Origin: Acidobacteriota bacterium
Lineage (GTDB): Bacteria; Acidobacteriota; Terriglobia; UBA7540
Direction: 5' to 3'
Assembly: GCA_021787735.1 (NCBI GenBank)
Contig: JAJYLL010000009.1
Location: 1 to 64,000, forward strand
DNA length: 64,000 nt
Shown here: positions 1-64,000 of the stretch, piece after piece
Numbering within the stretch: position 1 is the stretch's first letter
Layout of the letters: each line of letters starts with the position of its first letter
Made by a program: the position numbers and the translations under genes
Notes under the pieces: model-generated
What the model was told of the DNA's origin: nothing
The model's input: only the letters and a program-made list of their open reading frames with translations
The model's database searches: none

Positions 1-111
1 GATCTCTCCCTTCGCGACCTCAAGGCTGATGCGGTTAACAGCCACAAATGAGTTGAACCGCCGTTCAAGGTCTTTTACAACCACGGCCTTGCCTGTTTCG
101 CCGGAATTCAT
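1..111 (-). CDS. ABC transporter ATP-binding protein, N-terminal part only (continues beyond window start)
   Basis: Minus-strand reading from ATG at 109-111 gives MNSGETGKAVVVKDLERRFNSFVAVNRISLEVAKGEI, a typical ABC ATPase N-terminus; ATGA overlap with the stop of the preceding ABC gene. Confidence 0.75.
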   Translation of the reverse strand, partial: MNSGETGKAVVVKDLERRFNSFVAVNRISLEVAKGEI

Positions 112-1037
112 TCTGCTACTTCCTTCCTGGCCAGCACGGAAACGAAAATGTCTTCAAGCGTGGGTTCGATGGGCCGAAGCTCCGACACTTTCAGTCCGGC
201 GGCATCGAGAATCTGTTCAACCTGCCGCCGTGTCGATTCTGGGTCGTCTGTGACTATGTGGACCCGGTCGCCGAACAATCCCACAGACGGTTCGCCCAGC
301 TTTTCGTGAAGGACCGCTGTGGCACGGCGCGGTTCCGAGACACGGATTTCCAGGATGCTGCCCCGCATGAGCTTCTTCACTTCATGCGGAGCCCCGACAG
401 CAAGAAGCTCGCCGTGATGCATCAGAGCAATGCGGTTGGCGCGCTCAGCTTCATCAAGGTAAGCAGTGGAGACAAAGATCGTGACCCGCTCACGCAGCAG
501 GTGATAGAGAATCCGCCAGAAATCTCGGCGCGAAGACGGATCGACACCGTTCGTGGGCTCGTCAAGGAAGAGCACCTTGGGGGTGTGGATCAGCGCGCAG
601 GCCAGGCCCAACTTCTGCTTCATTCCGCCGGAGAGATTTCCCGCCAGTCGCTTCTTGAAAGGCGTCAGGTTGCCGAAGGCCAACAACTGTTCAATTTTCT
701 GCTCGCGGCCTCGGAGCGGAACGCCGTAGATATCAGCGTAGAAGTGGATATTCTCCGCAACCGTCAGGTCCGAATAGAGTCCGAACCGCTGGCTCATGTA
801 ACCAATGGCGCTGCTTACCGCTTTAGCCTCCCGAACCGTGTGATGCCCGGTCACCCAGGCGTTGCCGGAGGTGGGATCCATAATCGCGGCCAGCAGGCGC
901 ATCGTGGTGGTTTTGCCGGCGCCATCCGGGCCAACCAGTCCGAAGATTTCTCCCTCTTCAACGCTGAGCGTCAGACCGTTCACGGCTGTCAATTCGCCGA
1001 AAGTCTTTGTCAGGTTTTCCGTCCGGATAGCTTCCAT
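108..1037 (-). CDS. ABC transporter ATP-binding protein (YbhF/CcmA-like, ABC-2 type exporter)
   Basis: Walker A GPDGAGKTTTMRLL, signature NLSGGMKQKLGLA, Walker B KVLFLDEPTNGVDP. Confidence 0.93.
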   Translation of the reverse strand: MEAIRTENLTKTFGELTAVNGLTLSVEEGEIFGLVGPDGAGKTTTMRLLAAIMDPTSGNAWVTGHHTVREAKAVSSAIGYMSQRFGLYSDLTVAENIHFYADIYGVPLRGREQKIEQLLAFGNLTPFKKRLAGNLSGGMKQKLGLACALIHTPKVLFLDEPTNGVDPSSRRDFWRILYHLLRERVTIFVSTAYLDEAERANRIALMHHGELLAVGAPHEVKKLMRGSILEIRVSEPRRATAVLHEKLGEPSVGLFGDRVHIVTDDPESTRRQVEQILDAAGLKVSELRPIEPTLEDIFVSVLARKEVAE

Positions 1038-2227
1038 TAAATTCCCCGAGTCAGTATTTCCGCGTCCGCCGGCATGCCGGGCTTCAGCTCCATGTCAGGG
1101 TTCCTGATATCGATCTTGATGCGGTAGACCAGCTTCACTCGCACTTTTTCCGTCTGGACACTCTTGGGAGTGAACTCGGCCTGTGAGGAGATGAAAGAGA
1201 CTCGGCCGTCATACACCTTGCCGGGATAGGTGTCTGTAGTGACCCGGACGCGCTGGCCGAGCTTTACTCGGCCCAGATCCGTTTCATCCACGTAGGCGCG
1301 CAGCCAAACGTTTACAAGATCGCCTACCGTCACAATGGCCGTTCCGGCGGATACATATTCCCCCGGCTCGATGCTCTTGGAGAGTACGAAACCTGACATC
1401 GGTGAACGGAGTGTGGCATAACCGAGTCGTGTTTTCGCAAGCGCCAGCGACTCCCGCGCCTGGTCGAGGCGTGCCCGAGCCTGTTCAATGCCTTCACGAC
1501 GAGGTCCGATTTTCACCAGTGTGTACTGCTGTTCAGCCCGAACGTAAGCGTCGCGTGCCTGCGCAATCTCTTCCTTGCGCGGACCTTCTTTCAGCAGGTC
1601 CAATTGTTCTTTTGCCTGGCGCTGTCGCGCGTTGGCCATCCGGGAAGCTGTGCGCGCGGCCTCGTATTGCTGGGTCGAAACCAGCTGTTTTTTGTAAAGT
1701 CCGCGGTAACGGTCCAAATCGTCTGCCAGGCGTTTGGCGTCCGCATAGGCGCTTTGATACGCTGCTTCAGCCGAAGCAATTTCCTGCGGGCGCGACCCAT
1801 TCTCCAACTCCTGCAGGCGCGCCCTGGCTTGACTTGCAGCTGCCTGTGCCTCTGCGATCTCTTCAGGACGCGAACCTGTTTCAAGCTCTGCGAGCGCAGC
1901 CCGCGCCGCATCAACCTCCGCTTTGTTGCGGCTCGCTTCCTGCATGAGTTCCTTGCTGTCGAGCAGCGCCACGGTTTGGCCATCTTCCACTGTCTGGCCT
2001 TCGTCCACCAGTCGTGCTTCAACGCGCCCGGGAATTTTGAAGCTCAACTCAGCGTCGGTCACTTCAATGTTCCCGGAAACACGAATTGACTGGTTCTTGT
2101 CATTGGACCTGGCTCTGACCCACGCGAAAGCCAAGATGCCCGCCAGCGCGACCGCCGCAAGGATGGCCAACTTTTTCCGGCTGCGTCGAAGCCCTGCGGC
2201 TCTCTGTTTGATCGTCTCAATCGCCAT
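1037..2227 (-). CDS. HlyD-family periplasmic adaptor/membrane fusion protein
   Basis: N-terminal TM segment, long alanine/glutamate-rich coiled-coil, C-terminal barrel motifs (GYATLRSPMSGFVLSKSIEPGEYVSAGT); abuts the ABC gene. Confidence 0.92.
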   Translation of the reverse strand: MAIETIKQRAAGLRRSRKKLAILAAVALAGILAFAWVRARSNDKNQSIRVSGNIEVTDAELSFKIPGRVEARLVDEGQTVEDGQTVALLDSKELMQEASRNKAEVDAARAALAELETGSRPEEIAEAQAAASQARARLQELENGSRPQEIASAEAAYQSAYADAKRLADDLDRYRGLYKKQLVSTQQYEAARTASRMANARQRQAKEQLDLLKEGPRKEEIAQARDAYVRAEQQYTLVKIGPRREGIEQARARLDQARESLALAKTRLGYATLRSPMSGFVLSKSIEPGEYVSAGTAIVTVGDLVNVWLRAYVDETDLGRVKLGQRVRVTTDTYPGKVYDGRVSFISSQAEFTPKSVQTEKVRVKLVYRIKIDIRNPDMELKPGMPADAEILTRGI

Positions 2228-2242
2228 TCGACTTCCTCCATA

Positions 2243-2258
2243 GTGAACATATGTTCAC
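2243..2258. promoter_or_regulatory. Perfect palindrome GTGAACATATGTTCAC, candidate TetR operator upstream of the HlyD gene
   Basis: Read directly at 2243-2258; similar half-sites occur upstream of the adjacent tetR. Confidence 0.7.
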
Positions 2259-2274
2259 ATAGCCTGCAAAAAAA

Positions 2275-2874
2275 TCACCTGGCCCGGATGCCGTCACGGA
2301 AAAGCTCCCACGATTTCTGTGCCTGGCGGGTAACGTCAAACTCTTCGTCGCTAACGTGCCACAAGATCACGGAGGCAGGAATCATTCCCCAGAACATGAC
2401 CGCCAGGGACTTGGCATCAAAGTCGCCGCGGATCTCACCGCGCTCCTGGCCTTCACGGATGATCTCTTCAATACCCTGCAGGACACTCGTAAGCACTTCG
2501 TAGGCCTGCCGCTTTACTTCAGGATGTTCGGTTGCCATCCCTTCTGAAAAGACAATCCGGGGCATCGCCTCTAATTCTCGAATCATTCTGATGATCCATC
2601 CGAGAAGGAGTTCCAGCCGGCTCAGGGAATTGGGAGTTACGCTTTGAACCTCCCGCATGCTTTCTTTAGCCCTTTTCGCGACTAGTCGAATAGCCGCCTG
2701 CACAATCGCCTGCTTACTCCTGAAATGGCGGTAGAGCGCGGAGGGCGCCAGGCCCACGCGGCGGGCCAAGGCTGCCATACTCAGCCGGCGGACGCCATGA
2801 GCCGCAATCAAACTCAAGGCTGCTTCGACGATCTGGTCTTTTCGCAGTTCTGTATCAAGCTTTTCCAGAGCCAT
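2275..2874 (-). CDS. TetR/AcrR family transcriptional regulator
   Basis: N-terminal HTH: QIVEAALSLIAAHGVRRLSMAALARRVGLAPSALYRHFRSKQAIV; ATG (MALEK) preferred over the upstream GTG, which lies inside the candidate operator. Confidence 0.92.
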   Translation of the reverse strand: MALEKLDTELRKDQIVEAALSLIAAHGVRRLSMAALARRVGLAPSALYRHFRSKQAIVQAAIRLVAKRAKESMREVQSVTPNSLSRLELLLGWIIRMIRELEAMPRIVFSEGMATEHPEVKRQAYEVLTSVLQGIEEIIREGQERGEIRGDFDAKSLAVMFWGMIPASVILWHVSDEEFDVTRQAQKSWELFRDGIRAR

Positions 2875-2883
2875 TATGTCTCC

Positions 2884-2903
2884 ATGTGAACGTATATTCA
2901 CAT
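2884..2903. promoter_or_regulatory. Imperfect inverted repeat ATGTGAACGTATATTCACAT, second candidate TetR operator
   Basis: Same TGTGAAC/TTCACA half-sites as 2243-2258, immediately upstream of tetR. Confidence 0.65.
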
Positions 2904-3295
2904 CATACGGCTCTCATTGGCACCGGTCAAGGAAAAGCTGTGCCGTGCGAACATCGTGGTCCACCAGGCGGCATTTACGTAAATCCGAAAGCATTTCGGT
3001 CCTATCCGTAAATAATTGTTGAAGTCAGGCGCAAGTTAAGGCAAGCTTATGCGCCTAGGCGTCACAGAGCGAATTTTCTGAAGTTTCAGGCAAGGAATAT
3101 CTGAGCAAATTGTAACGGGAATTGGGACTTGGCCCGGAGGCTTGAAGTGAACAAGAACGGTGTCAGCTGGGACTCCACCAATTACCAGAGTTACAATCAG
3201 TGATTTCAGTATAACGGGCGCCGCCAGAACTTCAAATGCGAACGAACCCGGGATCAGAGGGTCTAAGGCTCTATGGACCTGATAGGAGGACAGGA

Positions 3296-4408
3296 ATGGA
3301 CAAGAAATCGAACCAGCTTCCGGCTATTGAGGGCCGGGTAGAATCAGTCGATTTCTTTCGCGGTTTCACGATGTTCATGCTGATCGGAGAATCAACGGGG
3401 CTCTATGAACTGCTGCGGAGCCCGGCGCTTCACGGGACGCTGCTGGGGGCTATTGGCTTGCAGTTGGATCATCACCCCTGGAATGGCCTCCACTGCTGGG
3501 ATCTGGTCCAGCCCTTCTTCATGTTTATCGTTGGAGTGGCCATGCCGTTTTCCATCGGTAAACGATGGGCACGCGGAGACAGTTGGCGACTGACGTTTCG
3601 TCACGTCCTCAAGCGGTCCGGCCTGTTGCTGTTCTTCGGCTGGGCGCTATACTGCATCGGCCCCGGCCACATCACTTTTCAGCTTTGGAATGTCCTGGCG
3701 CAACTCTCCTTCACCTACCTGGTGGCTTTCCTGATGATGCGGAAGTCGACCAAGGCGCAAATTGGTTTCACTTTTCTACTGCTCATCGTTACGGAAGCGT
3801 TGTACCGGACTTGGCCGGTTCCGGGCTTCAATCAGCCCTTTGTGCCGGACCACAACTTTGGGTCCTGGGTGGATCTGGCCATTATGCCGCATCTCTCCTC
3901 CGGGCACTGGGTTGCGTTCAACGCCGTGCCGACCACGGCGCACACCATGTGGGGAGTGCTTGCCGGGAATGTGTTGAAGAGCAGTCGTGATTCCTGGAGC
4001 AAGATCAAGACGCTGGCCATACCCGGAATCATCGGTGTTATCGTCGGGTTCTCTTTGAACCCCATTGATCCCATCATCAAGCGGATCTGCACCGCCTCAT
4101 TTGTGATTGTCAGCGGCGGTTTCTGCCTGCTGGCCCTGGCCTTCTGCTATTGGATGATCGATGTTAAAGGTTGGAAGAGGTGGGCGATCTTTTTCAACAT
4201 CGTGGGGATGAACTCAATTTTTATTTACCTCTTGACGAACAGTTACGGAGCGGACTGGTTCCACAAGATTGCCCAGCCGTTCACCATGGCGGCGTTTTCA
4301 TGGGCCGGCCAGCTCACGGGGGAGATTGCAACCAGCATCGCTGTCTGGGGAATGCTGTGGTATGTTTGCTACTGGCTCTACCAGAAGCGTATCTTTTTCA
4401 AGATCTGA
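3296..4408 (+). CDS. DUF5009 / heparan-alpha-glucosaminide N-acetyltransferase-like multi-pass membrane acyltransferase
   Basis: RVESVDFFRGFTMFMLI N-terminus, HHPWNGLHCWDLVQPFFMFIVGVAMPFS motif, multiple TM segments; ATG at 3296 preceded by AGGAGG. Confidence 0.85.
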   Translation: MDKKSNQLPAIEGRVESVDFFRGFTMFMLIGESTGLYELLRSPALHGTLLGAIGLQLDHHPWNGLHCWDLVQPFFMFIVGVAMPFSIGKRWARGDSWRLTFRHVLKRSGLLLFFGWALYCIGPGHITFQLWNVLAQLSFTYLVAFLMMRKSTKAQIGFTFLLLIVTEALYRTWPVPGFNQPFVPDHNFGSWVDLAIMPHLSSGHWVAFNAVPTTAHTMWGVLAGNVLKSSRDSWSKIKTLAIPGIIGVIVGFSLNPIDPIIKRICTASFVIVSGGFCLLALAFCYWMIDVKGWKRWAIFFNIVGMNSIFIYLLTNSYGADWFHKIAQPFTMAAFSWAGQLTGEIATSIAVWGMLWYVCYWLYQKRIFFKI

Positions 4409-4586
4409 AGCCGGGAAAACGCCGGCGGCCGCATCTAGATTGCAGGACTTGTTATCAGCGTGACGCCGGCGTTGCAGGCAGGCTTATTGTGACCGGTTAG
4501 CGAATCCCGTGGCCGTACCCCGTGTCTGTAACCCGGAGGAGAAGATCCGACTGAAATGACCGGTCCATTCAAACAATTCCCAAAGC

Positions 4587-4799
4587 ATGGAAGTTCCGCC
4601 GGTGGTCGCGAATGGCGTCATATTTGTTGCCAGCGGCAATGAGGCTGTTGCGCTCGACGCGCGCAATGGCGCGCCGCTGTGGCACTTCACCACGGGACAG
4701 AACATCCATGCCTCTCCGATGAGATATGCCGTGGACGGAGTACAGCACATCGCGATCGCCGCGGGAAGCGACATCTTCAGTTTCGCGCTGCCGCATTGA
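4587..4799 (+). pseudogene. C-terminal fragment of a PQQ-binding beta-propeller dehydrogenase
   Basis: PPVVANGVIFVASGNEAVALDARNGAPLWHFTTGQNIHASPMRYAVDGVQHIAIAAGSDIFSFALPH resembles a terminal PQQ-propeller blade of quinoprotein dehydrogenases; no upstream ORF continues it. Confidence 0.6.
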
Positions 4800-4823
4800 C
4801 GCGGCCCCGATTTGAGACGATGA

Positions 4824-5702
4824 TCAGATCGTTGACTGGCCTGTGATGGCTGGGGATGAAAGAGACTCGGTCCGGCGGGCGCCGTAATCGGGCGGGAGCA
4901 TCAGTGCCACAGCGTACTTGAAGCGGCTGCTGTCTTTCTGTCCGATTCTTGCCAGGCTGCCACGGGCCACTGCCAGGCTCTGATAGTAGTCGTCGTAGTG
5001 AAAGCCCGTCTCGCCTCGCCACATGGGGAAAGCCGAGCAGGCCCTGACCCAGCGCTCAAAAACGTCACTCACGTCCAGATAGATGGCCTGCCGGAAACCC
5101 TCCGCATCCTCCCAGTTTTCAGCGAACACAAGTTTGCTGACAGAATGGGCCTGAAGCTTTCGCTTGATGCCGGGAAGCCCGGCGTAGAAGATCGCGTCGT
5201 TGACGATGTTGTAGCAGGCTCGATGGTCTTTGTGGAAACTGCCTTTCCAGTGCGTGACGATAATTTCTGGCCGATGCTGCCGTATTGCGTCACACACAGC
5301 GAAGCGGGCTTCCTCGTTGTCGGGCACCTCGCCATCGGGATAAGAAAGATAAGCAGGTTCGGCTCCCAGAATCCTGGCCGCCTTGTCAGTCGCTGCAACC
5401 TGCATCGCCCCGTATTCCGCTGGAGAAATTGACGGATTGCCCCGCTCGCCGTGAGTGAGATTGAGAAATATCCCTTTTCCGCCGGCATTTATTTGGCGTG
5501 CCACCGCCGCGCCCATAGTAAACAAGGCATCTCCCGGATGAGCAGCAATGGCCATCACCGTGCCGGATGCGGAGCTCTCGCCCCTGTCTGCCGAACCTCT
5601 CGCAACAGCCTCGGCAGGCCGGGCGTTGCCTGCGCCCATCGAGAACGCAGCCGCACCCATTCCCAGTTCTTTCAAGATGTCACGGCGTGAATGATGCTTC
5701 AT
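4824..5702 (-). CDS. PIG-L/LmbE family deacetylase-like protein, Tat-exported
   Basis: Twin-arginine leader MKHHSRRDILKELGMGAAAFSMG; AHPGD in place of AHPDD; HWKGSFHKDHRACYNI. Confidence 0.85.
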   Translation of the reverse strand: MKHHSRRDILKELGMGAAAFSMGAGNARPAEAVARGSADRGESSASGTVMAIAAHPGDALFTMGAAVARQINAGGKGIFLNLTHGERGNPSISPAEYGAMQVAATDKAARILGAEPAYLSYPDGEVPDNEEARFAVCDAIRQHRPEIIVTHWKGSFHKDHRACYNIVNDAIFYAGLPGIKRKLQAHSVSKLVFAENWEDAEGFRQAIYLDVSDVFERWVRACSAFPMWRGETGFHYDDYYQSLAVARGSLARIGQKDSSRFKYAVALMLPPDYGARRTESLSSPAITGQSTI

Positions 5703-5739
5703 GCGATTTCACTTTCCGGCGTTACCGCTGCCACGTTGA

Positions 5740-7020
5740 TCAGGCTACGCCAGCTTTGGAGAGGACTTCGTGTAGCCGTCTGGCAACAATCGAATCCTCG
5801 CCGGGCTGCATCATCCAGACGCCCACCACAATTCCATTCGGGCCCGGCACTACGCCTTTCATCAGGCCTCCGTTCTCGCTGCCCGTGGCGGGATTCAGCG
5901 CGATGCTTGGCGTTCCCTGGAGCAATTCGGCCTGCACATCCTTGGCTGAAATCTTCAGCCGTGTCATATCATAAGTGATCAGCAGATGCGGGACATTGTT
6001 GGCGACCGGGGGAACAAAGATCTGGGCCTTGACCGATGGAATTTTTTCCACCGCAGCCGCAATCAATTCAGCGCGCTTCTGGAACTCTCCCCGCATTTCG
6101 GTTTCACCCTGATCGAGGAACCAATCTACGGCGGCCACCAAGCCGATGATCTGCTCCTTCGAAACCTTCATGCCGCGTCCGACTGTGTCGCTGTAAGGGT
6201 TGTTGTTCATCGCCGCTGCTTCCACCAGATCTTTTCTTCCCAACAGCAGGCCGCTGTTTTGCGGGCCGCGCAATCCTTTGCCACCCGAAAACTGCACCAG
6301 GTCGAAGCCCATTTGCGTGTACTCCCACAAGCGCGACTTGGGAGGTACGTCGGCCGCCGCGTCATTTGAAGCGGGCACGCCGTGCTTGTGCGCAATGCCG
6401 ACCCAGTCTTCACGGCTGATTTGTCCGCCCTGCGCGGCGTTAAAGAAGTGCGCCATGGCGGTTCGTGGATTGAAAGCGCGGTCATAGTCTTCCAGCGTTT
6501 CAACCTCCACCATCTTGACACCGCAGCAACGAATGGCATGGTCGTATTCGTAACGATGCGCTTTTTGGATCAGGACTTCATTGGGCAAATCGCACATGTC
6601 GCTGGGCACATTGACTATTGCCCGCTGTCTGCCCCGCGTGATGCAGGCCGCCGTAGACAACGTCATCGCCGAGGCTGCCCCATCGCTCACCAGCGCCGCT
6701 TCGCAGTGCAATTTCTTAGCCAGGTATTCACCAGCGGCCTTTTGCAGGTCAATCAGATTGACCGGCGACAGCGCCGCCCGGTTCACATCTGCCCGCACCT
6801 CCGGCGGCATAATCGAGGCAGTCAGATAGGTGTAGGTTCCGGCTGCGTTGATGAACGGCCTTAGATTCAGCTTCGAGTAGTAATCATCTCCCTCATTCAT
6901 TTCGTGTTCCTGTGGTCTTGTGTCTCCTTCAGAGGCCCCCAAAGGCAGCATTGTGGATGCAGCAATCACGCTGCCTCCGCGTGAGAAAAACTTTCGTCGA
7001 GACAGAAAGTCGTTGGACAT
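5740..7020 (-). CDS. SelA-like fold-type I PLP-dependent protein with Tat leader
   Basis: NAAGTYTYLTASIMPPEV and FSGGKGLRGPQNSGLLLGRKDL (PLP-Lys region) typical of SelA/DgaE-like proteins; N-terminal SRRKFFSRGGSVIAAS. Confidence 0.82.
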   Translation of the reverse strand: MSNDFLSRRKFFSRGGSVIAASTMLPLGASEGDTRPQEHEMNEGDDYYSKLNLRPFINAAGTYTYLTASIMPPEVRADVNRAALSPVNLIDLQKAAGEYLAKKLHCEAALVSDGAASAMTLSTAACITRGRQRAIVNVPSDMCDLPNEVLIQKAHRYEYDHAIRCCGVKMVEVETLEDYDRAFNPRTAMAHFFNAAQGGQISREDWVGIAHKHGVPASNDAAADVPPKSRLWEYTQMGFDLVQFSGGKGLRGPQNSGLLLGRKDLVEAAAMNNNPYSDTVGRGMKVSKEQIIGLVAAVDWFLDQGETEMRGEFQKRAELIAAAVEKIPSVKAQIFVPPVANNVPHLLITYDMTRLKISAKDVQAELLQGTPSIALNPATGSENGGLMKGVVPGPNGIVVGVWMMQPGEDSIVARRLHEVLSKAGVA

Positions 7021-7603
7021 CAGTTTGCCTCTCGTATCGGATTCCATCGGTCAGGTTCGGCTGAAAGACCTTGCATAACCTTCTTACAACCGTTTTGCTT
7101 GATCGCGTTCAAAGCAAGAAACAGATCAGAAGGGACGCAGGAGAACGGGTTGGAAGGGCGCCTTCGGCCCTCCTTCCGTGCTTAAAAAACCACTGAAGCC
7201 GCCAATTGAGACCTCTGACTTTACGCACGAGAAGCCTCTGGGCAAAACCCCAAGCCGGACGTCCATCGCCGCAAAGTCGCCCTGGAATCATTCAGCATCT
7301 TTCGTCTGGCTGTCCTGAACTACGCTTAACTTACTCTGCTGCTTGGGGCAGGTCAAGTGATTATCCGGCCTGTTTTTAGCCGGAATGCTTCTGGCCCAAG
7401 CTTGCTTAATTCTCTAAACCGGCAACAGGGGTTGATGCGTAAGGAAACGCTGATCAGCGGCCCTTGTAGCAGCATTTTTCAGTGCGCAGTTTCTCAAAAC
7501 GCGTAGTATTGTTGCACAGTCCTGGAATTGCTATCGGAATGGAACTTCCCTGTTCTGCGAGGTTTGAGTAGGCAGACATCTAAACATTTCAACAGGAGAC
7601 ACC

Positions 7604-8616
7604 ATGAACATCAAAAGGCGGGAATTTATCGGTGGCGCCCTGGCGGGGAGCGCGATGGGGTTGCCGTTCGCGAGCGGAGCGGAGAAAAGCTCGATAGAGG
7701 ACGGAAAAAAAGAGCAGCTCTTCCGAGCGGAAGAAGCGGTTGTTATTGAAAGGGTGGCATCTGGGCAGCCCCATGCCGGAAAGGTTCTGGCAGCCATCCA
7801 GCCACACGTTGATGACATCGCGATTTTTGCTGGAGGCACGGTGGCAAAACTGATCAAGGAAGGCTATACGGGCTACCTGATCCACACGACCAATGATGAA
7901 ATGGCCGGTGCCGGGACTACCGGAGAGACCGTGCTGCACAACGAGATTGACAATGAGGCGGTGGCCAAGGCGCTGGGCCTCAAGAAGACTTTCAACCTTG
8001 AATATCGGAACCACAGCATGAACAGCGAGCCCTGCAGGATTTCCGTGGTCGCCTCATATTTCTGTTTCGCATGCTGAAAGTGGATACGGTGATCTCTTAC
8101 GACCCATGGGCTATCTATGAAGAGAATCCCGATCATTACGTCACCGCCAAGATGGTGGAAGCGGCTTGCTGGATGGCAGGAATGAGCAAGGACTATCCCG
8201 AACAATTGGAAGCGGGTCTGGAGCCGCACGGGGTGCAAGAGAAGTATTATTTTGCGCGCGGCCCGCAACTGGTGAACCGCATTGTGGACATTAGTCCGTA
8301 CATCGACCAGAAAGTTGCCGCCAACGTGGCGATCGTGACCCAATGGCCGGGAGGGAATAACGGGGCCCGGTTGAGGCAGCAGCTTGCAGCGAAGGGCAAG
8401 CGGTTGCCCATACTTGGGGACGATGACGACACTGCAAATCGCCAGTACTTTAAGCACATCGTCCTGGACTTCGACTCGAAGGCGCTCAGAGGAGTTCCGT
8501 CAGACCAAGAACTCGGCCAGAAGTATGGACTGGAGTGGGCGGAGGCCTTCCATTACATTGGGCCTCCGGCGTCGAAACTGGATCAGTACATCGCGGAACA
8601 CCAGGAACCATTATAG
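7604..8616 (+). pseudogene. PIG-L family deacetylase with Tat leader, interrupted by a frameshift at about 8029-8041
   Basis: N-terminal half MNIKRREFIGGALAGSAMG...IQPHVDDIAIFAGG in frame 2; C-terminal half in frame 1, where translation upstream of 8071 reads FRGRLIFLFRMLKVDTVISYDPW; together they make one full-length protein. Confidence 0.8.
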
Positions 8617-8694
8617 ATAGAAGGGCCAGGAGCGTGTCCGAGAATTGCGAATTCCTCTTGAATTCACAGGTCAGGATGTGGAACAAGAGCGGAC

Positions 8695-8985
8695 ATGTCG
8701 AAGACGTACTAGCCGTACCAAGCGGAGCAATATCTGTTGTTGCCGCCCAGCCTGAAGGATTGGCTGCCCGAAAAGCACCCGGCGTATCTTGTCAGCCAGG
8801 TGGTGGAGCAGTTGCGACTGTTGGGGAGCTACGCCGTGTATGAGGGGAATGAGCGAGGCCATCTGCCGTACGATCTGCGGATGAAGACGAAGCTGCTGGT
8901 CTATGAGTACTGCGTGGGAGTGTACAGTGCGCGGAAGATCGCGCAGCGACTGGTGGAGGACGTGGCGTTCCGGGTGTTGGCGGAT
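8695..8985 (+). pseudogene. IS1182-family transposase, N-terminal remnant
   Basis: Reads MSKTY*PYQAEQYLLLPPSLKDWLPEKHPAYLVSQVVEQL...GHLPYDLRMKTKLLVYEYCVGVYSARKIAQRLVEDVAFRVLAD; in-frame TAG at 8710 and no C-terminal two-thirds. Confidence 0.8.
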
Positions 8986-9159
8986 AGACATGGCTCCCCA
9001 GCCGATCGGTGGAAAGGTTTCAGTGCGTGGTCTCGAATCCGTCCTTCTTGTATGTGTAAGCACGGCCGGTCCCCGGGACGACAGTGGGCATGAATCGCGA
9101 CGGCCCGAACCCCTGCCAGACGGGGATGTGGGAGTGATCTTGTTTGTCAGGCCAACGTA

Positions 9160-10098
9160 CTACTTTGCTGGCGTTGCCGTCGCCGGTGCGGGGAGGAAGT
9201 ACGCAAGCGTGGCTTGAGCCATCTGTCCCAGCACCAGCAAGGCGGCATTGTCGGCGGTCCACTGCTGATCGGGAGAATCGTAGGCGAAGCCCGCCATTAC
9301 GATGGGGCCGGCAGGCGTTTCGGCGATGCCCACGTCATTGCGCAGATCGTCGAGCGCTCCGGTTTTGTGCTCCCAGGTGACGCCGGGGATGTTGCTGGTG
9401 TAACGCGGAAAGGCGTCAATGTCGCGCTGTTTGCTCAAAATCTTCAGCATCTGGTCGCAGGCTTCGGGCGTGAGGATCTTATGCTCCTTGATCAGGGTGA
9501 GCAGCTTAACCATCTCATCGGCGGTGGTTTCGCCCAGGCCGAACTGTTTTGCTTCGGCGGTCTTGACTTCCTTTTCGTGGAAAACGTAGCCGAACAGTTT
9601 GGTGTGCTTCAATCCCAGCTTCTCCATGCGCGCGTTCGCGGCGTCAATGCCCACGGTGCGGAAGACGATGTTGGCGGCGGTGTTGTCGCTGAGGTCGATC
9701 ATCAGAGTAATGGCGTCACCGAGCGTCAGGCAGATATCGGGATTCAGGTCCTGGAGAATTCCGGAACCCTGGACGCGGTCAAAAGCCGTCTCCTTTACCG
9801 GTTGCGACCATTTCAGCGTGCCCTCCTGCATTTGGTAGAACGCTTCCACCATCACAGGTAGTTTGATCACCGACGCCGTTGGGACAGGGCGGCTGGCATC
9901 GAGGCCAACGCGCTGGCCGGTCTTCAGGTCAACAGCGGCAAAGGTGACCTTGCCGCCAAAGCGCGAAGCAATGGCGGCGAGCCGCTGTTCGAGTTTGGCG
10001 TTCTGATTTTGCGGCGTACCCAGTGCAACTGCGGCAGAGAATAGAACTGACGTGCTCAGGATTGCGAGAAACGGACGACGGAAGGAATTGCCACGCAT
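9160..10098 (-). CDS. Class A beta-lactamase-fold serine hydrolase, secreted
   Basis: TASVIK (SxxK), SDN in DLSDNTAANI, EHKTGALD (KTG); signal-like N-terminus MRGNSFRRPFLAILSTSVLFSAAVA. Confidence 0.85.
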   Translation of the reverse strand: MRGNSFRRPFLAILSTSVLFSAAVALGTPQNQNAKLEQRLAAIASRFGGKVTFAAVDLKTGQRVGLDASRPVPTASVIKLPVMVEAFYQMQEGTLKWSQPVKETAFDRVQGSGILQDLNPDICLTLGDAITLMIDLSDNTAANIVFRTVGIDAANARMEKLGLKHTKLFGYVFHEKEVKTAEAKQFGLGETTADEMVKLLTLIKEHKILTPEACDQMLKILSKQRDIDAFPRYTSNIPGVTWEHKTGALDDLRNDVGIAETPAGPIVMAGFAYDSPDQQWTADNAALLVLGQMAQATLAYFLPAPATATPAK

Positions 10099-10462
10099 AG
10101 AAAACACTCCCATAGAACCAGAGTGAGCGGCTGTTTTGCGGGAGCCTACGTTGTTCCTAATAGCCGGGCTTTGCCCACAGGTGCAAGTGAATTCCGCTCT
10201 GGCCGCTTTGCGCAAGATTAATCGTTTCTGGGAATATGCGCAACACAAAGCCTCCGAACCCCTTTGAAATAGCGGATTTAGGATTCCAGATGAATGGGGC
10301 AGGACTTGACCGATGATGCCCCGTTCCATTAAGAAGTTTGGTAAGGCTACCTGCAATGCTGGCAGCAGACAACAGAGCCGCTGCCGGGAAGGCACGGCTT
10401 GCTGCGATCTAATTTTGGAGGGGGGACGAGCGGTGAGCGGAAACTCTATTAGTTCTGAAGGC

Positions 10463-10759
10463 ATGACTCAGGTAGGCGGGCCCGGTCCCGGCAACCGGAA
10501 GCAGGACGCCATTTATCAAAAGGGAGAACTTGTAGCCAGAGTTGTTCAGCCGGAGGTGGACCTTGACGCCAAAGAAATCCGCTTTGACGAACTCCTGGAG
10601 AGCGACCATCTTGTGCTGGCCGACGAATGTGAATATCAGAAATACAGGATCATCATCCAGAAGGTCGCTTTTGCCACACGAGAGGATCGGCGACAAGGTC
10701 AAAAAGGAAGATCGCTGGCAGGATGCACGGCTGAGATTCTTGGTTACATTGAACAGTAG
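10463..10759 (+). CDS. Hypothetical protein
   Basis: MTQVGGPGPGNRKQDAIYQKGELVARVVQPEVDLDAKEIRFDELLESDHLVLADECEYQKYRIIIQKVAFATRED; coherent codon usage; no recognised domain. Confidence 0.55.
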   Translation: MTQVGGPGPGNRKQDAIYQKGELVARVVQPEVDLDAKEIRFDELLESDHLVLADECEYQKYRIIIQKVAFATREDRRQGQKGRSLAGCTAEILGYIEQ

Positions 10760-10883
10760 CCGCCTGGCGCAGGGAACCGGGCGCCTGAAAGAGAGGGTTA
10801 AGGACTAAGTGCAGATTGCTGACAGCTGATATCCCATGCTTTGTAAAGGAGCGCAACTTTCGGGCCACCGGCGCATTCCTGCT

Positions 10884-12014
10884 TTAATTCACCGTTATTT
10901 CTCTCACGAGCGCCCCATCGTCGACCGCATCGGAATGGTTGGGACGTGCTCGATATACGGCAACCTGACGTCGTATGGTTTCCCAGGTTTCCTCAGGAAG
11001 CGACAGGAAAACGCGAACGACATCGGGATCAAACTGGTTCCCGGACTCGCGAATAATCTCATCGCGCGCAGTTTCAAAAGGCAAGGCCCGGCGGTAGGGG
11101 CGGTCTGATGTCATTGCGTCCAGGGTGTCGGCGACCGCGAAAATTCTTGCTCCGAGAGGAATTTCCTCTCCCATCAGTCCCTGCGGGTACCCAGCCCCGT
11201 CGTAGCGTTCCTGGTGCGCAAGGACGATTTTCGAAGCGGAGGCAAGAAAAGGAATGCGGCTGAGCAGTTCGTAGCCGATCCGCACGTGAGTCTGCATAAT
11301 GGTCATTTCTTCCGGTGTCAGCTTGCCTTTTTTCAGCAGGACCGAATCCGGTATGCCGATCTTGCCGATGTCGTGCAGGTAGGAGCCGCGGGCGATGGTC
11401 TTGAGTTGCTCATTGGTGCAACCGATGGCCCGGGCTATAGCCAGACAATAGAGACTTACGCGGCGCGAATGGCCGGCGGTTTCGGTGTCGCGAAGGTCAA
11501 GGGCGGCGCCCAGGGCTTCAAGGGTCTGGTCGTACGCGTGCTCAATGCGCTTCATTGCAACCTGAAGCTGATGTGTCCGTTGCTCGACCATCTCTTCCAG
11601 TTGGTGCCTGTATTTTTCCACTTCTGCTTCCAGAAACTTCTTATGCAACGCGCGGCGCAATGATTCCACCGCGGCTTCCAGGTGAAACGGCTTTACCAGG
11701 TAGTCGTCCGCACCATGCTTCATTGCCTCGACGGCAGTCCGGATGTCGTCTTCACCCGTGGCCATAACGAAGGCAAGATGAGGCTGCCGTTTTTGGATTT
11801 CCGTCAGGAGTTGCATGCCGGTCATGCCCGGCATTTTCAGGTCTGAAACCACCGCGTCGAATCGTTCCTTTTCCAGGCAGGCTAGCGCTGCTTCCCCGCT
11901 CGATCTTCCGAGCCAGTCAAAACCGCTTCGCTCAAGCTTTTCCCCCAGTATCTGCCAGACGGCACACTCATCGTCAACAAGCAGTATCCGGGGTTTGGAT
12001 TCTCGGTCAGCCAT
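10884..12014 (-). CDS. Response regulator with HD-GYP domain (putative c-di-GMP phosphodiesterase)
   Basis: Receiver domain (RILLVDDECAVWQIL...VVSDLKMPGMTG), coiled linker, HD motif SYLHDIGKIGIPD and HQERYDGAGYPQGL. Confidence 0.93.
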   Translation of the reverse strand: MADRESKPRILLVDDECAVWQILGEKLERSGFDWLGRSSGEAALACLEKERFDAVVSDLKMPGMTGMQLLTEIQKRQPHLAFVMATGEDDIRTAVEAMKHGADDYLVKPFHLEAAVESLRRALHKKFLEAEVEKYRHQLEEMVEQRTHQLQVAMKRIEHAYDQTLEALGAALDLRDTETAGHSRRVSLYCLAIARAIGCTNEQLKTIARGSYLHDIGKIGIPDSVLLKKGKLTPEEMTIMQTHVRIGYELLSRIPFLASASKIVLAHQERYDGAGYPQGLMGEEIPLGARIFAVADTLDAMTSDRPYRRALPFETARDEIIRESGNQFDPDVVRVFLSLPEETWETIRRQVAVYRARPNHSDAVDDGALVREITVN

Positions 12015-12495
12015 TTGAATGCTCCCGTCGCACTGGATTTAACAGCCCTGCGTGCCAAATGCCAGCCGTGCGACATGCCTTCCGAAACTGGCTGAACCCC
12101 GGCTGCCCTGTTCGCGCCTATGAAGGAACAATCAACGACAGGCATGCCGGAATCTCTTGCCAGTTCGTATTCACCGTGTAAGATTGGCAGGCTTCCACGG
12201 GGAGAAAACCAGGGGACCGGACCCTGCAGATATTTTGCCCTGCTGGGTTCTCACTATTTTCTATCGGAGACTAGCCTTCGGAGCGTTAGAGTGTAATCCG
12301 TCATTACTTGCTCAAGCGCAAAGCATCGGCGAAAAACAATTCGAACCCCGGACACATTGGAATTTGGGGCCGAACACCAGCTTGTGTGCAGTCATGTTGA
12401 CGCCGGGCATCTCTTGGGGATATGTTCTGGAGTTAACCTGTTTTCTTAGTACAAATTGAGCCCCTGATGCAGCCCGCACCCGGAGGATGTGAACA

Positions 12496-13419
12496 ATGGA
12501 ACTACACCATGTGATCGAAGCGCAGCAATTTGACCTGCCCATGATCCACCACCTGTTTGAGGTCGCCGCTGAAATGGAAAAGCTTGTTGCCCGCGGCGGA
12601 ACTGACGAATATCGTCATCGGCTGATGGCCACACTCTTTTATGAGCCCTCCACACGAACCCGGTTTTCATTTGAAGCTGCCATGCACCGGCTGGGTGGGC
12701 GAGTGATTTCAACGGAAAACGCGGCAGAATTCTCCTCTGTGGCCAAAGGTGAAACACTGGAGGACACAATTCGCATCATGAACGGCTACGTGGACGTGAT
12801 TGTGCTGCGGCACAGTGAAGTCGGGACGGCCAAACGGGCCGCCGCCGTCTCACGTGTTCCTATCATCAATGCCGGCGATGGCGTGGGGCAGCACCCCAGT
12901 CAGGCGCTGCTGGACCTCTACACTATTCACAAGGAAATAGGCTCCATTGATGGCCTGAAGATCGCCATGGTGGGCGACTTGGCACAGGGGCGAACCGTCC
13001 GCTCGCTTGCCTATCTGCTGAGCAAGTTCAAGGACACGAGGATGTACTTTGTGGCGCCCCCACTTCTAAAAATGAAGGAAGACATCCTCGAGCACCTGCG
13101 TGAACGCGGGTCGTGGTTTACCGAAGAGACCACGCTGGACCGCGTGCTGCCGGAAGTCGATGTGGTTTACCAGACCCGCGTGCAGAAGGAGCGGTTCGGT
13201 GACCGTATCGGCGATTATGAAAGCTGTCGCGGGATCTATATCATCAACCAGGATTCACTCCGGCTGATGAAGTCAAATGCCATCATCATGCACCCCCTTC
13301 CCCGTCTTGAAGAAATCGCCATGGAAGTGGATCAGGACCGTCGCGCCGCCTATTTTCGGCAGGCGCAGAACGGTCTGTTTGTGCGCATGGCCTTGCTGAC
13401 GGTGCTATTGTCCCACTAA
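12496..13419 (+). CDS. pyrB: Aspartate carbamoyltransferase catalytic subunit
   Basis: FYEPSTRTRFSFEAAMHRLGG (carbamoyl-phosphate loop), DGVGQHPSQALLDLYTI, MHPLPRLEEI. Confidence 0.97.
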   Translation: MELHHVIEAQQFDLPMIHHLFEVAAEMEKLVARGGTDEYRHRLMATLFYEPSTRTRFSFEAAMHRLGGRVISTENAAEFSSVAKGETLEDTIRIMNGYVDVIVLRHSEVGTAKRAAAVSRVPIINAGDGVGQHPSQALLDLYTIHKEIGSIDGLKIAMVGDLAQGRTVRSLAYLLSKFKDTRMYFVAPPLLKMKEDILEHLRERGSWFTEETTLDRVLPEVDVVYQTRVQKERFGDRIGDYESCRGIYIINQDSLRLMKSNAIIMHPLPRLEEIAMEVDQDRRAAYFRQAQNGLFVRMALLTVLLSH

Positions 13420-13657
13420 GTCGTTGAACAATAAAAAGTAGACAGCTATTCGAGCTGATTGTAAGTGGCTCGAAATCTCTTCGGATTGCTTTCTCTGTCC
13501 GGGCCGTCGAGCAAATCTTTTTTCGAATGAAGAAAAGCGATTTCAGCCCCGTCCTGCTTGGCATCCACTCCGTCTACTGAAATTGGCTTAGTCTTTTTAT
13601 TCCTATCGCTTAGCTGCAGCCGATGCTTCCGCGTTGCAAGCTTAGAACTCAGGTGCT

Positions 13658-13671
13658 AGTACTCCCGTACT
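13658..13671. repeat. Short inverted repeat AGTAC-TCCC-GTACT upstream of the XRE gene
   Basis: 5-bp perfect arms with 4-nt loop. Confidence 0.45.
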
Positions 13672-13754
13672 CTTGTCCGAAATAGTTAACATCCAGTAGG
13701 CTTGTGCCTGTGAGGTTGTGGGGGCCTGACAGCAGATAAAGGGAGGCTGTTACG

Positions 13755-14153
13755 ATGGGGATTGGCGAACGGATTAAAGAACTGAGAGAGCAGAAACACT
13801 TGTCGCAGGGGGACATTGAGGAGAGGACCGGGCTGCTGCGATGCTATATCTCGCGAGTAGAAAACGGCCACACGGTCCCGTCTCTGGAGACGCTGGAAAG
13901 ATTTGCCGGCGCCCTGGACGTACCTCTCTACAAGCTCTTCTACCACGACGAAGGGACGCCCAGCAGGTGCGATTTTGAGGCGTCTGACATGACACTTGAA
14001 CGTCTTGCCCAGGAGGGGGGCGCTGCGGGTGCAGAGGCGCGGTTCCTGCTGAAACTCAGGAGCCTGCAGCCGCGGCTTTCACCGACCGACCGGGACGTGT
14101 TGCTGACACTTGCCAAGAAGCTGGCCGAGCGGCCACTGCCGGCAGTCCGGTAA
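13755..14153 (+). CDS. XRE family helix-turn-helix transcriptional regulator
   Basis: GERIKELREQKHLSQGDIEERTGLLRCYISRVENGHTVPSLETLERFAGALDVPLYKLFY. Confidence 0.92.
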   Translation: MGIGERIKELREQKHLSQGDIEERTGLLRCYISRVENGHTVPSLETLERFAGALDVPLYKLFYHDEGTPSRCDFEASDMTLERLAQEGGAAGAEARFLLKLRSLQPRLSPTDRDVLLTLAKKLAERPLPAVR

Positions 14154-14241
14154 ACGATGTCAGGTATCTGGCCCTGGGGCCTCGTCCCGCCACCCCGGCG
14201 GTGAGTGCCGTTGGGCCGTTACGGTCACTTAATTTTCTAAG

Positions 14242-14268
14242 ACTGGTCCTCTACGGGCCAGTTTTTTA
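14242..14268 (+). terminator. Rho-independent terminator downstream of the XRE gene
   Basis: ACTGGTCC-TCTAC-GGGCCAGT stem-loop followed by TTTTTT. Confidence 0.75.
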
Positions 14269-14472
14269 TTTGTAGCCGCAACCTCTGAATTTCCTTTCAA
14301 ACTGGTGCCCGGCCCGTAAGTAATGTTCTGGCGGCGGAAGTCAATTTATCCAGAGGATTGCTTCCTGTCCTGCTTTCCGTCACAACCCTGCCTCGTAAAA
14401 ACTCATCCAATTGCCGTAAGATAAGTATAAGCAGGCATTCGGGAAGTTAATCGGGGGGGTTGGGAAACGACC

Positions 14473-15579
14473 GTGCTCAAGCTGATGCTCCGACAACTGA
14501 TGCAACATCCGGTCAGGATGCTGCTGTCCATGATCATGATCAGCGTGGCGCTGCTGCTGGGGCTGGTGATCAAGGGTTTGTCGAACGGTGTGATGCAGGA
14601 GAAGATCCAGCGGACCGAAGGGATTGGAGCGGACCTGATGATTCAACCGCCCCACTCTTCTTACATTCTGGGTCTCGGCGAAAACGTGATGCCTGATGCG
14701 TTGGCGCAGAAGATCTCGGAGGTCCCCGGGGTCGAGGCTGCGACGCCGACAGCCACCAACGTCAGTTTTACCAACCGCCTGGAAGCGATTTTTGGCATCG
14801 ACCTGCCGAGTTTTAACCGCGTAACAGGAGGTTTTCAATACCTTCAGGGAGGCCCGTTTTCCGGCCCTTACGCGGCCCTGGTTGACGATGTTTACGCCAA
14901 GACCCACAAAGTCCACCTGGGCAGCACGCTGAATATCCTGGATCAGCACTTCACGGTTTGCGGAGTAGTAGAACATGGCAGGGGAGCCCGGGTCTTTGTG
15001 CCGCTCAAGACGCTTCAGGATCTGCTTGCGCCGGGAAAGTGCGCAGTGATCTTTGTGAAATGCGCGCCGGGAGTTTCGGACCTGGCAGTAGAAAACGGAC
15101 TGCGAGCATTTGCCGGCGGTGCGCTGAAAGATTACCAGATTACACGGATGAGCGACCTTGCCACGCTGATTACGCCCTCGTCATTCCTGGGCTTGCAGCA
15201 ATTCCTGCTGGTGATTGTGGTGTTTGCCGGAGTCATCAATTTTCTGGTGATCTTTCTTGCGCTTTACGTTCAGGTGCTGGGGCAGACGCGGGAGTTGGGG
15301 ATTCTGCGCGCGCTCGGAGCCAGCCGCCGCTATATGATTCGGTTGTTTTTGGGTGAAGCCTGCCTGCTGTGCCTGTTTGGCGGAGGTCTTTCCCTGGTCT
15401 TTTATCTCCTGACCAGAGAGATCGTTTTATGGATTTATCCGGCGCTTAATTTCCTGCTGCCGGTAGAAGCTGTCCTGCGGGTGGCTGCGATTGCGCTGGC
15501 CGGCGCGGTGCTGGGCGGGGCCTATCCCGCCTACCGCGCAAGCGCCAGCGAGCCGATTGCAGCGCTAGCTTATGAGTAA
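14473..15579 (+). CDS. FtsX/MacB-type ABC transporter permease
   Basis: N-terminal TM, extracytoplasmic domain, C-terminal FtsX fold (VLGQTRELGILRALGASRRYMIRLFLGEACLL). Confidence 0.9.
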   Translation: MLKLMLRQLMQHPVRMLLSMIMISVALLLGLVIKGLSNGVMQEKIQRTEGIGADLMIQPPHSSYILGLGENVMPDALAQKISEVPGVEAATPTATNVSFTNRLEAIFGIDLPSFNRVTGGFQYLQGGPFSGPYAALVDDVYAKTHKVHLGSTLNILDQHFTVCGVVEHGRGARVFVPLKTLQDLLAPGKCAVIFVKCAPGVSDLAVENGLRAFAGGALKDYQITRMSDLATLITPSSFLGLQQFLLVIVVFAGVINFLVIFLALYVQVLGQTRELGILRALGASRRYMIRLFLGEACLLCLFGGGLSLVFYLLTREIVLWIYPALNFLLPVEAVLRVAAIALAGAVLGGAYPAYRASASEPIAALAYE

Positions 15580-16345
15580 CACGACTGGCATCAACGACGG
15601 CGCGGCGCGGATTTTGATCGAGACCCGTGCACTGACCAAGATCTACGATGGCACGTCGGGCTCTCCACCGGCCGTCAATGCGCTGAACTTGAAAATACCT
15701 GCGGGGGAATTTACGGCCATCATGGGACCCTCTGGCTCTGGCAAATCCACGCTGCTCTACCTGATTGCCGGGCTGGCGGAGCCGACTGCCGGCGAAGTAC
15801 TGATTGACGGCGTGTCGATTTCTTCTCTGTCAGATACGGCCCGGGCGCGCATGCGCAATACGCGGATCGGTTTTGTGTTCCAGCGGTTCAACCTGCTGGG
15901 TTTTCTTTCCGCCCGGGACAACATTGAGGCCCCTCGATTGATGGGTTGGAAACAGCGTGGTTCCCCCAGGGCGATTGATGACTTGCTGGTGGCCGTGGGG
16001 CTTGAGAAAAAGAGGCTTAGGAAAGTGAGCGAACTTTCTTCGGGCGAGCAGCAGCGGGTGGCCATCGCGCGCGCCTTGATTAATGATCCGGACATCCTGC
16101 TGGCTGATGAGCCGACGGGAAACCTCGATTCACGGAACGCCGAGGCCGTGCTGGACCTGCTGCTGAAGCTGAAGGATGAGCTGGGCTTGACCATCGTTAT
16201 GGTGACCCACAATCTGGACGTGGCGCTTCGCGCCGACCGGATCATCCAGATGAAGGATGGAAGCGTGGAGCGTGAGCTAATGACGAATGAATTGGATTCG
16301 TCGTCCGAGTGGGCGCAGCGGCCCGCGGGCCACATTCGCCCTTGA
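15572..16345 (+). CDS. LolD/MacB-type ABC transporter ATP-binding protein
   Basis: GPSGSGKSTLLYLIAG, ELSSGEQQRVAIARALINDPDILLADEPTGNLD; overlaps the permease stop. Confidence 0.94.
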   Translation: MSNTTGINDGAARILIETRALTKIYDGTSGSPPAVNALNLKIPAGEFTAIMGPSGSGKSTLLYLIAGLAEPTAGEVLIDGVSISSLSDTARARMRNTRIGFVFQRFNLLGFLSARDNIEAPRLMGWKQRGSPRAIDDLLVAVGLEKKRLRKVSELSSGEQQRVAIARALINDPDILLADEPTGNLDSRNAEAVLDLLLKLKDELGLTIVMVTHNLDVALRADRIIQMKDGSVERELMTNELDSSSEWAQRPAGHIRP

Positions 16346-16425
16346 GTTTGGAGGAGTTCCAGTGCTTCCGGAGCATTTTCGCAACAAGGGCTTTTGATAT
16401 CGAACTCGAAGTTGGAGGTGTTTTC

Positions 16426-17856
16426 ATGCGCCGAACTACGGGCGCCCTGTTCCTGTTTCTATTTCTGCCTTTGGTTTCCCTGGCGGGGCCGCGCCAGAAG
16501 ATCAAGCTCCACAAAGCGCAATTCGACCTGAAAGACGCGCCGAACGTGCTGCTGATTACTTTTGATACTACCCGGGCCGACCATCTTTCCTGTTATGGTT
16601 ATGTCCGCCGGACTTCGCCCACCGTCGACAATCTGGCGGCGCATGGCGTCCTGTTTGAGAATGCCTATACGGCCATTCCGCTGACCGGGCCGTCGCACAT
16701 CTCGATGATGACATCGCTCTATCCACAGCAGCACGGCGCCGACATCAACGGCATGCACATGTCCACGCACCCCCGGCCGGTCTTGCTGGCTCAGATATTT
16801 CATCGCCTGGGTTACAAGACGGCGGCGTTTATCAGTGCCTGGCCGCTGAAGAAAGGCATTACGGGGCTGGGACGGGGATTTAACGTGTACAACGAGGATT
16901 TTTCGTACCATTACAAAGTTGTTAATGCAGCGCGTCGCGGTAACGAGGTCGGAGATGCCAGCCGCCGGTGGTTGGAAAAACGCGGGCGGTCGAAATTCTT
17001 CCTTTGGGTCCATTATTTTGACCCTCACCATCCTTATGATCTGCACCCGGAGTTTGCCAACCTTCCAGAGGAAAAGAACGCCAAGATCTTTCCTGTCTCC
17101 GCGTCTGTGGATGCCGATCGCGCAGCCAAAATTCGCGCCTACGACAGCGAAATCGCTTTTGATGACAACGACTTGGCGAAGACACTTAAGCTCCTGGATG
17201 ATCTGGGAGTCCGGGATAACACGCTGATTATCTTTGTGGCCGACCATGGCGAAAGCCTGGGCGATGATGGCGGGATCTGGGGGCACGGCGATCACATCTT
17301 TCAGCCGACAGTGCACATCCCGATGATTTTTTCCTACCCTAAGGAAATTCCGCAGGGGGGACGGATCGCTGCAAACGTCTCGACGGTGGATATTCTGCCC
17401 ACGGTACTCAGTTACATAGGTCTGAATTTCAAGGTTCCGGGACAAGCCGGCTACAGCCTGAAGCAGATGATTTCAAGCGGTGGTAAGGAGGTAACGCCGG
17501 AACCCACGTACTTTCTGACATACGCAGAACCGACGCTGCTGCCTCCGCAATGGATGAGCATGTTCTGGACCTGGGCTGAAACCAAGCGGGACCCTTCACT
17601 GACGGGGTTTGTGGAGGGCTCCGTCAAAGTGATTTCTTCCGGGAATAATGATACCCTCAAAGTGTACCGGTTGAGCGATGCCTATTCAAAGGAAAAGCTG
17701 TTGCCGACAAATGAAGTGAAAGTGGCAAACCTGAGCGGGTATAAGGAAGATCTAGACACCTGGTTCAAGGACACCAATCGCGGTCTTGATCCCCAGGGCC
17801 ACCTATCGAAGCAGGACCTGGAAATGCTGAAGAGCCTTGGTTATGCGAGCCCGTAA
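16426..17856 (+). CDS. Sulfatase/alkaline phosphatase superfamily hydrolase, exported
   Basis: NVLLITFDTTRADHLSCYGY, LTGPSHISMMTSLYPQQHG, FVADHGESLGDDGGIWGHGDHIF; signal peptide MRRTTGALFLFLFLPLVSLAG. Confidence 0.9.
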   Translation: MRRTTGALFLFLFLPLVSLAGPRQKIKLHKAQFDLKDAPNVLLITFDTTRADHLSCYGYVRRTSPTVDNLAAHGVLFENAYTAIPLTGPSHISMMTSLYPQQHGADINGMHMSTHPRPVLLAQIFHRLGYKTAAFISAWPLKKGITGLGRGFNVYNEDFSYHYKVVNAARRGNEVGDASRRWLEKRGRSKFFLWVHYFDPHHPYDLHPEFANLPEEKNAKIFPVSASVDADRAAKIRAYDSEIAFDDNDLAKTLKLLDDLGVRDNTLIIFVADHGESLGDDGGIWGHGDHIFQPTVHIPMIFSYPKEIPQGGRIAANVSTVDILPTVLSYIGLNFKVPGQAGYSLKQMISSGGKEVTPEPTYFLTYAEPTLLPPQWMSMFWTWAETKRDPSLTGFVEGSVKVISSGNNDTLKVYRLSDAYSKEKLLPTNEVKVANLSGYKEDLDTWFKDTNRGLDPQGHLSKQDLEMLKSLGYASP

Positions 17857-17927
17857 GCGAGCTTTCGGCAGGCAGACCGAGCGGCAGACAAAACGGCTTT
17901 CCCACCGCGCCGGACGCCGTCTCTGAA

Positions 17928-18209
17928 CTAAGTGCCCAGCCGCCTGCGGATCCTGCTTTCATAGTCGGGAAAATAGTGGCCGATCAGAGGGAGATCAAAT
18001 TCGCGAAGGATGGATTCTTTGGGCTCGTGTTCCAGCAGGAAGCGGAACGACTGTTCGATGAGAACTTCCTGCGAGACCTCTCGCTGCGTAAGCTTCTCAT
18101 AATAGCCGGCGCTTAGTGACACCGTGTGCGCCGATTGGCTGGCGTCCTCGGTGATGGTAACGCGGAATCTGCCGGGATCGGCGGGATCAACGCGAATGGT
18201 TGCGGACAT
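17928..18209 (-). CDS. Small conserved hypothetical protein
   Basis: 93 aa with FRVTITED...FRFLLEHEPKESILREFDLPLIGHYFPDYE; plausible codon usage. Confidence 0.6.
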   Translation of the reverse strand: MSATIRVDPADPGRFRVTITEDASQSAHTVSLSAGYYEKLTQREVSQEVLIEQSFRFLLEHEPKESILREFDLPLIGHYFPDYESRIRRRLGT

Positions 18210-18328
18210 AGCGGCGTTTCAGTAAGAATGACGACGAATCCGTTTTATCCTTGGGCAAATCAGGGCGGATATTTTTTGAGTGCTCTGCTGCCTGGGCGTG
18301 GTGCAGAGGCCAGTGGACAAATAAGCTG

Positions 18329-18925
18329 TTACCTTTGGCCACCAAACCGGAAGACGATTCCGGTGGAAATTCGCAGGTCGTTCTGGCTGTAGCCAAAAGC
18401 CTGTGGCCGGTAGTAATTAGCCTGAAACAGGCGAATGGCTATACTGCGGCTGACCTTGACATCCGGGCCACCTCCGAAGGCCATGGCGTAAGAACTGCTT
18501 GATGCTTTGGCAGTGGTGGCATTGATCGTTGTCTTGGTCTGCTCATAGCCGAACAGTGAATGGACGAAGGGTGTGACGCCCTTCAGGCCCGGATAGTAGA
18601 AGCGAGGACCGGAAAGAATATAAAACGTACTGAAATGGTTGCCACACCCCAGGACATTTTTGTTGCCGTAATTGTCGCCGAATTCCTGCGTAAGACCCAG
18701 CCAGTCCGTGGCTTTTTCAGTCATAGGCGCCTGCCAGCCGTTCATTGTGAATTTGCCGTTGGAAACGCCCGGCGTTGGAGCAGTCGTGTAAAAGAATGGG
18801 GAACTGAGATCGGTCCTCATATATGAGTAACCGCCAAAAATCTCAATTCCTTCGAACTGCTGGGCTTTAGCGACCGAGGGAACCGCGATGAGCAAAGTGG
18901 CGAGCTGCAAGAAGATTTTCCGCAT
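18329..18925 (-). CDS. Outer-membrane beta-barrel protein, OmpA/porin-like
   Basis: Signal peptide MRKIFLQLATLLIAVPSVAKAQ, FEGIEIFGGYSYMRTD, C-terminal LRISTGIVFRFGGQ. Confidence 0.8.
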   Translation of the reverse strand: MRKIFLQLATLLIAVPSVAKAQQFEGIEIFGGYSYMRTDLSSPFFYTTAPTPGVSNGKFTMNGWQAPMTEKATDWLGLTQEFGDNYGNKNVLGCGNHFSTFYILSGPRFYYPGLKGVTPFVHSLFGYEQTKTTINATTAKASSSSYAMAFGGGPDVKVSRSIAIRLFQANYYRPQAFGYSQNDLRISTGIVFRFGGQR

Positions 18926-19167
18926 AAATTCCTTTTTCTCTCTCCGTAAATGTCCTTTAATCTATGGTCACGCCATTACAATGCCGGAGCCAATCGGGCA
19001 ATTATGAAAGAAGGGGCCGAAATTCCACTCTTTGAAATGCCTGGATTTTTGGAGGCGGGATGGATGGGAATATGGCCGATGATTCCTGAGGAAACATGAA
19101 CGCCGACAGCTGGCGAGCAAATCATATGTCCCGACCAGTCAGACAACAGGGCTAGAATAAGAGCGAT

Positions 19168-19980
19168 ATGCCTGCGGGCGAAAGCAAACCCGGCAAAGTG
19201 CTGATAGTTGCAGGTTCTGATTCCAGTGGCGGGGCCGGCATTCAGGCTGATCTGAAGACGGTCTCCGCGCTCGGAGTCTACGGAATGACAGCGATCACGG
19301 CCCTGACTGCGCAGAGCACAGAGGGCGTGTACGGGATCGTGGAGATCGACCCGGAGTTTGTCGTATTGCAGATGCGGGTGTGTTTTGACGACGTGGGCTG
19401 TGATGCCGTAAAGACGGGCATGCTTCCAAATGCGGGGATCATTAGAGGCGTGGCAGACCAGATCAGCCGCCATCCCGGAGTTCCTGTGGTGGTTGATCCT
19501 GTGATGGTTTCAACGAGCGGAGTTCCGCTGCTCGACCCTCACGCGGTTGCCGACCTTAAGCAGAAACTGTTGCCACTGGCCACAGTAGTAACGCCCAATC
19601 TGCACGAAGCCAGCGCGCTGACCGGACAAGCAATCAGTGGGATTGACGAAATGAAAGAGGCAGCGCGGCGGCTTCGGGATTTTGGCCCAAAGAATGTTGT
19701 GGTTAAAGGAGGGCATCTGGAAGGTTCTGCGGTCGACCTGCTTTTTGATGGGCAGGAATTTATTGAGTTTGCAGCGGAGCGGATCGCGAAAAGAAACACT
19801 CACGGAACAGGGTGTATCTTTGCCTCAGCCCTTGCTGCAGGTCTGGCAAAAGGGAAAGCTGTTCGGGAAAGCGTTGTTTTGGCAAAAGAGTTTGTGACAG
19901 CGGCCATCCGCGAAGGTTTGCCCATCGGACACGGTCGCGGGCCTGCCAATCCAATGCATTTGCAGAGAACCCTTCCGTAA
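19168..19980 (+). CDS. thiD: Hydroxymethylpyrimidine/phosphomethylpyrimidine kinase
   Basis: VLIVAGSDSSGGAGIQADLKTVSALGVYGMTAITALTAQST; VVVDPVMVSTSG; NTHGTGCIFASALAAGLAKG. Confidence 0.96.
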   Translation: MPAGESKPGKVLIVAGSDSSGGAGIQADLKTVSALGVYGMTAITALTAQSTEGVYGIVEIDPEFVVLQMRVCFDDVGCDAVKTGMLPNAGIIRGVADQISRHPGVPVVVDPVMVSTSGVPLLDPHAVADLKQKLLPLATVVTPNLHEASALTGQAISGIDEMKEAARRLRDFGPKNVVVKGGHLEGSAVDLLFDGQEFIEFAAERIAKRNTHGTGCIFASALAAGLAKGKAVRESVVLAKEFVTAAIREGLPIGHGRGPANPMHLQRTLP

Positions 19981-20106
19981 ATGTTTCGCGGAAGGTGAGC
20001 TTGGTTTTATACTTGATTGGGGTGCTTGCCGGAGCTGGGGGCGAAGTAATTCCAGTTGTTCTAAGGGAGCACAAGAAGGGGTAAGTCAAGGGTCCACTGC
20101 GCCCCG

Positions 20107-21774
20107 ATGGACCACGACGCCGTTGGACAAAGGACGATGCGAAAACTCTTATTGATGGCCTTGAGCCTTATCGGACTTTTTGATTCTGCTTACCTGTTGT
20201 GGGAGTACACTTCACCGGCCCACCCCATGGTTTGCATGGGAGGAGGTTGCGACGCCGTTCGAGCCAGCGCATACTCGCATATCGTCGGCCTGCCGGTACC
20301 CATTTTCGGCATATTCATGTACGGGTTCCTGGTGTTGCTTCTCTTCCTTTATCCTCTGCTGCCCACTTCGATTGCGCGCCTTACGCAAAGCAGTGTCCTG
20401 CTGATTTCAGGAGCGGCTTTCCTGTTTTCCATCTATCTGACCGGGCTTGAAGCCTTTGTGATTCATGCCTGGTGCGTGTGGTGCGTTGTGTCCGCGCTGC
20501 TGGTAACCGGTATTTTTCTTTTATCCATTATGGAACGTTCGCACCCGCCGAAGCCTCTGGAACCTGCTGAAGCGCTCGCTGCAGTACAGCGCAATTTCGC
20601 CCTGATCCTTTTCGGCTTTGTGCTGGGAGTCCCTGCCTTTATTTTTCTGACCCAGCATGGCAGCACAGCCCCTTCAAAGCCGCCAAGCCCAAAGGCGGTC
20701 GAGGCGCATATGATCCGCCCGGATACGCATTTGTATGGAAACCCGAACGCCAAGGTAACCATTGTGGAATTCGGGGACTTTAAGTGTCCCGCCTGCCGTC
20801 AGGCGGAATCAAGCGCCAAGCAGATCCGGGAGAAATTCGGCAACCAGATTCGTTTTGCGTTCCGGGAGTTTCCTCTTGTAGGGGTCCATCCCGAGTCCGA
20901 GAAAGCCGCGGAAGCCGCGGAATGTGCCGGCCAGCAAGGCGAGTTCTGGCAGGCAGTGGACATGTTCTATGAGCATCAGGATGACTTGAGCGTGTCTGCT
21001 CTCAACCGGTACGCAAGGGGAATGGGACTTGATTCCCAGAAGTTCGCGGCGTGCCTCCAGAATGGAACGATGGCGGAGCGCGTGACCCGCGACCTAACCG
21101 ACGGTCAAGCGTTGGGTGTCCACGCAACGCCGACCTTTTTCATTGACGGTCGAGAAATCGTGGGGCCTCTTCCTTATGATCAGTTCGCACAGTTGGTTGA
21201 AAACGAATTGAAATTAGCCGGCGTAGAGCAGGCCGGGCAGAGTGGAACTTCGAAACCAGCGGAAACGCCCGAATCTTTCCCGGCAGGGAAGGCCAAAACC
21301 GGCAGCAAGAAATCTGCTATGCAGCCGACCGGCGGTGGCTCCCAGGACACCATGCAGGTCTTGGGTGGGTCCAATCTCTTTGCTGGGCTCCAGAATTCCG
21401 CTGCGGCGTGTAACGAGGAGGAAGCAAAAAAGCGCCAGCCTAAAATGATCGATACGCCCCAGGCTGAGAAGATTTTTGGCGATCACTCGCAAGCACTATT
21501 TGTGGACGTTCGGACCGCAAAGGATTTCCAGTCGGGCCACATCCCCGGAGCCCTGAACATGCCCATCGATTCCTTTGAGCAGGAATGCAAACGGCTACCA
21601 AAGGACAAAACGATCGTGCTCTACGAGGCCGGAAAATCGTCCGGCGACATCTGCGCATTCAGCCGGTCAGCAGGCCGGGTCCTTCTTTCACAGGGTTATT
21701 CTTATTCCGATGTTAACGTGTATCGCGATGGTCTGGCTGGGTGGACTAAAGCAGGACTTCCCACCAAACGCTGA
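20107..21774 (+). CDS. VKOR - DsbA-like thioredoxin - rhodanese-like fusion protein
   Basis: VKOR TM domain with HAWCVWC; thioredoxin-fold FGDFKCPACRQAE...ATPTFFIDGREIVG; C-terminal rhodanese-like FVDVRTAKDFQSGHIPGALNMPIDSF. Confidence 0.9.
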   Translation: MDHDAVGQRTMRKLLLMALSLIGLFDSAYLLWEYTSPAHPMVCMGGGCDAVRASAYSHIVGLPVPIFGIFMYGFLVLLLFLYPLLPTSIARLTQSSVLLISGAAFLFSIYLTGLEAFVIHAWCVWCVVSALLVTGIFLLSIMERSHPPKPLEPAEALAAVQRNFALILFGFVLGVPAFIFLTQHGSTAPSKPPSPKAVEAHMIRPDTHLYGNPNAKVTIVEFGDFKCPACRQAESSAKQIREKFGNQIRFAFREFPLVGVHPESEKAAEAAECAGQQGEFWQAVDMFYEHQDDLSVSALNRYARGMGLDSQKFAACLQNGTMAERVTRDLTDGQALGVHATPTFFIDGREIVGPLPYDQFAQLVENELKLAGVEQAGQSGTSKPAETPESFPAGKAKTGSKKSAMQPTGGGSQDTMQVLGGSNLFAGLQNSAAACNEEEAKKRQPKMIDTPQAEKIFGDHSQALFVDVRTAKDFQSGHIPGALNMPIDSFEQECKRLPKDKTIVLYEAGKSSGDICAFSRSAGRVLLSQGYSYSDVNVYRDGLAGWTKAGLPTKR

Positions 21775-22129
21775 CATTTCATACTTGAGTTTTAGGCCAC
21801 GCGAAAGCAGAGATATTCCGCCCCCCGAATTGGGTCTGCCAATACGTTCCACTCATTCACGGCCGGTTGACCTCCTGTCCCAACAGGATTTCTGACTCTT
21901 CGGGATTCCATCGGTACGATCAAGCGCACGCGTCGGCCCGGGTGTTTGGATAATCCTGTCAAGGCCTTATGCTCTTTTCAGCCTTTGCGATTTCATCCCG
22001 ATACAGCCATTTCTGGCTCATCCTTTTTATTCAATAGCCGATAACGTGGACGTGGGAAAGCCCCATCGCAGATCGCGCCGGGAAAGGATCTGACAAAGGG
22101 CGAGGGGGATTGGTCCCGCCTCGGATGCT

Positions 22130-23611
22130 ATGCCATTTCTTATTGAAAACGTCACAACAGTTGTTCTTGCATTTTTCATTCTTGCTTTACTGGGGAACCT
22201 GTCTCTGGTCGGAATCGTTCTCCTTCGTCGGCGAAGGCGAGACAGGTTCTTTGCTCGCATTGACGGTTTGCGCGAGCAGTATGGCCCCGTGCTGGAAGCA
22301 GTCCTTTCCGGTTGCACGGCCTATGCCCAGGGACTTGAAACGCTGCGGCAGATCTCCTGCCCCGACCGCCTCTTTATGCTGGAGCAGCTTTGCCTTGAGA
22401 AGAGGCCGGCGCCTGCCCAGGAACCCGTCTTGAGGCGCCTTTGTGAAGACCTTGGCTTGGTTAAAATCTGGCAGCAGCGACTGATGGGCCAGATCGATCA
22501 GGCGTCCTTGCGCGAAGCTTTGGTTAACCCCCAGGGACTGCTGCGGCGGGTCAAGATGCTTCAGTTCCTGATTCGTTCCAAGAGCGCAGAAAATCTCGGT
22601 CTGATCCGGCATGAACCGAGCTGGCCTCTTTTGGTCAAGGCGCTGGAGGACCCGAACCCGGATATTCGCATGGTTGCCGTGCGTTCACTTGCGGCCATCC
22701 AGCACCCTGGCAGCTTTGTGCCACTGGTCGAACAGCTTCATAAGTCAGTTCTTGAGTCGGCGCCCGTCCTTTCCGTGCGGACCCTGAAAACCGCCCTAGT
22801 CAGCTTTCCATTGCGGGACGCTAGAGATTTGTTGCCCTCCCTGCGGCATCCGGACCCGCGCATTCGTTTTGTGGCCACGGACATTATCAGGGAAATGGTT
22901 GAGCGGGAAGCTGCCGACAATCCGGATTTTCTTCTGGACCAAAGAATCATGGGCGGGGAAATGGTTGAAATGTTTCTGAAGAATTTGCCCTTTGATACTA
23001 ATCCGGACGTGCGCGCCCGGTCTGCTCCGGTGATTGCGCACCTTGCGGACCAGCGGGTGGCGCCCACATTGTTTACTCTGCTTGAAGACTCTGCATGGTT
23101 TGTTCGTCTTCACACCGTAAGGTCTCTGGCCAATCAAAGGTTCCTGCCCCATGCCAGCAGGATTGCGGCAACTCTGACGGACCCGAACTGGCGCGTGCGG
23201 GAAACTGCGGTCAGAGCTTTGCGGGGTTTCGGGCGCGCGGGGGTGGACCTGTTGACGCTTCATTTCCTTGCCACGAAAGACCGGTACAGCCGGGAGCAGG
23301 TGGCGGACGGGTTTCAGCGCACCGGCCTGATTCCTGAACTGCTTGCGTGCTGTGTAGAAACAGGCAATGGCAGGGAAACGGCAGTCCTTAAGAACCTGGC
23401 GGAAATGGGCAAGACCAGCTACATGATTTCGGTGATTGAACGCCGGAAAGGGAACGCGGAACTGCGCAGGAATTTCCTTATGCAGTTCGGCCGGTATCCC
23501 GACCCGCAGATCCATCACTGGGTTGAGCAGATGGCCGAGCAGGAGTCCGACTTTGACATGCGGGCGCTTGCGCAGGAGACCCTGGCCGCGCATTCACGGG
23601 AGGAAATGTAG
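22130..23611 (+). CDS. Membrane-anchored HEAT-repeat protein
   Basis: N-terminal TM (TTVVLAFFILALLGNLSLVGIVLLRRRRR), repeats such as LVKALEDPNPDIRMVAVRSLAAIQ and LTDPNWRVRETAVRALRGFG. Confidence 0.88.
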   Translation: MPFLIENVTTVVLAFFILALLGNLSLVGIVLLRRRRRDRFFARIDGLREQYGPVLEAVLSGCTAYAQGLETLRQISCPDRLFMLEQLCLEKRPAPAQEPVLRRLCEDLGLVKIWQQRLMGQIDQASLREALVNPQGLLRRVKMLQFLIRSKSAENLGLIRHEPSWPLLVKALEDPNPDIRMVAVRSLAAIQHPGSFVPLVEQLHKSVLESAPVLSVRTLKTALVSFPLRDARDLLPSLRHPDPRIRFVATDIIREMVEREAADNPDFLLDQRIMGGEMVEMFLKNLPFDTNPDVRARSAPVIAHLADQRVAPTLFTLLEDSAWFVRLHTVRSLANQRFLPHASRIAATLTDPNWRVRETAVRALRGFGRAGVDLLTLHFLATKDRYSREQVADGFQRTGLIPELLACCVETGNGRETAVLKNLAEMGKTSYMISVIERRKGNAELRRNFLMQFGRYPDPQIHHWVEQMAEQESDFDMRALAQETLAAHSREEM

Positions 23612-23615
23612 TTCC

Positions 23616-25034
23616 ATGGAACTGTGGCGGCAGGTCTTTATTTACGGGATGAACGTGTTCAACCTGCTCATCGTCTCGTATTTTTTTATTGCGAACGGCG
23701 TCTATACGCTGCTGATGGTGATATCTCTGGCGGCGGTTTGGCTTTACAACCGTCGTCTTGCCTACCAGGACTTGGATGATATCCGGGAATCGCCTGTAAC
23801 GCCTCCCGTAACCATTGTGATTCCGGCGTGGAATGAAGAGCAGATCATCGTGGAAACAACGGAGTCCACGCTCCAGACCGACTACCCGGAACTGGAAGTA
23901 GTAGTCGTGGACGACGGTTCAAACGATACCACGCTCAAGCGGCTGATTGACAATTTTCATCTGGTAAAGATGGACCTGATCTATCGCCCGCAAATTCCGA
24001 CTCAGACCGTCCGGGGTTTCTATATGAACCCGGACCTTCCCACCCTGCTGGTTGTGAGCAAGGAAAACGGTGGCAAGCCGGACGCTTTGAACGTGGGCGT
24101 CAACATCTGCCGCACTCCCTATTTCTGCACGTTGGATTCAGACTCGATCCTGGAGCGGGACGCGCTGCTGCGCCTGATGCGTCCGGTGATCCACTCCCCC
24201 ATCAACACGGTTGTCAGCGGCGGCATCGTCCGGGTTATGAACGGTTGCCAGGTGCGCGACGGGCGGGTGACAAAAGTAGAGTTGCCTAAGTCGCGCCTGG
24301 AGCGTTTTCAGGTAGTGGAATACCTGCGAAGCTTCCTCTTTGGGCGTACCGGCTGGGATTTGCTGGGTGGGACCATGATTGTTTCCGGAGCGTTTGCGGT
24401 TTTCCACCGCGATACCGTAATGGAGGCAGGCGGGTTTGCGCACGATACGGTGACCGAGGATATGGACTTGGTCGTCCAGTTGCATCACTGGGCCTCGAAA
24501 CACAATCGGCGTATCCGGATGTCTTTTACTTCGGATCCTGTCTGCTGGACGGAATGTCCATCCACCCTCAGGATGCTGGGCAATCAGCGTCGGCGCTGGC
24601 AGCTTGGCCTGTGTCAAACCTTATGGAAACACTCGGAAATGCTGTTTAACCGGAAATATGGAATGGTGGGCAATTTCAGCTTTCCTTTTCACTTCTACGT
24701 GGAAGCGCTGGGAGCCGTGGTGGAATTTCTGGGCTATTTTATGGTTCCGCTGGCAATCATTTTCGGCATGGTGCCTGCAATGCTCTACTTGCTTTTTGTC
24801 CTCCTTAGCCTCGCTTACGGTGGTCTGCTCTCTATTGGCGCCGTGCTGCTGGAAGAATTGACCTACCGCCGTTATCCCAGCTACCGCGACCTTACTAGGT
24901 TGCTCTGGTATGCCTTTATCGAAAACCTTGGCTACCGCCAGCTCATCCTCTACTACCGGTTTGAGGGCGTGGTGCGGTTCCTGACCGGCTACGGGCGTTG
25001 GGAAAAGGTTACCCACGTTGGAATTGCAAACTAG
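23616..25034 (+). CDS. Family 2 glycosyltransferase, processive polysaccharide synthase type (PgaC/BcsA-like)
   Basis: VTIVIPAWNEEQIIVETTESTL, VVVDDGSNDTT, LDSDSIL, TEDMDLVVQLH, QRRRWQLG motif, N- and C-terminal TM segments; 4 nt after the HEAT gene. Confidence 0.93.
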   Translation: MELWRQVFIYGMNVFNLLIVSYFFIANGVYTLLMVISLAAVWLYNRRLAYQDLDDIRESPVTPPVTIVIPAWNEEQIIVETTESTLQTDYPELEVVVVDDGSNDTTLKRLIDNFHLVKMDLIYRPQIPTQTVRGFYMNPDLPTLLVVSKENGGKPDALNVGVNICRTPYFCTLDSDSILERDALLRLMRPVIHSPINTVVSGGIVRVMNGCQVRDGRVTKVELPKSRLERFQVVEYLRSFLFGRTGWDLLGGTMIVSGAFAVFHRDTVMEAGGFAHDTVTEDMDLVVQLHHWASKHNRRIRMSFTSDPVCWTECPSTLRMLGNQRRRWQLGLCQTLWKHSEMLFNRKYGMVGNFSFPFHFYVEALGAVVEFLGYFMVPLAIIFGMVPAMLYLLFVLLSLAYGGLLSIGAVLLEELTYRRYPSYRDLTRLLWYAFIENLGYRQLILYYRFEGVVRFLTGYGRWEKVTHVGIAN

Positions 25035-25350
25035 GCATGTCAAGTGCCACGCCTGAAGAACCGAATTGGCCTTTCTCTGCTTTTCACCCTTAAACGTTCC
25101 TGGCGTTGTCGCGCAAATATCGGAAGAAAAAGTAAGAGCAAGGGAGTCTCGCTCACCTTGGTCAAGTTCTCCCTAAAGTGCGTGGCTGAATTCGACGATA
25201 TCCGATTGAAAGGATGCTCGAAATGGTTCGTTCTGCCGGCCCGTTTGGGTGTACGGGATTGAGGCCATCATTATTTCCTGAGAAACGAATGTTGCCGTGC
25301 AAAGCGCCGCTGGCGATTAACTGCACTTTGTGAAGGAAGACTTGGTGCTC

Positions 25351-27810
25351 ATGGGGGTTTTTATCAGGAATCTCTCGCTTACAGCTTTCCTGCTGATAGT
25401 GAGTATCTGCGCCTATGGGTTTTTGTCAGCGCAGCTGGCGGGTAACTCTCCCCACAGCATGGCAAGAACCGGCTTCGAAGATAGCCAATACGAGTTATCG
25501 TGCGAGCTCTTTCTAAAGGGCTGTTCATCCAACCCATCTCTGGTGGGGCTGCCTAGTGCGGCTGTTTCAGCCCAGACTGGCATTCCCAATCTGCGGAAAT
25601 CTTTGCATCTGACCTTGGCCGCAAGGCTGCACAATGGGTACTTTCAGGTTCCGCAAGACGGCTTGTGGAGAACGGATTACATCGCAGGCGTGGACATTGG
25701 TCCTGCCACGCCGGGCCATTTTGCAACTGAACCGCCCAGCGACCCAGCCGTCTATGCCAGTTGGTTTGACAAGATCGGGGTGATGGGAGCGAATACCATT
25801 CGTGTTTACACTTTGCTCCCGCCCGGTTTTTACCAAGCTCTGCTTGATTACGACCGAGCACATCCGCAGCAGCCTTTGTATCTGTTCCAGGAGATCTGGC
25901 TCGAAGATCCGCTGGACGGAAATCTTTTTGATCCCGGCTTTACCGCGGATTACCAGAAGGAGGTTCGCGACGTGGTGGACGCCATCCACGGCGATGCGAA
26001 TATCCCTCCTCGTCCCGCCCATGCGAGCGGAATTTTCAGTGCCGACGTCTCACCTTACGTTATGGGATGGGTCATTGGCCGTGAGATCGAGCCTCACGTG
26101 GCCGTCATTACTAACGCTCATCATCCTGAACCTACGAATTTCACGGGTCGATTCCTCTCCGTGCAAGGCGCGAACGCCACCGAGTTGTGGCTGACCATGC
26201 GGATAGATGAGACGCTCCAATACGAAGCGAGTCGATACCATTGGCAGCGGCCTATCTGTTTTGTGAACTGGCCTCCGCTTGACCCACTGAAGCATCCGAG
26301 TACGATACCTCAGCGGGAGGAGATGCGGCTCAGAGAGAAAGTGTTGGGCCAGGAATTTGCGCCGCTTACAACCGTTCCGGACGATCTGGATGTTGTTTCC
26401 CTCGACGAGGAGAAGATTACGCCCTTGTCGGATGACCCGGCAGGTTATTTCGCGATGTACCATATTTACCCTACGTACCCGGACTTTATCTTTCTCGATC
26501 CTGCCTACCAGAAAGCGAAGGACGACGAGGGGCCGAACCGTTATTGGGGCTACCTTCAGGCACTCCGGGCCCATTACCGGAAGACGCCGGTGCTCGTGGG
26601 CGAGTACGGCCTCTCAACGAGTATTGGCATCGCGCACTTCAGCCCTGACGGCATGAACCACGGGGGCTTCAGTGAGCTTCAGCAGGGAAAGGCCTTGGCA
26701 CGGCTCACGGTGGACATTGAGAAGGTTGGGTACGCCGGAGGGATCATTTTCGAGTGGATCGACGAGTGGTGGAAGCACAATTGGATCGCTGCTGACTTTG
26801 AAATCCCCTTTGAGCGAAAGCCACTTTGGCACAACGACCTCGATCCCGAACAGTCATACGGTCTTATGAAATTCGTGCCCGCAAACCACCGCGAATGGAA
26901 AGAACTCTGGCACGCTCCCACTGAGGTTGATGTTCCCGGCCACTCTGTGCCGCCAGACCACATTGGGAAAGTCGTCAGCGTTCAAGCATCCTGGGATCCC
27001 TCCGCCCTGTACCTTAACATTAAGACAAATCTTCCGCCGGGCCAAAGGCCAGACTGGTCCAAGGTGAGATATTTCGTCGCGCTGAATACCTGTGGTGTTC
27101 CCTGTGGCTCCGGTTTGCTCGCCACGGCGGGTGATGTTGAGATGAAAGATGGGGCGAATTTTCTGGTGTCCATCAAAGGCCCCAATGATACGAAGCTGCT
27201 GATCGCAGCGAATTACAATCCATACCGCAAGCAGCCATTAGGGAAGGTCCCAGGCATCACGACGGTTGAGATCCCGCCGAATCTGCAAACGCACTTCGAT
27301 CCCAGAGGTTCGTTTGGAGAACAAGTTGTAGAAACCAATCGAAGGATCTACGGTGAAAACGGGAGTGTATTTCCTTCAGTCGAGTACAGTCGAAGCCCGC
27401 TCTATTACGGCAATTTCAGCCTCCGAGCGAGTGATTACGATTCGCTGGGTCAATTCTTTTACGATCCATCGAGCGCAACGGTTCGTCTTCGCCTTTCCTG
27501 GGGCCTCCTTCTCGCGCTTGATCCCTCGGAGGGCCTTGTCTACAGGGGCACGGATAGCCACGGAAAACCTTTTGGCAAGCTTTCCGGGGAAATCCGGATT
27601 GCGGTTGTTTCTGCCGAAGTGTCAACGCCCGGAGCCGCGGCAGTGCCATTTCAGATCGTGGCGGCCAAGCCTTCTGGAGAGGTGATTGATCAAGGTCTCG
27701 CCTTGCCGTGGCCGACGTGGTCATACGTGTCTTCGGAGGCGGTTCTGAAGCGAAGTTACCCGGCGGTAGAAGCCGTCTTCCGAAAGATAACCGCACATCC
27801 TTTCCACTAA
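25351..27810 (+). CDS. Secreted glycoside hydrolase-like TIM-barrel protein with C-terminal beta domain
   Basis: Signal peptide MGVFIRNLSLTAFLLIVSICAYGFLSAQ; YFQVPQDGLWRTDYIAGVDIGPATPGHF; GANTIRVYTLLPPGFY; GWVIGREIEP; LVGEYGLST; GGIIFEWIDEWWKHNW. Confidence 0.7.
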   Translation: MGVFIRNLSLTAFLLIVSICAYGFLSAQLAGNSPHSMARTGFEDSQYELSCELFLKGCSSNPSLVGLPSAAVSAQTGIPNLRKSLHLTLAARLHNGYFQVPQDGLWRTDYIAGVDIGPATPGHFATEPPSDPAVYASWFDKIGVMGANTIRVYTLLPPGFYQALLDYDRAHPQQPLYLFQEIWLEDPLDGNLFDPGFTADYQKEVRDVVDAIHGDANIPPRPAHASGIFSADVSPYVMGWVIGREIEPHVAVITNAHHPEPTNFTGRFLSVQGANATELWLTMRIDETLQYEASRYHWQRPICFVNWPPLDPLKHPSTIPQREEMRLREKVLGQEFAPLTTVPDDLDVVSLDEEKITPLSDDPAGYFAMYHIYPTYPDFIFLDPAYQKAKDDEGPNRYWGYLQALRAHYRKTPVLVGEYGLSTSIGIAHFSPDGMNHGGFSELQQGKALARLTVDIEKVGYAGGIIFEWIDEWWKHNWIAADFEIPFERKPLWHNDLDPEQSYGLMKFVPANHREWKELWHAPTEVDVPGHSVPPDHIGKVVSVQASWDPSALYLNIKTNLPPGQRPDWSKVRYFVALNTCGVPCGSGLLATAGDVEMKDGANFLVSIKGPNDTKLLIAANYNPYRKQPLGKVPGITTVEIPPNLQTHFDPRGSFGEQVVETNRRIYGENGSVFPSVEYSRSPLYYGNFSLRASDYDSLGQFFYDPSSATVRLRLSWGLLLALDPSEGLVYRGTDSHGKPFGKLSGEIRIAVVSAEVSTPGAAAVPFQIVAAKPSGEVIDQGLALPWPTWSYVSSEAVLKRSYPAVEAVFRKITAHPFH

Positions 27811-27820
27811 GGGAATTCCT

Positions 27821-30514
27821 ATGAATGTTTCCTGGTTAAAGAGAATCCTCGTCAGCATCGGGCTGTTGGCGGTTGGGCTCCGGCCTGCAGTCTGCCGTCC
27901 TCCGCAAGCCCAGGCTGTCACACCACCACGACGTACGATTAGCGGACCTGCGAAGGCGGGTGCTGTTCCTGCCAACAGCACCAGTGAACGTCAGGCGCTC
28001 CTCGCCCTTGCTGAGCGAAGTGAGGCTAAGGGGAATTTCCCGGAGGCAATAAAGCAGTACCGCGCATACCTTTCTCAATATCCCGATGACGATCAAGCGA
28101 GATTTCGCCTGGCTACGATCCTTGGTTGGAACAAACAATTCACTGAATCCGAGGCCATGCTGCGAAACTGGGTTGCAAGGCACCCCGCAGACGCTGACGG
28201 CATCCTTCAGCTCGGAAGGGTATTGAGTTGGGAGGAGAGGTACCCCGAGTCCGCAAACGAGTACAAGCACGCCTTAGCCTTGCGCCCTGCCAACGTGCGG
28301 GCACGAACGGAGTACGCAGGGGTGCTAGTGATCCTCCAAAACTACAGTGAAGCCGTGCGTCAGTTCCAGGAAGTCCTCAATGTTCAGCCAACGAACGCGG
28401 AGGCCGAGGTTGGGATCATCCGGACACGGATAGCAATGGGAGGGACCGAACGGGCGCAGACGGCGTTTACCGACTTCGCCCGGCATCATCCCCAGGATCC
28501 TCGCCTTTCTGCACTCAGCAGCCAGTTGAGGGAGGCCCAACTGGCGCGGGCCGCCTCACTTCCTTCCCCGCAACAGAGTCTTCAGGCGCTTGTCCAACAG
28601 GACCCGCGGAGTGTCCGCTTGTGGCTTGCCCTTGCGGACCAGTACCTGGCAAAACGCGACTTCGAAGCGGCGGCAGCCGAGCTCCGGACGGCGTCGAAGC
28701 TTCAACCCGGCAACGACGCCTTGTTGATCCGGCGCGCGAGGGTTTTGAGTTGGGCAAAAAAGTACGATGAATCTGTTCGATTGTACAAGGAGTGGCTGAC
28801 AAAATATCCCCGGGACCCACAGGGAGAGATAGAACTGGCGAGAGTTTTGAGCTGGTCAAAAAACTATGACGGCTCCGTGGCTGAGTACCAGAAAATCTTG
28901 CGCTGGGACCCGAACAACCGGCAGGCACGACTCGAAATGGCAAGAGTGCTGGGATGGGACAAGCAATACGGACGCGCACTTGCCGAGCTGCAGGTTTTGC
29001 TCAAGGCCAAACCGAACGAGTTCGACGCACTTCTGCTTCAGGCCCGGATTTATTCCTACCAGACCCGGTGGAAGGATTCTCTCCGCGTTTACAACGCAGC
29101 GCTTCAGATCCGACCCGCAGATCGGGCCGCTCTAACCGGAAAAGCGCAGGTGCTTGTCTGGTCCGATGACCCGGCTGCCGCCCGTGCCTTGCTCGAGAAT
29201 TTGCACAGGAGAAACCCCAAAGATGTCAGGGCGCTGGTCGTGTTGGCATCGGATGAAAACGCTTTGCGCCGGCCTGACCTGGCGCTGAAACTACTCCGAG
29301 AGGCGGACGCCCTCGCGCCGGGCGATAATGACGTGGCGACAGTTCGCGACGCAATCGAGGCGGGGCTGCGTCCCGAGCTGACGATCGGGTGGAATTACAT
29401 GCGAGACACTGAAGGGTTGAACGCCTGGCGATACCAGGTCGCCGACTTCCGGTTCAGCCTCAGTCCCCGAATTCGGAGTTTCATAACTGCGGATATCCTT
29501 CCGACCTCCGCTCTAGCGAGCATTTTTGCGGTCCCTGTTTCCGGCACCTCACTGTATGCCGCGCGTTTGCCCGAAGGCCCGGTTCCCGCACCGGGATTTC
29601 TTCAAGAGAGCAATCTGCCGTCGGAGGCCCTCATCCCTGGAAGCGACAGGTTCTTTCAATGGGCGACCGAAATTGAAGGAGGCGCCACGGTTCGGCTCAA
29701 TCACTGGTTCTCTTGGACCGCCGGCGCAGGGGTTGCGACGTTGCATCACGGGACGGGTGACCTCGGAGCAGGTGCATTTCCAGGTTTGCGCACCCACCCC
29801 ATCTACGATGCCGGCATAACCTTCTACACATCCCACTGGGAGTTTGCGGTTGGGTCGTCCCGGCACTACTTGGCCTACACGCCGAGAGCGATTGAGGAGG
29901 AGATTCACGCCGATGAGCAAAACGTGACGATCGCGTGGAGTCCCGACCAGCGCTCTCATTTTGCAATTACAGGTTACCATCGGCAAATCTCGCCGCCATT
30001 CGAAATTCAGGACCTCCCGCTTCCCGGGTCAGGGGGAGTCTTTCATGGCGACGTGTTCACGATGCATGGGAACGGCGCAACGTTCAGGGCGACCAGAGAC
30101 ATTGTGCGAAGAGAATATGGCACTCTGACCCTCGGTTATGATGGCATTGTCTTTGGTTACACGCACCCCGCGGGCCTCCCCTTCAGCACATACTTTACGA
30201 ACCCCGGCGTCTTTACACCCAGCTTCTACCAGCGTCATGTCGCGACGGCAGAGCTGAGTCTAAGTTTTCCCTACCATGTCCGGTGGAACCTTCACGGCTC
30301 GGCCGGTTCCCAGCAGATCTTTCAGGGGTCTGATTTTTCGTTCAGCTCGACGGCGGGAACACGGTTCGATTTTCCTTTTGGACCGAAGACAACGCTAAGC
30401 CTTGGCTACGATTATTTCAACACGGCATCGGCCACGCAGGTGGTTACCGTGGTGACACGTGGGGTTGCTTATCACAGCAGCAGCGTCAGCGCCAGAATGC
30501 ATTTCAGGTTCTAG
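27821..30514 (+). CDS. TPR-repeat protein with C-terminal outer-membrane beta-barrel (PgaA/BcsC/YaiO-like exporter candidate)
   Basis: Signal peptide; many TPR units (e.g. DDQARFRLATILGWNKQFTESEAMLRNWVARHPADADGILQLGRVLSWEERYPESANEYKHALAL); beta-rich second half ending SVSARMHFRF with terminal Phe. Confidence 0.82.
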   Translation: MNVSWLKRILVSIGLLAVGLRPAVCRPPQAQAVTPPRRTISGPAKAGAVPANSTSERQALLALAERSEAKGNFPEAIKQYRAYLSQYPDDDQARFRLATILGWNKQFTESEAMLRNWVARHPADADGILQLGRVLSWEERYPESANEYKHALALRPANVRARTEYAGVLVILQNYSEAVRQFQEVLNVQPTNAEAEVGIIRTRIAMGGTERAQTAFTDFARHHPQDPRLSALSSQLREAQLARAASLPSPQQSLQALVQQDPRSVRLWLALADQYLAKRDFEAAAAELRTASKLQPGNDALLIRRARVLSWAKKYDESVRLYKEWLTKYPRDPQGEIELARVLSWSKNYDGSVAEYQKILRWDPNNRQARLEMARVLGWDKQYGRALAELQVLLKAKPNEFDALLLQARIYSYQTRWKDSLRVYNAALQIRPADRAALTGKAQVLVWSDDPAAARALLENLHRRNPKDVRALVVLASDENALRRPDLALKLLREADALAPGDNDVATVRDAIEAGLRPELTIGWNYMRDTEGLNAWRYQVADFRFSLSPRIRSFITADILPTSALASIFAVPVSGTSLYAARLPEGPVPAPGFLQESNLPSEALIPGSDRFFQWATEIEGGATVRLNHWFSWTAGAGVATLHHGTGDLGAGAFPGLRTHPIYDAGITFYTSHWEFAVGSSRHYLAYTPRAIEEEIHADEQNVTIAWSPDQRSHFAITGYHRQISPPFEIQDLPLPGSGGVFHGDVFTMHGNGATFRATRDIVRREYGTLTLGYDGIVFGYTHPAGLPFSTYFTNPGVFTPSFYQRHVATAELSLSFPYHVRWNLHGSAGSQQIFQGSDFSFSSTAGTRFDFPFGPKTTLSLGYDYFNTASATQVVTVVTRGVAYHSSSVSARMHFRF

Positions 30515-30813
30515 GCCAAAGTCACACGGGCAAGAGCAGAAAAAGGGAATTTCACCCACGTGCAAGGTGATGTCTGGAGAGTGTTCAGCGCAATCCCTGC
30601 CTGCAGGCGAAGGGTTAATGATGAAAACAAGCGCAGCATGGAGAATTTTGCTGATCAAACATTACGGAGGCAGAGGATGCCTAGGCCTGATTCTCGGATG
30701 CATGCGCTGCAACACAGTTCAGATACTTGGGCCCACGGCGAGAAGGTGAATTGCGGTTTGGACCTGGGTGGCAGTCCCGCGCCTGGCGGTTCACCCCGGT
30801 CGCGACAGCGTGG

Positions 30814-31599
30814 TCATTCTCCGATGCCCTGGGCCAGAAATCCACCATCGACAGGGATTGTTGCGCCGGTCACAAAGCTCGCGCTGTCTGAGGCAAGAAA
30901 GATTGCCGCACCTTTGATTTCCTCCACCTGTCCGAACCGCTTCATCGGAGTGCGAGAGAAGATGGAGGCCTTTCTTTCAGGCTGATTGATGATTTTCCGG
31001 TTAAGGTCCGTTTCAAAAACTCCCGGAGCGATGGCATTAACGGTAATGTCGTATTTGGCCCATTCCGCCGCCAGACAGCGCGTGATTTGCAGCACTCCGC
31101 CCTTGCTGGCGGCATAAGGTGCAACCTCATGCGCGCTGACAAACGAAGCAATCGAAGAGACATTAATAATCCGCCCGTATTGCTGATCCTTCATCACGCG
31201 GCCAACCATCTGGCAGGTGTTCCAAACACCCTTCAGGTTGATTTCCATGATCTGGTTCCATAGGCTGTCCTCAACTTCAAGCGACGGGACTCGCTTTGTG
31301 ACGCCTGCGGAATTCACCATGATGTCGATGTGCCCCATCTGATCGAGCATCCTGTCGATCACCGGCCGGATCTGGCCGCGGTCGGTGACATCGGCTGTTA
31401 ACTCCAGGGTCCTGCTTCCGGCCGATCTGATTTCCTGCGCGGTTTGCTGAACCTGTTCTGCGCGACGGCCCACTGCGACCACGTCGGCGCCGGCTTCCGC
31501 AAAGCCGATAGATATGGCTTTCCCGAGTCCACTGGTTCCGCCAAATACAAGCGCGTGTTTCCCTTCAAGACTGAGCCCTTTGTAATAGGACAAGATCAT
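30814..31599 (-). CDS. SDR family oxidoreductase (gluconate 5-dehydrogenase/KduD-like)
   Basis: GKHALVFGGTSGLGKAISIGFAEAG, NSAGV, YAASKGG, FLASDSASFVTGATIPVDGGF. Confidence 0.9.
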   Translation of the reverse strand: MILSYYKGLSLEGKHALVFGGTSGLGKAISIGFAEAGADVVAVGRRAEQVQQTAQEIRSAGSRTLELTADVTDRGQIRPVIDRMLDQMGHIDIMVNSAGVTKRVPSLEVEDSLWNQIMEINLKGVWNTCQMVGRVMKDQQYGRIINVSSIASFVSAHEVAPYAASKGGVLQITRCLAAEWAKYDITVNAIAPGVFETDLNRKIINQPERKASIFSRTPMKRFGQVEEIKGAAIFLASDSASFVTGATIPVDGGFLAQGIGE

Positions 31600-31809
31600 T
31601 CCTTTCGGAAGAAGGATATACGAGTGCCATGCTACCATTACGGGAAAAAGCCAGGCAACAAGCGGGTGCGCTTCTCTTGCCTGATTGCAGCCGGGGATGT
31701 TAGTCTTCACTTTACTCACACCCGTGGAGAGACTGGGCGGGGGCGGGACCTGACTTGAAATAAATCCGCGCAAAAACAGAATCTCCTCATTTCAACAGAT
31801 TGGAACCTG

Positions 31810-32661
31810 ATGGGAGGATATATCGCAATGGAATTAGCAGAATTGACTCGAATGTATGATTTTACCGGACGAACAATAGTCGTTACGGGAGGTGCCGGCA
31901 TTCTTGGCGGAGAGATTGCCCAGGCGCTCGTGGGATGCGGAGCCAATGTTGCGATCCTTGACCTGAATCTAGATTCGGCAAAGGGGATTCTGGAAAAGAT
32001 GGGACCGCGCTCAAGCCAGGTGATCACGGTGAAAACCAACGTCCTGGACACTGAGAGCCTTCGCCAGGCATCACAGGCCGTCCTGGAGAAATTTGGCACA
32101 GTCGATTGCCTGGTGAATGCAGCAGGAGGGAACAAGCCTCAGGCAACCACCAGCGCCGACCTGTCTTTTTTTAATCTGCCAGCCGACGCATTGCGTTGGG
32201 TTTTCGACCTCAACATCATCGGGACCGTTCTTCCTTCGCAGGTGTTCGGCAAGATCATGGCAGAGAAAGGCGACGGAACTATTCTCAACATTTCGTCGAT
32301 GAACGCTTTTCGCCCCTTGACGCGCATCCCTGCCTATTCGGCCGCGAAGGCCGGTGTCAGCAACTTTACGCAGTGGCTGGCGGTGCATCTAGCGCAATTG
32401 TATTCGACAAGAATTCGAGTGAACGCCATCGCTCCCGGTTTCTTCATGACGCAGCAGAACAGATTTCTCCTGACTGACGAAAAGACGGGTGAATTGACCC
32501 CCCGCGGCAAATCGATCATCGATCACACTCCGATGGCGCGCTTCGGCAATCCGGAAGACCTGTTCGGGGCCGTTTTGTGGCTGCTTTCGCCGGCATCAGC
32601 GTTTGTGACGGGGGTCATTGTGCCGATCGACGGAGGTTTTTCGGCGTATAGTGGAGTTTAG
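31810..32661 (+). CDS. SDR family oxidoreductase (D-mannonate oxidoreductase-like)
   Basis: GRTIVVTGGAGILGGEIAQAL, NAAGGNKPQATT, YSAAKAGVSNFTQWLAVHLAQ, APGFFMTQQNRFLL. Confidence 0.87.
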   Translation: MGGYIAMELAELTRMYDFTGRTIVVTGGAGILGGEIAQALVGCGANVAILDLNLDSAKGILEKMGPRSSQVITVKTNVLDTESLRQASQAVLEKFGTVDCLVNAAGGNKPQATTSADLSFFNLPADALRWVFDLNIIGTVLPSQVFGKIMAEKGDGTILNISSMNAFRPLTRIPAYSAAKAGVSNFTQWLAVHLAQLYSTRIRVNAIAPGFFMTQQNRFLLTDEKTGELTPRGKSIIDHTPMARFGNPEDLFGAVLWLLSPASAFVTGVIVPIDGGFSAYSGV

Positions 32662-32725
32662 GGGCTGACGTAACCAATGAAATTTTAGGGGAACCCTTGA
32701 ACGAGGCTCTTGAAGGAGGCGTGCA

Positions 32726-33994
32726 ATGGTAATAGGACAGGGATTTGCTGACCGCCATCTGACCAGCGAAAAAATCAGCCGAACCGTTCGCGATGGTGTG
32801 AGCACGCTGGCCGTTGACGGCAAGCGCGTGCTGATCATCATCCCGGATGGCACTCGCACCATGCCCATGCCGCTAATGTTTGACCTGTTCGAGCAGGAAC
32901 TCTCAGGGCGCGTGGCATCTCTCGATTACCTGGTAGCGCTGGGCACGCATCCCATGATGGACGACGAGCATCTCGGCAAGCTGGTGGGCCGGAAGGTGGT
33001 TGACGGGAAAGTCGGGAAGTGCAACATCTTCAACCACCATTGGGAGATCGCTGAGAATTTCACGACTCTCGGCGTGATTCCGGCGCAGGAGATCGGCGAG
33101 ATCACAGGCGGCGTGCTGGCCAGGGACATTCCCGTCCGGCTGAACAAGATGATCTTGGATTATGATCAGATCATTATCTGCGGTCCGGTTTTTCCGCATG
33201 AAGTCGTTGGTTTCTCCGGCGGGAACAAATACTTTTTCCCGGGCATCGGCGGATCGGAAATCATCAACCAGACCCATTGGGTTGGAGCGCTGATGACGAA
33301 CTACAAGATCATCGGCGCCGGCTACACGCCCGTGCGAGCTATTATCGACCGCGCCGCAGGTTTTATAGATCGGCCCGTCGCTTGCTTTGCGCTGGTGGTG
33401 ACTCATGCCGGTTTTGAAGGGTTGTACTTCGGCACGGCGCAGGAGGCTTGGAAGGCGGCTTCGGACCTTTCCGCCAAGAAGCACATCATCTATGTAAAGA
33501 AGCCCTACAAACGTGTGCTCTCCGTGATGCCGACGCTCTATGACGATCTGTGGACCGGGGCAAAAGGAATGTACAAGATGGAGCCCGCCGTGGCCGACGG
33601 TGGCGAAGTGGTGATCTATGCGCCTCACATCACCGAAGTGAGTTACACACACGGCGGGATCATCGAGGAAATCGGATACCACTGCCGGGATTATTTCGTG
33701 GCGCAGTGGGACAAGTTCAAGGATTATCCCGGCGGCGTACTGGCGCACTCGACTCACGTCAAGGGCCTGGGCACATACGACGCGGCCACCGGCAAAGAGG
33801 CCCCTCGCATTCAGGTGACGCTGGCGACGGGCATCTCCAAAGAGAGATGCGAGCGCATCAACCTCGGGTATCTTGATCCTGCAAGCGTCAACCCGGATGA
33901 ATGGAAGGGCCGCGAGGACGAAGGCATTCTGCTCGTGCCGCGCGCCGGCGAAATGCTCTATCGCGTGCAGGAAAGCGTATCAAAAGCCGCCTAG
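32726..33994 (+). CDS. Lactate racemase domain (LarA/DUF2088) family protein
   Basis: VLIIIPDGTRTMPMPLMFDLF, LGTHPMMDDEHLGKLVG, GPVFPHEVVGFSGGNKYFFPGIGGSEIINQTHW; GFSGG-K and His positions match the LarA pattern. Confidence 0.88.
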   Translation: MVIGQGFADRHLTSEKISRTVRDGVSTLAVDGKRVLIIIPDGTRTMPMPLMFDLFEQELSGRVASLDYLVALGTHPMMDDEHLGKLVGRKVVDGKVGKCNIFNHHWEIAENFTTLGVIPAQEIGEITGGVLARDIPVRLNKMILDYDQIIICGPVFPHEVVGFSGGNKYFFPGIGGSEIINQTHWVGALMTNYKIIGAGYTPVRAIIDRAAGFIDRPVACFALVVTHAGFEGLYFGTAQEAWKAASDLSAKKHIIYVKKPYKRVLSVMPTLYDDLWTGAKGMYKMEPAVADGGEVVIYAPHITEVSYTHGGIIEEIGYHCRDYFVAQWDKFKDYPGGVLAHSTHVKGLGTYDAATGKEAPRIQVTLATGISKERCERINLGYLDPASVNPDEWKGREDEGILLVPRAGEMLYRVQESVSKAA

Positions 33995-34018
33995 ATCTGA
34001 ATGCGATGGCCGCACCCT

Positions 34019-35938
34019 TCAGCCCTGCAGGTGCTCTGCCAGCCACACGACATAACGGCTGTTGCGCTGTCGCACCTCGGCCAGCAGTTCTTCCGGCAAC
34101 TCGTCAATCTTTTCCTTGAAGAAGCGATGATCGCCGTCGGGCGAATCGATGTCGCGGCTGCCGACCAGGTTCCCCAGCCAGAAAACCAGGAACAGATTGC
34201 CGTCCACGCGGCCGCGCGAGGCGTCGCCGAGGTCGTATTCAAGGCCCATGGACACGTATTTCGCGGCAAGTTCGCTTTCATAGCCAAAGGCCCCGGTAGC
34301 GGCAAAATCATTGGCCCGCTTCACCATGCGCTCATAAAGTTTTCGCCAGTGGGAACCTGCGGGCTGGCTCCGCAACACGTCGAAGAGCTGCAACTGAAGT
34401 TCACCGGAGATTTTGTAATTCACGCGGCCTGCTGTTGATTTTCCAATCCGCTCCAGGACTTCCTGCTGCTTCCCGCTGCCGGAATGGATACTGAGCGTGG
34501 TGTCAAAACTCCTGGCCACGTCCGCGAGTTCCGCGACACGCGTCGCAAGTTCCTCGAGCGGCTTTCCGCCAAAATCTCTCTCAACCCGCCCCGGGAGTTC
34601 CGGCCACATCTTGTGATGGCAGTAGTCCAGCAGGCCCACGCCATCCGCCGGCGAGGTGGCCATTGCTACGGGATACGCCTGCCGCTTCTTGAAGCCCAGG
34701 TTGGGCGGGCAAAGCTGGGCGGCCCTGCCGCGTGCCTTCAGCCAGTGCATGTAAAACAGGAGCTCTTTGACAGTGGTCAGCGTCTCTGCTTCGTCGATAG
34801 ACGGTTCGAAATCGAACGCAGTGTCCAGCCTCGCCTCGGCCTTGGCCTTGATGATGTAGCCGTAGAGTTCTTCGTTTAGCTTCAGACTCTGGCCGAACTT
34901 GACGCCAAGGCGAAGGATTTCTGAATCAGTGAATGTATAGTTCCTGCCTTCGAGATCGAAGGACTTTGAGAATTCACTCCGGAGCCATTTCTGCTCAGCA
35001 GCAGTAAAAATTTGCTGGAATCTTTCATTGACGACAGAATCGCTCCAGGGATCCGGATGCCGCGAGTCGGCTTGCAGTTCGAATAGGCGTGAAGTATCTG
35101 TGGTGAATTTGGTGTAGCCGGCGGCGTGGCGGATGGCAGTCTTCACCATTTCAACCGACTGCGCAATCTCCTCCGGGTTGTTGCCGGAGACGATGAAGTG
35201 GTCGGCCTCCGCGTTATAACCCGCGCGCCAGCCGGCGCGAATGGCGGCCCACAGCCCGGCGTGGTAAAGATGCCGGATGGAAACGCGTGTGTGCCCGGTC
35301 GCCACAGGGTTCTCGCCGTCGCGCTGCTCGATCGCGTCCTCGGTGGTCATTTCGCGGGTTGCCGATAGCTGGACCGTGGAGGCCATGTTGACGTGCAGCT
35401 TGTCCAGGATGGTCCTGAACGCATCAAAGACGGCCGGCAAGCTGATTTCCGGATGCCGATTGCCTGCTGCGATGGCAGGCTGCGAGCGTTGTGGCCTGGG
35501 CAGAAACGCCCGGTCAATCTGCTCGGCGAACTTGCGGATGGTTTCGTGGTCGTAGCTGCCGAAAGGAATGAAGCTGAGACGAATTTCTTTCCCCTCAACC
35601 TGAACGTGCTCCGTGCGAATGGGTTCGGCCAGCAGATGGCCCGCTGAAGACGAGTCCACGCCTACATGCATCAACAGGGGCCTGGTTTTGCCATCCGCCG
35701 CGGCATCCACTGCCAGATAACAATTCGCGCCGTTCGCGGGATCCTTTGCAAGAGAACCCGCGTAGGGCTTGAGGCTCGCGAGGTTGAGACCGGCAATGTC
35801 TTTCGCGATATCCTCGCGGGATTTTGCGTCGATCGCACCGTCCCGTGTGTGTTGAACGATTTTGGCCACAACTGCTACAGCTTCATTGAAGTTGAACCGC
35901 GGTTCCATAGCTCTCCTGATCAAAATTGGATTTCTCAA
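34019..35938 (-). CDS. UxaE-like (tagaturonate/fructuronate epimerase family) protein
   Basis: GYNAEADHFIV, KFTTDTSRLFEL, TAFDFEPSIDEAETLTTVKELLFYMHWLKARG, LSIHSGSGKQQEVLERIG, NSRYVVWLAEHLQG. Confidence 0.68.
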   Translation of the reverse strand: MRNPILIRRAMEPRFNFNEAVAVVAKIVQHTRDGAIDAKSREDIAKDIAGLNLASLKPYAGSLAKDPANGANCYLAVDAAADGKTRPLLMHVGVDSSSAGHLLAEPIRTEHVQVEGKEIRLSFIPFGSYDHETIRKFAEQIDRAFLPRPQRSQPAIAAGNRHPEISLPAVFDAFRTILDKLHVNMASTVQLSATREMTTEDAIEQRDGENPVATGHTRVSIRHLYHAGLWAAIRAGWRAGYNAEADHFIVSGNNPEEIAQSVEMVKTAIRHAAGYTKFTTDTSRLFELQADSRHPDPWSDSVVNERFQQIFTAAEQKWLRSEFSKSFDLEGRNYTFTDSEILRLGVKFGQSLKLNEELYGYIIKAKAEARLDTAFDFEPSIDEAETLTTVKELLFYMHWLKARGRAAQLCPPNLGFKKRQAYPVAMATSPADGVGLLDYCHHKMWPELPGRVERDFGGKPLEELATRVAELADVARSFDTTLSIHSGSGKQQEVLERIGKSTAGRVNYKISGELQLQLFDVLRSQPAGSHWRKLYERMVKRANDFAATGAFGYESELAAKYVSMGLEYDLGDASRGRVDGNLFLVFWLGNLVGSRDIDSPDGDHRFFKEKIDELPEELLAEVRQRNSRYVVWLAEHLQG

Positions 35939-35992
35939 TCTTACACCCTGAGTTTGTGCGGAGGGTAGGTGCGTTGCCGGGGAGCCACTTTG

Positions 35993-36478
35993 TTACGCGG
36001 GGTGGCCGGTGCGACCCTGAATCTGGTCAATGGCGTGGGGAAGGACCTTGATGATACTTTCAAGTGACTCGCGGGCCCCACGAGGACTTCCCGGAAGGTT
36101 CACGATCAATTTGCGTTTACTCACTCCGACAACACCCCGCGACAGGGCTGCGAGCGGAGTGTTCCTGGTTCCTTCGGCGCGCATTAACTCGGCAAGGCCG
36201 GGAACTTCTCTTTCGATTACGGATCGGGTAGCTTCGGGAGTTACGTCGCGCGGGCTGAGGCCCGTTCCTCCGGAGGTAAAAACCGCGTCGCAGTCCTGGG
36301 AATTCGTCCAGGCTTCCAGTCGGTTGCGAATCTGTTCGAGCTCGTCCGGGAGCAGTTCGAGCGCCGTCACCTGCCATCCGTGTGATTTCAGAACGTCACG
36401 CACAGCGGGGCCTGAGCGGTCCTCACGCTGTCCCTGGGTGGCCAAATCACTTAAAACCAGAATTTTCGCGCGAAGCAT
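35993..36478 (-). CDS. MogA/MoaB-family molybdopterin adenylyltransferase
   Basis: MoCF motif DAVFTSGGTGLSPRDVTPEATRSVIEREVPGL; VNLPGSPRGARESLESI. Confidence 0.93.
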   Translation of the reverse strand: MLRAKILVLSDLATQGQREDRSGPAVRDVLKSHGWQVTALELLPDELEQIRNRLEAWTNSQDCDAVFTSGGTGLSPRDVTPEATRSVIEREVPGLAELMRAEGTRNTPLAALSRGVVGVSKRKLIVNLPGSPRGARESLESIIKVLPHAIDQIQGRTGHPA

Positions 36479-36612
36479 AGGTTTGAATTATTAGCTTCTT
36501 CGGAAGCTTGTCCGGCTAGCTTGCATCACGGTTTGCTTCGTCCAGAAGCCGAAGTCCCGCCGGCATCAAGTTGATCCTTCGCTCAGCCTGTTAACCATAC
36601 CTTGAACAGATG

Positions 36613-37164
36613 TCATCTTGATGCGCGAAATTCCCCGGACTTGCCGCCGCTCTTGAACAGAAGCTTCAGGTCTGTGATTTCAATTTCATGATCGACGGCT
36701 TTGCACATATCGTAAACCGTCAGGGCTGCAACGGCTGCGCCAGTCAGTGCCTCCATTTCCACGCCCGTCGGGCCCGTCGATCGCACTGTCGCGGTGATCG
36801 CCACCCCATTCTTGCAGAACTCCGCGCGAACATCAATGTGGCTCAGAAGCAGCGGGTGGCAAAGTGGAATCAATTCTGCCGTGCGCTTGGCCGCGGCAAT
36901 CCCAGCCACGCGCGAAATTTCCAGCGGGTCACCTTTGGGATTGGTTTTGATCTTCCTGCGGGTCTGCGGTTTCATTTTGACCAGCACGCTGGCGACAGCT
37001 TGCCTGTGGGTTTCCGGTTTCGCGGAAACATCAACCATTCGCACCCTCCCCGCGCTGTCATAATGGCTCAAGGTCTTCTTTTTTCCTGCAGTGGTTTTCT
37101 TTTTCAATTCTTTCGCCCTCTTGTTCTGGAGCGGCAACAACCTAACTTGAAATGGGAAGCACAT
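36613..37164 (-). CDS. moaC: Cyclic pyranopterin monophosphate synthase (start uncertain)
   Basis: LSHYDSAGRVRMVDVSAKPETHRQAVA, AAKRTAELIPLCHPL, VEMEALTGAAVAALTVYDMCKAVD; N-terminus overlaps moeA and may use an internal TTG. Confidence 0.94.
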   Translation of the reverse strand: MCFPFQVRLLPLQNKRAKELKKKTTAGKKKTLSHYDSAGRVRMVDVSAKPETHRQAVASVLVKMKPQTRRKIKTNPKGDPLEISRVAGIAAAKRTAELIPLCHPLLLSHIDVRAEFCKNGVAITATVRSTGPTGVEMEALTGAAVAALTVYDMCKAVDHEIEITDLKLLFKSGGKSGEFRASR

Positions 37165-38380
37165 CCACCCAGTTACCCGCAGCAGGCGATGGCTGTCCGC
37201 CGTGGACGACCAGGAAACAATTAGCTTCCGCGACTCCCACGAGATCGCCCGATCCCTGCCAGCCGACGACGCTGACAACCGGGTCGTCATCCCGAGATTC
37301 GATCCTTGCTGGCGTGAAGATGGTTAACCCCGCTGGGTGCCGCACCGGTTTTGCCAGCCGCGCCCGAAGGAAAGCTGGCCGCTCGAATCCGCTGCCCATC
37401 AGCGCGCCGATTGCAGGCCGCGCAAAAAGGTTACAGGTTACAAAGGTAGAGACGGGATTTCCCGGTAGTCCGAAAAAGAACTTACCCTGAACTCGGCCGA
37501 AAACCAGAGGCTTGCCGGGGCGGATTGCGACGCTGCGAAAATAAAACTCCGCGCCAAGGTCCGCGAGAACGTCTTCAACAAAATCGTACTTGCCCATGGA
37601 CACTCCCCCGCTCAGCAGGAGCATATCGGCTTCAAGAGCCTTCTCGATGAGGTTCTGCAACGCGTCCTTTTGGTCCGGACCGATCCCAATTTCCCATGGA
37701 TTTCCGCCTGCAGAGGTTACCACGGCCGCCAGCATTGCAGAGTTACTGTTTCGAACCTGGTACCATTCTGGCCGGCGGTCAATCGGGACCACCTCATCAC
37801 CTGTAGGAATGATGGCTATTCGCGGACGGATGGAGACGGTTGCATGAGTTTTGCCGACCGAGGCGAGAAGTCCAACCTCGCCTGCTCGCAAGCGCCTCCC
37901 TTTAGCCAGGACACGTTGCCCAGCCTGGGCTTCGCTTCCTTTGCGAACGACATTTTCGAACGCAGCCGCGGGCCTCTCGATCTCGATTTTGTCGCCCTGG
38001 GGCCGCGTGTGTTCGATCATGACAACTGCATCCGTGCCTGTGGGCAGCGGCGCTCCGGTCATGATGGCGGCGCAATGGCCGGGTCCGATTTCTGCTTTGA
38101 AATATTCCCCAGCGCGTATTTCTCCGTCGAGAATAAGCACGGAGCCGGCCTGACTGACGTCTTCAGACCGCACGGCGAAACCATCGCGCGTGGAGCGGTT
38201 AAAGGGCGGATAATCACGATCAGCAGTTACGTCTTCAGCAAGGACACGGGCCCATGCCTGGCCGAGAGGGACAACTTCAGTTGCGGGGGCTGCGCCGGCT
38301 GAGGTGAGCCTGGCCTCGACTTCCGAGAGTGCCTCTTCAAAGCTCAGCATCTTTGTAACCGGAGGCGAGCCTGCTCTCAT
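37142..38380 (-). CDS. moeA: Molybdopterin molybdenumtransferase
   Basis: MLSFEEALSEVEARL, NRSTRDGFAVRSED, AIMTGAPLPTGTDAVVMIE, LLSGGVSMGKYDFVED, GLPGNPVSTFVTCNLF. Confidence 0.95.
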   Translation of the reverse strand: MRAGSPPVTKMLSFEEALSEVEARLTSAGAAPATEVVPLGQAWARVLAEDVTADRDYPPFNRSTRDGFAVRSEDVSQAGSVLILDGEIRAGEYFKAEIGPGHCAAIMTGAPLPTGTDAVVMIEHTRPQGDKIEIERPAAAFENVVRKGSEAQAGQRVLAKGRRLRAGEVGLLASVGKTHATVSIRPRIAIIPTGDEVVPIDRRPEWYQVRNSNSAMLAAVVTSAGGNPWEIGIGPDQKDALQNLIEKALEADMLLLSGGVSMGKYDFVEDVLADLGAEFYFRSVAIRPGKPLVFGRVQGKFFFGLPGNPVSTFVTCNLFARPAIGALMGSGFERPAFLRARLAKPVRHPAGLTIFTPARIESRDDDPVVSVVGWQGSGDLVGVAEANCFLVVHGGQPSPAAGNWVDVLPISS

Positions 38381-38419
38381 CGAAATGCGCTCACAGACAA
38401 AGAATCACCGAAGTCTGGG

Positions 38420-39748
38420 CTATTTGGATCGGATGAGGTTGGCCAGCCGGCTTTCGTTGCACCAGATGGCCTGCCCACGCCCGGGTCCCGTTGAGACCAT
38501 GGCAATCTCCACGCCCACTTGGTCAGAAAGGAAATGGAGATAGTCCTGCGCTTTTTGGGGAAGCTGTGAGAATTCCTGCAGCCCAAACGTCGACTGCTTC
38601 CAGCCGGGAAGAACACGATAGTGAACTTTGATCTGATCGAGAATGTCGACGTCCGCAGGGAAACTGGTGAACCGCTCTCCCCTGTATTCGTATTCCATTC
38701 CCACCGGGATTTCGTCGAGGGTGTCCAGAATATCGAGCTTGGTGATGATCATTGCGCTCAGCCCGTTCACTCTAGCGCCGTAACGCGCAGCTGGCACGTC
38801 AAACCAGCCGCAGCGGCGCGGGCGGCCGGTCACAGCTCCGTATTCGCTTCCCCGAGCCCTCAATTCCTCGCCGTCACCGCCAAGGATTTCCGTCGGGAAT
38901 GGTCCGCTGCCCACTCGCGTTGTGTAAGCCTTTGAAATGCCAATCACGGAACCAATTCTGGTTGGCCCTACGCCTGTGCCCGTTGCGGCGCCGCCGGCCG
39001 ATGAGTTCGAAGAAGTCACAAACGGATAGGTCCCGTGATCGATATCGAGCAAGGTGCCCTGTGCTCCTTCGAACAGGATACGCTTGCCTCGATCCATTTC
39101 ATCGTTGAGATATTCTGACGCATCAACCAGCATCGGAAGCAGTGCGCGGGCCTTCTCGATATACTCGCCGATCCACTCGTCGCCGCCGAAAGAGGCACCG
39201 TCGAACAGCGCTGAAGCGATGCGGTCCTTTTCCGAAAGCACGGCCTTGCACTTGCGGAGAAATGCTTCCGGATTGCGCAGGTCACCCGTGCGGAGCCCGC
39301 GACGGCCAGCCTTGTCTTCGTAGGTTGGCCCAATCCCTTTTGCCGTGGTACCGATCTTTCCCACCCCGCGCGCCTGCTCGGCCGCCACTTCGTGGCTGCG
39401 GTGGTAGGGCATGATCAGATGGGCCCGGTCGCTGATTTTGAGTCTTTCACGTGCGTTCAGGCCGTCACCTTCCAGGCCGTCAAGCTCCCGCAGCAAAGCA
39501 TCAGGGTTAACAACCACGCCCTGGCCTATGACCGCAATTTTTCCGGGCCGCAGGATCCCTGTGGGAACCAGTTGCAGGATGAACTTGTTGTCGTCGATGA
39601 CGACTGTATGTCCGGCGTTGGCGCCGCCTTGATAGCGGGCGATGATGTCGAAATACTCTGAAAGTGAGTCGACGATCTTGCCCTTGCCCTCGTCGCCCCA
39701 TTGGAGGCCGACGATTGCAACATTGTTACTTCCCTCGCTCGTTTTCAT
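38420..39748 (-). CDS. purA: Adenylosuccinate synthetase
   Basis: VGLQWGDEGKGKIVDSLSEYFDIIARYQGGANAGHTVVID; TTAKGIGPTYEDKAGRRGLR; GRPRRCGWFD. Confidence 0.98.
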   Translation of the reverse strand: MKTSEGSNNVAIVGLQWGDEGKGKIVDSLSEYFDIIARYQGGANAGHTVVIDDNKFILQLVPTGILRPGKIAVIGQGVVVNPDALLRELDGLEGDGLNARERLKISDRAHLIMPYHRSHEVAAEQARGVGKIGTTAKGIGPTYEDKAGRRGLRTGDLRNPEAFLRKCKAVLSEKDRIASALFDGASFGGDEWIGEYIEKARALLPMLVDASEYLNDEMDRGKRILFEGAQGTLLDIDHGTYPFVTSSNSSAGGAATGTGVGPTRIGSVIGISKAYTTRVGSGPFPTEILGGDGEELRARGSEYGAVTGRPRRCGWFDVPAARYGARVNGLSAMIITKLDILDTLDEIPVGMEYEYRGERFTSFPADVDILDQIKVHYRVLPGWKQSTFGLQEFSQLPQKAQDYLHFLSDQVGVEIAMVSTGPGRGQAIWCNESRLANLIRSK

Positions 39749-39824
39749 ATTTTAGATCGCTGCCTTCTTCGTTACATTTTAACCTGCTTAAGAGAACAGG
39801 TGGCTAATCGACGCGGAAAACCCT

Positions 39825-39846
39825 TTCCCTGTTCGGAAACAGGGAA
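39825..39846 (-). terminator. Candidate intrinsic terminator/hairpin downstream of trxA
   Basis: 9-bp stem TTCCCTGTT/AACAGGGAA with 4-nt loop; weak T-tract (AGGGTTTT) on the minus strand. Confidence 0.4.
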
Positions 39847-39899
39847 GCGGAATTTTGAAGGCTTTCCCGGTTCTGCCAGTCGCTTGAGGCCAGATAAGG

Positions 39900-40229
39900 C
39901 TAGAGATTCTTTTCCAGCAGCCTGGCAAGGGTGTCTTTTGACGTTGCCCCGACAAGCTGTTCTTTGATTTCCCCGTTCTTAAAGACCAGGAGCGTAGGAA
40001 TGCTTCGGATATTGTAGCGGCTTGTCACTAACTGGTTTTCGTCCACATTCAGCTTTCCGACTTTTGCCCGTCCGACATACTCGCCTGCAATCGCTTCCAC
40101 CGCCGGTGCAATCATCCGGCAGGGCGCGCACCACTCGGCCCAGAAGTCCACAAGCACCGGCTTGTCAGACTTCAGGACTTCCTGCTCAAAATTCTGGTCA
40201 CTAAACTCAAGGATGTTACCTCCAGCCAT
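39900..40229 (-). CDS. trxA: Thioredoxin
   Basis: VDFWAEWCAPCRMIAPAVEAIA; RSIPTLLVFKNGE. Confidence 0.97.
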   Translation of the reverse strand: MAGGNILEFSDQNFEQEVLKSDKPVLVDFWAEWCAPCRMIAPAVEAIAGEYVGRAKVGKLNVDENQLVTSRYNIRSIPTLLVFKNGEIKEQLVGATSKDTLARLLEKNL

Positions 40230-40258
40230 CTGTCGAATCCTCCCGGTGAATACGAAAT

Positions 40259-41737
40259 TTAAGAAAACGGAACTGCGCTGGACGCCCTTCCCTGGGCACT
40301 GGTTGCGTATAGGGTTTCGTAAAGGGCTGCATATTTTTTAGCCGATTGCGTCCACGAAAAATCTTCGCGCATGCAGTTTTGTTGCAGTCTGGACCAGGTA
40401 TCCCTGTCGCGGAACGTGGCGATGGCGCGTTGGAGACACGCAAGCAGTGCTACTGGCGAGTACTGCCGGAACCGGAATCCCGTACCCTTTTCTCCATCGA
40501 AGGGCTGGACGGTGTCATCCAGGCCGCCCGTCGCCCTTACTACTGGCACTGTACCATATTTCATGCTGTAGATCTGGTTCAGTCCGCATGGTTCGTAGCG
40601 CGAAGGCATCAGGAACATATCGGCGCCGGCCTCAATCTGGTGGGCTAGGGTGTCGTCATACGCCACCTTGACCAGAAACTTCTCCGGATACTTCTCCGCC
40701 ATTGAAAGAAATAGCTCTTCGTACTCCGGCTCACCGGTCCCGAGCGCTACGACGTAAATCTCCTCCCGCAATAACTCATCGGCAACTTGCGCAATCAGGT
40801 CGAACCCCTTTTGCTTAACAAACCTTGACACGATGCCGAGGACAGGCCGTTCCATAACAGGATCCTGAATTCCCAGCTTTTGAAGCAGAACTTTCTTGCA
40901 GGATGCCTTTCCCTGCATGCCTTCCGGCGTATAGTTCGCGGGAATCAGCTTGTCTGTGGCGGGGTTCCAGTCTTCGTAATCGACCCCATTCAGAATTCCA
41001 ATCAGATGATCGGCGCGGCTTCGCAGGACGCCTTCAAGCCCGTGGCCGAATTCGTCGGTCTGGATTTCCTGAGCGTATTTCTGACTCACGGTGGAAACGA
41101 AATCAGAGAAGACGATGCCGCCCTTCAGCAGGTTAAGCTTGCCGTAATATTCCAGGCCTTCGATTCGGAAGAGATCCTTATTAATGGATATTTGAGGCAT
41201 AATTTCCGGTGGAAAGAGCCCCTGATAGCCGATGTTATGGATGGTGAACAGTACGGAGGTATTTGCGTAAAACGGGTCGTCCAGATAAAGGCTGCGGAGA
41301 TATACCGGAACCAGGGCAGACTGCCAGTCGTGGCAATGAATCACAGCGGGCGGCGTTGACGAACGCTTGATGAATTCCAGTGCCGCCATGGAAAACGCCG
41401 CAAAACGCCCGCCGTTGTCGGGATAATCCTTTCCGTTGGCCATGTAAAGCTGATCGCGGTCGAACAATTCGGGGCATTCCATCAGATATGTTCGGACGCC
41501 ATTAACTTCGCCGGCAATCTGTATGGCTGCAAACTTGAACCCTGCAGAGAGAGGGACCGTGAGGCTTCCTGCGCCTGGAACTACGGCACCGGGCTTTGTG
41601 ATCCTGTACCGTGGAAGAAAGACTTCAACCTCATAGCCAAGCGATGCCAGCGCCTTCGGCAACGCGCCAACAACGTCGGCAAGCCCTCCGGTTTTCGAGT
41701 AGGGCACGCTTTCCGACGCAACAAAAACTATTTTCAT
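40259..41737 (-). CDS. glgA: Glycogen synthase (ADP-glucose type)
   Basis: KIVFVASESVPYSKTGGLADVVGALPKALASLGYEVEVFLPRY; SRYEPCGLNQIYSMKYGTVPVVRATGGLDDTV. Confidence 0.97.
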   Translation of the reverse strand: MKIVFVASESVPYSKTGGLADVVGALPKALASLGYEVEVFLPRYRITKPGAVVPGAGSLTVPLSAGFKFAAIQIAGEVNGVRTYLMECPELFDRDQLYMANGKDYPDNGGRFAAFSMAALEFIKRSSTPPAVIHCHDWQSALVPVYLRSLYLDDPFYANTSVLFTIHNIGYQGLFPPEIMPQISINKDLFRIEGLEYYGKLNLLKGGIVFSDFVSTVSQKYAQEIQTDEFGHGLEGVLRSRADHLIGILNGVDYEDWNPATDKLIPANYTPEGMQGKASCKKVLLQKLGIQDPVMERPVLGIVSRFVKQKGFDLIAQVADELLREEIYVVALGTGEPEYEELFLSMAEKYPEKFLVKVAYDDTLAHQIEAGADMFLMPSRYEPCGLNQIYSMKYGTVPVVRATGGLDDTVQPFDGEKGTGFRFRQYSPVALLACLQRAIATFRDRDTWSRLQQNCMREDFSWTQSAKKYAALYETLYATSAQGRASSAVPFS

Positions 41738-41980
41738 GGGGATAATCCAATGAAGTTGCTACAGACACTTAATAGGCTAAATTAGAGGATGCGGTCAGCA
41801 AAGTCAAGGTTCTGGATTTGAGGGTAGCCGTTCAATTTGATGCGATAGAGGCCTTACACTGGCATGTGACGAGTTAAACTCGCTGCGACAGCTCACGAAC
41901 CGCGCGACTTCAATCCGGATGACCTGATAAGTAAATGAATCGGCTTTGCCCAAGTCAGGTCTCTTTGTTACGAACTTCCT

Positions 41981-42778
41981 ATGGTTCATCGCCAACGGCC
42001 AAAGCTGGGACAACATTTTCTCTCTGATGCTCGTTACTGTTCACGGATAGCTGATGCGCTGGATCTGTGTCCCGGCGACCTTGTCATCGAAATCGGTCCG
42101 GGCCACGGAGCCGTGACGGGCCTGCTGGCTTCGCGAGTGAGCAGGTTGGTGGCCATTGAGCTTGATACCGAACTCGCGGCCGAGCTTCGACAAAAGTTCG
42201 CAGAAACGCCTGAAATTGAAATCATCCAGGGCGACGTTCTTCAAACCGACATCGGTGAGATCTGCCGGCACCATGGTGTGGACCGCTGCTATGTGGTTGG
42301 CAATCTTCCTTACTACATAACTTCTCCGATTATTCATCATGCCCTGCAATTTGCCGCGCAAGTTCGCGCCATGGGGTTGCTGGTCCAGCGCGAGGTTTCC
42401 GACCGACTGGTTGCACAACCAGGTTCACGTGATTATGGTTATTTGACTGTCTTTACCCAACTCTATTCATCTGCGCGCGTCGTGTTCCAGGTGCCGCCGG
42501 GGGCTTTTTCGCCGCCGCCCAAAGTTCACTCAGCCTTTGTCCGATTTGATATGCGAGCGGGCGGCCCGATCGTGAGTTCGGAAAGCGAAGAAGGCCTGCT
42601 GCGGTTTCTGAAGCAGTCCTTTGCTTACAAACGGAAGAAGCTTCTGAATTGCCTCGCTCCGGTTTACTCGCGGCCAAAGGTTGAGCAGGAACTCGGGCGA
42701 CTAGGAGTACCCTTGGGCGCAAGAGCCGAGCAGCTTTCGCTTAAGCAATTTGTGGAGTTGTTTCTGGCCCTTCGCTGA
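41981..42778 (+). CDS. rsmA: 16S rRNA dimethyladenosine transferase
   Basis: RPKLGQHFLSDARYCSRIADAL, VIEIGPGHGAVTGLLA, VVGNLPYYITSPIIHHAL. Confidence 0.96.
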   Translation: MVHRQRPKLGQHFLSDARYCSRIADALDLCPGDLVIEIGPGHGAVTGLLASRVSRLVAIELDTELAAELRQKFAETPEIEIIQGDVLQTDIGEICRHHGVDRCYVVGNLPYYITSPIIHHALQFAAQVRAMGLLVQREVSDRLVAQPGSRDYGYLTVFTQLYSSARVVFQVPPGAFSPPPKVHSAFVRFDMRAGGPIVSSESEEGLLRFLKQSFAYKRKKLLNCLAPVYSRPKVEQELGRLGVPLGARAEQLSLKQFVELFLALR

Positions 42779-42870
42779 GCCGCGAGGCGCGATGCGGGGC
42801 TGGCGCTCCGGTCGTGCAAGGCTCGACCATGCGGCGCCCTGAGAGCTATGATAAGATTCGAATGAAAGCG

Positions 42871-42876
42871 AGGAGG
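42871..42876 (+). promoter_or_regulatory. Strong Shine-Dalgarno AGGAGG ahead of RNase J
   Basis: AGGAGG at 42871-42876, 7 nt before in-frame ATC at 42884. Confidence 0.75.
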
Positions 42877-42883
42877 AACGAAC

Positions 42884-44557
42884 ATCTCAAATTCTGATAA
42901 CAAGTTACGAGCTATTCCGCTCGGAGGCCTCGGCGAGTTCGGGATGAACATGATGGTCTTCGAGTACGGCGATGATGCCGTCGTGGTTGACTGCGGTGTG
43001 ATGTTCCCGGACTCGGAACTTCCGGGCGTTGACATCATCATTCCCGACATTACTTACCTCCGCCAGATTCGGGACCGCATCCGCGCCATCCTTCTTACTC
43101 ACGGACACGAAGACCACATCGGGGCACTGCCTTACGTGCTGGATGAGATTGACGCTCCCGTTTATGGGACCTCTTTCACTCTTGCTCTGGCAAAGGCGAA
43201 GTTGGTCGAGCACGTAATGGAAGATAGCGTCCAGATGCGTGAGATGAAGCCCGGAGAGCCTTTTGACGTCGGGCCGTTCCACGTGGAATTCATTCATCTT
43301 ACTCACAGCATTATTGAGTCGGGTGCGCTGGCGATCACGACTCCTGTGGGAACCATTATTCACACGGGCGACTTCAAATTCGACCCCACGCCGATGGATG
43401 GCCGGCAGAGCGACCTGCACACTCTGGCCGACTACGGGCGAAAAGGCGTTCTGGCGCTTTTCTCCGACTCCACCAACGTTGAGCGGCCCGGGATTACGCC
43501 TTCGGAGCGTGCCGTACGCGAGCGGCTTTCTGAAATCATCTCGGTTGCCCAGGGGCGTGTCCTGATCACTTGTTTTTCCACCTCTGTCCATCGGTTGCAG
43601 CTTGTTGCGGACCTTGCCTACGAACGCGGACGCCGCCTCTGCTTTCTGGGGCGCAGCATGCTCCAGATTGCTGATATCACCCAGCAGATGGGGAAGCTCA
43701 ACATCCCACCCGGCCTTCTGGTGGAGCAGCAGGAACTCCGGAGCCTGCCGCGATCCAAGGTAGTGATTGTTTCGACCGGAAGCCAGGGTGAGCCGATGGC
43801 TGCGCTTCCCCGGATTGCGGTCGACCGCCACCGGTGGGCTTCACTCGAACCGGGCGACGAGGTGGTCATCTCCGCCCGCGTTATTCCCGGAAACGAAAAG
43901 TCCATCTTCCGGATGATTGACCATTTGTACCGCCGCGGGGCCCATATTCATTATGAGGATGGCAGCCAGCCGCCCGTGCATGTTTCCGGGCACGGCAGCG
44001 CCGAAGAAATAAACCTGATGCTCAACCTTGTCCGCCCGCGCTTCTTTGTGCCTCTCCATGGCGAGTACCGCCAGCTTTTCTGTCATGCGGAAGCGGCCAA
44101 GCGGGTGGGCATCTCGCCTGAAAATGTTTTCCTGATGGAAAGCGGCGACGTGCTGGAATTCAATGGTGAAACTGCAAAGAAGGCTGACCGCGTCCCAGTT
44201 GGCCGCGTCTGCATTGACGTTGGAACGCTCGACGAGGTGGGTGACATTATCCTGAAGGAGCGGCGCCACATTTCTGAAGATGGCATTGTGATTCCCATTC
44301 TGGCCATCAACGAGCACACCGGGCAGCTTGAGGTGCCGCCGGAAATCGTTTCGCGCGGGTTTGTTCCGATGGACGAGGCGAGGGACCTGGTGCAAAGCGC
44401 ACGCCAGGTGATTCTTAAGACCATCGAAGTCTCCAACACCGAGGAGATCGCCGATTGGGGTGTCATCAAGGAGAAGATCCGCACCGCGTTGCGCCGCCAC
44501 TTCGATCAGGAAACCGGCAAGCGCCCCATGGTCCTGCCGGTCGTGCTGGAAGTCTGA
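42884..44557 (+). CDS. rnj: Ribonuclease J, proposed non-AUG (ATC) start
   Basis: Frame from 42884 reads ISNSDNKLRAIPLGGLGEFGMNMMVFEYGDDAVVVDCGVMFPD; LLTHGHEDHIGALPY metallo-beta-lactamase motif; beta-CASP region. The first canonical ATG (42944) would delete the conserved N-terminus. Confidence 0.9.
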   Translation: MSNSDNKLRAIPLGGLGEFGMNMMVFEYGDDAVVVDCGVMFPDSELPGVDIIIPDITYLRQIRDRIRAILLTHGHEDHIGALPYVLDEIDAPVYGTSFTLALAKAKLVEHVMEDSVQMREMKPGEPFDVGPFHVEFIHLTHSIIESGALAITTPVGTIIHTGDFKFDPTPMDGRQSDLHTLADYGRKGVLALFSDSTNVERPGITPSERAVRERLSEIISVAQGRVLITCFSTSVHRLQLVADLAYERGRRLCFLGRSMLQIADITQQMGKLNIPPGLLVEQQELRSLPRSKVVIVSTGSQGEPMAALPRIAVDRHRWASLEPGDEVVISARVIPGNEKSIFRMIDHLYRRGAHIHYEDGSQPPVHVSGHGSAEEINLMLNLVRPRFFVPLHGEYRQLFCHAEAAKRVGISPENVFLMESGDVLEFNGETAKKADRVPVGRVCIDVGTLDEVGDIILKERRHISEDGIVIPILAINEHTGQLEVPPEIVSRGFVPMDEARDLVQSARQVILKTIEVSNTEEIADWGVIKEKIRTALRRHFDQETGKRPMVLPVVLEV

Positions 44558-44791
44558 GTGCCGTATTTTCAAGGTTCCACCCATGCGGCCTCCTGTTGTT
44601 GAGTTCCAAACGCTCGAAATATATGTTGTTTGCGTATTGCCCCGGGCGTGGTAGTATTTGTCATCGGACGGGGATTGCGCCACCGCGTCTGACGTTGTGC
44701 CTTAAGCACCATGAAGTAGATTTTTGAAGGTCCGAACCTGCGGCGGGAGGGCGATCGCAGGCAGCGGGCTTTTGTGGAGAGTATTCGGCGC

Positions 44792-47176
44792 ATGCCAACC
44801 TCCCCTTCAACTACAAGGAAAGACTCGTCCAAGGGATCCTTCGGCCATCCGCTTGCCGGCTCACCGCGTTTCTTTGAGCTTGTGGGCTTTCTGTTGCTGA
44901 TCCTGGGAGTACTGGTGCTGTGCAGCCTCGTCTCTTATTTCCCCCGTGATCCTTCTTTAGATACCGCTGGCAGTATTGCGGGACTCATCCACAACTGGAT
45001 TGGGTTGGTTGGAGCCTACGGAGCCGATGTTCTGGAGCAACTGCTGGGATGGGTGGCCTACCTGATTCCAGTGGCGCTCTTCTTTGTGGGCATCAGGCTG
45101 ATCCGAGTCAAGCCGCTTGAGGCGCCGCGCACCAAGGTTTTTGGCCTTGTGGTGCTGATTTTGTCCCTGGGGTCATTGCTTCAACTGTTTCCTTACACTC
45201 CACTGATCCACGGCGTGATCCAGGGGAGCGGGCTGGCGGGATATCTGACCGCAACTGGGCTGGTCTACGTTTTTAATCCGATGGGCGCAGCTATTGTTGC
45301 CGGCGCTCTGTTCCTGAGTTCTTTGTTCCTCGTCACCCGGTTCTCTTTTTCCACCGGCCTGGCCGTCCTGCAAAAGCGATTTGCGTTTCTGGGCCGCATG
45401 GCCGCCCGCTGGCAGGCTTGGCGTGAAAGGCGGCATTCTGAGCGTATGCGGCACCAGATTGAGCGGACAAAGGCCGCGGGCAGGCAGCCTGTAGCTGCCC
45501 AAAAGGCCCGGCAAATCTCACCGCGGGCCGACATCAAAGAAGAGTCACCGAGGATCTCAAACCGGCAGCCGGCCCCGGCACCGGTTGAGGACGATGCTGC
45601 CGTACCGGAGCCGGAGATTGTTGAGCGCGCTCCTGCCAGCCAGGCTGCGGACGAAGATGAGGACGTCACCCCCAAGCCTCCGAAGAGTTCCCGCAAGGGA
45701 CGCTACAAGGTGCCCAGCTCTGCTTTGCTGCAGCCGCCTGACGCTGAAGAAGGGATCGATGAGAATGAATTGAAGGACCGGGCCCGCAGGCTGACCGAGA
45801 AGTTTGCCGAGTTTGGCGTTACGGGAGCCGTCACCCAGATTCATCCCGGCCCTGTTGTCACCACCTACGAATTCAAGCCTGAAGCGGGCATCAAGTACAG
45901 CCGCATCGTGAACCTGGCGGACGATCTTTGCCTGGCCCTGAAAGCTGAATCAATCCTGATTGAGCGGATACCGGGCAAGTCTACCGTGGGCATTGAAGTT
46001 CCCAACGCGCGTCGTGAAACCATCCATCTGCGGGAAACCATCGAGGCCGGCGAATTCACGGGCCACAAGTCCAAACTGGTTCTCTGCCTGGGGAAGGACA
46101 TTACCGGGAAGATCCGCGTTGCCGACCTTGCCCAGATGCCCCACCTGTTGATTGCAGGTTCGACGGGGACCGGCAAGAGCGTCGCGATCAATTCCTTTAT
46201 TGTCTCCATTCTCTACAAGGCGACGCCTGATGAAGTCAAAGTGATCATGATTGATCCCAAGCGGCTGGAGTTGAATCTCTATGACGGCATTCCGCACCTT
46301 TTCACGCCCATCGTGACGGAGCCGAAGCAGGCCGCAAACGTTTTGCGCCGGGCCACAATGGAGATGGAACGGCGGCTGAAATTGCTGGCCGAGCAGGGCG
46401 TACGGAACATTGAGCAATACAACAAGCTGTTTGATGAAAACGAAACACTCGACCTTTTTGACACCGACCCCGAGCGCAACCGCCCGCTGCCCTATCTTGT
46501 GATTATTATCGATGAACTTGCAGATCTGATGATGGTTGAGCCCCAGGGCGTTGAAGAATCCATCACTCGCCTTGCGCAGATGGCCCGTGCGGTGGGCATC
46601 CATCTGATTCTTTCCACCCAACGGCCGTCGGTGGACGTGATTACCGGTCTGATCAAGGCCAATCTGCCTTCGCGGATCGCCTTCCGCGTGGCCTCAAAAG
46701 TGGATTCCCGGACCATCCTGGACTCAAACGGTGCAGAAGCCTTGCTGGGGCGCGGCGATATGCTTATCGTGCCGCCCGGATCGGCCCGGCTTGTCCGCAT
46801 GCACGGTGCTCTAGTTACCGAAAAGGAAATCGACAAAGTTGTTGACTGGTGCAAGCAGCAACGCGAGCCCGAGTACAACGAGGAATTCCTCAAGCCCGTC
46901 CGCGACAAGGAGGACCGCAACGCCGAACTGGACGATGAAACGGACGCCTCAGAACTCGACGCCGTTTACGAAGACGCTGTCCGTGTGGTGGTGGAAACCG
47001 GCAAGGCTTCTACTTCACTTCTCCAGCGCCGTCTGCGGCTGGGTTACGGCCGCGCAGCCCGCCTGCTCGATTTGATGGAACGCGACGGAATCATCAGCGC
47101 GCCGGATGGATCAAAGCCGCGCGAAGTCCTGAAGCGCCCGGACTGGGTGCGCGAAATGGACGAACCTCTGCGCTAG
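44792..47176 (+). CDS. ftsK: DNA translocase FtsK/SpoIIIE
   Basis: N-terminal TM segments, Walker A IAGSTGTGKSVAINSFI, VIIIDELADLMM, STQRPSVDVITGLIKANLPSRIAF, C-terminal gamma winged-helix. Confidence 0.95.
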   Translation: MPTSPSTTRKDSSKGSFGHPLAGSPRFFELVGFLLLILGVLVLCSLVSYFPRDPSLDTAGSIAGLIHNWIGLVGAYGADVLEQLLGWVAYLIPVALFFVGIRLIRVKPLEAPRTKVFGLVVLILSLGSLLQLFPYTPLIHGVIQGSGLAGYLTATGLVYVFNPMGAAIVAGALFLSSLFLVTRFSFSTGLAVLQKRFAFLGRMAARWQAWRERRHSERMRHQIERTKAAGRQPVAAQKARQISPRADIKEESPRISNRQPAPAPVEDDAAVPEPEIVERAPASQAADEDEDVTPKPPKSSRKGRYKVPSSALLQPPDAEEGIDENELKDRARRLTEKFAEFGVTGAVTQIHPGPVVTTYEFKPEAGIKYSRIVNLADDLCLALKAESILIERIPGKSTVGIEVPNARRETIHLRETIEAGEFTGHKSKLVLCLGKDITGKIRVADLAQMPHLLIAGSTGTGKSVAINSFIVSILYKATPDEVKVIMIDPKRLELNLYDGIPHLFTPIVTEPKQAANVLRRATMEMERRLKLLAEQGVRNIEQYNKLFDENETLDLFDTDPERNRPLPYLVIIIDELADLMMVEPQGVEESITRLAQMARAVGIHLILSTQRPSVDVITGLIKANLPSRIAFRVASKVDSRTILDSNGAEALLGRGDMLIVPPGSARLVRMHGALVTEKEIDKVVDWCKQQREPEYNEEFLKPVRDKEDRNAELDDETDASELDAVYEDAVRVVVETGKASTSLLQRRLRLGYGRAARLLDLMERDGIISAPDGSKPREVLKRPDWVREMDEPLR

Positions 47177-47318
47177 CAGGTCGCGATAACAAACTCATCC
47201 GGCCAATAGAACATCCCCACGAAATTCCAGCTTCTGCCAAGCTGGCACCTACATTTTTCTGTTCACAATGCCGGGAGCAAGGAAATGCGTTCGCAACTGC
47301 TTGTAAATCCCCGGGGCA

Positions 47319-49205
47319 TCAGAAATCAATCAGGTTCTTGGGTGGAAGCGCCGCGCGAATCGCGTTGAGGATGGCAATCAGATCGATGATTTCCTGCGTG
47401 ATCGCGCCGGCAACCGGCGGCAGATAGCCAGTTGCGGCAAAAAACATCCCGGCGATGCTCACGGCCATCCCGCCGATGGCGCTTTGCAGGGCAATGGCGC
47501 GCATTCGCCTGGCAATATGGAAAAATTCATCGACCCTTTCAAGGGAAGTGTCCATGATCACCGCGCCGGCTGATTCTGTCGTGATGTCGCTCTGATGTCC
47601 GAATGCGATTCCGATAGATGCTGTCATCAGGGCGGGAGCGTCATTGATGCCGTCACCAAGAAAGAGCGTTTTGGCCTCACGGGTCGCCTGACGGACCAGG
47701 CCGACTTTTTCCTCGGGGCTCTGAGAGGCGTAGACCTCTTTCACGCCGACAAGGTCGGCCAGATATCTGACTTCGCTTTCGCGGTCACCGGAAACGAGCA
47801 TCAGCTTGTCAAAGCCGTGCTTCCTGCCCAGGTGTTGAACAAAAGGCTTGCTTTCTTTCCGCGGCGCGTCGTGGAAAACGTAGGTTGCCGCGTAAGCGCC
47901 GTCAAGGATGATTTCGCAAGTCAGCCCGCCTGCCACCTGCGGAAGGACGGACTCGGGTGTTCCGAACTCTTTCAGCAGCGCCGCGCGATTGGCGATGCGA
48001 ATCGACCTGCCATTGACCGTGCCCTCGAGGCCTCGGCCGGGTACTTCTCTTATTTCAGTGGCGTGATGGAGCATCAACCCTGACTCTCGCGCGGCATGCA
48101 GGATGGCCCTGGCAAGAGGGTGCTTGGAATACTGCTCGGCGCTTGCGACCAACCGTAAGACTTCCGTCTGGTCAAGGCCCGGAGCGACGAGTTGCTCGGT
48201 CAGACGTGGAAGGCCGTAGGTGAGCGTCCCCGTCTTGTCAAAGATGACGGTTCGGCAAGTGTCAAGTTGTTCAAGCACCGAGGGGTCCTTCACCACGATG
48301 CCGCGGCGCGCGGCGAGCGAGATGGAGCCGATAATGCTGACCGGGATGGCAATCAGCAGCGGGCAGGGCGTTGCAATCACCAGGACTGCCAAAAAGCGGA
48401 CAGCGTCTCCACTGTAGGCCCATGCCAGCAGCGCAAGCACCACGGCGATGGGAGTATAGTAAGCGCCCAACTGGTCTCCCAGGCGGCGGATGCGGGGGCG
48501 GTTTTCCTGCGCCGTTTTCATTACCGCCATGATCCGCGCGTAACGGGAATCGACGGGAAGTTTTTCCGCCTGGATGGTGAGTGCGGTCTCGCCGTTAATG
48601 GCGCCGGACAACACCCTGGTTCCGGGCGTCTTGGAGATTTCGAAAGGTTCACCGGTCAGGTAAGACTCATCCATGATTCCTTCGCCGGCGATGACCACCC
48701 CGTCAGCCGGGCAGATTTCATGTGGGTAAACCGTGAGCGTATCCCCAACCCTGATTTCGTCGAGCGGAACGTCGGTGATGGCACCGTCGTGTTTGCGGTG
48801 GGCAACGCTCGGCACGCGCTTGGCAAGGGCCTCTAAGACCGACGAGGCGCTGCGGACGGCATAGGCCTCCAGAACGTTACCACCTGAAAGCATCAGGACC
48901 ACCAGCGTGCCGGCAAGATATTCACCCAGAACGACGGAAACCACAATTGAGATGCCGGCCAGCAGGTCGGACCCGAATTCCCGTCGGATGACCTTGAGGC
49001 CCAGTCCGTATACAAGCGGACCGCCGCCCAGGACCAGCGCCGCAAACAAGGGAATGTCGTAAGTGAGTTGTGGCGACTTCAGGATAAATCTCAGAACAAG
49101 ATGGACCGCAATCCCCGCGATGGCAATAAAAGCAATGATGCTTTCAGCTGAGGGCCGCCGTTTGCCCCGACGTTCCGGCGAGTACTTGCATTCTGCGCTT
49201 TCCAC
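47319..49205 (-). CDS. Heavy-metal translocating P1B-type ATPase lacking an N-terminal HMA domain
   Basis: FDKTGTLTYG, TPCPLLIAIPVSI, GDGINDAPALMTASIGIAFG. Confidence 0.92.
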   Translation of the reverse strand: MESAECKYSPERRGKRRPSAESIIAFIAIAGIAVHLVLRFILKSPQLTYDIPLFAALVLGGGPLVYGLGLKVIRREFGSDLLAGISIVVSVVLGEYLAGTLVVLMLSGGNVLEAYAVRSASSVLEALAKRVPSVAHRKHDGAITDVPLDEIRVGDTLTVYPHEICPADGVVIAGEGIMDESYLTGEPFEISKTPGTRVLSGAINGETALTIQAEKLPVDSRYARIMAVMKTAQENRPRIRRLGDQLGAYYTPIAVVLALLAWAYSGDAVRFLAVLVIATPCPLLIAIPVSIIGSISLAARRGIVVKDPSVLEQLDTCRTVIFDKTGTLTYGLPRLTEQLVAPGLDQTEVLRLVASAEQYSKHPLARAILHAARESGLMLHHATEIREVPGRGLEGTVNGRSIRIANRAALLKEFGTPESVLPQVAGGLTCEIILDGAYAATYVFHDAPRKESKPFVQHLGRKHGFDKLMLVSGDRESEVRYLADLVGVKEVYASQSPEEKVGLVRQATREAKTLFLGDGINDAPALMTASIGIAFGHQSDITTESAGAVIMDTSLERVDEFFHIARRMRAIALQSAIGGMAVSIAGMFFAATGYLPPVAGAITQEIIDLIAILNAIRAALPPKNLIDF

Positions 49206-49513
49206 TTTGCTCTCTAGCCTTCCTGGTTGAATAACCCAATCACAGATTCTAATCGTTCGACTCCCCGTTTGCAGCGGGGTGACAGAGTGCGAAACGCCTC
49301 GGAATGATATTTCGCCGGTTTGGAACTTTTTATGGCGACATCTGTTAATTATTTTACATCTAAGAAAATAGAGAAGTTGAGAGGAGGCTTTCCTTGACCT
49401 GCGGGGTGGCGTAAAATAGAATGAATGATTTTGCCCTTAGGAGCCTCCCTGCCTGATGCGGCTAGGGACCAAAGGCAGGATCGTGAATGCGGGAATGGCA
49501 GACGAGGAAGTAG

Positions 49514-50875
49514 ATGTTCGAGGCCCTTCAAGATAAGTTTCAGCAGGCGTTTAAGAACCTTCGGGGATACGGAACGCTGACTCCGGAGGCCATTGACGAG
49601 GCGTTGCGTGAGGTTCGCATGGCCTTGCTCGAGGCCGACGTTAACTTCAACGTGGTCAAGGCGCTGCTCGAAAGAGTGCGGGTCCGCGCCATGGGCGAGC
49701 AGGTTGGCGCGGAGTTTACGCCGGCGCAGGAAGTGGTACGCATCGTCCGGGACGAACTGGTGGAGATTCTTGGACATGACGCCTCTCTGCTGACCTTTTC
49801 AAAAGAATATCCCACCGTGCTGCTCATGGTGGGGCTGCAGGGGTCCGGCAAGACCACGACTTCCGGAAAGCTTGCCCTCTGGCTGAGCAAGAAAAAGAAG
49901 CGTCCCATGCTGGTTTCGTGCGACGTTTACCGCCCGGCGGCGCGGGAACAATTGGCGGTGATTGCCAAAGCGATTGGCATCCCGTGTTTTGCGGGTGACG
50001 GAATTGATTCGCCGGTTGAGCTGGCCCTGGCGGCAAAGAAAGACGCTGCCGACCGCGGGCACGACGTCCTGATTGTGGATACGGCCGGCCGGTTGCACAT
50101 TGACGAACCGCTGATGAAGGAAGTCGCGGAACTGCGCGCAACCTTGCGACCGAGCGAGGTCCTGCTGGTTGCCGACGGCATGGTCGGCCAGGATGCCGTG
50201 AAGAGCGCCCAGGAGTTTCATGAGCGGCTTGGTGCTACGGGCGTCATCCTGACCAAGCTCGATGGTGACGCACGGGGCGGTGCAGCGCTCAGCATTCGGC
50301 ACGTGACGGGCCAGCCGATCAAGTTCATCGGAGTTGGTGAAAAGTACGATGCCCTGGACGTTTTTTACCCGGACCGCATTGTTTCGCGCATTCTGGGCAT
50401 GGGCGACATCATGTCGCTGATTGAGAAAGCGGAAGAGAAGATTGATAAGCAGAAGGCTCTGGAAGTCCACCAGAAGCTGCAATCCGATTCTTTTACGCTC
50501 TCGGACTTTCGCGATCAGTTGGCACAAATGCGCTCACTGGGGCCGCTGGACCAGATGCTGGGCATGCTGCCGAAAGTGGGCATGCTGAAGAACGTGGGCA
50601 AGGTCCAGGTGGATGAGAAGGAATTGATCAGGATCGAGGCGATCATCAACTCCATGACGGAGAAGGAACGCCGCCGCCACGACATCATCAACGGCAAGCG
50701 CAGAAAGCGGATCGCGCGCGGCAGTGGAACCAGCGTCCAGCAGGTGAACCAGGTCCTCAAACAATATGTTCAGATGCGGAAGATGATGAAGACCATGAGC
50801 GCGGGCCTGCTGGGAAAACAGTTGAGCCGCTTGAAGATGCCGGCTGGGCTGGGGGGGCTGGATCCTAAAGCATGA
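49514..50875 (+). CDS. ffh: Signal recognition particle protein
   Basis: GLQGSGKTTTSGKLA, DVYRPAAREQL, DTAGRLHID, TKLDGDARGGAALS, Met-rich C-terminal M domain. Confidence 0.97.
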   Translation: MFEALQDKFQQAFKNLRGYGTLTPEAIDEALREVRMALLEADVNFNVVKALLERVRVRAMGEQVGAEFTPAQEVVRIVRDELVEILGHDASLLTFSKEYPTVLLMVGLQGSGKTTTSGKLALWLSKKKKRPMLVSCDVYRPAAREQLAVIAKAIGIPCFAGDGIDSPVELALAAKKDAADRGHDVLIVDTAGRLHIDEPLMKEVAELRATLRPSEVLLVADGMVGQDAVKSAQEFHERLGATGVILTKLDGDARGGAALSIRHVTGQPIKFIGVGEKYDALDVFYPDRIVSRILGMGDIMSLIEKAEEKIDKQKALEVHQKLQSDSFTLSDFRDQLAQMRSLGPLDQMLGMLPKVGMLKNVGKVQVDEKELIRIEAIINSMTEKERRRHDIINGKRRKRIARGSGTSVQQVNQVLKQYVQMRKMMKTMSAGLLGKQLSRLKMPAGLGGLDPKA

Positions 50876-50999
50876 GGTTGCAGTTCCAGAAAGTAATAGG
50901 CGATTTGGAACAAAGTTTTGTTATTGTTATTAAATAGAAGGGGATGGCAAAGGCGATTGTCGCCTGGCCCCCACACAATTTGAGTTTCAGGGAGGACGA

Positions 51000-51239
51000 T
51001 TGTTAAGAATACGGCTGGCTCGGACAGGAGCTAACAAAAAACCGAGTTACAGAGTTGTGGTGATCGAGCAGGATCGGCCACGTGACGGTGGGTTTGTGGA
51101 GATTGTCGGGCATTATAACCCGCGGAGGAAACCTGTAGAGTTGGTGTTGAATCGAGACCGCGTGGATTACTGGCTGGGTAAAGGCGCACAGCCGTCCGAG
51201 ACAGTACGGAGCCTTCTCAAGAAGTCGGCAACTGCCTAG
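51000..51239 (+). CDS. rpsP: 30S ribosomal protein S16 (TTG start)
   Basis: LRIRLARTGANKKPSYRVVVIEQDRPRDGGFVEIVGHYNPRRKP. Confidence 0.96.
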   Translation: MLRIRLARTGANKKPSYRVVVIEQDRPRDGGFVEIVGHYNPRRKPVELVLNRDRVDYWLGKGAQPSETVRSLLKKSATA

Positions 51240-51349
51240 GCAGGAGCTCCGTCGGTTTCGCCTCACCGTGCTCAGGGTCCACCATTTGGGTTTCCCATGT
51301 ACGCTTTCTTCAGAGCTAGAGCTAAACTCAGTTCGGCAGGAGGGACCAA

Positions 51350-51586
51350 GTGGAAATCAAGAATCTCATCGAGGCGATTGCTAAAGCGCTTGTGGATAAT
51401 CCCGACCAGGTTACTGTCCGGCCGGTGGAAGGAGAGCAGATCACGGTTCTGGAGCTTCGAGTCCATCCCTCAGACCTTGGGAAGGTAATCGGTAAGCAGG
51501 GAAGAACTGCCCGGTCGATTCGAACTATCCTCGGGGCTGCCGGGATGAAACTCAAGAAGCGTTTCACGCTCGAAATACTGGAGTAG
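51350..51586 (+). CDS. KH-domain RNA-binding protein (KhpA-like)
   Basis: [34 protein letters not shown]; conserved rpsP-KH-rimM-trmD context. Confidence 0.92.
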
Positions 51587-51587
51587 G

Positions 51588-52220
51588 GTGAGTATCGGCG
51601 CTTCTGGCAACCAGCGGGACGGGATGAGCGGCTCGGCTTCGCGCCGGCAAACGGAGCGAGGGGCAAGGACAACCGTTGCAAACGATGAAATGCATGGTTT
51701 CATTGCCATCGCACAGGTGGTACGCCCACAGGGACGCAAAGGGGAAGTGTTGGCGGAAATTCTCACCGACTTTCCCGCGCGCTTCCAAGCTTTACAACAG
51801 GCGTTTCTCGACGATCCCGGCAAAGCTCCCCGTGCTGTAACCGTGGAGAACACTTGGCTGCACAAGGGAAGAGTGGTTCTGAAGTTTGCTGGAATCGGCT
51901 CCATTAATGAAGCCGAAACGCTGCGCGGGCGCTACGTCCTGGTTCCGGAGGAAGAGAAAGTCGCACTTGCCGCCCACCAGTACTACTTGTGGGAACTAGA
52001 AGGCTGCCAGGTCGTTGCGGAACGGGATGGAGCGAGGACTCCCCTGGGAACAGTGACCGAAATCGAGCGTACCGCTGGCGGAGAACTGCTGCACGTTTCG
52101 GATGGCTCCCGGGAAGTTCTGGTTCCCTTTGCCCAGGCGATCTGTAAGGTGATCGATCCTGAGGCCGGGCTGATTGTTATCGATCCCCCGGAAGACCTTC
52201 TCGATCTGAATCGGGAGTAA
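51588..52220 (+). CDS. rimM: Ribosome maturation factor RimM (start uncertain)
   Basis: IAIAQVVRPQGRKGEVLAEILTDFPARF; YYLWELEGCQVV; GGELLHVSDGSREVLVPFAQAICKVIDPEAGLIVIDPPEDLLDL. Confidence 0.92.
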   Translation: MSIGASGNQRDGMSGSASRRQTERGARTTVANDEMHGFIAIAQVVRPQGRKGEVLAEILTDFPARFQALQQAFLDDPGKAPRAVTVENTWLHKGRVVLKFAGIGSINEAETLRGRYVLVPEEEKVALAAHQYYLWELEGCQVVAERDGARTPLGTVTEIERTAGGELLHVSDGSREVLVPFAQAICKVIDPEAGLIVIDPPEDLLDLNRE

Positions 52221-52266
52221 GGAGCGCCGTCATTGGGCGGATGAATCGTTGGAAGCCCCCAAGCCG

Positions 52267-53055
52267 ATGCAATTTGATGTCGTTACTATTTTCCCGGATT
52301 TTTTCGGGAGCATTCTGGTTCACGGAATGTTGAAACGGGCCGTGGCCGGCGGGCAACTGGCCGTCCGGCTGCACGACCTTCGGGACTTTTCGGAAGACCG
52401 GCACCGGACAGTGGACGACCGCCCGTTCGGCGGCGGGCCGGGGATGGTTTTTAAGCCCGAGCCCATTTTTCGCGCGGTAGAAGCGATCAGGGCGGAGGCG
52501 GCGGACGTTCCGGTGATTCTCCTGTCGCCGCAGGGCCGCTTGTTGCGGCAGCCGGTTGTGGAAGAACTCTCGCAGCGCTCGCGCATCGTGCTCATTTGCG
52601 GGCGCTACGAAGGCATGGATGAGCGCGTTGCGGAATCGCTGGCAACCGATGAGCTCTCCATCGGAGATTATGTTTTAAGCGGCGGAGAAATTGGCGCTGC
52701 CGTTGTCATCGAATGCGTCACCCGGCTGATTCCGGGCGTGCTTGGCAACGAGGAGTCTATCGTGCAGGACTCGTTCGGCGGGGAAGAATTTTCCGGAGAG
52801 CCATCGGGCCGCCGGCTGCTCGATTGGCCGCATTACACAAGGCCCGCTGAGTTCAGAGGAATGCGCGTCCCGGAAGTTCTGCTTTCCGGCGATCACGGCG
52901 AAATCCGCCGCTGGCGCCGCCGAAAGGCGCTTGAAAAGACTTTTCGGAAGAGGCCGGAATTGCTGGCCGACCTTCCGCTTGACGACGAGGACCGGCAGGT
53001 TCTCGAGGAATTGAAGCAGGCATCATGGCTGCCCGTTTCGCCGCAGCAAGGCTGA
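52267..53055 (+). CDS. trmD: tRNA (guanine-N1)-methyltransferase
   Basis: MQFDVVTIFPDFFGSI, HDLRDFSEDRHRTVDDRPFGGGPGMV, LICGRYEGMDERV, IGDYVLSGGE. Confidence 0.97.
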   Translation: MQFDVVTIFPDFFGSILVHGMLKRAVAGGQLAVRLHDLRDFSEDRHRTVDDRPFGGGPGMVFKPEPIFRAVEAIRAEAADVPVILLSPQGRLLRQPVVEELSQRSRIVLICGRYEGMDERVAESLATDELSIGDYVLSGGEIGAAVVIECVTRLIPGVLGNEESIVQDSFGGEEFSGEPSGRRLLDWPHYTRPAEFRGMRVPEVLLSGDHGEIRRWRRRKALEKTFRKRPELLADLPLDDEDRQVLEELKQASWLPVSPQQG

Positions 53056-53136
53056 AGTCAGTTTCCGGCAGCCGTGGCCGGGATTTTGTGAGAAAGATTC
53101 ACACCAATTTTTATCTGAAGATGGAGCGTTAGGACA

Positions 53137-53493
53137 ATGAGCATCGTTGCAAAAATCGAACAGGAACAACTGAAGAATGACATCCCGCACTTTCATGCGG
53201 GAGACACCGTGCGAGTGCACGTGAAGATCAAGGAAGGCGACAAAGAGCGCATCCAGGTGTTTGAAGGCACCGTGATGGGGCAGCACCGCGCTCAGAACCA
53301 CTCCACCTTCACCGTTCGCAAGATTTCTTTCGGCCACGGTGTCGAGCGAATTTTCCCCCTGCACTCGCCCGTTATTAACAAGATCGAGCGAGTCCGGGTG
53401 GGGCGTGTTCGTCGTGCCAAGCTGGGCTATCTGCGTTCACGCCGCGGCAAGGCTGCGCGTATTCGCGAGGCCCGTTCGGAGCGGGAAGGTTAG
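53137..53493 (+). CDS. rplS: 50S ribosomal protein L19
   Basis: [54 protein letters not shown]. Confidence 0.97.
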
Positions 53494-53572
53494 TCGGCGG
53501 CCCCACCCGGCTAGTGGCAATCGGCGGCCTTTCCGACCGCCATTTTGGGGCGGAACTCCTGGTTGTTATCCC

Positions 53573-54247
53573 ATGCCGCGACTGTGCACACCGAAAGGCC
53601 TGGAATGCTCCTCGCGGCTGGAGTCTTGCCTCGTTCGCCGGGGATTAAAACTTGTAGCAGGTACTGATGAGGCCGGGCGGGGTTCACTGCTCGGCCCTCT
53701 TTATGTGGCGGCCGTGATCCTTGATGCCGCACGGCCTATTCATGGCCTGAACGATTCCAAGAAACTCTCCTCGCAGGCGCGCACCCGTTTCTCCGCTGAA
53801 ATACGCGATAAAGCCCTTGCTTATCAGGTGATAGCCGTTCCCGCAAAAGAAGTTGACTACCTGAATGTGTATGAGGCCACGCGGCAGGCGATGATCCGTG
53901 CCGTGCTGGCTCTCGATCCCTTGCCGGAGTTTGTGCTGGCGGACGCGATGCCCTTGCAGAACGGTCGCAAGCCGGGCTTTTCCCTTCCTTACTGGCCGCT
54001 GATCCATGGTGACGCGCGCTCGGTTTCGATTGCGGCCGCCTCAATCCTGGCCAAAGTTGCCCGGGATGAACATCTGGACCAGCTTGACCGGCAATATCCG
54101 CAGTATGGCTTGGCGCAGAACAAAGGCTATGGAACGCGGAACCATCTGGAAGCCCTGGCCCGCTATGGCCCCTGCGCTGAACACCGCCGCACCTACCAAC
54201 CCGTGAAGGACATGCTTTCTCCCGGCCTGCCGTTTGGCCCTGCCTGA
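53573..54247 (+). CDS. rnhB: Ribonuclease HII
   Basis: LVAGTDEAGRGSLLGPLYVAAVIL, GLNDSKKLSSQARTRF, KVARDEHLDQLDRQYPQYGLAQNKGYGTRNHLEAL. Confidence 0.95.
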   Translation: MPRLCTPKGLECSSRLESCLVRRGLKLVAGTDEAGRGSLLGPLYVAAVILDAARPIHGLNDSKKLSSQARTRFSAEIRDKALAYQVIAVPAKEVDYLNVYEATRQAMIRAVLALDPLPEFVLADAMPLQNGRKPGFSLPYWPLIHGDARSVSIAAASILAKVARDEHLDQLDRQYPQYGLAQNKGYGTRNHLEALARYGPCAEHRRTYQPVKDMLSPGLPFGPA

Positions 54248-54327
54248 TTGATCCTTGTCCTCTGCCTTCCTGTGCCCCGCCGGTGTTATACTCTTCTAAC
54301 CAACCCTAATTTTCCGAGGTGATTTGA

Positions 54328-55605
54328 GTGGCACGATTGCTGATTCGAAATGGACGTGTAATTTCGCCCGCGGACGAGCTGGACGGCCAACTTGACCTGC
54401 TGATCGAGGACGGCGAGATTCGCGAAATCGCGCCGAAGCTTTCCGGCCATGCCTACGAAACCCTCGATGCCGGCGGACAGATTGTCGCGCCGGGCTTTGT
54501 GGATATTCATGTCCATTTGCGCGAGCCAGGCGGAGAGGTTTCAGAAACGCTGGAAACCGGGCTTCGCGCTGCTGTGGCGGGCGGCTTTACCTCCGTGTGC
54601 CCCATGCCGAACACTCGACCCGTGAATGACAACCCGGAGCTGACGAGCTGGCTTGTTCGCCGATCAGAAGAATTGAAACTGGCCCGAGTTTTTCCCATTG
54701 CCGCCGTCACGATGGGAAGCCAGGGAGAAACGCTGACGGACTTCGCGGCGCTCGTGGCTGCGGGCGCCGTGGGATTTTCAGACGACGGAAGGCCCGTAAA
54801 AACAGAATCGCTGATGAAAGAAGCCCTCAAAAAAGCGAAAGACCTTGGGGTGCCGATTATCGACCACTGCGAGGTGCCGGAACTGAGTGCGGGCGGGATC
54901 ATCAACGAAGGCGTCTACTCCAAAGCCCTGGGCCTGCGCGGCATCCCGAACAGTGCTGAAGACGACTGTATTGCGCGGGACATCAGGATTGCTGCGGCCA
55001 CTGGTGGGCGACTGCACGTGGCGCACCTGTCAACCGTGGGCGGCGTCCAGATGGTGCGTGAAGCGAAAAGCCGGGGATTGCAGGTGACGTGCGAGGTCAC
55101 GCCACACCACTTTAGCCTGACTGACGACGCCGTCCGGCGCTACGGTACCCATGCCAAGATGAATCCTCCACTTCGCAAGACTGCCGATGTTGAGGCCGTG
55201 GTGGCGGGCATTCAGGATGGCGTTGTGGATGCAATCGTCACGGACCACGCGCCTCACGCGGCGGAATTGAAATCGCGGCCCATCGCAGAAGCGCCCTTCG
55301 GAGTGATCGGCCTTGAAACCTCACTGGCGCTTGGCCTCAAACAATTGGTCCACTCAGGAAAAATCACGCTCAGCCAGTTGATCGCGCTGATGACTTCGAA
55401 ACCCGCGCGCATCATCAACAAGCCAGTTGGCCGCATCCAGGTGGGAGGCGTTGCGGACCTGACCCTGCTTGACCCGGACCTCGAGTGGACTTATCGCGCC
55501 GCCGATGGCTACTCCAAGAGCCACAATTCACCGTTTGACGGTTGGGAGTTTCGGGGCGCCGTTACGGCCACGATTGTCGGGGGGCGGACCGTTTTTCGGC
55601 GATGA
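54328..55605 (+). CDS. pyrC: Dihydroorotase
   Basis: PGFVDIHVHLREPGGEVSETLETGLRAAVAGGFTSVCPMPNTRP; VTDHAPHAAELK; GTG start. Confidence 0.96.
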   Translation: MARLLIRNGRVISPADELDGQLDLLIEDGEIREIAPKLSGHAYETLDAGGQIVAPGFVDIHVHLREPGGEVSETLETGLRAAVAGGFTSVCPMPNTRPVNDNPELTSWLVRRSEELKLARVFPIAAVTMGSQGETLTDFAALVAAGAVGFSDDGRPVKTESLMKEALKKAKDLGVPIIDHCEVPELSAGGIINEGVYSKALGLRGIPNSAEDDCIARDIRIAAATGGRLHVAHLSTVGGVQMVREAKSRGLQVTCEVTPHHFSLTDDAVRRYGTHAKMNPPLRKTADVEAVVAGIQDGVVDAIVTDHAPHAAELKSRPIAEAPFGVIGLETSLALGLKQLVHSGKITLSQLIALMTSKPARIINKPVGRIQVGGVADLTLLDPDLEWTYRAADGYSKSHNSPFDGWEFRGAVTATIVGGRTVFRR

Positions 55606-55782
55606 GCAGCGACGGCTACCCTTGTTGCCACCTTCCGCTTGACTTTCTCCACTTCGCGTCCTAACGTACTCCTGCCGGCTGAATTTGCCAGCCGGGACTT
55701 GCACGAACCCCATCACAGACGGGACCCAGCCCTTTGGGCACGATCGGCTGTTGCGGGACTGAACCCGTCGAGGCAGGTTGAC

Positions 55783-56874
55783 ATGCCCGCACCGCTCTCT
55801 GCGATCGACGCGATCTCGCCCGCATTTGACCGGACAAAGCGGGAACTTTTCAAGCCCTTCCGGATCGGCTTTTGGCTGCGAATGGCGCTGGTTGCGCTGG
55901 CTACCGGCGAGTTTTACGGCGGGGGCGGCTGGGGCGGAGTGCACTTCAATCTGCCGTCTTCGAGGCGACTGTTGGCGCTCCAGACCGGGATGGCAATGCC
56001 TCCCGTTGAGGTCCTTAAGCACTACCTTCCATTGCTTGCTCTTCTCGTGCCGCTTGTGTTCGTCCTCATCTTTTTGTGGATCTACATTTCGAGCGTTTTC
56101 CGCTTTGTTCTCTTTGACTCGGTCTTGACAGACCGTTGCGTCATCAAGGAGCAATGGAGCAGGTGGCGCTCACAAGGATTGAGCTTCTTTCTCTGGAGGA
56201 TTTGTTTCGGGCTGGGTGTGATGTTGTCCTTCGGGATACTGGGCGGAGCCGGCTTCCTGGCCGTTTTTACAAGTGGCGCCCTCAAGAACCCGCGCCAGCA
56301 CGTAATGTTCCTGGTCCTGGGCGGCATTGTCGCCGTCCTGGTGCTGCTCGCCTTCGTCATCGCGGCGGCCCTGATTGCGGTGTTTGCCAGGGATTTTGTG
56401 GTGCCGGTGATGGCGCTCGAAAATGTGGGAGTTGTTGAAGGGTGGCGGCGGGTGATCCCCATGCTGGCCGCTGAGAAGAAAGCCTACGCCGGATATGTTC
56501 TTATGAAAATTGTCCTTGTGGTGGGCAGCACCATCCTTTTCGGCATTGTTACCGTGGTTGCAGTCTTCTTGCTCTTTCTCCCGCTGTCGCTCGCCGGCGT
56601 CGCTCTCTACTTTTTTGCCAAGTCAGAGGGGCTACTGTGGAGTTTTCCTGCGGTTGCTGTTGCAGTGATTCTTGGGGCGGCTGCGCTGGCGGCAATTCTT
56701 TATGTGATCGCCTTCATTTCGGCTCCGGCCATGGTGTTCTTCCAGGCTTACGTGATCGACTTCCTGGGGTCGCGGTACGCAGCGTTGGGCGACAGAATTT
56801 CTCCGCCGCTAGTGCCGCCCACGCCGGCCGTGCCACCGTCTTTCCCGGACACCGGCGTTTTGCCGGCCGGTTAG
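55783..56874 (+). CDS. Multi-pass membrane protein of unknown function
   Basis: Repeated hydrophobic TM segments; N-terminus MPAPLSAIDAISPAFDRTKRELFKPFRIGFWLRMALVA. Confidence 0.78.
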   Translation: MPAPLSAIDAISPAFDRTKRELFKPFRIGFWLRMALVALATGEFYGGGGWGGVHFNLPSSRRLLALQTGMAMPPVEVLKHYLPLLALLVPLVFVLIFLWIYISSVFRFVLFDSVLTDRCVIKEQWSRWRSQGLSFFLWRICFGLGVMLSFGILGGAGFLAVFTSGALKNPRQHVMFLVLGGIVAVLVLLAFVIAAALIAVFARDFVVPVMALENVGVVEGWRRVIPMLAAEKKAYAGYVLMKIVLVVGSTILFGIVTVVAVFLLFLPLSLAGVALYFFAKSEGLLWSFPAVAVAVILGAAALAAILYVIAFISAPAMVFFQAYVIDFLGSRYAALGDRISPPLVPPTPAVPPSFPDTGVLPAG

Positions 56875-57467
56875 GTTAACTTCGTTGGCTTTGGAGTTCC
56901 GGGGCGGCTGCCGGGTTTCACTGCAGGCTTGCCTTCCTTGCAAAGCGGGCAAATATCGGGGTCGTAGGTTTTTACATCCAGCGTAACGAGCGCGGCTTTG
57001 GGAACGGTGAACTCAGTCTTGCCGCCGCTGCGATCAACGAGCGCACCGACTCCGACCACCTTTCCTCCGGCATCTTCGATGCATTCGATGGTCTCGCGGG
57101 TGGATTTCCCCGTGGTGATCACGTCTTCTACCACCAGCACCGGCTCGCCTTCTTCCAGGCGAAAGCCGCGGCGCAGGGTCATCTTGCCGTCCTGGCGTTC
57201 AGTGAACATTGCCCGAACACCCAGCGCGCGGGCAACTTCATGCGCTACGATCACACCGCCCAGCGCCGGCCCAACCACGGTCTTTGCTCCCAGTTCGACC
57301 AGCTTGGGTGCCAACGCAACACACAACTGCTCTGCCACCCGGGGTTGCTGCAATACCAGAGCGCACTGAATGTAGCGGTCACTGTGCAGGCCGGACGAGA
57401 GGATGAAGTGGCCTTCCAGCAGCGCGGAGTACTCTCGGAAAATGTTGAGAACTTCGGTTTCAGTCAT
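56871..57467 (-). CDS. pyrE: Orotate phosphoribosyltransferase
   Basis: GHFILSSGLHSDRYIQCALVLQQP, PRPP loop PVLVVEDVITTGKSTRETIECIEDAGG. Confidence 0.95.
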   Translation of the reverse strand: MTETEVLNIFREYSALLEGHFILSSGLHSDRYIQCALVLQQPRVAEQLCVALAPKLVELGAKTVVGPALGGVIVAHEVARALGVRAMFTERQDGKMTLRRGFRLEEGEPVLVVEDVITTGKSTRETIECIEDAGGKVVGVGALVDRSGGKTEFTVPKAALVTLDVKTYDPDICPLCKEGKPAVKPGSRPGTPKPTKLT

Positions 57468-57496
57468 GGATTGTCCTATTCAGAATGTGGAATATG

Positions 57497-58213
57497 TCAG
57501 GAGGATTGCTGCATTTCCTCCAGAACGGCTGCGGCTGCCGCTGCCGGGTCCGGGGCTCCTGTGATGGGACGCCCAATCACAAGATAACTTGCGCCGGCAT
57601 CGAGAGCGGCCTTGGGAGTTGCGGTCCGGGATTGATCGTTTGCAGCAGCGCCCGCCGGACGAATTCCAGGCGTCACAATCACAAAATCCGGGCCGCATTC
57701 CTTGCGCAGAGCGGAAACTTCCCTGGCGGATGCCACGACGCCGTCCAATCCCTCCGACTGCGCCATGCGGGCCAGTCGCAGCACCGCGCTCTCGGGCGGG
57801 CCAGCGATGCCGAGATCTTCAAGGTCCTCCGCCGCCAGACTGGTGAGGATGGTTACGGCCAGGACCAGCGGGCGAGACCGGTCGCCGGATGCTCCTTCCG
57901 CGGCGCCTTCCAGTGCTGCCTGCATCATCTTTTTCCCACCCAGGGCGTGAATGTTCAGCATCGTCACGCCCATCTTTGCCGCTGCTCGGCAGGCTCCCTT
58001 TACCGTATTGGGAATATCAAGGAATTTGAGATCGAGAAAAACCTTTTCGCCGGAATCGACCAGATAACGGGCCAGCATGGGGCCTTCCGAGGTGAAGGCT
58101 TCCATGCCTACCTTGAACATGCCGGCGCGCCCGCGCAGCTTGTCCGTCATTTGCGCGGCGGCCTCGGCGGTATTGAAATCCAGCGCAACGATCAGTTTGT
58201 CTCGAACCTGCAT
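57497..58213 (-). CDS. pyrF: Orotidine 5'-phosphate decarboxylase
   Basis: LIVALDFNTAEAAAQMTDKL, VFLDLKFLDIPNTV, VTPGIRPAG, YLVIGRPITGAPDP. Confidence 0.96.
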   Translation of the reverse strand: MQVRDKLIVALDFNTAEAAAQMTDKLRGRAGMFKVGMEAFTSEGPMLARYLVDSGEKVFLDLKFLDIPNTVKGACRAAAKMGVTMLNIHALGGKKMMQAALEGAAEGASGDRSRPLVLAVTILTSLAAEDLEDLGIAGPPESAVLRLARMAQSEGLDGVVASAREVSALRKECGPDFVIVTPGIRPAGAAANDQSRTATPKAALDAGASYLVIGRPITGAPDPAAAAAAVLEEMQQSS

Positions 58214-58599
58214 TGCATTCTCCTGTTTACCGCTCTTCGGGCGCGACAGAACGCTGTGGCACGAATTGAAAGGTAAACAGAAATTGTAAAGTGACGCGGG
58301 GAAAAACTAAATAGAAAAACTTCGTCTTCCTGCGTGACGTGCAGGCCGGCCGGTGAAGTTCGGGCGGGTCCCGCATACGTTCCGGCGTTTGGAATGTGTG
58401 CGTTTCGCAGAAAGATCTTTTCACCACCCATCGCGAGACTGCGGACGTCAATAGGCAGAAAGCGGTAGGCAGAAGGCGGAAGCCAGGCAGGGCATCGGAG
58501 TTGTTGTCTAATACTTGGGGGTTCTCTTCAGGGTAGGGCTACACTGCTGCTGAATCGCATACATCGCAAAGGCGGCGACCTGTGCGCCACCGCGTCCTT

Positions 58600-59571
58600 T
58601 CACTTGCGCCGGGCGCCCGGGCGCGCACACTCGTACTTCTCTGTATATGGCTCTCCGATCCTCTTTAGCCAGAGGCCCCGTGCTTCTGAGCAGACTGCAT
58701 AGTTCGGTGAATTCCAGAGATTGTGGATTTCCTCCCAAGCCTTCGGGGCGGCCATCTCGCCAAGCGAACGCAAGCCCAGGACAGCAATATCTGTGTCCGG
58801 CGATTTTGCCCAGTTAATCGCCTGGTCCAGGCCAGCATTTCTATCTCCTAGGATGACGTGCTGGTACCTCAACTGCACGAACCCAATCTCAGCAAGCTCG
58901 ATGTCGGGAGTGCTAGGGCCAAGTTCTCCAGGGTTTTCCTGCAGGAGCCTTCGAGGGACATTGATTCGTATCCAGTCAAAGACGCGTTCCAGGTAGTCCA
59001 GATGAGGAATGACGACATCCCGATAGAACTCGGGGTACCGCGGACTAACGTCCTCCGGCTTGCCGCCGTGGAACGCGTATATCGTGTACCAGTAAACAGG
59101 GTCCGTAAACGCACCTCTGTAATTAACTAACTTGCGGCATATAACCTCGTCTAGTCCGCTCCCGCCAAAATCCCCCAGAGATGCTGCAAGCGTGCCGTTG
59201 GGTGCCCCTAACCAAGTTACGTCGAACCTCGAGACGCCGGTCGGATAAACCGCCTCTAACCATCCTTCTCTTGTTTTCAAGGATGCAACCAAATATGCCC
59301 TCCCGTGCTCAAGGTCAGCGAAGCGAAACTCGAGCACCTCAGTCGGTACCACCACAGGACCGCCGCCCAGGGAGTCGAGGAACGCTCCGATCTGCTTTTT
59401 GGGAAGCTTATTGGCGGCCAGCGCCTGCGCGGGCGTTATAGGCCATTTGAACGACGGATGGCCTTGAAGCACCGAAATCGTCTGCGCTTCTACGCTAGCG
59501 ACAAGGAGCACGGTTGTCAGAAACACAGGGCAAGCGACCTTATTGAATGCTATTCTCCACATTGTTAACAT
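58600..59571 (-). CDS. Secreted hypothetical protein, possible HEAT-like C-terminal segment
   Basis: Signal peptide MLTMWRIAFNKVACPVFLTTVLLVASVEA; DTDIAVLGLRSLGEMAAPKAWEEIHNLWNSPNYAVCSEARGLWLKRIG; overlaps the upstream large ORF. Confidence 0.65.
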   Translation of the reverse strand: MLTMWRIAFNKVACPVFLTTVLLVASVEAQTISVLQGHPSFKWPITPAQALAANKLPKKQIGAFLDSLGGGPVVVPTEVLEFRFADLEHGRAYLVASLKTREGWLEAVYPTGVSRFDVTWLGAPNGTLAASLGDFGGSGLDEVICRKLVNYRGAFTDPVYWYTIYAFHGGKPEDVSPRYPEFYRDVVIPHLDYLERVFDWIRINVPRRLLQENPGELGPSTPDIELAEIGFVQLRYQHVILGDRNAGLDQAINWAKSPDTDIAVLGLRSLGEMAAPKAWEEIHNLWNSPNYAVCSEARGLWLKRIGEPYTEKYECARPGARRK

Positions 59572-62422
59572 ACGTGTACTCCGGACTGGATGAGTTTTCG
59601 ACCCAGGAAGTGCCGTCGGAAGCTGGTACCCAATATAGGTGCGGAGAGACCTGCGAGCATGTGCCGGTCCCAGAGTTCCCACTGTAGAAAACTAGGGCAT
59701 TTTCCTCCAGTTGAGAGCCAGAGAGCAAGGGCAGAGAGGGATAACTCTGCTGCTCGACGCCCATACAAGTGCTTGCCGTGGACAGCTTCTGGTTGAAGAT
59801 GTAGGCGCCGCCCCGTTGGTCCGTCGCGCTCGTGTCCGTAATCCAGTCGAACCCCTGCGTCATGCCATTGGGGACCATCATCAGGCCCACGTATGCGTCC
59901 AGCAGACTTGCAGCATTGTCGCCGTTCGGCCAATCGCCCGTAGCTCCCATCATGTAAGCCTGCACGAACTGGTGGTAGCTGCTCTCAACCTCAGCGATTC
60001 CGGTCAACAGGTGGGGTGTGGCGCCGGTGGTATACAAGGAATATAGCCGGCTCGTGATCGTGGAATACGGAATGGCAGCCCCCAGCACGTAAAATGTGAT
60101 CGATTTCGTAAAAGACTGCCCCGCGAGCGTAGCCTGGGCCTGCGCGGTCACCTGTCCGCCTTCTCCAACCGGGGTCGTATAGTTTGTGCTCTGGTTGATG
60201 GTTGTCGAGGTGGTGGTTGACCCCGTGAAGGTCGCTGGAAGCCTCGAGGTATATGTGAAATTCAGGGTCCAGTTTGCCGTGCCGGTGCAGGCTGAGGTGG
60301 CCTCCAAGGACACTGTGGCCTGATTGTAATTGCCCCCACCCATGCTGAACACCTGGCCGCTTGTGGGGCTGGAGATCGAGAGCCCGCACACGTTGCCTGT
60401 GCTGCTGGCGGTGAAGATGCGCCACTGCTCGCAAGGGCAATTGAAGTCAGGGTTGGTGTCGTAGAACGTACACGCCTCAAAGCTGCCGGTGATGGTCGCC
60501 GAGCCGGGGGCCAGGGCATCCGCCCGGTTATGGACCGAACTGTCCATTTTGATGACCGAAGTATTGCTGGAGCCGAAGGTTGCGCTGTAAGTGACGTCCA
60601 CGTAGAATTGGTACCCGTTGCAGTCAGAAAAGAGTCCCGTGTCGAAGATATCATCGTAGTATCCCGGCGGCAGGCTGAACAAATCCGGCATCGCGTTCAG
60701 CGCACTGAACCCGGCAGGGCAGGGGCAACTCGCACAGTCGTAGCTTTCCGCCATGCCTTGTTGCTTTTGGATGACCATCATCCGGCCCTCGACCGGCGCG
60801 TCGTCCAGACGCACCCAGTTGACAGAACCGTCGGAAGCGCCAGCCGGAATTCTGTTCCCCTTGAAATCGGGAACCTGAGAGTCGCGGAGAGCGCGAAAAT
60901 CGATGGCTCGCGTCTCGTGGGCCGCTAGCTTGAACCGAATGAGATAGTAGTGCGCGCCGCTTGCTGTCACGTCAAGCCCGATGCGCGCGGGCTGGTCACC
61001 TTCGTCGGTGAGGAAAAGAACCGAGTCGGTCTGGCTGTCCACGTGCCAGGGATTCGCGCCCGAACCTGCCCAGCCGTCGAGTTCATTCGCGGTATGTGCG
61101 TCCACCACCAGGTCCTGGTTTTCATCCACGCTCGAAACCTGGGCGATCACGGAGCCTGGCGTGCCGCTGTATTGGATGCGAACGGAAACGTAGGGAAGCG
61201 GCAAGGGCAGTTGGTTCACCACGGCGGCCAGCGAGAAATCCACCGTGCTATTCGCCCCGACCGTTAGAGGAGCAAGCGCGTACCGGCCAGTGAGCGTTAC
61301 AGGGTCCGGGTTCGGAGGATGGGTGATGGCGTCGTTCGGGTCCTTGGCGTCCTTCTTGAATGGCCCTGTAACGTACGCAAGGGGAATGGTGGAACCACCA
61401 GGGCCTTCCACGGACCTCCATCCGGCGCCTTCCGGGTACTCAAGAGTGATGGTGACCGGCTGGGGCTTGTCGGTCAGATTGCTCGCGATCACGTGCGGCG
61501 TAAAATATCCGTCGCCCGCAAAGGGCGAATCCGCTGTGGGCGTGCCGATCGGAACACCGCTGGCGTGCAAGGCGCTGGCGTGCTGCCGCGCCGGGTCGGG
61601 AAATTCCAGCGTGGTGGAGAAGCCCGTCACCGGGTCAGTCACGCGCCCCTGCGCTACCAGCGACGGGTTTGGCCCGCGCTGAATGATGGTGATCCTGCCT
61701 TCGGGCGCTTCTGAGACGCTGGCATTCAGGTTACCCAGCATCTCAGCCACCGAAAGCAGCTTGGTCTGATTGCCATTAAAAACCAGCGGATCGAGCTTGT
61801 GCTCCTTGCCTGCGAAGGCCAGAAACACGTCTGCTGTCACGGTGTTTCCTGAGGCGTTGGTCACCATGATCGTGGCGTCGCGGCCGCCCGAGAGGCCCCA
61901 CCACTCACCGCTGAGCACGGCGGGAATGTCGCTGCGGCCGGGATCGTTTTCCACCATGTCCACCTGGTGCACCCAGTGGCGCGCGGGGTTCTCAACCGTC
62001 ATCTGTCCGGCCAGCGGCATGATGGTCCCTTCAAGATATACTGACACGCTGCCCTGTAAAAAGGTTCCCGTTACGTCAGCGCCCAGGGAGGTAAGCAGGC
62101 TGCCCATGCCCACGGCGAGCTTCTCTCCCGGCTGGATGCTCATTGAATTTGAGATTTCCGTCTGGCCGTTCAAACCGTGAATTGCCATGATGAAGTTGAG
62201 AGGCTTGGGCGAAGAGCTGACCAGCATCAGTGTCGAATTGTAGCCGTCGGCCAGCGAGTAATAAGGAAATACCATCTCACGCGGGGCGGTTGGAGGATTG
62301 GTCCCGCAACAGTCGGTTGTGGTTTGAGCCTTTGTTCCCGGGTACGGGTTCAGCAGGAGAAGAGAAGATAAAGCCAGAGCAACAATTATCAGCGTTCCTG
62401 AGTGGACAGCCTTGCGACGCAT
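59540..62422 (-). CDS. Large secreted protein (960 aa) with possible C-terminal lysozyme-like domain
   Basis: Signal peptide MRRKAVHSGTLIIVALALSSLLLLNPYPGTKAQ; beta-rich repeats; C-terminal GIAEVESSYHQF...YVGLMMVPNGMTQGFDWITD. Confidence 0.78.
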   Translation of the reverse strand: MRRKAVHSGTLIIVALALSSLLLLNPYPGTKAQTTTDCCGTNPPTAPREMVFPYYSLADGYNSTLMLVSSSPKPLNFIMAIHGLNGQTEISNSMSIQPGEKLAVGMGSLLTSLGADVTGTFLQGSVSVYLEGTIMPLAGQMTVENPARHWVHQVDMVENDPGRSDIPAVLSGEWWGLSGGRDATIMVTNASGNTVTADVFLAFAGKEHKLDPLVFNGNQTKLLSVAEMLGNLNASVSEAPEGRITIIQRGPNPSLVAQGRVTDPVTGFSTTLEFPDPARQHASALHASGVPIGTPTADSPFAGDGYFTPHVIASNLTDKPQPVTITLEYPEGAGWRSVEGPGGSTIPLAYVTGPFKKDAKDPNDAITHPPNPDPVTLTGRYALAPLTVGANSTVDFSLAAVVNQLPLPLPYVSVRIQYSGTPGSVIAQVSSVDENQDLVVDAHTANELDGWAGSGANPWHVDSQTDSVLFLTDEGDQPARIGLDVTASGAHYYLIRFKLAAHETRAIDFRALRDSQVPDFKGNRIPAGASDGSVNWVRLDDAPVEGRMMVIQKQQGMAESYDCASCPCPAGFSALNAMPDLFSLPPGYYDDIFDTGLFSDCNGYQFYVDVTYSATFGSSNTSVIKMDSSVHNRADALAPGSATITGSFEACTFYDTNPDFNCPCEQWRIFTASSTGNVCGLSISSPTSGQVFSMGGGNYNQATVSLEATSACTGTANWTLNFTYTSRLPATFTGSTTTSTTINQSTNYTTPVGEGGQVTAQAQATLAGQSFTKSITFYVLGAAIPYSTITSRLYSLYTTGATPHLLTGIAEVESSYHQFVQAYMMGATGDWPNGDNAASLLDAYVGLMMVPNGMTQGFDWITDTSATDQRGGAYIFNQKLSTASTCMGVEQQSYPSLPLLSGSQLEENALVFYSGNSGTGTCSQVSPHLYWVPASDGTSWVENSSSPEYTYVNNVENSIQ

Positions 62423-62706
62423 TCCGTGCCTCCTTGGAAAGATGTCGCTTGCGATATTGGCAGGTGACGAAATATTTAGTACGCGATACCACCATTGTCA
62501 AGTTAAATTTTGCAAAGAAATATTCCAGTCCGTGATCCGATAGTGCCGCAGAGAGATTGCAGCTCACAGTCCCAGCAACGGGGAATGAAAAGAAGAAGGG
62601 TAAGTTTTCACTACGTGCAGATTTCGGCCAGCCCGCTCTGAGGACAGAGAACTATGCCCCTCTGGACATGCCAGATTGCTCACGACCGCCCACGCCGTGA
62701 CGAAAA

Positions 62707-62871
62707 TCAGTCAGAGACCTCACGGTATTGCCGGTATAGCGCGTCAACGGTTTGAAGCGAAGTCAGGGCGCATTCGAGATTGCGAAGTTGCAAAAGCCCT
62801 TTTTCGTGGAGCGCCTGATGCTCCTGTGTGGCCGATTGGATGACGGGGTCTTCGTGTTCTCGGTATTCCAC
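62707..62871 (-). CDS. Possible short ORF (GTG start) downstream of mltG
   Basis: Minus-strand frame reads VEYREHEDPVIQSATQEHQALHEKGLLQLRNLECALTSLQTVDALYRQYREVSD*; not in the supplied ORF track. Confidence 0.25.
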   Translation of the reverse strand: MEYREHEDPVIQSATQEHQALHEKGLLQLRNLECALTSLQTVDALYRQYREVSD

Positions 62872-62972
62872 AGGTGTTCCCGCGACCCGCAGGACAGGCG
62901 CAACTTGTGGAGGTTGTTGGAACGCCGATGCAGTTCAGCTCGAATCGCGCGATGCTCCCGGCGCCGGCGCAT

Positions 62973-64000
62973 TTAAGGTTGTGTTCCTCGCGATAACCCA
63001 GGATGATTCCCGCGTCTTGCTTTGGGTGACACGTCCCCGCCAGAATTTTTGGCTTTGCCGCCTTTCCTGCTTTTTGTCTTGTGCGTATGTTGCGAAGTCC
63101 CCGCACTGTCCGCCGCAAGGTGCCGGAGCGCTGCCACTTGTTTCCGGTAACGTGCCACGTTGCGCTCGTGTTCTGCAAGCGTTGTGGCAAATCGATGCCC
63201 ACCCTGATTGTTGCTGACAAAATAAAGATAATGTGTGGATGCCGGATGAAGGGCTGCCAGGATGGAGGCTTTCCCCGGATTGCAGATGGGACCGGGCGGG
63301 AGTCCGGTGTGAACGTAGGTGTTGTAAGGAGATTGAAGATTCAAGTCGCTTTCAGTGATGGGTGTGGCCCGCAGTTGGGCCAGCTCCGCCGCATAAGCCA
63401 CCGTGGGATCACATTGCAGCAGCATATTTTTCTGCAGGCGCAGTTCGAAGACCTGCGCGATAATGGCGCGTTCGTTCGGGTCCGGGGTTTCCTTTTCAAC
63501 CAGCGACGCCAGCGTTATGACGTGGTGAAGAGTTTCGCCGCACTGGCTGAGGTCCTGCTGAAAATTCTGTTGCAGGACTTCGCGGAAACGAGCCACCATC
63601 GTCATTGCGATGTGCGCCGCCGTGGAGTGGTACTCAAATTGATAGGTATCCGGAAACAGGTAGCCCTCAAGTGAGGGCGCCTGAGGATCAAGGTCCTGGA
63701 TTGGAGACGGGTCCTCGGTGACGCGCAGGAAATCATCGGGAGCAATATCGAGCCTTCGTTGCAGGATCCGTGCAATATCAAAACGGTTGGAGCCTTCAGG
63801 AATAACGACAGTGCGAAAATAGACTTCGCCGCGGATAAGCTTTCGGTACACGTCGAGCGGCCGCATCGGGTGATCAAACAAATACTCGCCCGCCTTCAGA
63901 TGACGACGCCACCGGAAAGCCCCGTAGATAAGCAGGAAAGGCCATCGATGGGCAAGGACGCCTTTTTCGACAAGACGGCTTGCAACTTCCGGAGCCTGCA
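62973..64000 (-). CDS. mltG: Endolytic transglycosylase MltG, N-terminus outside window
   Basis: VVIPEGSNRFDIARIL, SLEGYLFPDTYQFEYHSTA, VITLASLVEKETPDPNERAIIAQVFELRLQKNMLLQCDPTVAY, SPYNTYVHTGLPPGPICNPGKASILAALHP; frame stays open to 64000. Confidence 0.94.
   Translation of the reverse strand, partial: QAPEVASRLVEKGVLAHRWPFLLIYGAFRWRRHLKAGEYLFDHPMRPLDVYRKLIRGEVYFRTVVIPEGSNRFDIARILQRRLDIAPDDFLRVTEDPSPIQDLDPQAPSLEGYLFPDTYQFEYHSTAAHIAMTMVARFREVLQQNFQQDLSQCGETLHHVITLASLVEKETPDPNERAIIAQVFELRLQKNMLLQCDPTVAYAAELAQLRATPITESDLNLQSPYNTYVHTGLPPGPICNPGKASILAALHPASTHYLYFVSNNQGGHRFATTLAEHERNVARYRKQVAALRHLAADSAGTSQHTHKTKSRKGGKAKNSGGDVSPKARRGNHPGLSRGTQP

Follow-up and report, generated by a model that had tools for sequence, protein, structure and literature searches.

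Synthase-dependent exopolysaccharide systems are known in small number, and several of them are switched by c-di-GMP. In the Pga/Ica systems, which make PNAG, a processive GT2, an extracytoplasmic hydrolase and a TPR protein with an outer-membrane barrel are found in one locus. Two loci of E. coli likewise associate a GT2 with a protein of the outer membrane: NfrA/NfrB, annotated as an exopolysaccharide outer-membrane protein and a c-di-GMP-activated glycosyltransferase, and YaiP-YaiO, in which the partner is the YaiO barrel. We have analyzed a stretch of 64,000 nucleotides (the window) from an Acidobacteriota MAG, which carries four co-directional genes on the + strand at positions 22130-30514. 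These genes likely constitute a distinct and apparently undescribed class of synthase-dependent system. No experiment is at hand, and the polymer, its export, the sugar and the activities are inferred or unidentified. The features are as follows.

22130..23611, + strand: membrane-anchored HEAT-repeat protein, 493 aa (PF13646/PF02985, N-terminal TM helix)
23616..25034, + strand: processive-type GT2 polysaccharide synthase, 472 aa (Pfam GT2, invariant motif residues, clade)
25330..27810, + strand: GHx, a TIM-barrel glycosidase-like protein, secreted or membrane-anchored, with a C-terminal domain, 826 aa (conserved family, profile match to 9fz9)
25615..26889, + strand: TIM-barrel part of GHx, with candidate catalytic residues E252 and E425
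27821..30514, + strand: TPR-repeat protein with a predicted C-terminal outer-membrane barrel, 897 aa, last residue F (PF14559; barrel inferred)
29318..30511, + strand: predicted barrel region of the TPR protein (alternating segments, homolog C-termini, hhalign)

A preliminary description, made without database searches, had proposed this arrangement, with the HEAT gene ending 4 nt before the GT2 gene, and the open reading frames and their coordinates confirm it: the HEAT stop codon (23609-23611) is followed by TTCC and then by the ATG of the GT2 gene at 23616. The list of open reading frames places the GT2 start further 5', at a TTG within the HEAT gene. The remaining gaps measure 295 nt between GT2 and GHx and 10 nt between GHx and the TPR protein; considering the former, HEAT-GT2 and GHx-TPR may be two transcripts. 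The operon contains no sugar-nucleotide gene, the window contains no Rfam family, and promoter-like sites in the window showed no excess over chance. PilZ, PgaD-like and deacetylase domains, whose absence had also been claimed, were indeed not found by Pfam and NCBIfam scans in the four proteins, nor in those neighbouring proteins that were scanned. The same two libraries likewise gave no c-di-GMP domain in the four proteins.

The HEAT-GT2 pair

The synthase matches the GT2 families PF00535 (2.1e-19) and PF13641 (6.1e-19). Its translation shows the motifs VDDGS, LDSDS, VTEDMD and QRRRW, so that the DD, DSD, TED and QRRRW motifs of the preliminary description held. Among 20 homologs the columns D174, D176, D282 and Q324-R325-x-R327-W328 are invariant, and hydrophobic segments lie at both ends of the protein. 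On these grounds the protein qualifies as the processive membrane GT2 (D, DxD, TED, QxxRW) of a synthase-dependent exopolysaccharide system. None of the NCBIfam equivalogs fits either the HEAT protein or the GT2. The best NCBIfam match of the latter was PgaC/IcaA, at 116.7 bits against a cut-off of 422.3, and the CelA model reached 48.9 bits against 699.1. When the GT2s of E. coli were scored against our GT2 profile, PgaC came closest of the three (136.5 bits), followed by YaiP (63.6) and NfrB (22).

The association of this synthase with the HEAT protein proved very general. Counting the window genome, 35 of 61 genomes contained the HEAT protein at an E value no higher than 1e-10, and in 19 of the 20 larger loci the GT2 gene followed directly; in most of these 20 a TPR-barrel protein came next, with GHx in between in 8. 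A GT2 profile search, run without reference to HEAT, recovered this family from 62 of 297 sampled Acidobacteriota genomes (PgaC was above its cut-off in 1 of 198). In 57 of the 59 loci examined a HEAT gene lies directly upstream on the same strand, and the two loci without one were the lowest-scoring matches; each is a second copy, and the same genomes hold a linked one as well. A HEAT match was seen at only 1 of 34 other GT2 loci of Acidobacteriota. The profile derives from linked members, so distant GT2s, linked or unlinked, may have been missed. A suspected HEAT-GT2 fusion in one locus (L175) was rejected, as it turned out to be an assembly gap of N.

Phylogeny was in line with this picture. 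All 82 HEAT-linked GT2s fall together in a single clade (split support 0.959), which excludes PgaC, YaiP, NfrB and 40 other GT2s; two unlinked GT2 paralogs are nearest to the clade and also outside it. In an earlier tree, built without the E. coli proteins, the best split had taken in both unlinked paralogs.

The adjacency, which was to be checked among relatives, is conserved far beyond close ones. The phyla other than Acidobacteriota were sampled through plasmid records, not whole genomes, and the pair was found on plasmids of Alpha- and Gammaproteobacteria (Pseudomonadota), Bacteroidota, Deinococcota, Bacillota and Halobacteria, the carriers being Mesorhizobium, Devosia, Erythrobacter, Legionella, Emticicia, Bacteroides, Deinococcus, Planococcus, Paenibacillus and three haloarchaea. 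Carriers that can be cultured without hazard include Deinococcus radiophilus and a Mesorhizobium strain. Among the plasmid matches inspected only a weak one in Kocuria, a deacetylase-GT2 fusion, lacked the pair. The near-obligatory linkage and the single clade are shown by computation, and a linkage so far above chance points to one old partnership. In two congeners with the same flanks, the GT2 is 89-90% identical to that of the window, GHx is missing and the TPR protein is shorter and only 23-24% identical, which means that the downstream cassette was swapped and HEAT-GT2 kept.

The HEAT protein matches PF13646 (3e-26) and PF02985 (1.4e-20) and has a single predicted N-terminal TM helix (aa 11-29), in agreement with the membrane anchor proposed before. 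In the window protein no K/R precedes this helix and seven follow it. An N-terminal hydrophobic helix was present in 21 of 22 homologs scanned, most of them with positive charges after it. The most strongly conserved HEAT repeats lie around D351, with the motif LTDxxWxVRxxA. Applying the positive-inside rule, we infer that the repeats are cytoplasmic, beside the GT2 catalytic domain; the inference rests on composition, not on measurement. A cytoplasmic position would in turn favour regulation or scaffolding of the synthase over the role of a periplasmic co-polymerase, and in this way the predicted topology narrows the earlier proposal of a co-polymerase or regulatory subunit. We consider a cytoplasmic regulator or scaffold the most probable reading, as an inference from sequence without any data on HEAT-GT2 binding.

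Most relatives encode a further candidate partner upstream. Of the 59 Acidobacteriota loci, at least 46 have a lone CheY-like receiver ahead of HEAT; this is a lower bound, as the sequence available upstream of GT2 was limited to 1.5 kb in 30 of them. The receiver also lies close to the pair in Mesorhizobium, Devosia, Erythrobacter, Emticicia and all three haloarchaea. This linkage is shown by computation; control of synthesis by the receiver is only inferred. The receiver is absent from the window's own lineage, which retains HEAT, and for that reason the receiver step is not claimed for the window.

The glycosidase-like and TPR-barrel proteins

GHx has no match in Pfam or NCBIfam. It carries an N-terminal hydrophobic segment (aa 6-24), and the profile of its TIM-barrel family matches the solved GH2-type catalytic domain 9fz9 (E 8.6e-5), so that the glycosidase-like character assigned to the third protein held by way of this profile. 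The candidate acid/base is E252 (GREIEP in the window copy, codon 26083-26085) and the candidate nucleophile E425 (GEYG, codon 26602-26604). Within the family the former (GREWEP motif) is kept in 34 of 42 sequences and the latter (EFG motif) in 35 of 42. The window protein retains both glutamates, whereas several proteins of its own family have kept only one of them or neither. A first alignment had suggested a pseudo-enzyme, which was rejected for the window copy after the 42-sequence comparison. The likeness to 9fz9, 9g5g and 9g4n centres on the second catalytic glutamate and the D-x-W motif that follows; only about 90 residues align confidently, and the function of 9fz9 is not known to us. 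The sibling entry 9g4n has an alanine where E425 aligns, which we infer to mean that the depositors mutated the catalytic residue; none of the three entries was named in the literature searched. A single-sequence structure model of GHx had a mean pLDDT of 33.

The distribution of GHx ties it to the pair. With the window genome excluded, 28 of 29 GHx-positive Acidobacteriota genomes also have this GT2 (Fisher p 3.6e-21), and in 22 of those genomes both genes share a contig and are separated by less than 5 kb. The family ranges from Acidobacteriota to Deinococcus, Paenibacillus and Planococcus, where the plasmid copies stand beside HEAT-GT2; considering its presence in monoderms, GHx does not depend on an outer membrane. 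It is an accessory component, as it is absent from both congeners searched and from about half of the GT2-bearing genomes. The other acidobacterial GHx proteins of the first alignment carry an extra N-terminal TM-TPR part which the window copy does not have, and no relative was found on viral contigs. Computation thus shows an unnamed family, strongly linked to HEAT-GT2 and with its candidate catalytic residues retained in the window copy; its activity is inferred. With both candidate glutamates and the linkage in place, GHx meets the extracytoplasmic-hydrolase feature of synthase-dependent systems, hydrolysis itself being again an inference.

For the 897-aa protein, the N-terminal TPRs (PF14559, 8e-40) and terminal Phe of the preliminary description held, and the evidence for its barrel comes from sequence pattern and relatives alone. 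The PgaA model scored 74.7 bits against a cut-off of 366.65, with the match on TPR positions. The barrel region contains 16 alternating segments against 8.8 in shuffles (z 3.2), and the C-terminal residue is F or Y in 15 of 16 homologs. Proteins in the equivalent operon position elsewhere carry the YaiO barrel PF19413 (up to 194 bits) or, in some cases, the PgaA barrel PF21197 (29.2 bits, cut-off 27); the window barrel itself reached only 13.2 bits against YaiO. Aligned by hhalign, the family profile matched these operon equivalents with 89.8% probability, which is modest support because the alignment also covers TPR columns. A single-sequence model (mean pLDDT 45) stayed below 50 in the barrel and is uninformative there. 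A C-terminal outer-membrane barrel is therefore likely on pattern and relatives, without a confirming structure model; export through it is inferred.

Proposed mechanism and alternatives

We propose that the GT2 would polymerise an unidentified sugar at the cytoplasmic face and move the chain across the inner membrane, with the HEAT protein, repeats in the cytoplasm, tethered beside it as a regulator or scaffold that is almost never missing. The receiver encoded upstream in most relatives would dock on HEAT there, and its phosphorylation, not c-di-GMP and PilZ, would switch synthesis. Outside the inner membrane GHx may trim or hydrolyse the chain, which the TPR-barrel protein would export across the outer membrane. 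Gene order, conservation, linkage, the single clade, the domain types and the retained GHx glutamates are shown; topology, physical interaction, regulation, polymer and export are inferred. Structure prediction, limited to single-sequence runs, gave neither a model of the HEAT-GT2 complex nor one of the barrel.

One rival is a diverged PNAG system, with the GT2 as a PgaC-like synthase, GHx replacing the PgaB hydrolase, the TPR-barrel protein as PgaA and HEAT in place of PgaD. In its favour are PgaC/IcaA as the top NCBIfam match, the higher profile score of PgaC than of the other two E. coli GT2s, PgaA_barrel PF21197 in some operon equivalents, and a GlmS and a nucleotidyltransferase gene after HEAT-GT2 in Halosolutus, which are compatible with an amino sugar. 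However, the GT2 score is far under the PgaC cut-off, PgaC lies outside the clade, deacetylase and PgaD are lacking, and the GHx profile does not match E. coli PgaB; we regard this reading as unlikely. Equally improbable in our view is that HEAT-GT2 makes a glycan for another use (a glycolipid, a surface protein, a wall glycan), with the TPR-barrel protein serving as receptor or assembly factor and not as exporter. The pair does occur without an outer membrane in Planococcus, Paenibacillus and haloarchaea, and the barrel of the 897-aa protein is unproven. Against this stand the invariant Q-x-x-R-W processivity motif and, in diderms, the repeated neighbour with a TPR/YaiO or PgaA-type barrel, which is the layout of known secretion systems.

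A third alternative keeps the machine but gives HEAT a purely structural or assembly role, such as helping the synthase to insert or stabilising it, with no part in regulation. This remains possible: HEAT is retained where the receiver is absent, as in the window's family, whereas the receiver is a close neighbour in most loci, bacterial as well as archaeal. Returning to the exopolysaccharide synthase with a regulatory or scaffold HEAT subunit, a bolder reading takes HEAT-GT2 as an ancient polysaccharide-synthase core common to Bacteria and Archaea and switched on by a stand-alone phospho-receiver via the cytoplasmic HEAT scaffold. We hesitate to adopt it, the balance of the evidence falling slightly short; if true, it would amount to a two-component equivalent of c-di-GMP/PilZ control, exerted on the enzyme and not on transcription.

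What can be recorded is a widespread synthase clade with a fixed partner, a linked unnamed glycosidase-like family and mostly a receiver of its own, present in archaea as well as in monoderm and diderm bacteria. The system offers a testable source of surface polymers in Acidobacteriota and a candidate new synthase switch. Literature searches that combined HEAT repeats with exopolysaccharide, a synthase or a response regulator, as well as searches for YaiO, returned nothing relevant, and no description of the HEAT partnership with this GT2 across many phyla and archaea was found in the literature searched. As most subscription journals and preprints lay outside that coverage, a prior description of the partnership cannot be excluded.

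Comparison with known systems

The Pga/Bcs/Alg-type secretion logic put forward in the preliminary description is supported, its product and activity being inferred, and the check for an exact match to a characterised operon found no characterised family or operon that matches. The window locus resembles Pga/Ica in the components named at the outset, hydrolase and barrel being predicted only, but it lacks PgaD and a deacetylase, its GT2 belongs to another clade, its GHx profile fails to match E. coli PgaB, and a HEAT subunit is added; identity with the PNAG synthase PgaC/IcaA was rejected on the score (116.7 bits against 422.3) and the tree. With BcsA the GT2 has the D, DxD, TED, QxxRW logic in common, and the solved BcsA is a distant sequence match, yet the window protein has no PilZ domain; this, with the CelA score of 48.9 bits against 699.1, led us to reject a cellulose synthase.

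The GT2 with a large, predicted outer-membrane partner recalls NfrA/NfrB. That locus has no HEAT gene and NfrB scores 22 bits against the GT2 profile, whereas in the window locus no c-di-GMP domain was seen. YaiP-YaiO likewise combines a GT2 with a barrel, and YaiO is in fact the barrel that adjoins HEAT-GT2 in several phyla; this E. coli locus, too, has no HEAT gene, and YaiP (63.6 bits) is outside the clade. Identity with NfrB or YaiP was rejected on scores and tree. On the features tested, with the barrel as a prediction only, the locus fits the broad synthase-dependent kind, yet it is not Pga, Bcs, NfrAB or YaiP-YaiO.

Additional genes in related loci

In some relatives an additional membrane-anchored protein of 318-337 aa is encoded between the gene of the TIM-barrel glycosidase-like protein (GHx) and the TPR-barrel gene. 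Its phosphatase-like signature, HC-x5-R (HCYLGKHR), precedes TPRs, which are the only part matched by Pfam.

Membrane-anchored protein with phosphatase-like signature and TPRs, by locus in relatives
L036:12086-13042
L037:13702-14715
L038:8394-9380
L039:6425-7417
L040:7796-8791

In a Planococcus locus (L073:224-3736), genes for a CotH kinase (PF08757) and a DUF4956 protein immediately precede GHx-HEAT-GT2.

Unlinked paralogs and contigs classed as viral

Two GT2 paralogs without HEAT (L263 and L264) are the nearest to the HEAT-linked clade, and both genomes also have a HEAT-linked GT2 copy. HEAT-GT2 pairs are also present on three IMG/VR contigs classed as viral (L075, L076 and L077), where they could be phage-borne, part of a prophage flank or misbinned.

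Genes surrounding the operon

Upstream of the operon, a single protein (20107-21774) combines VKOR, DsbA-like thioredoxin and rhodanese domains; several relatives within the same family likewise have it upstream of HEAT-GT2. An HD-domain response regulator (PF13487; 10884-12014, minus strand), possibly a c-di-GMP phosphodiesterase, lies 10 kb from the operon. Downstream (30814-35938), a pair of SDR genes is accompanied by genes for a Lar_N protein and a tagaturonate epimerase (UxaE). One SDR gene, at 31810, is matched at 88-90% identity by a gene adjoining the locus in both congeners, the two close relatives that share the flanks and lack GHx. As a set, these downstream genes resemble uronate catabolism.
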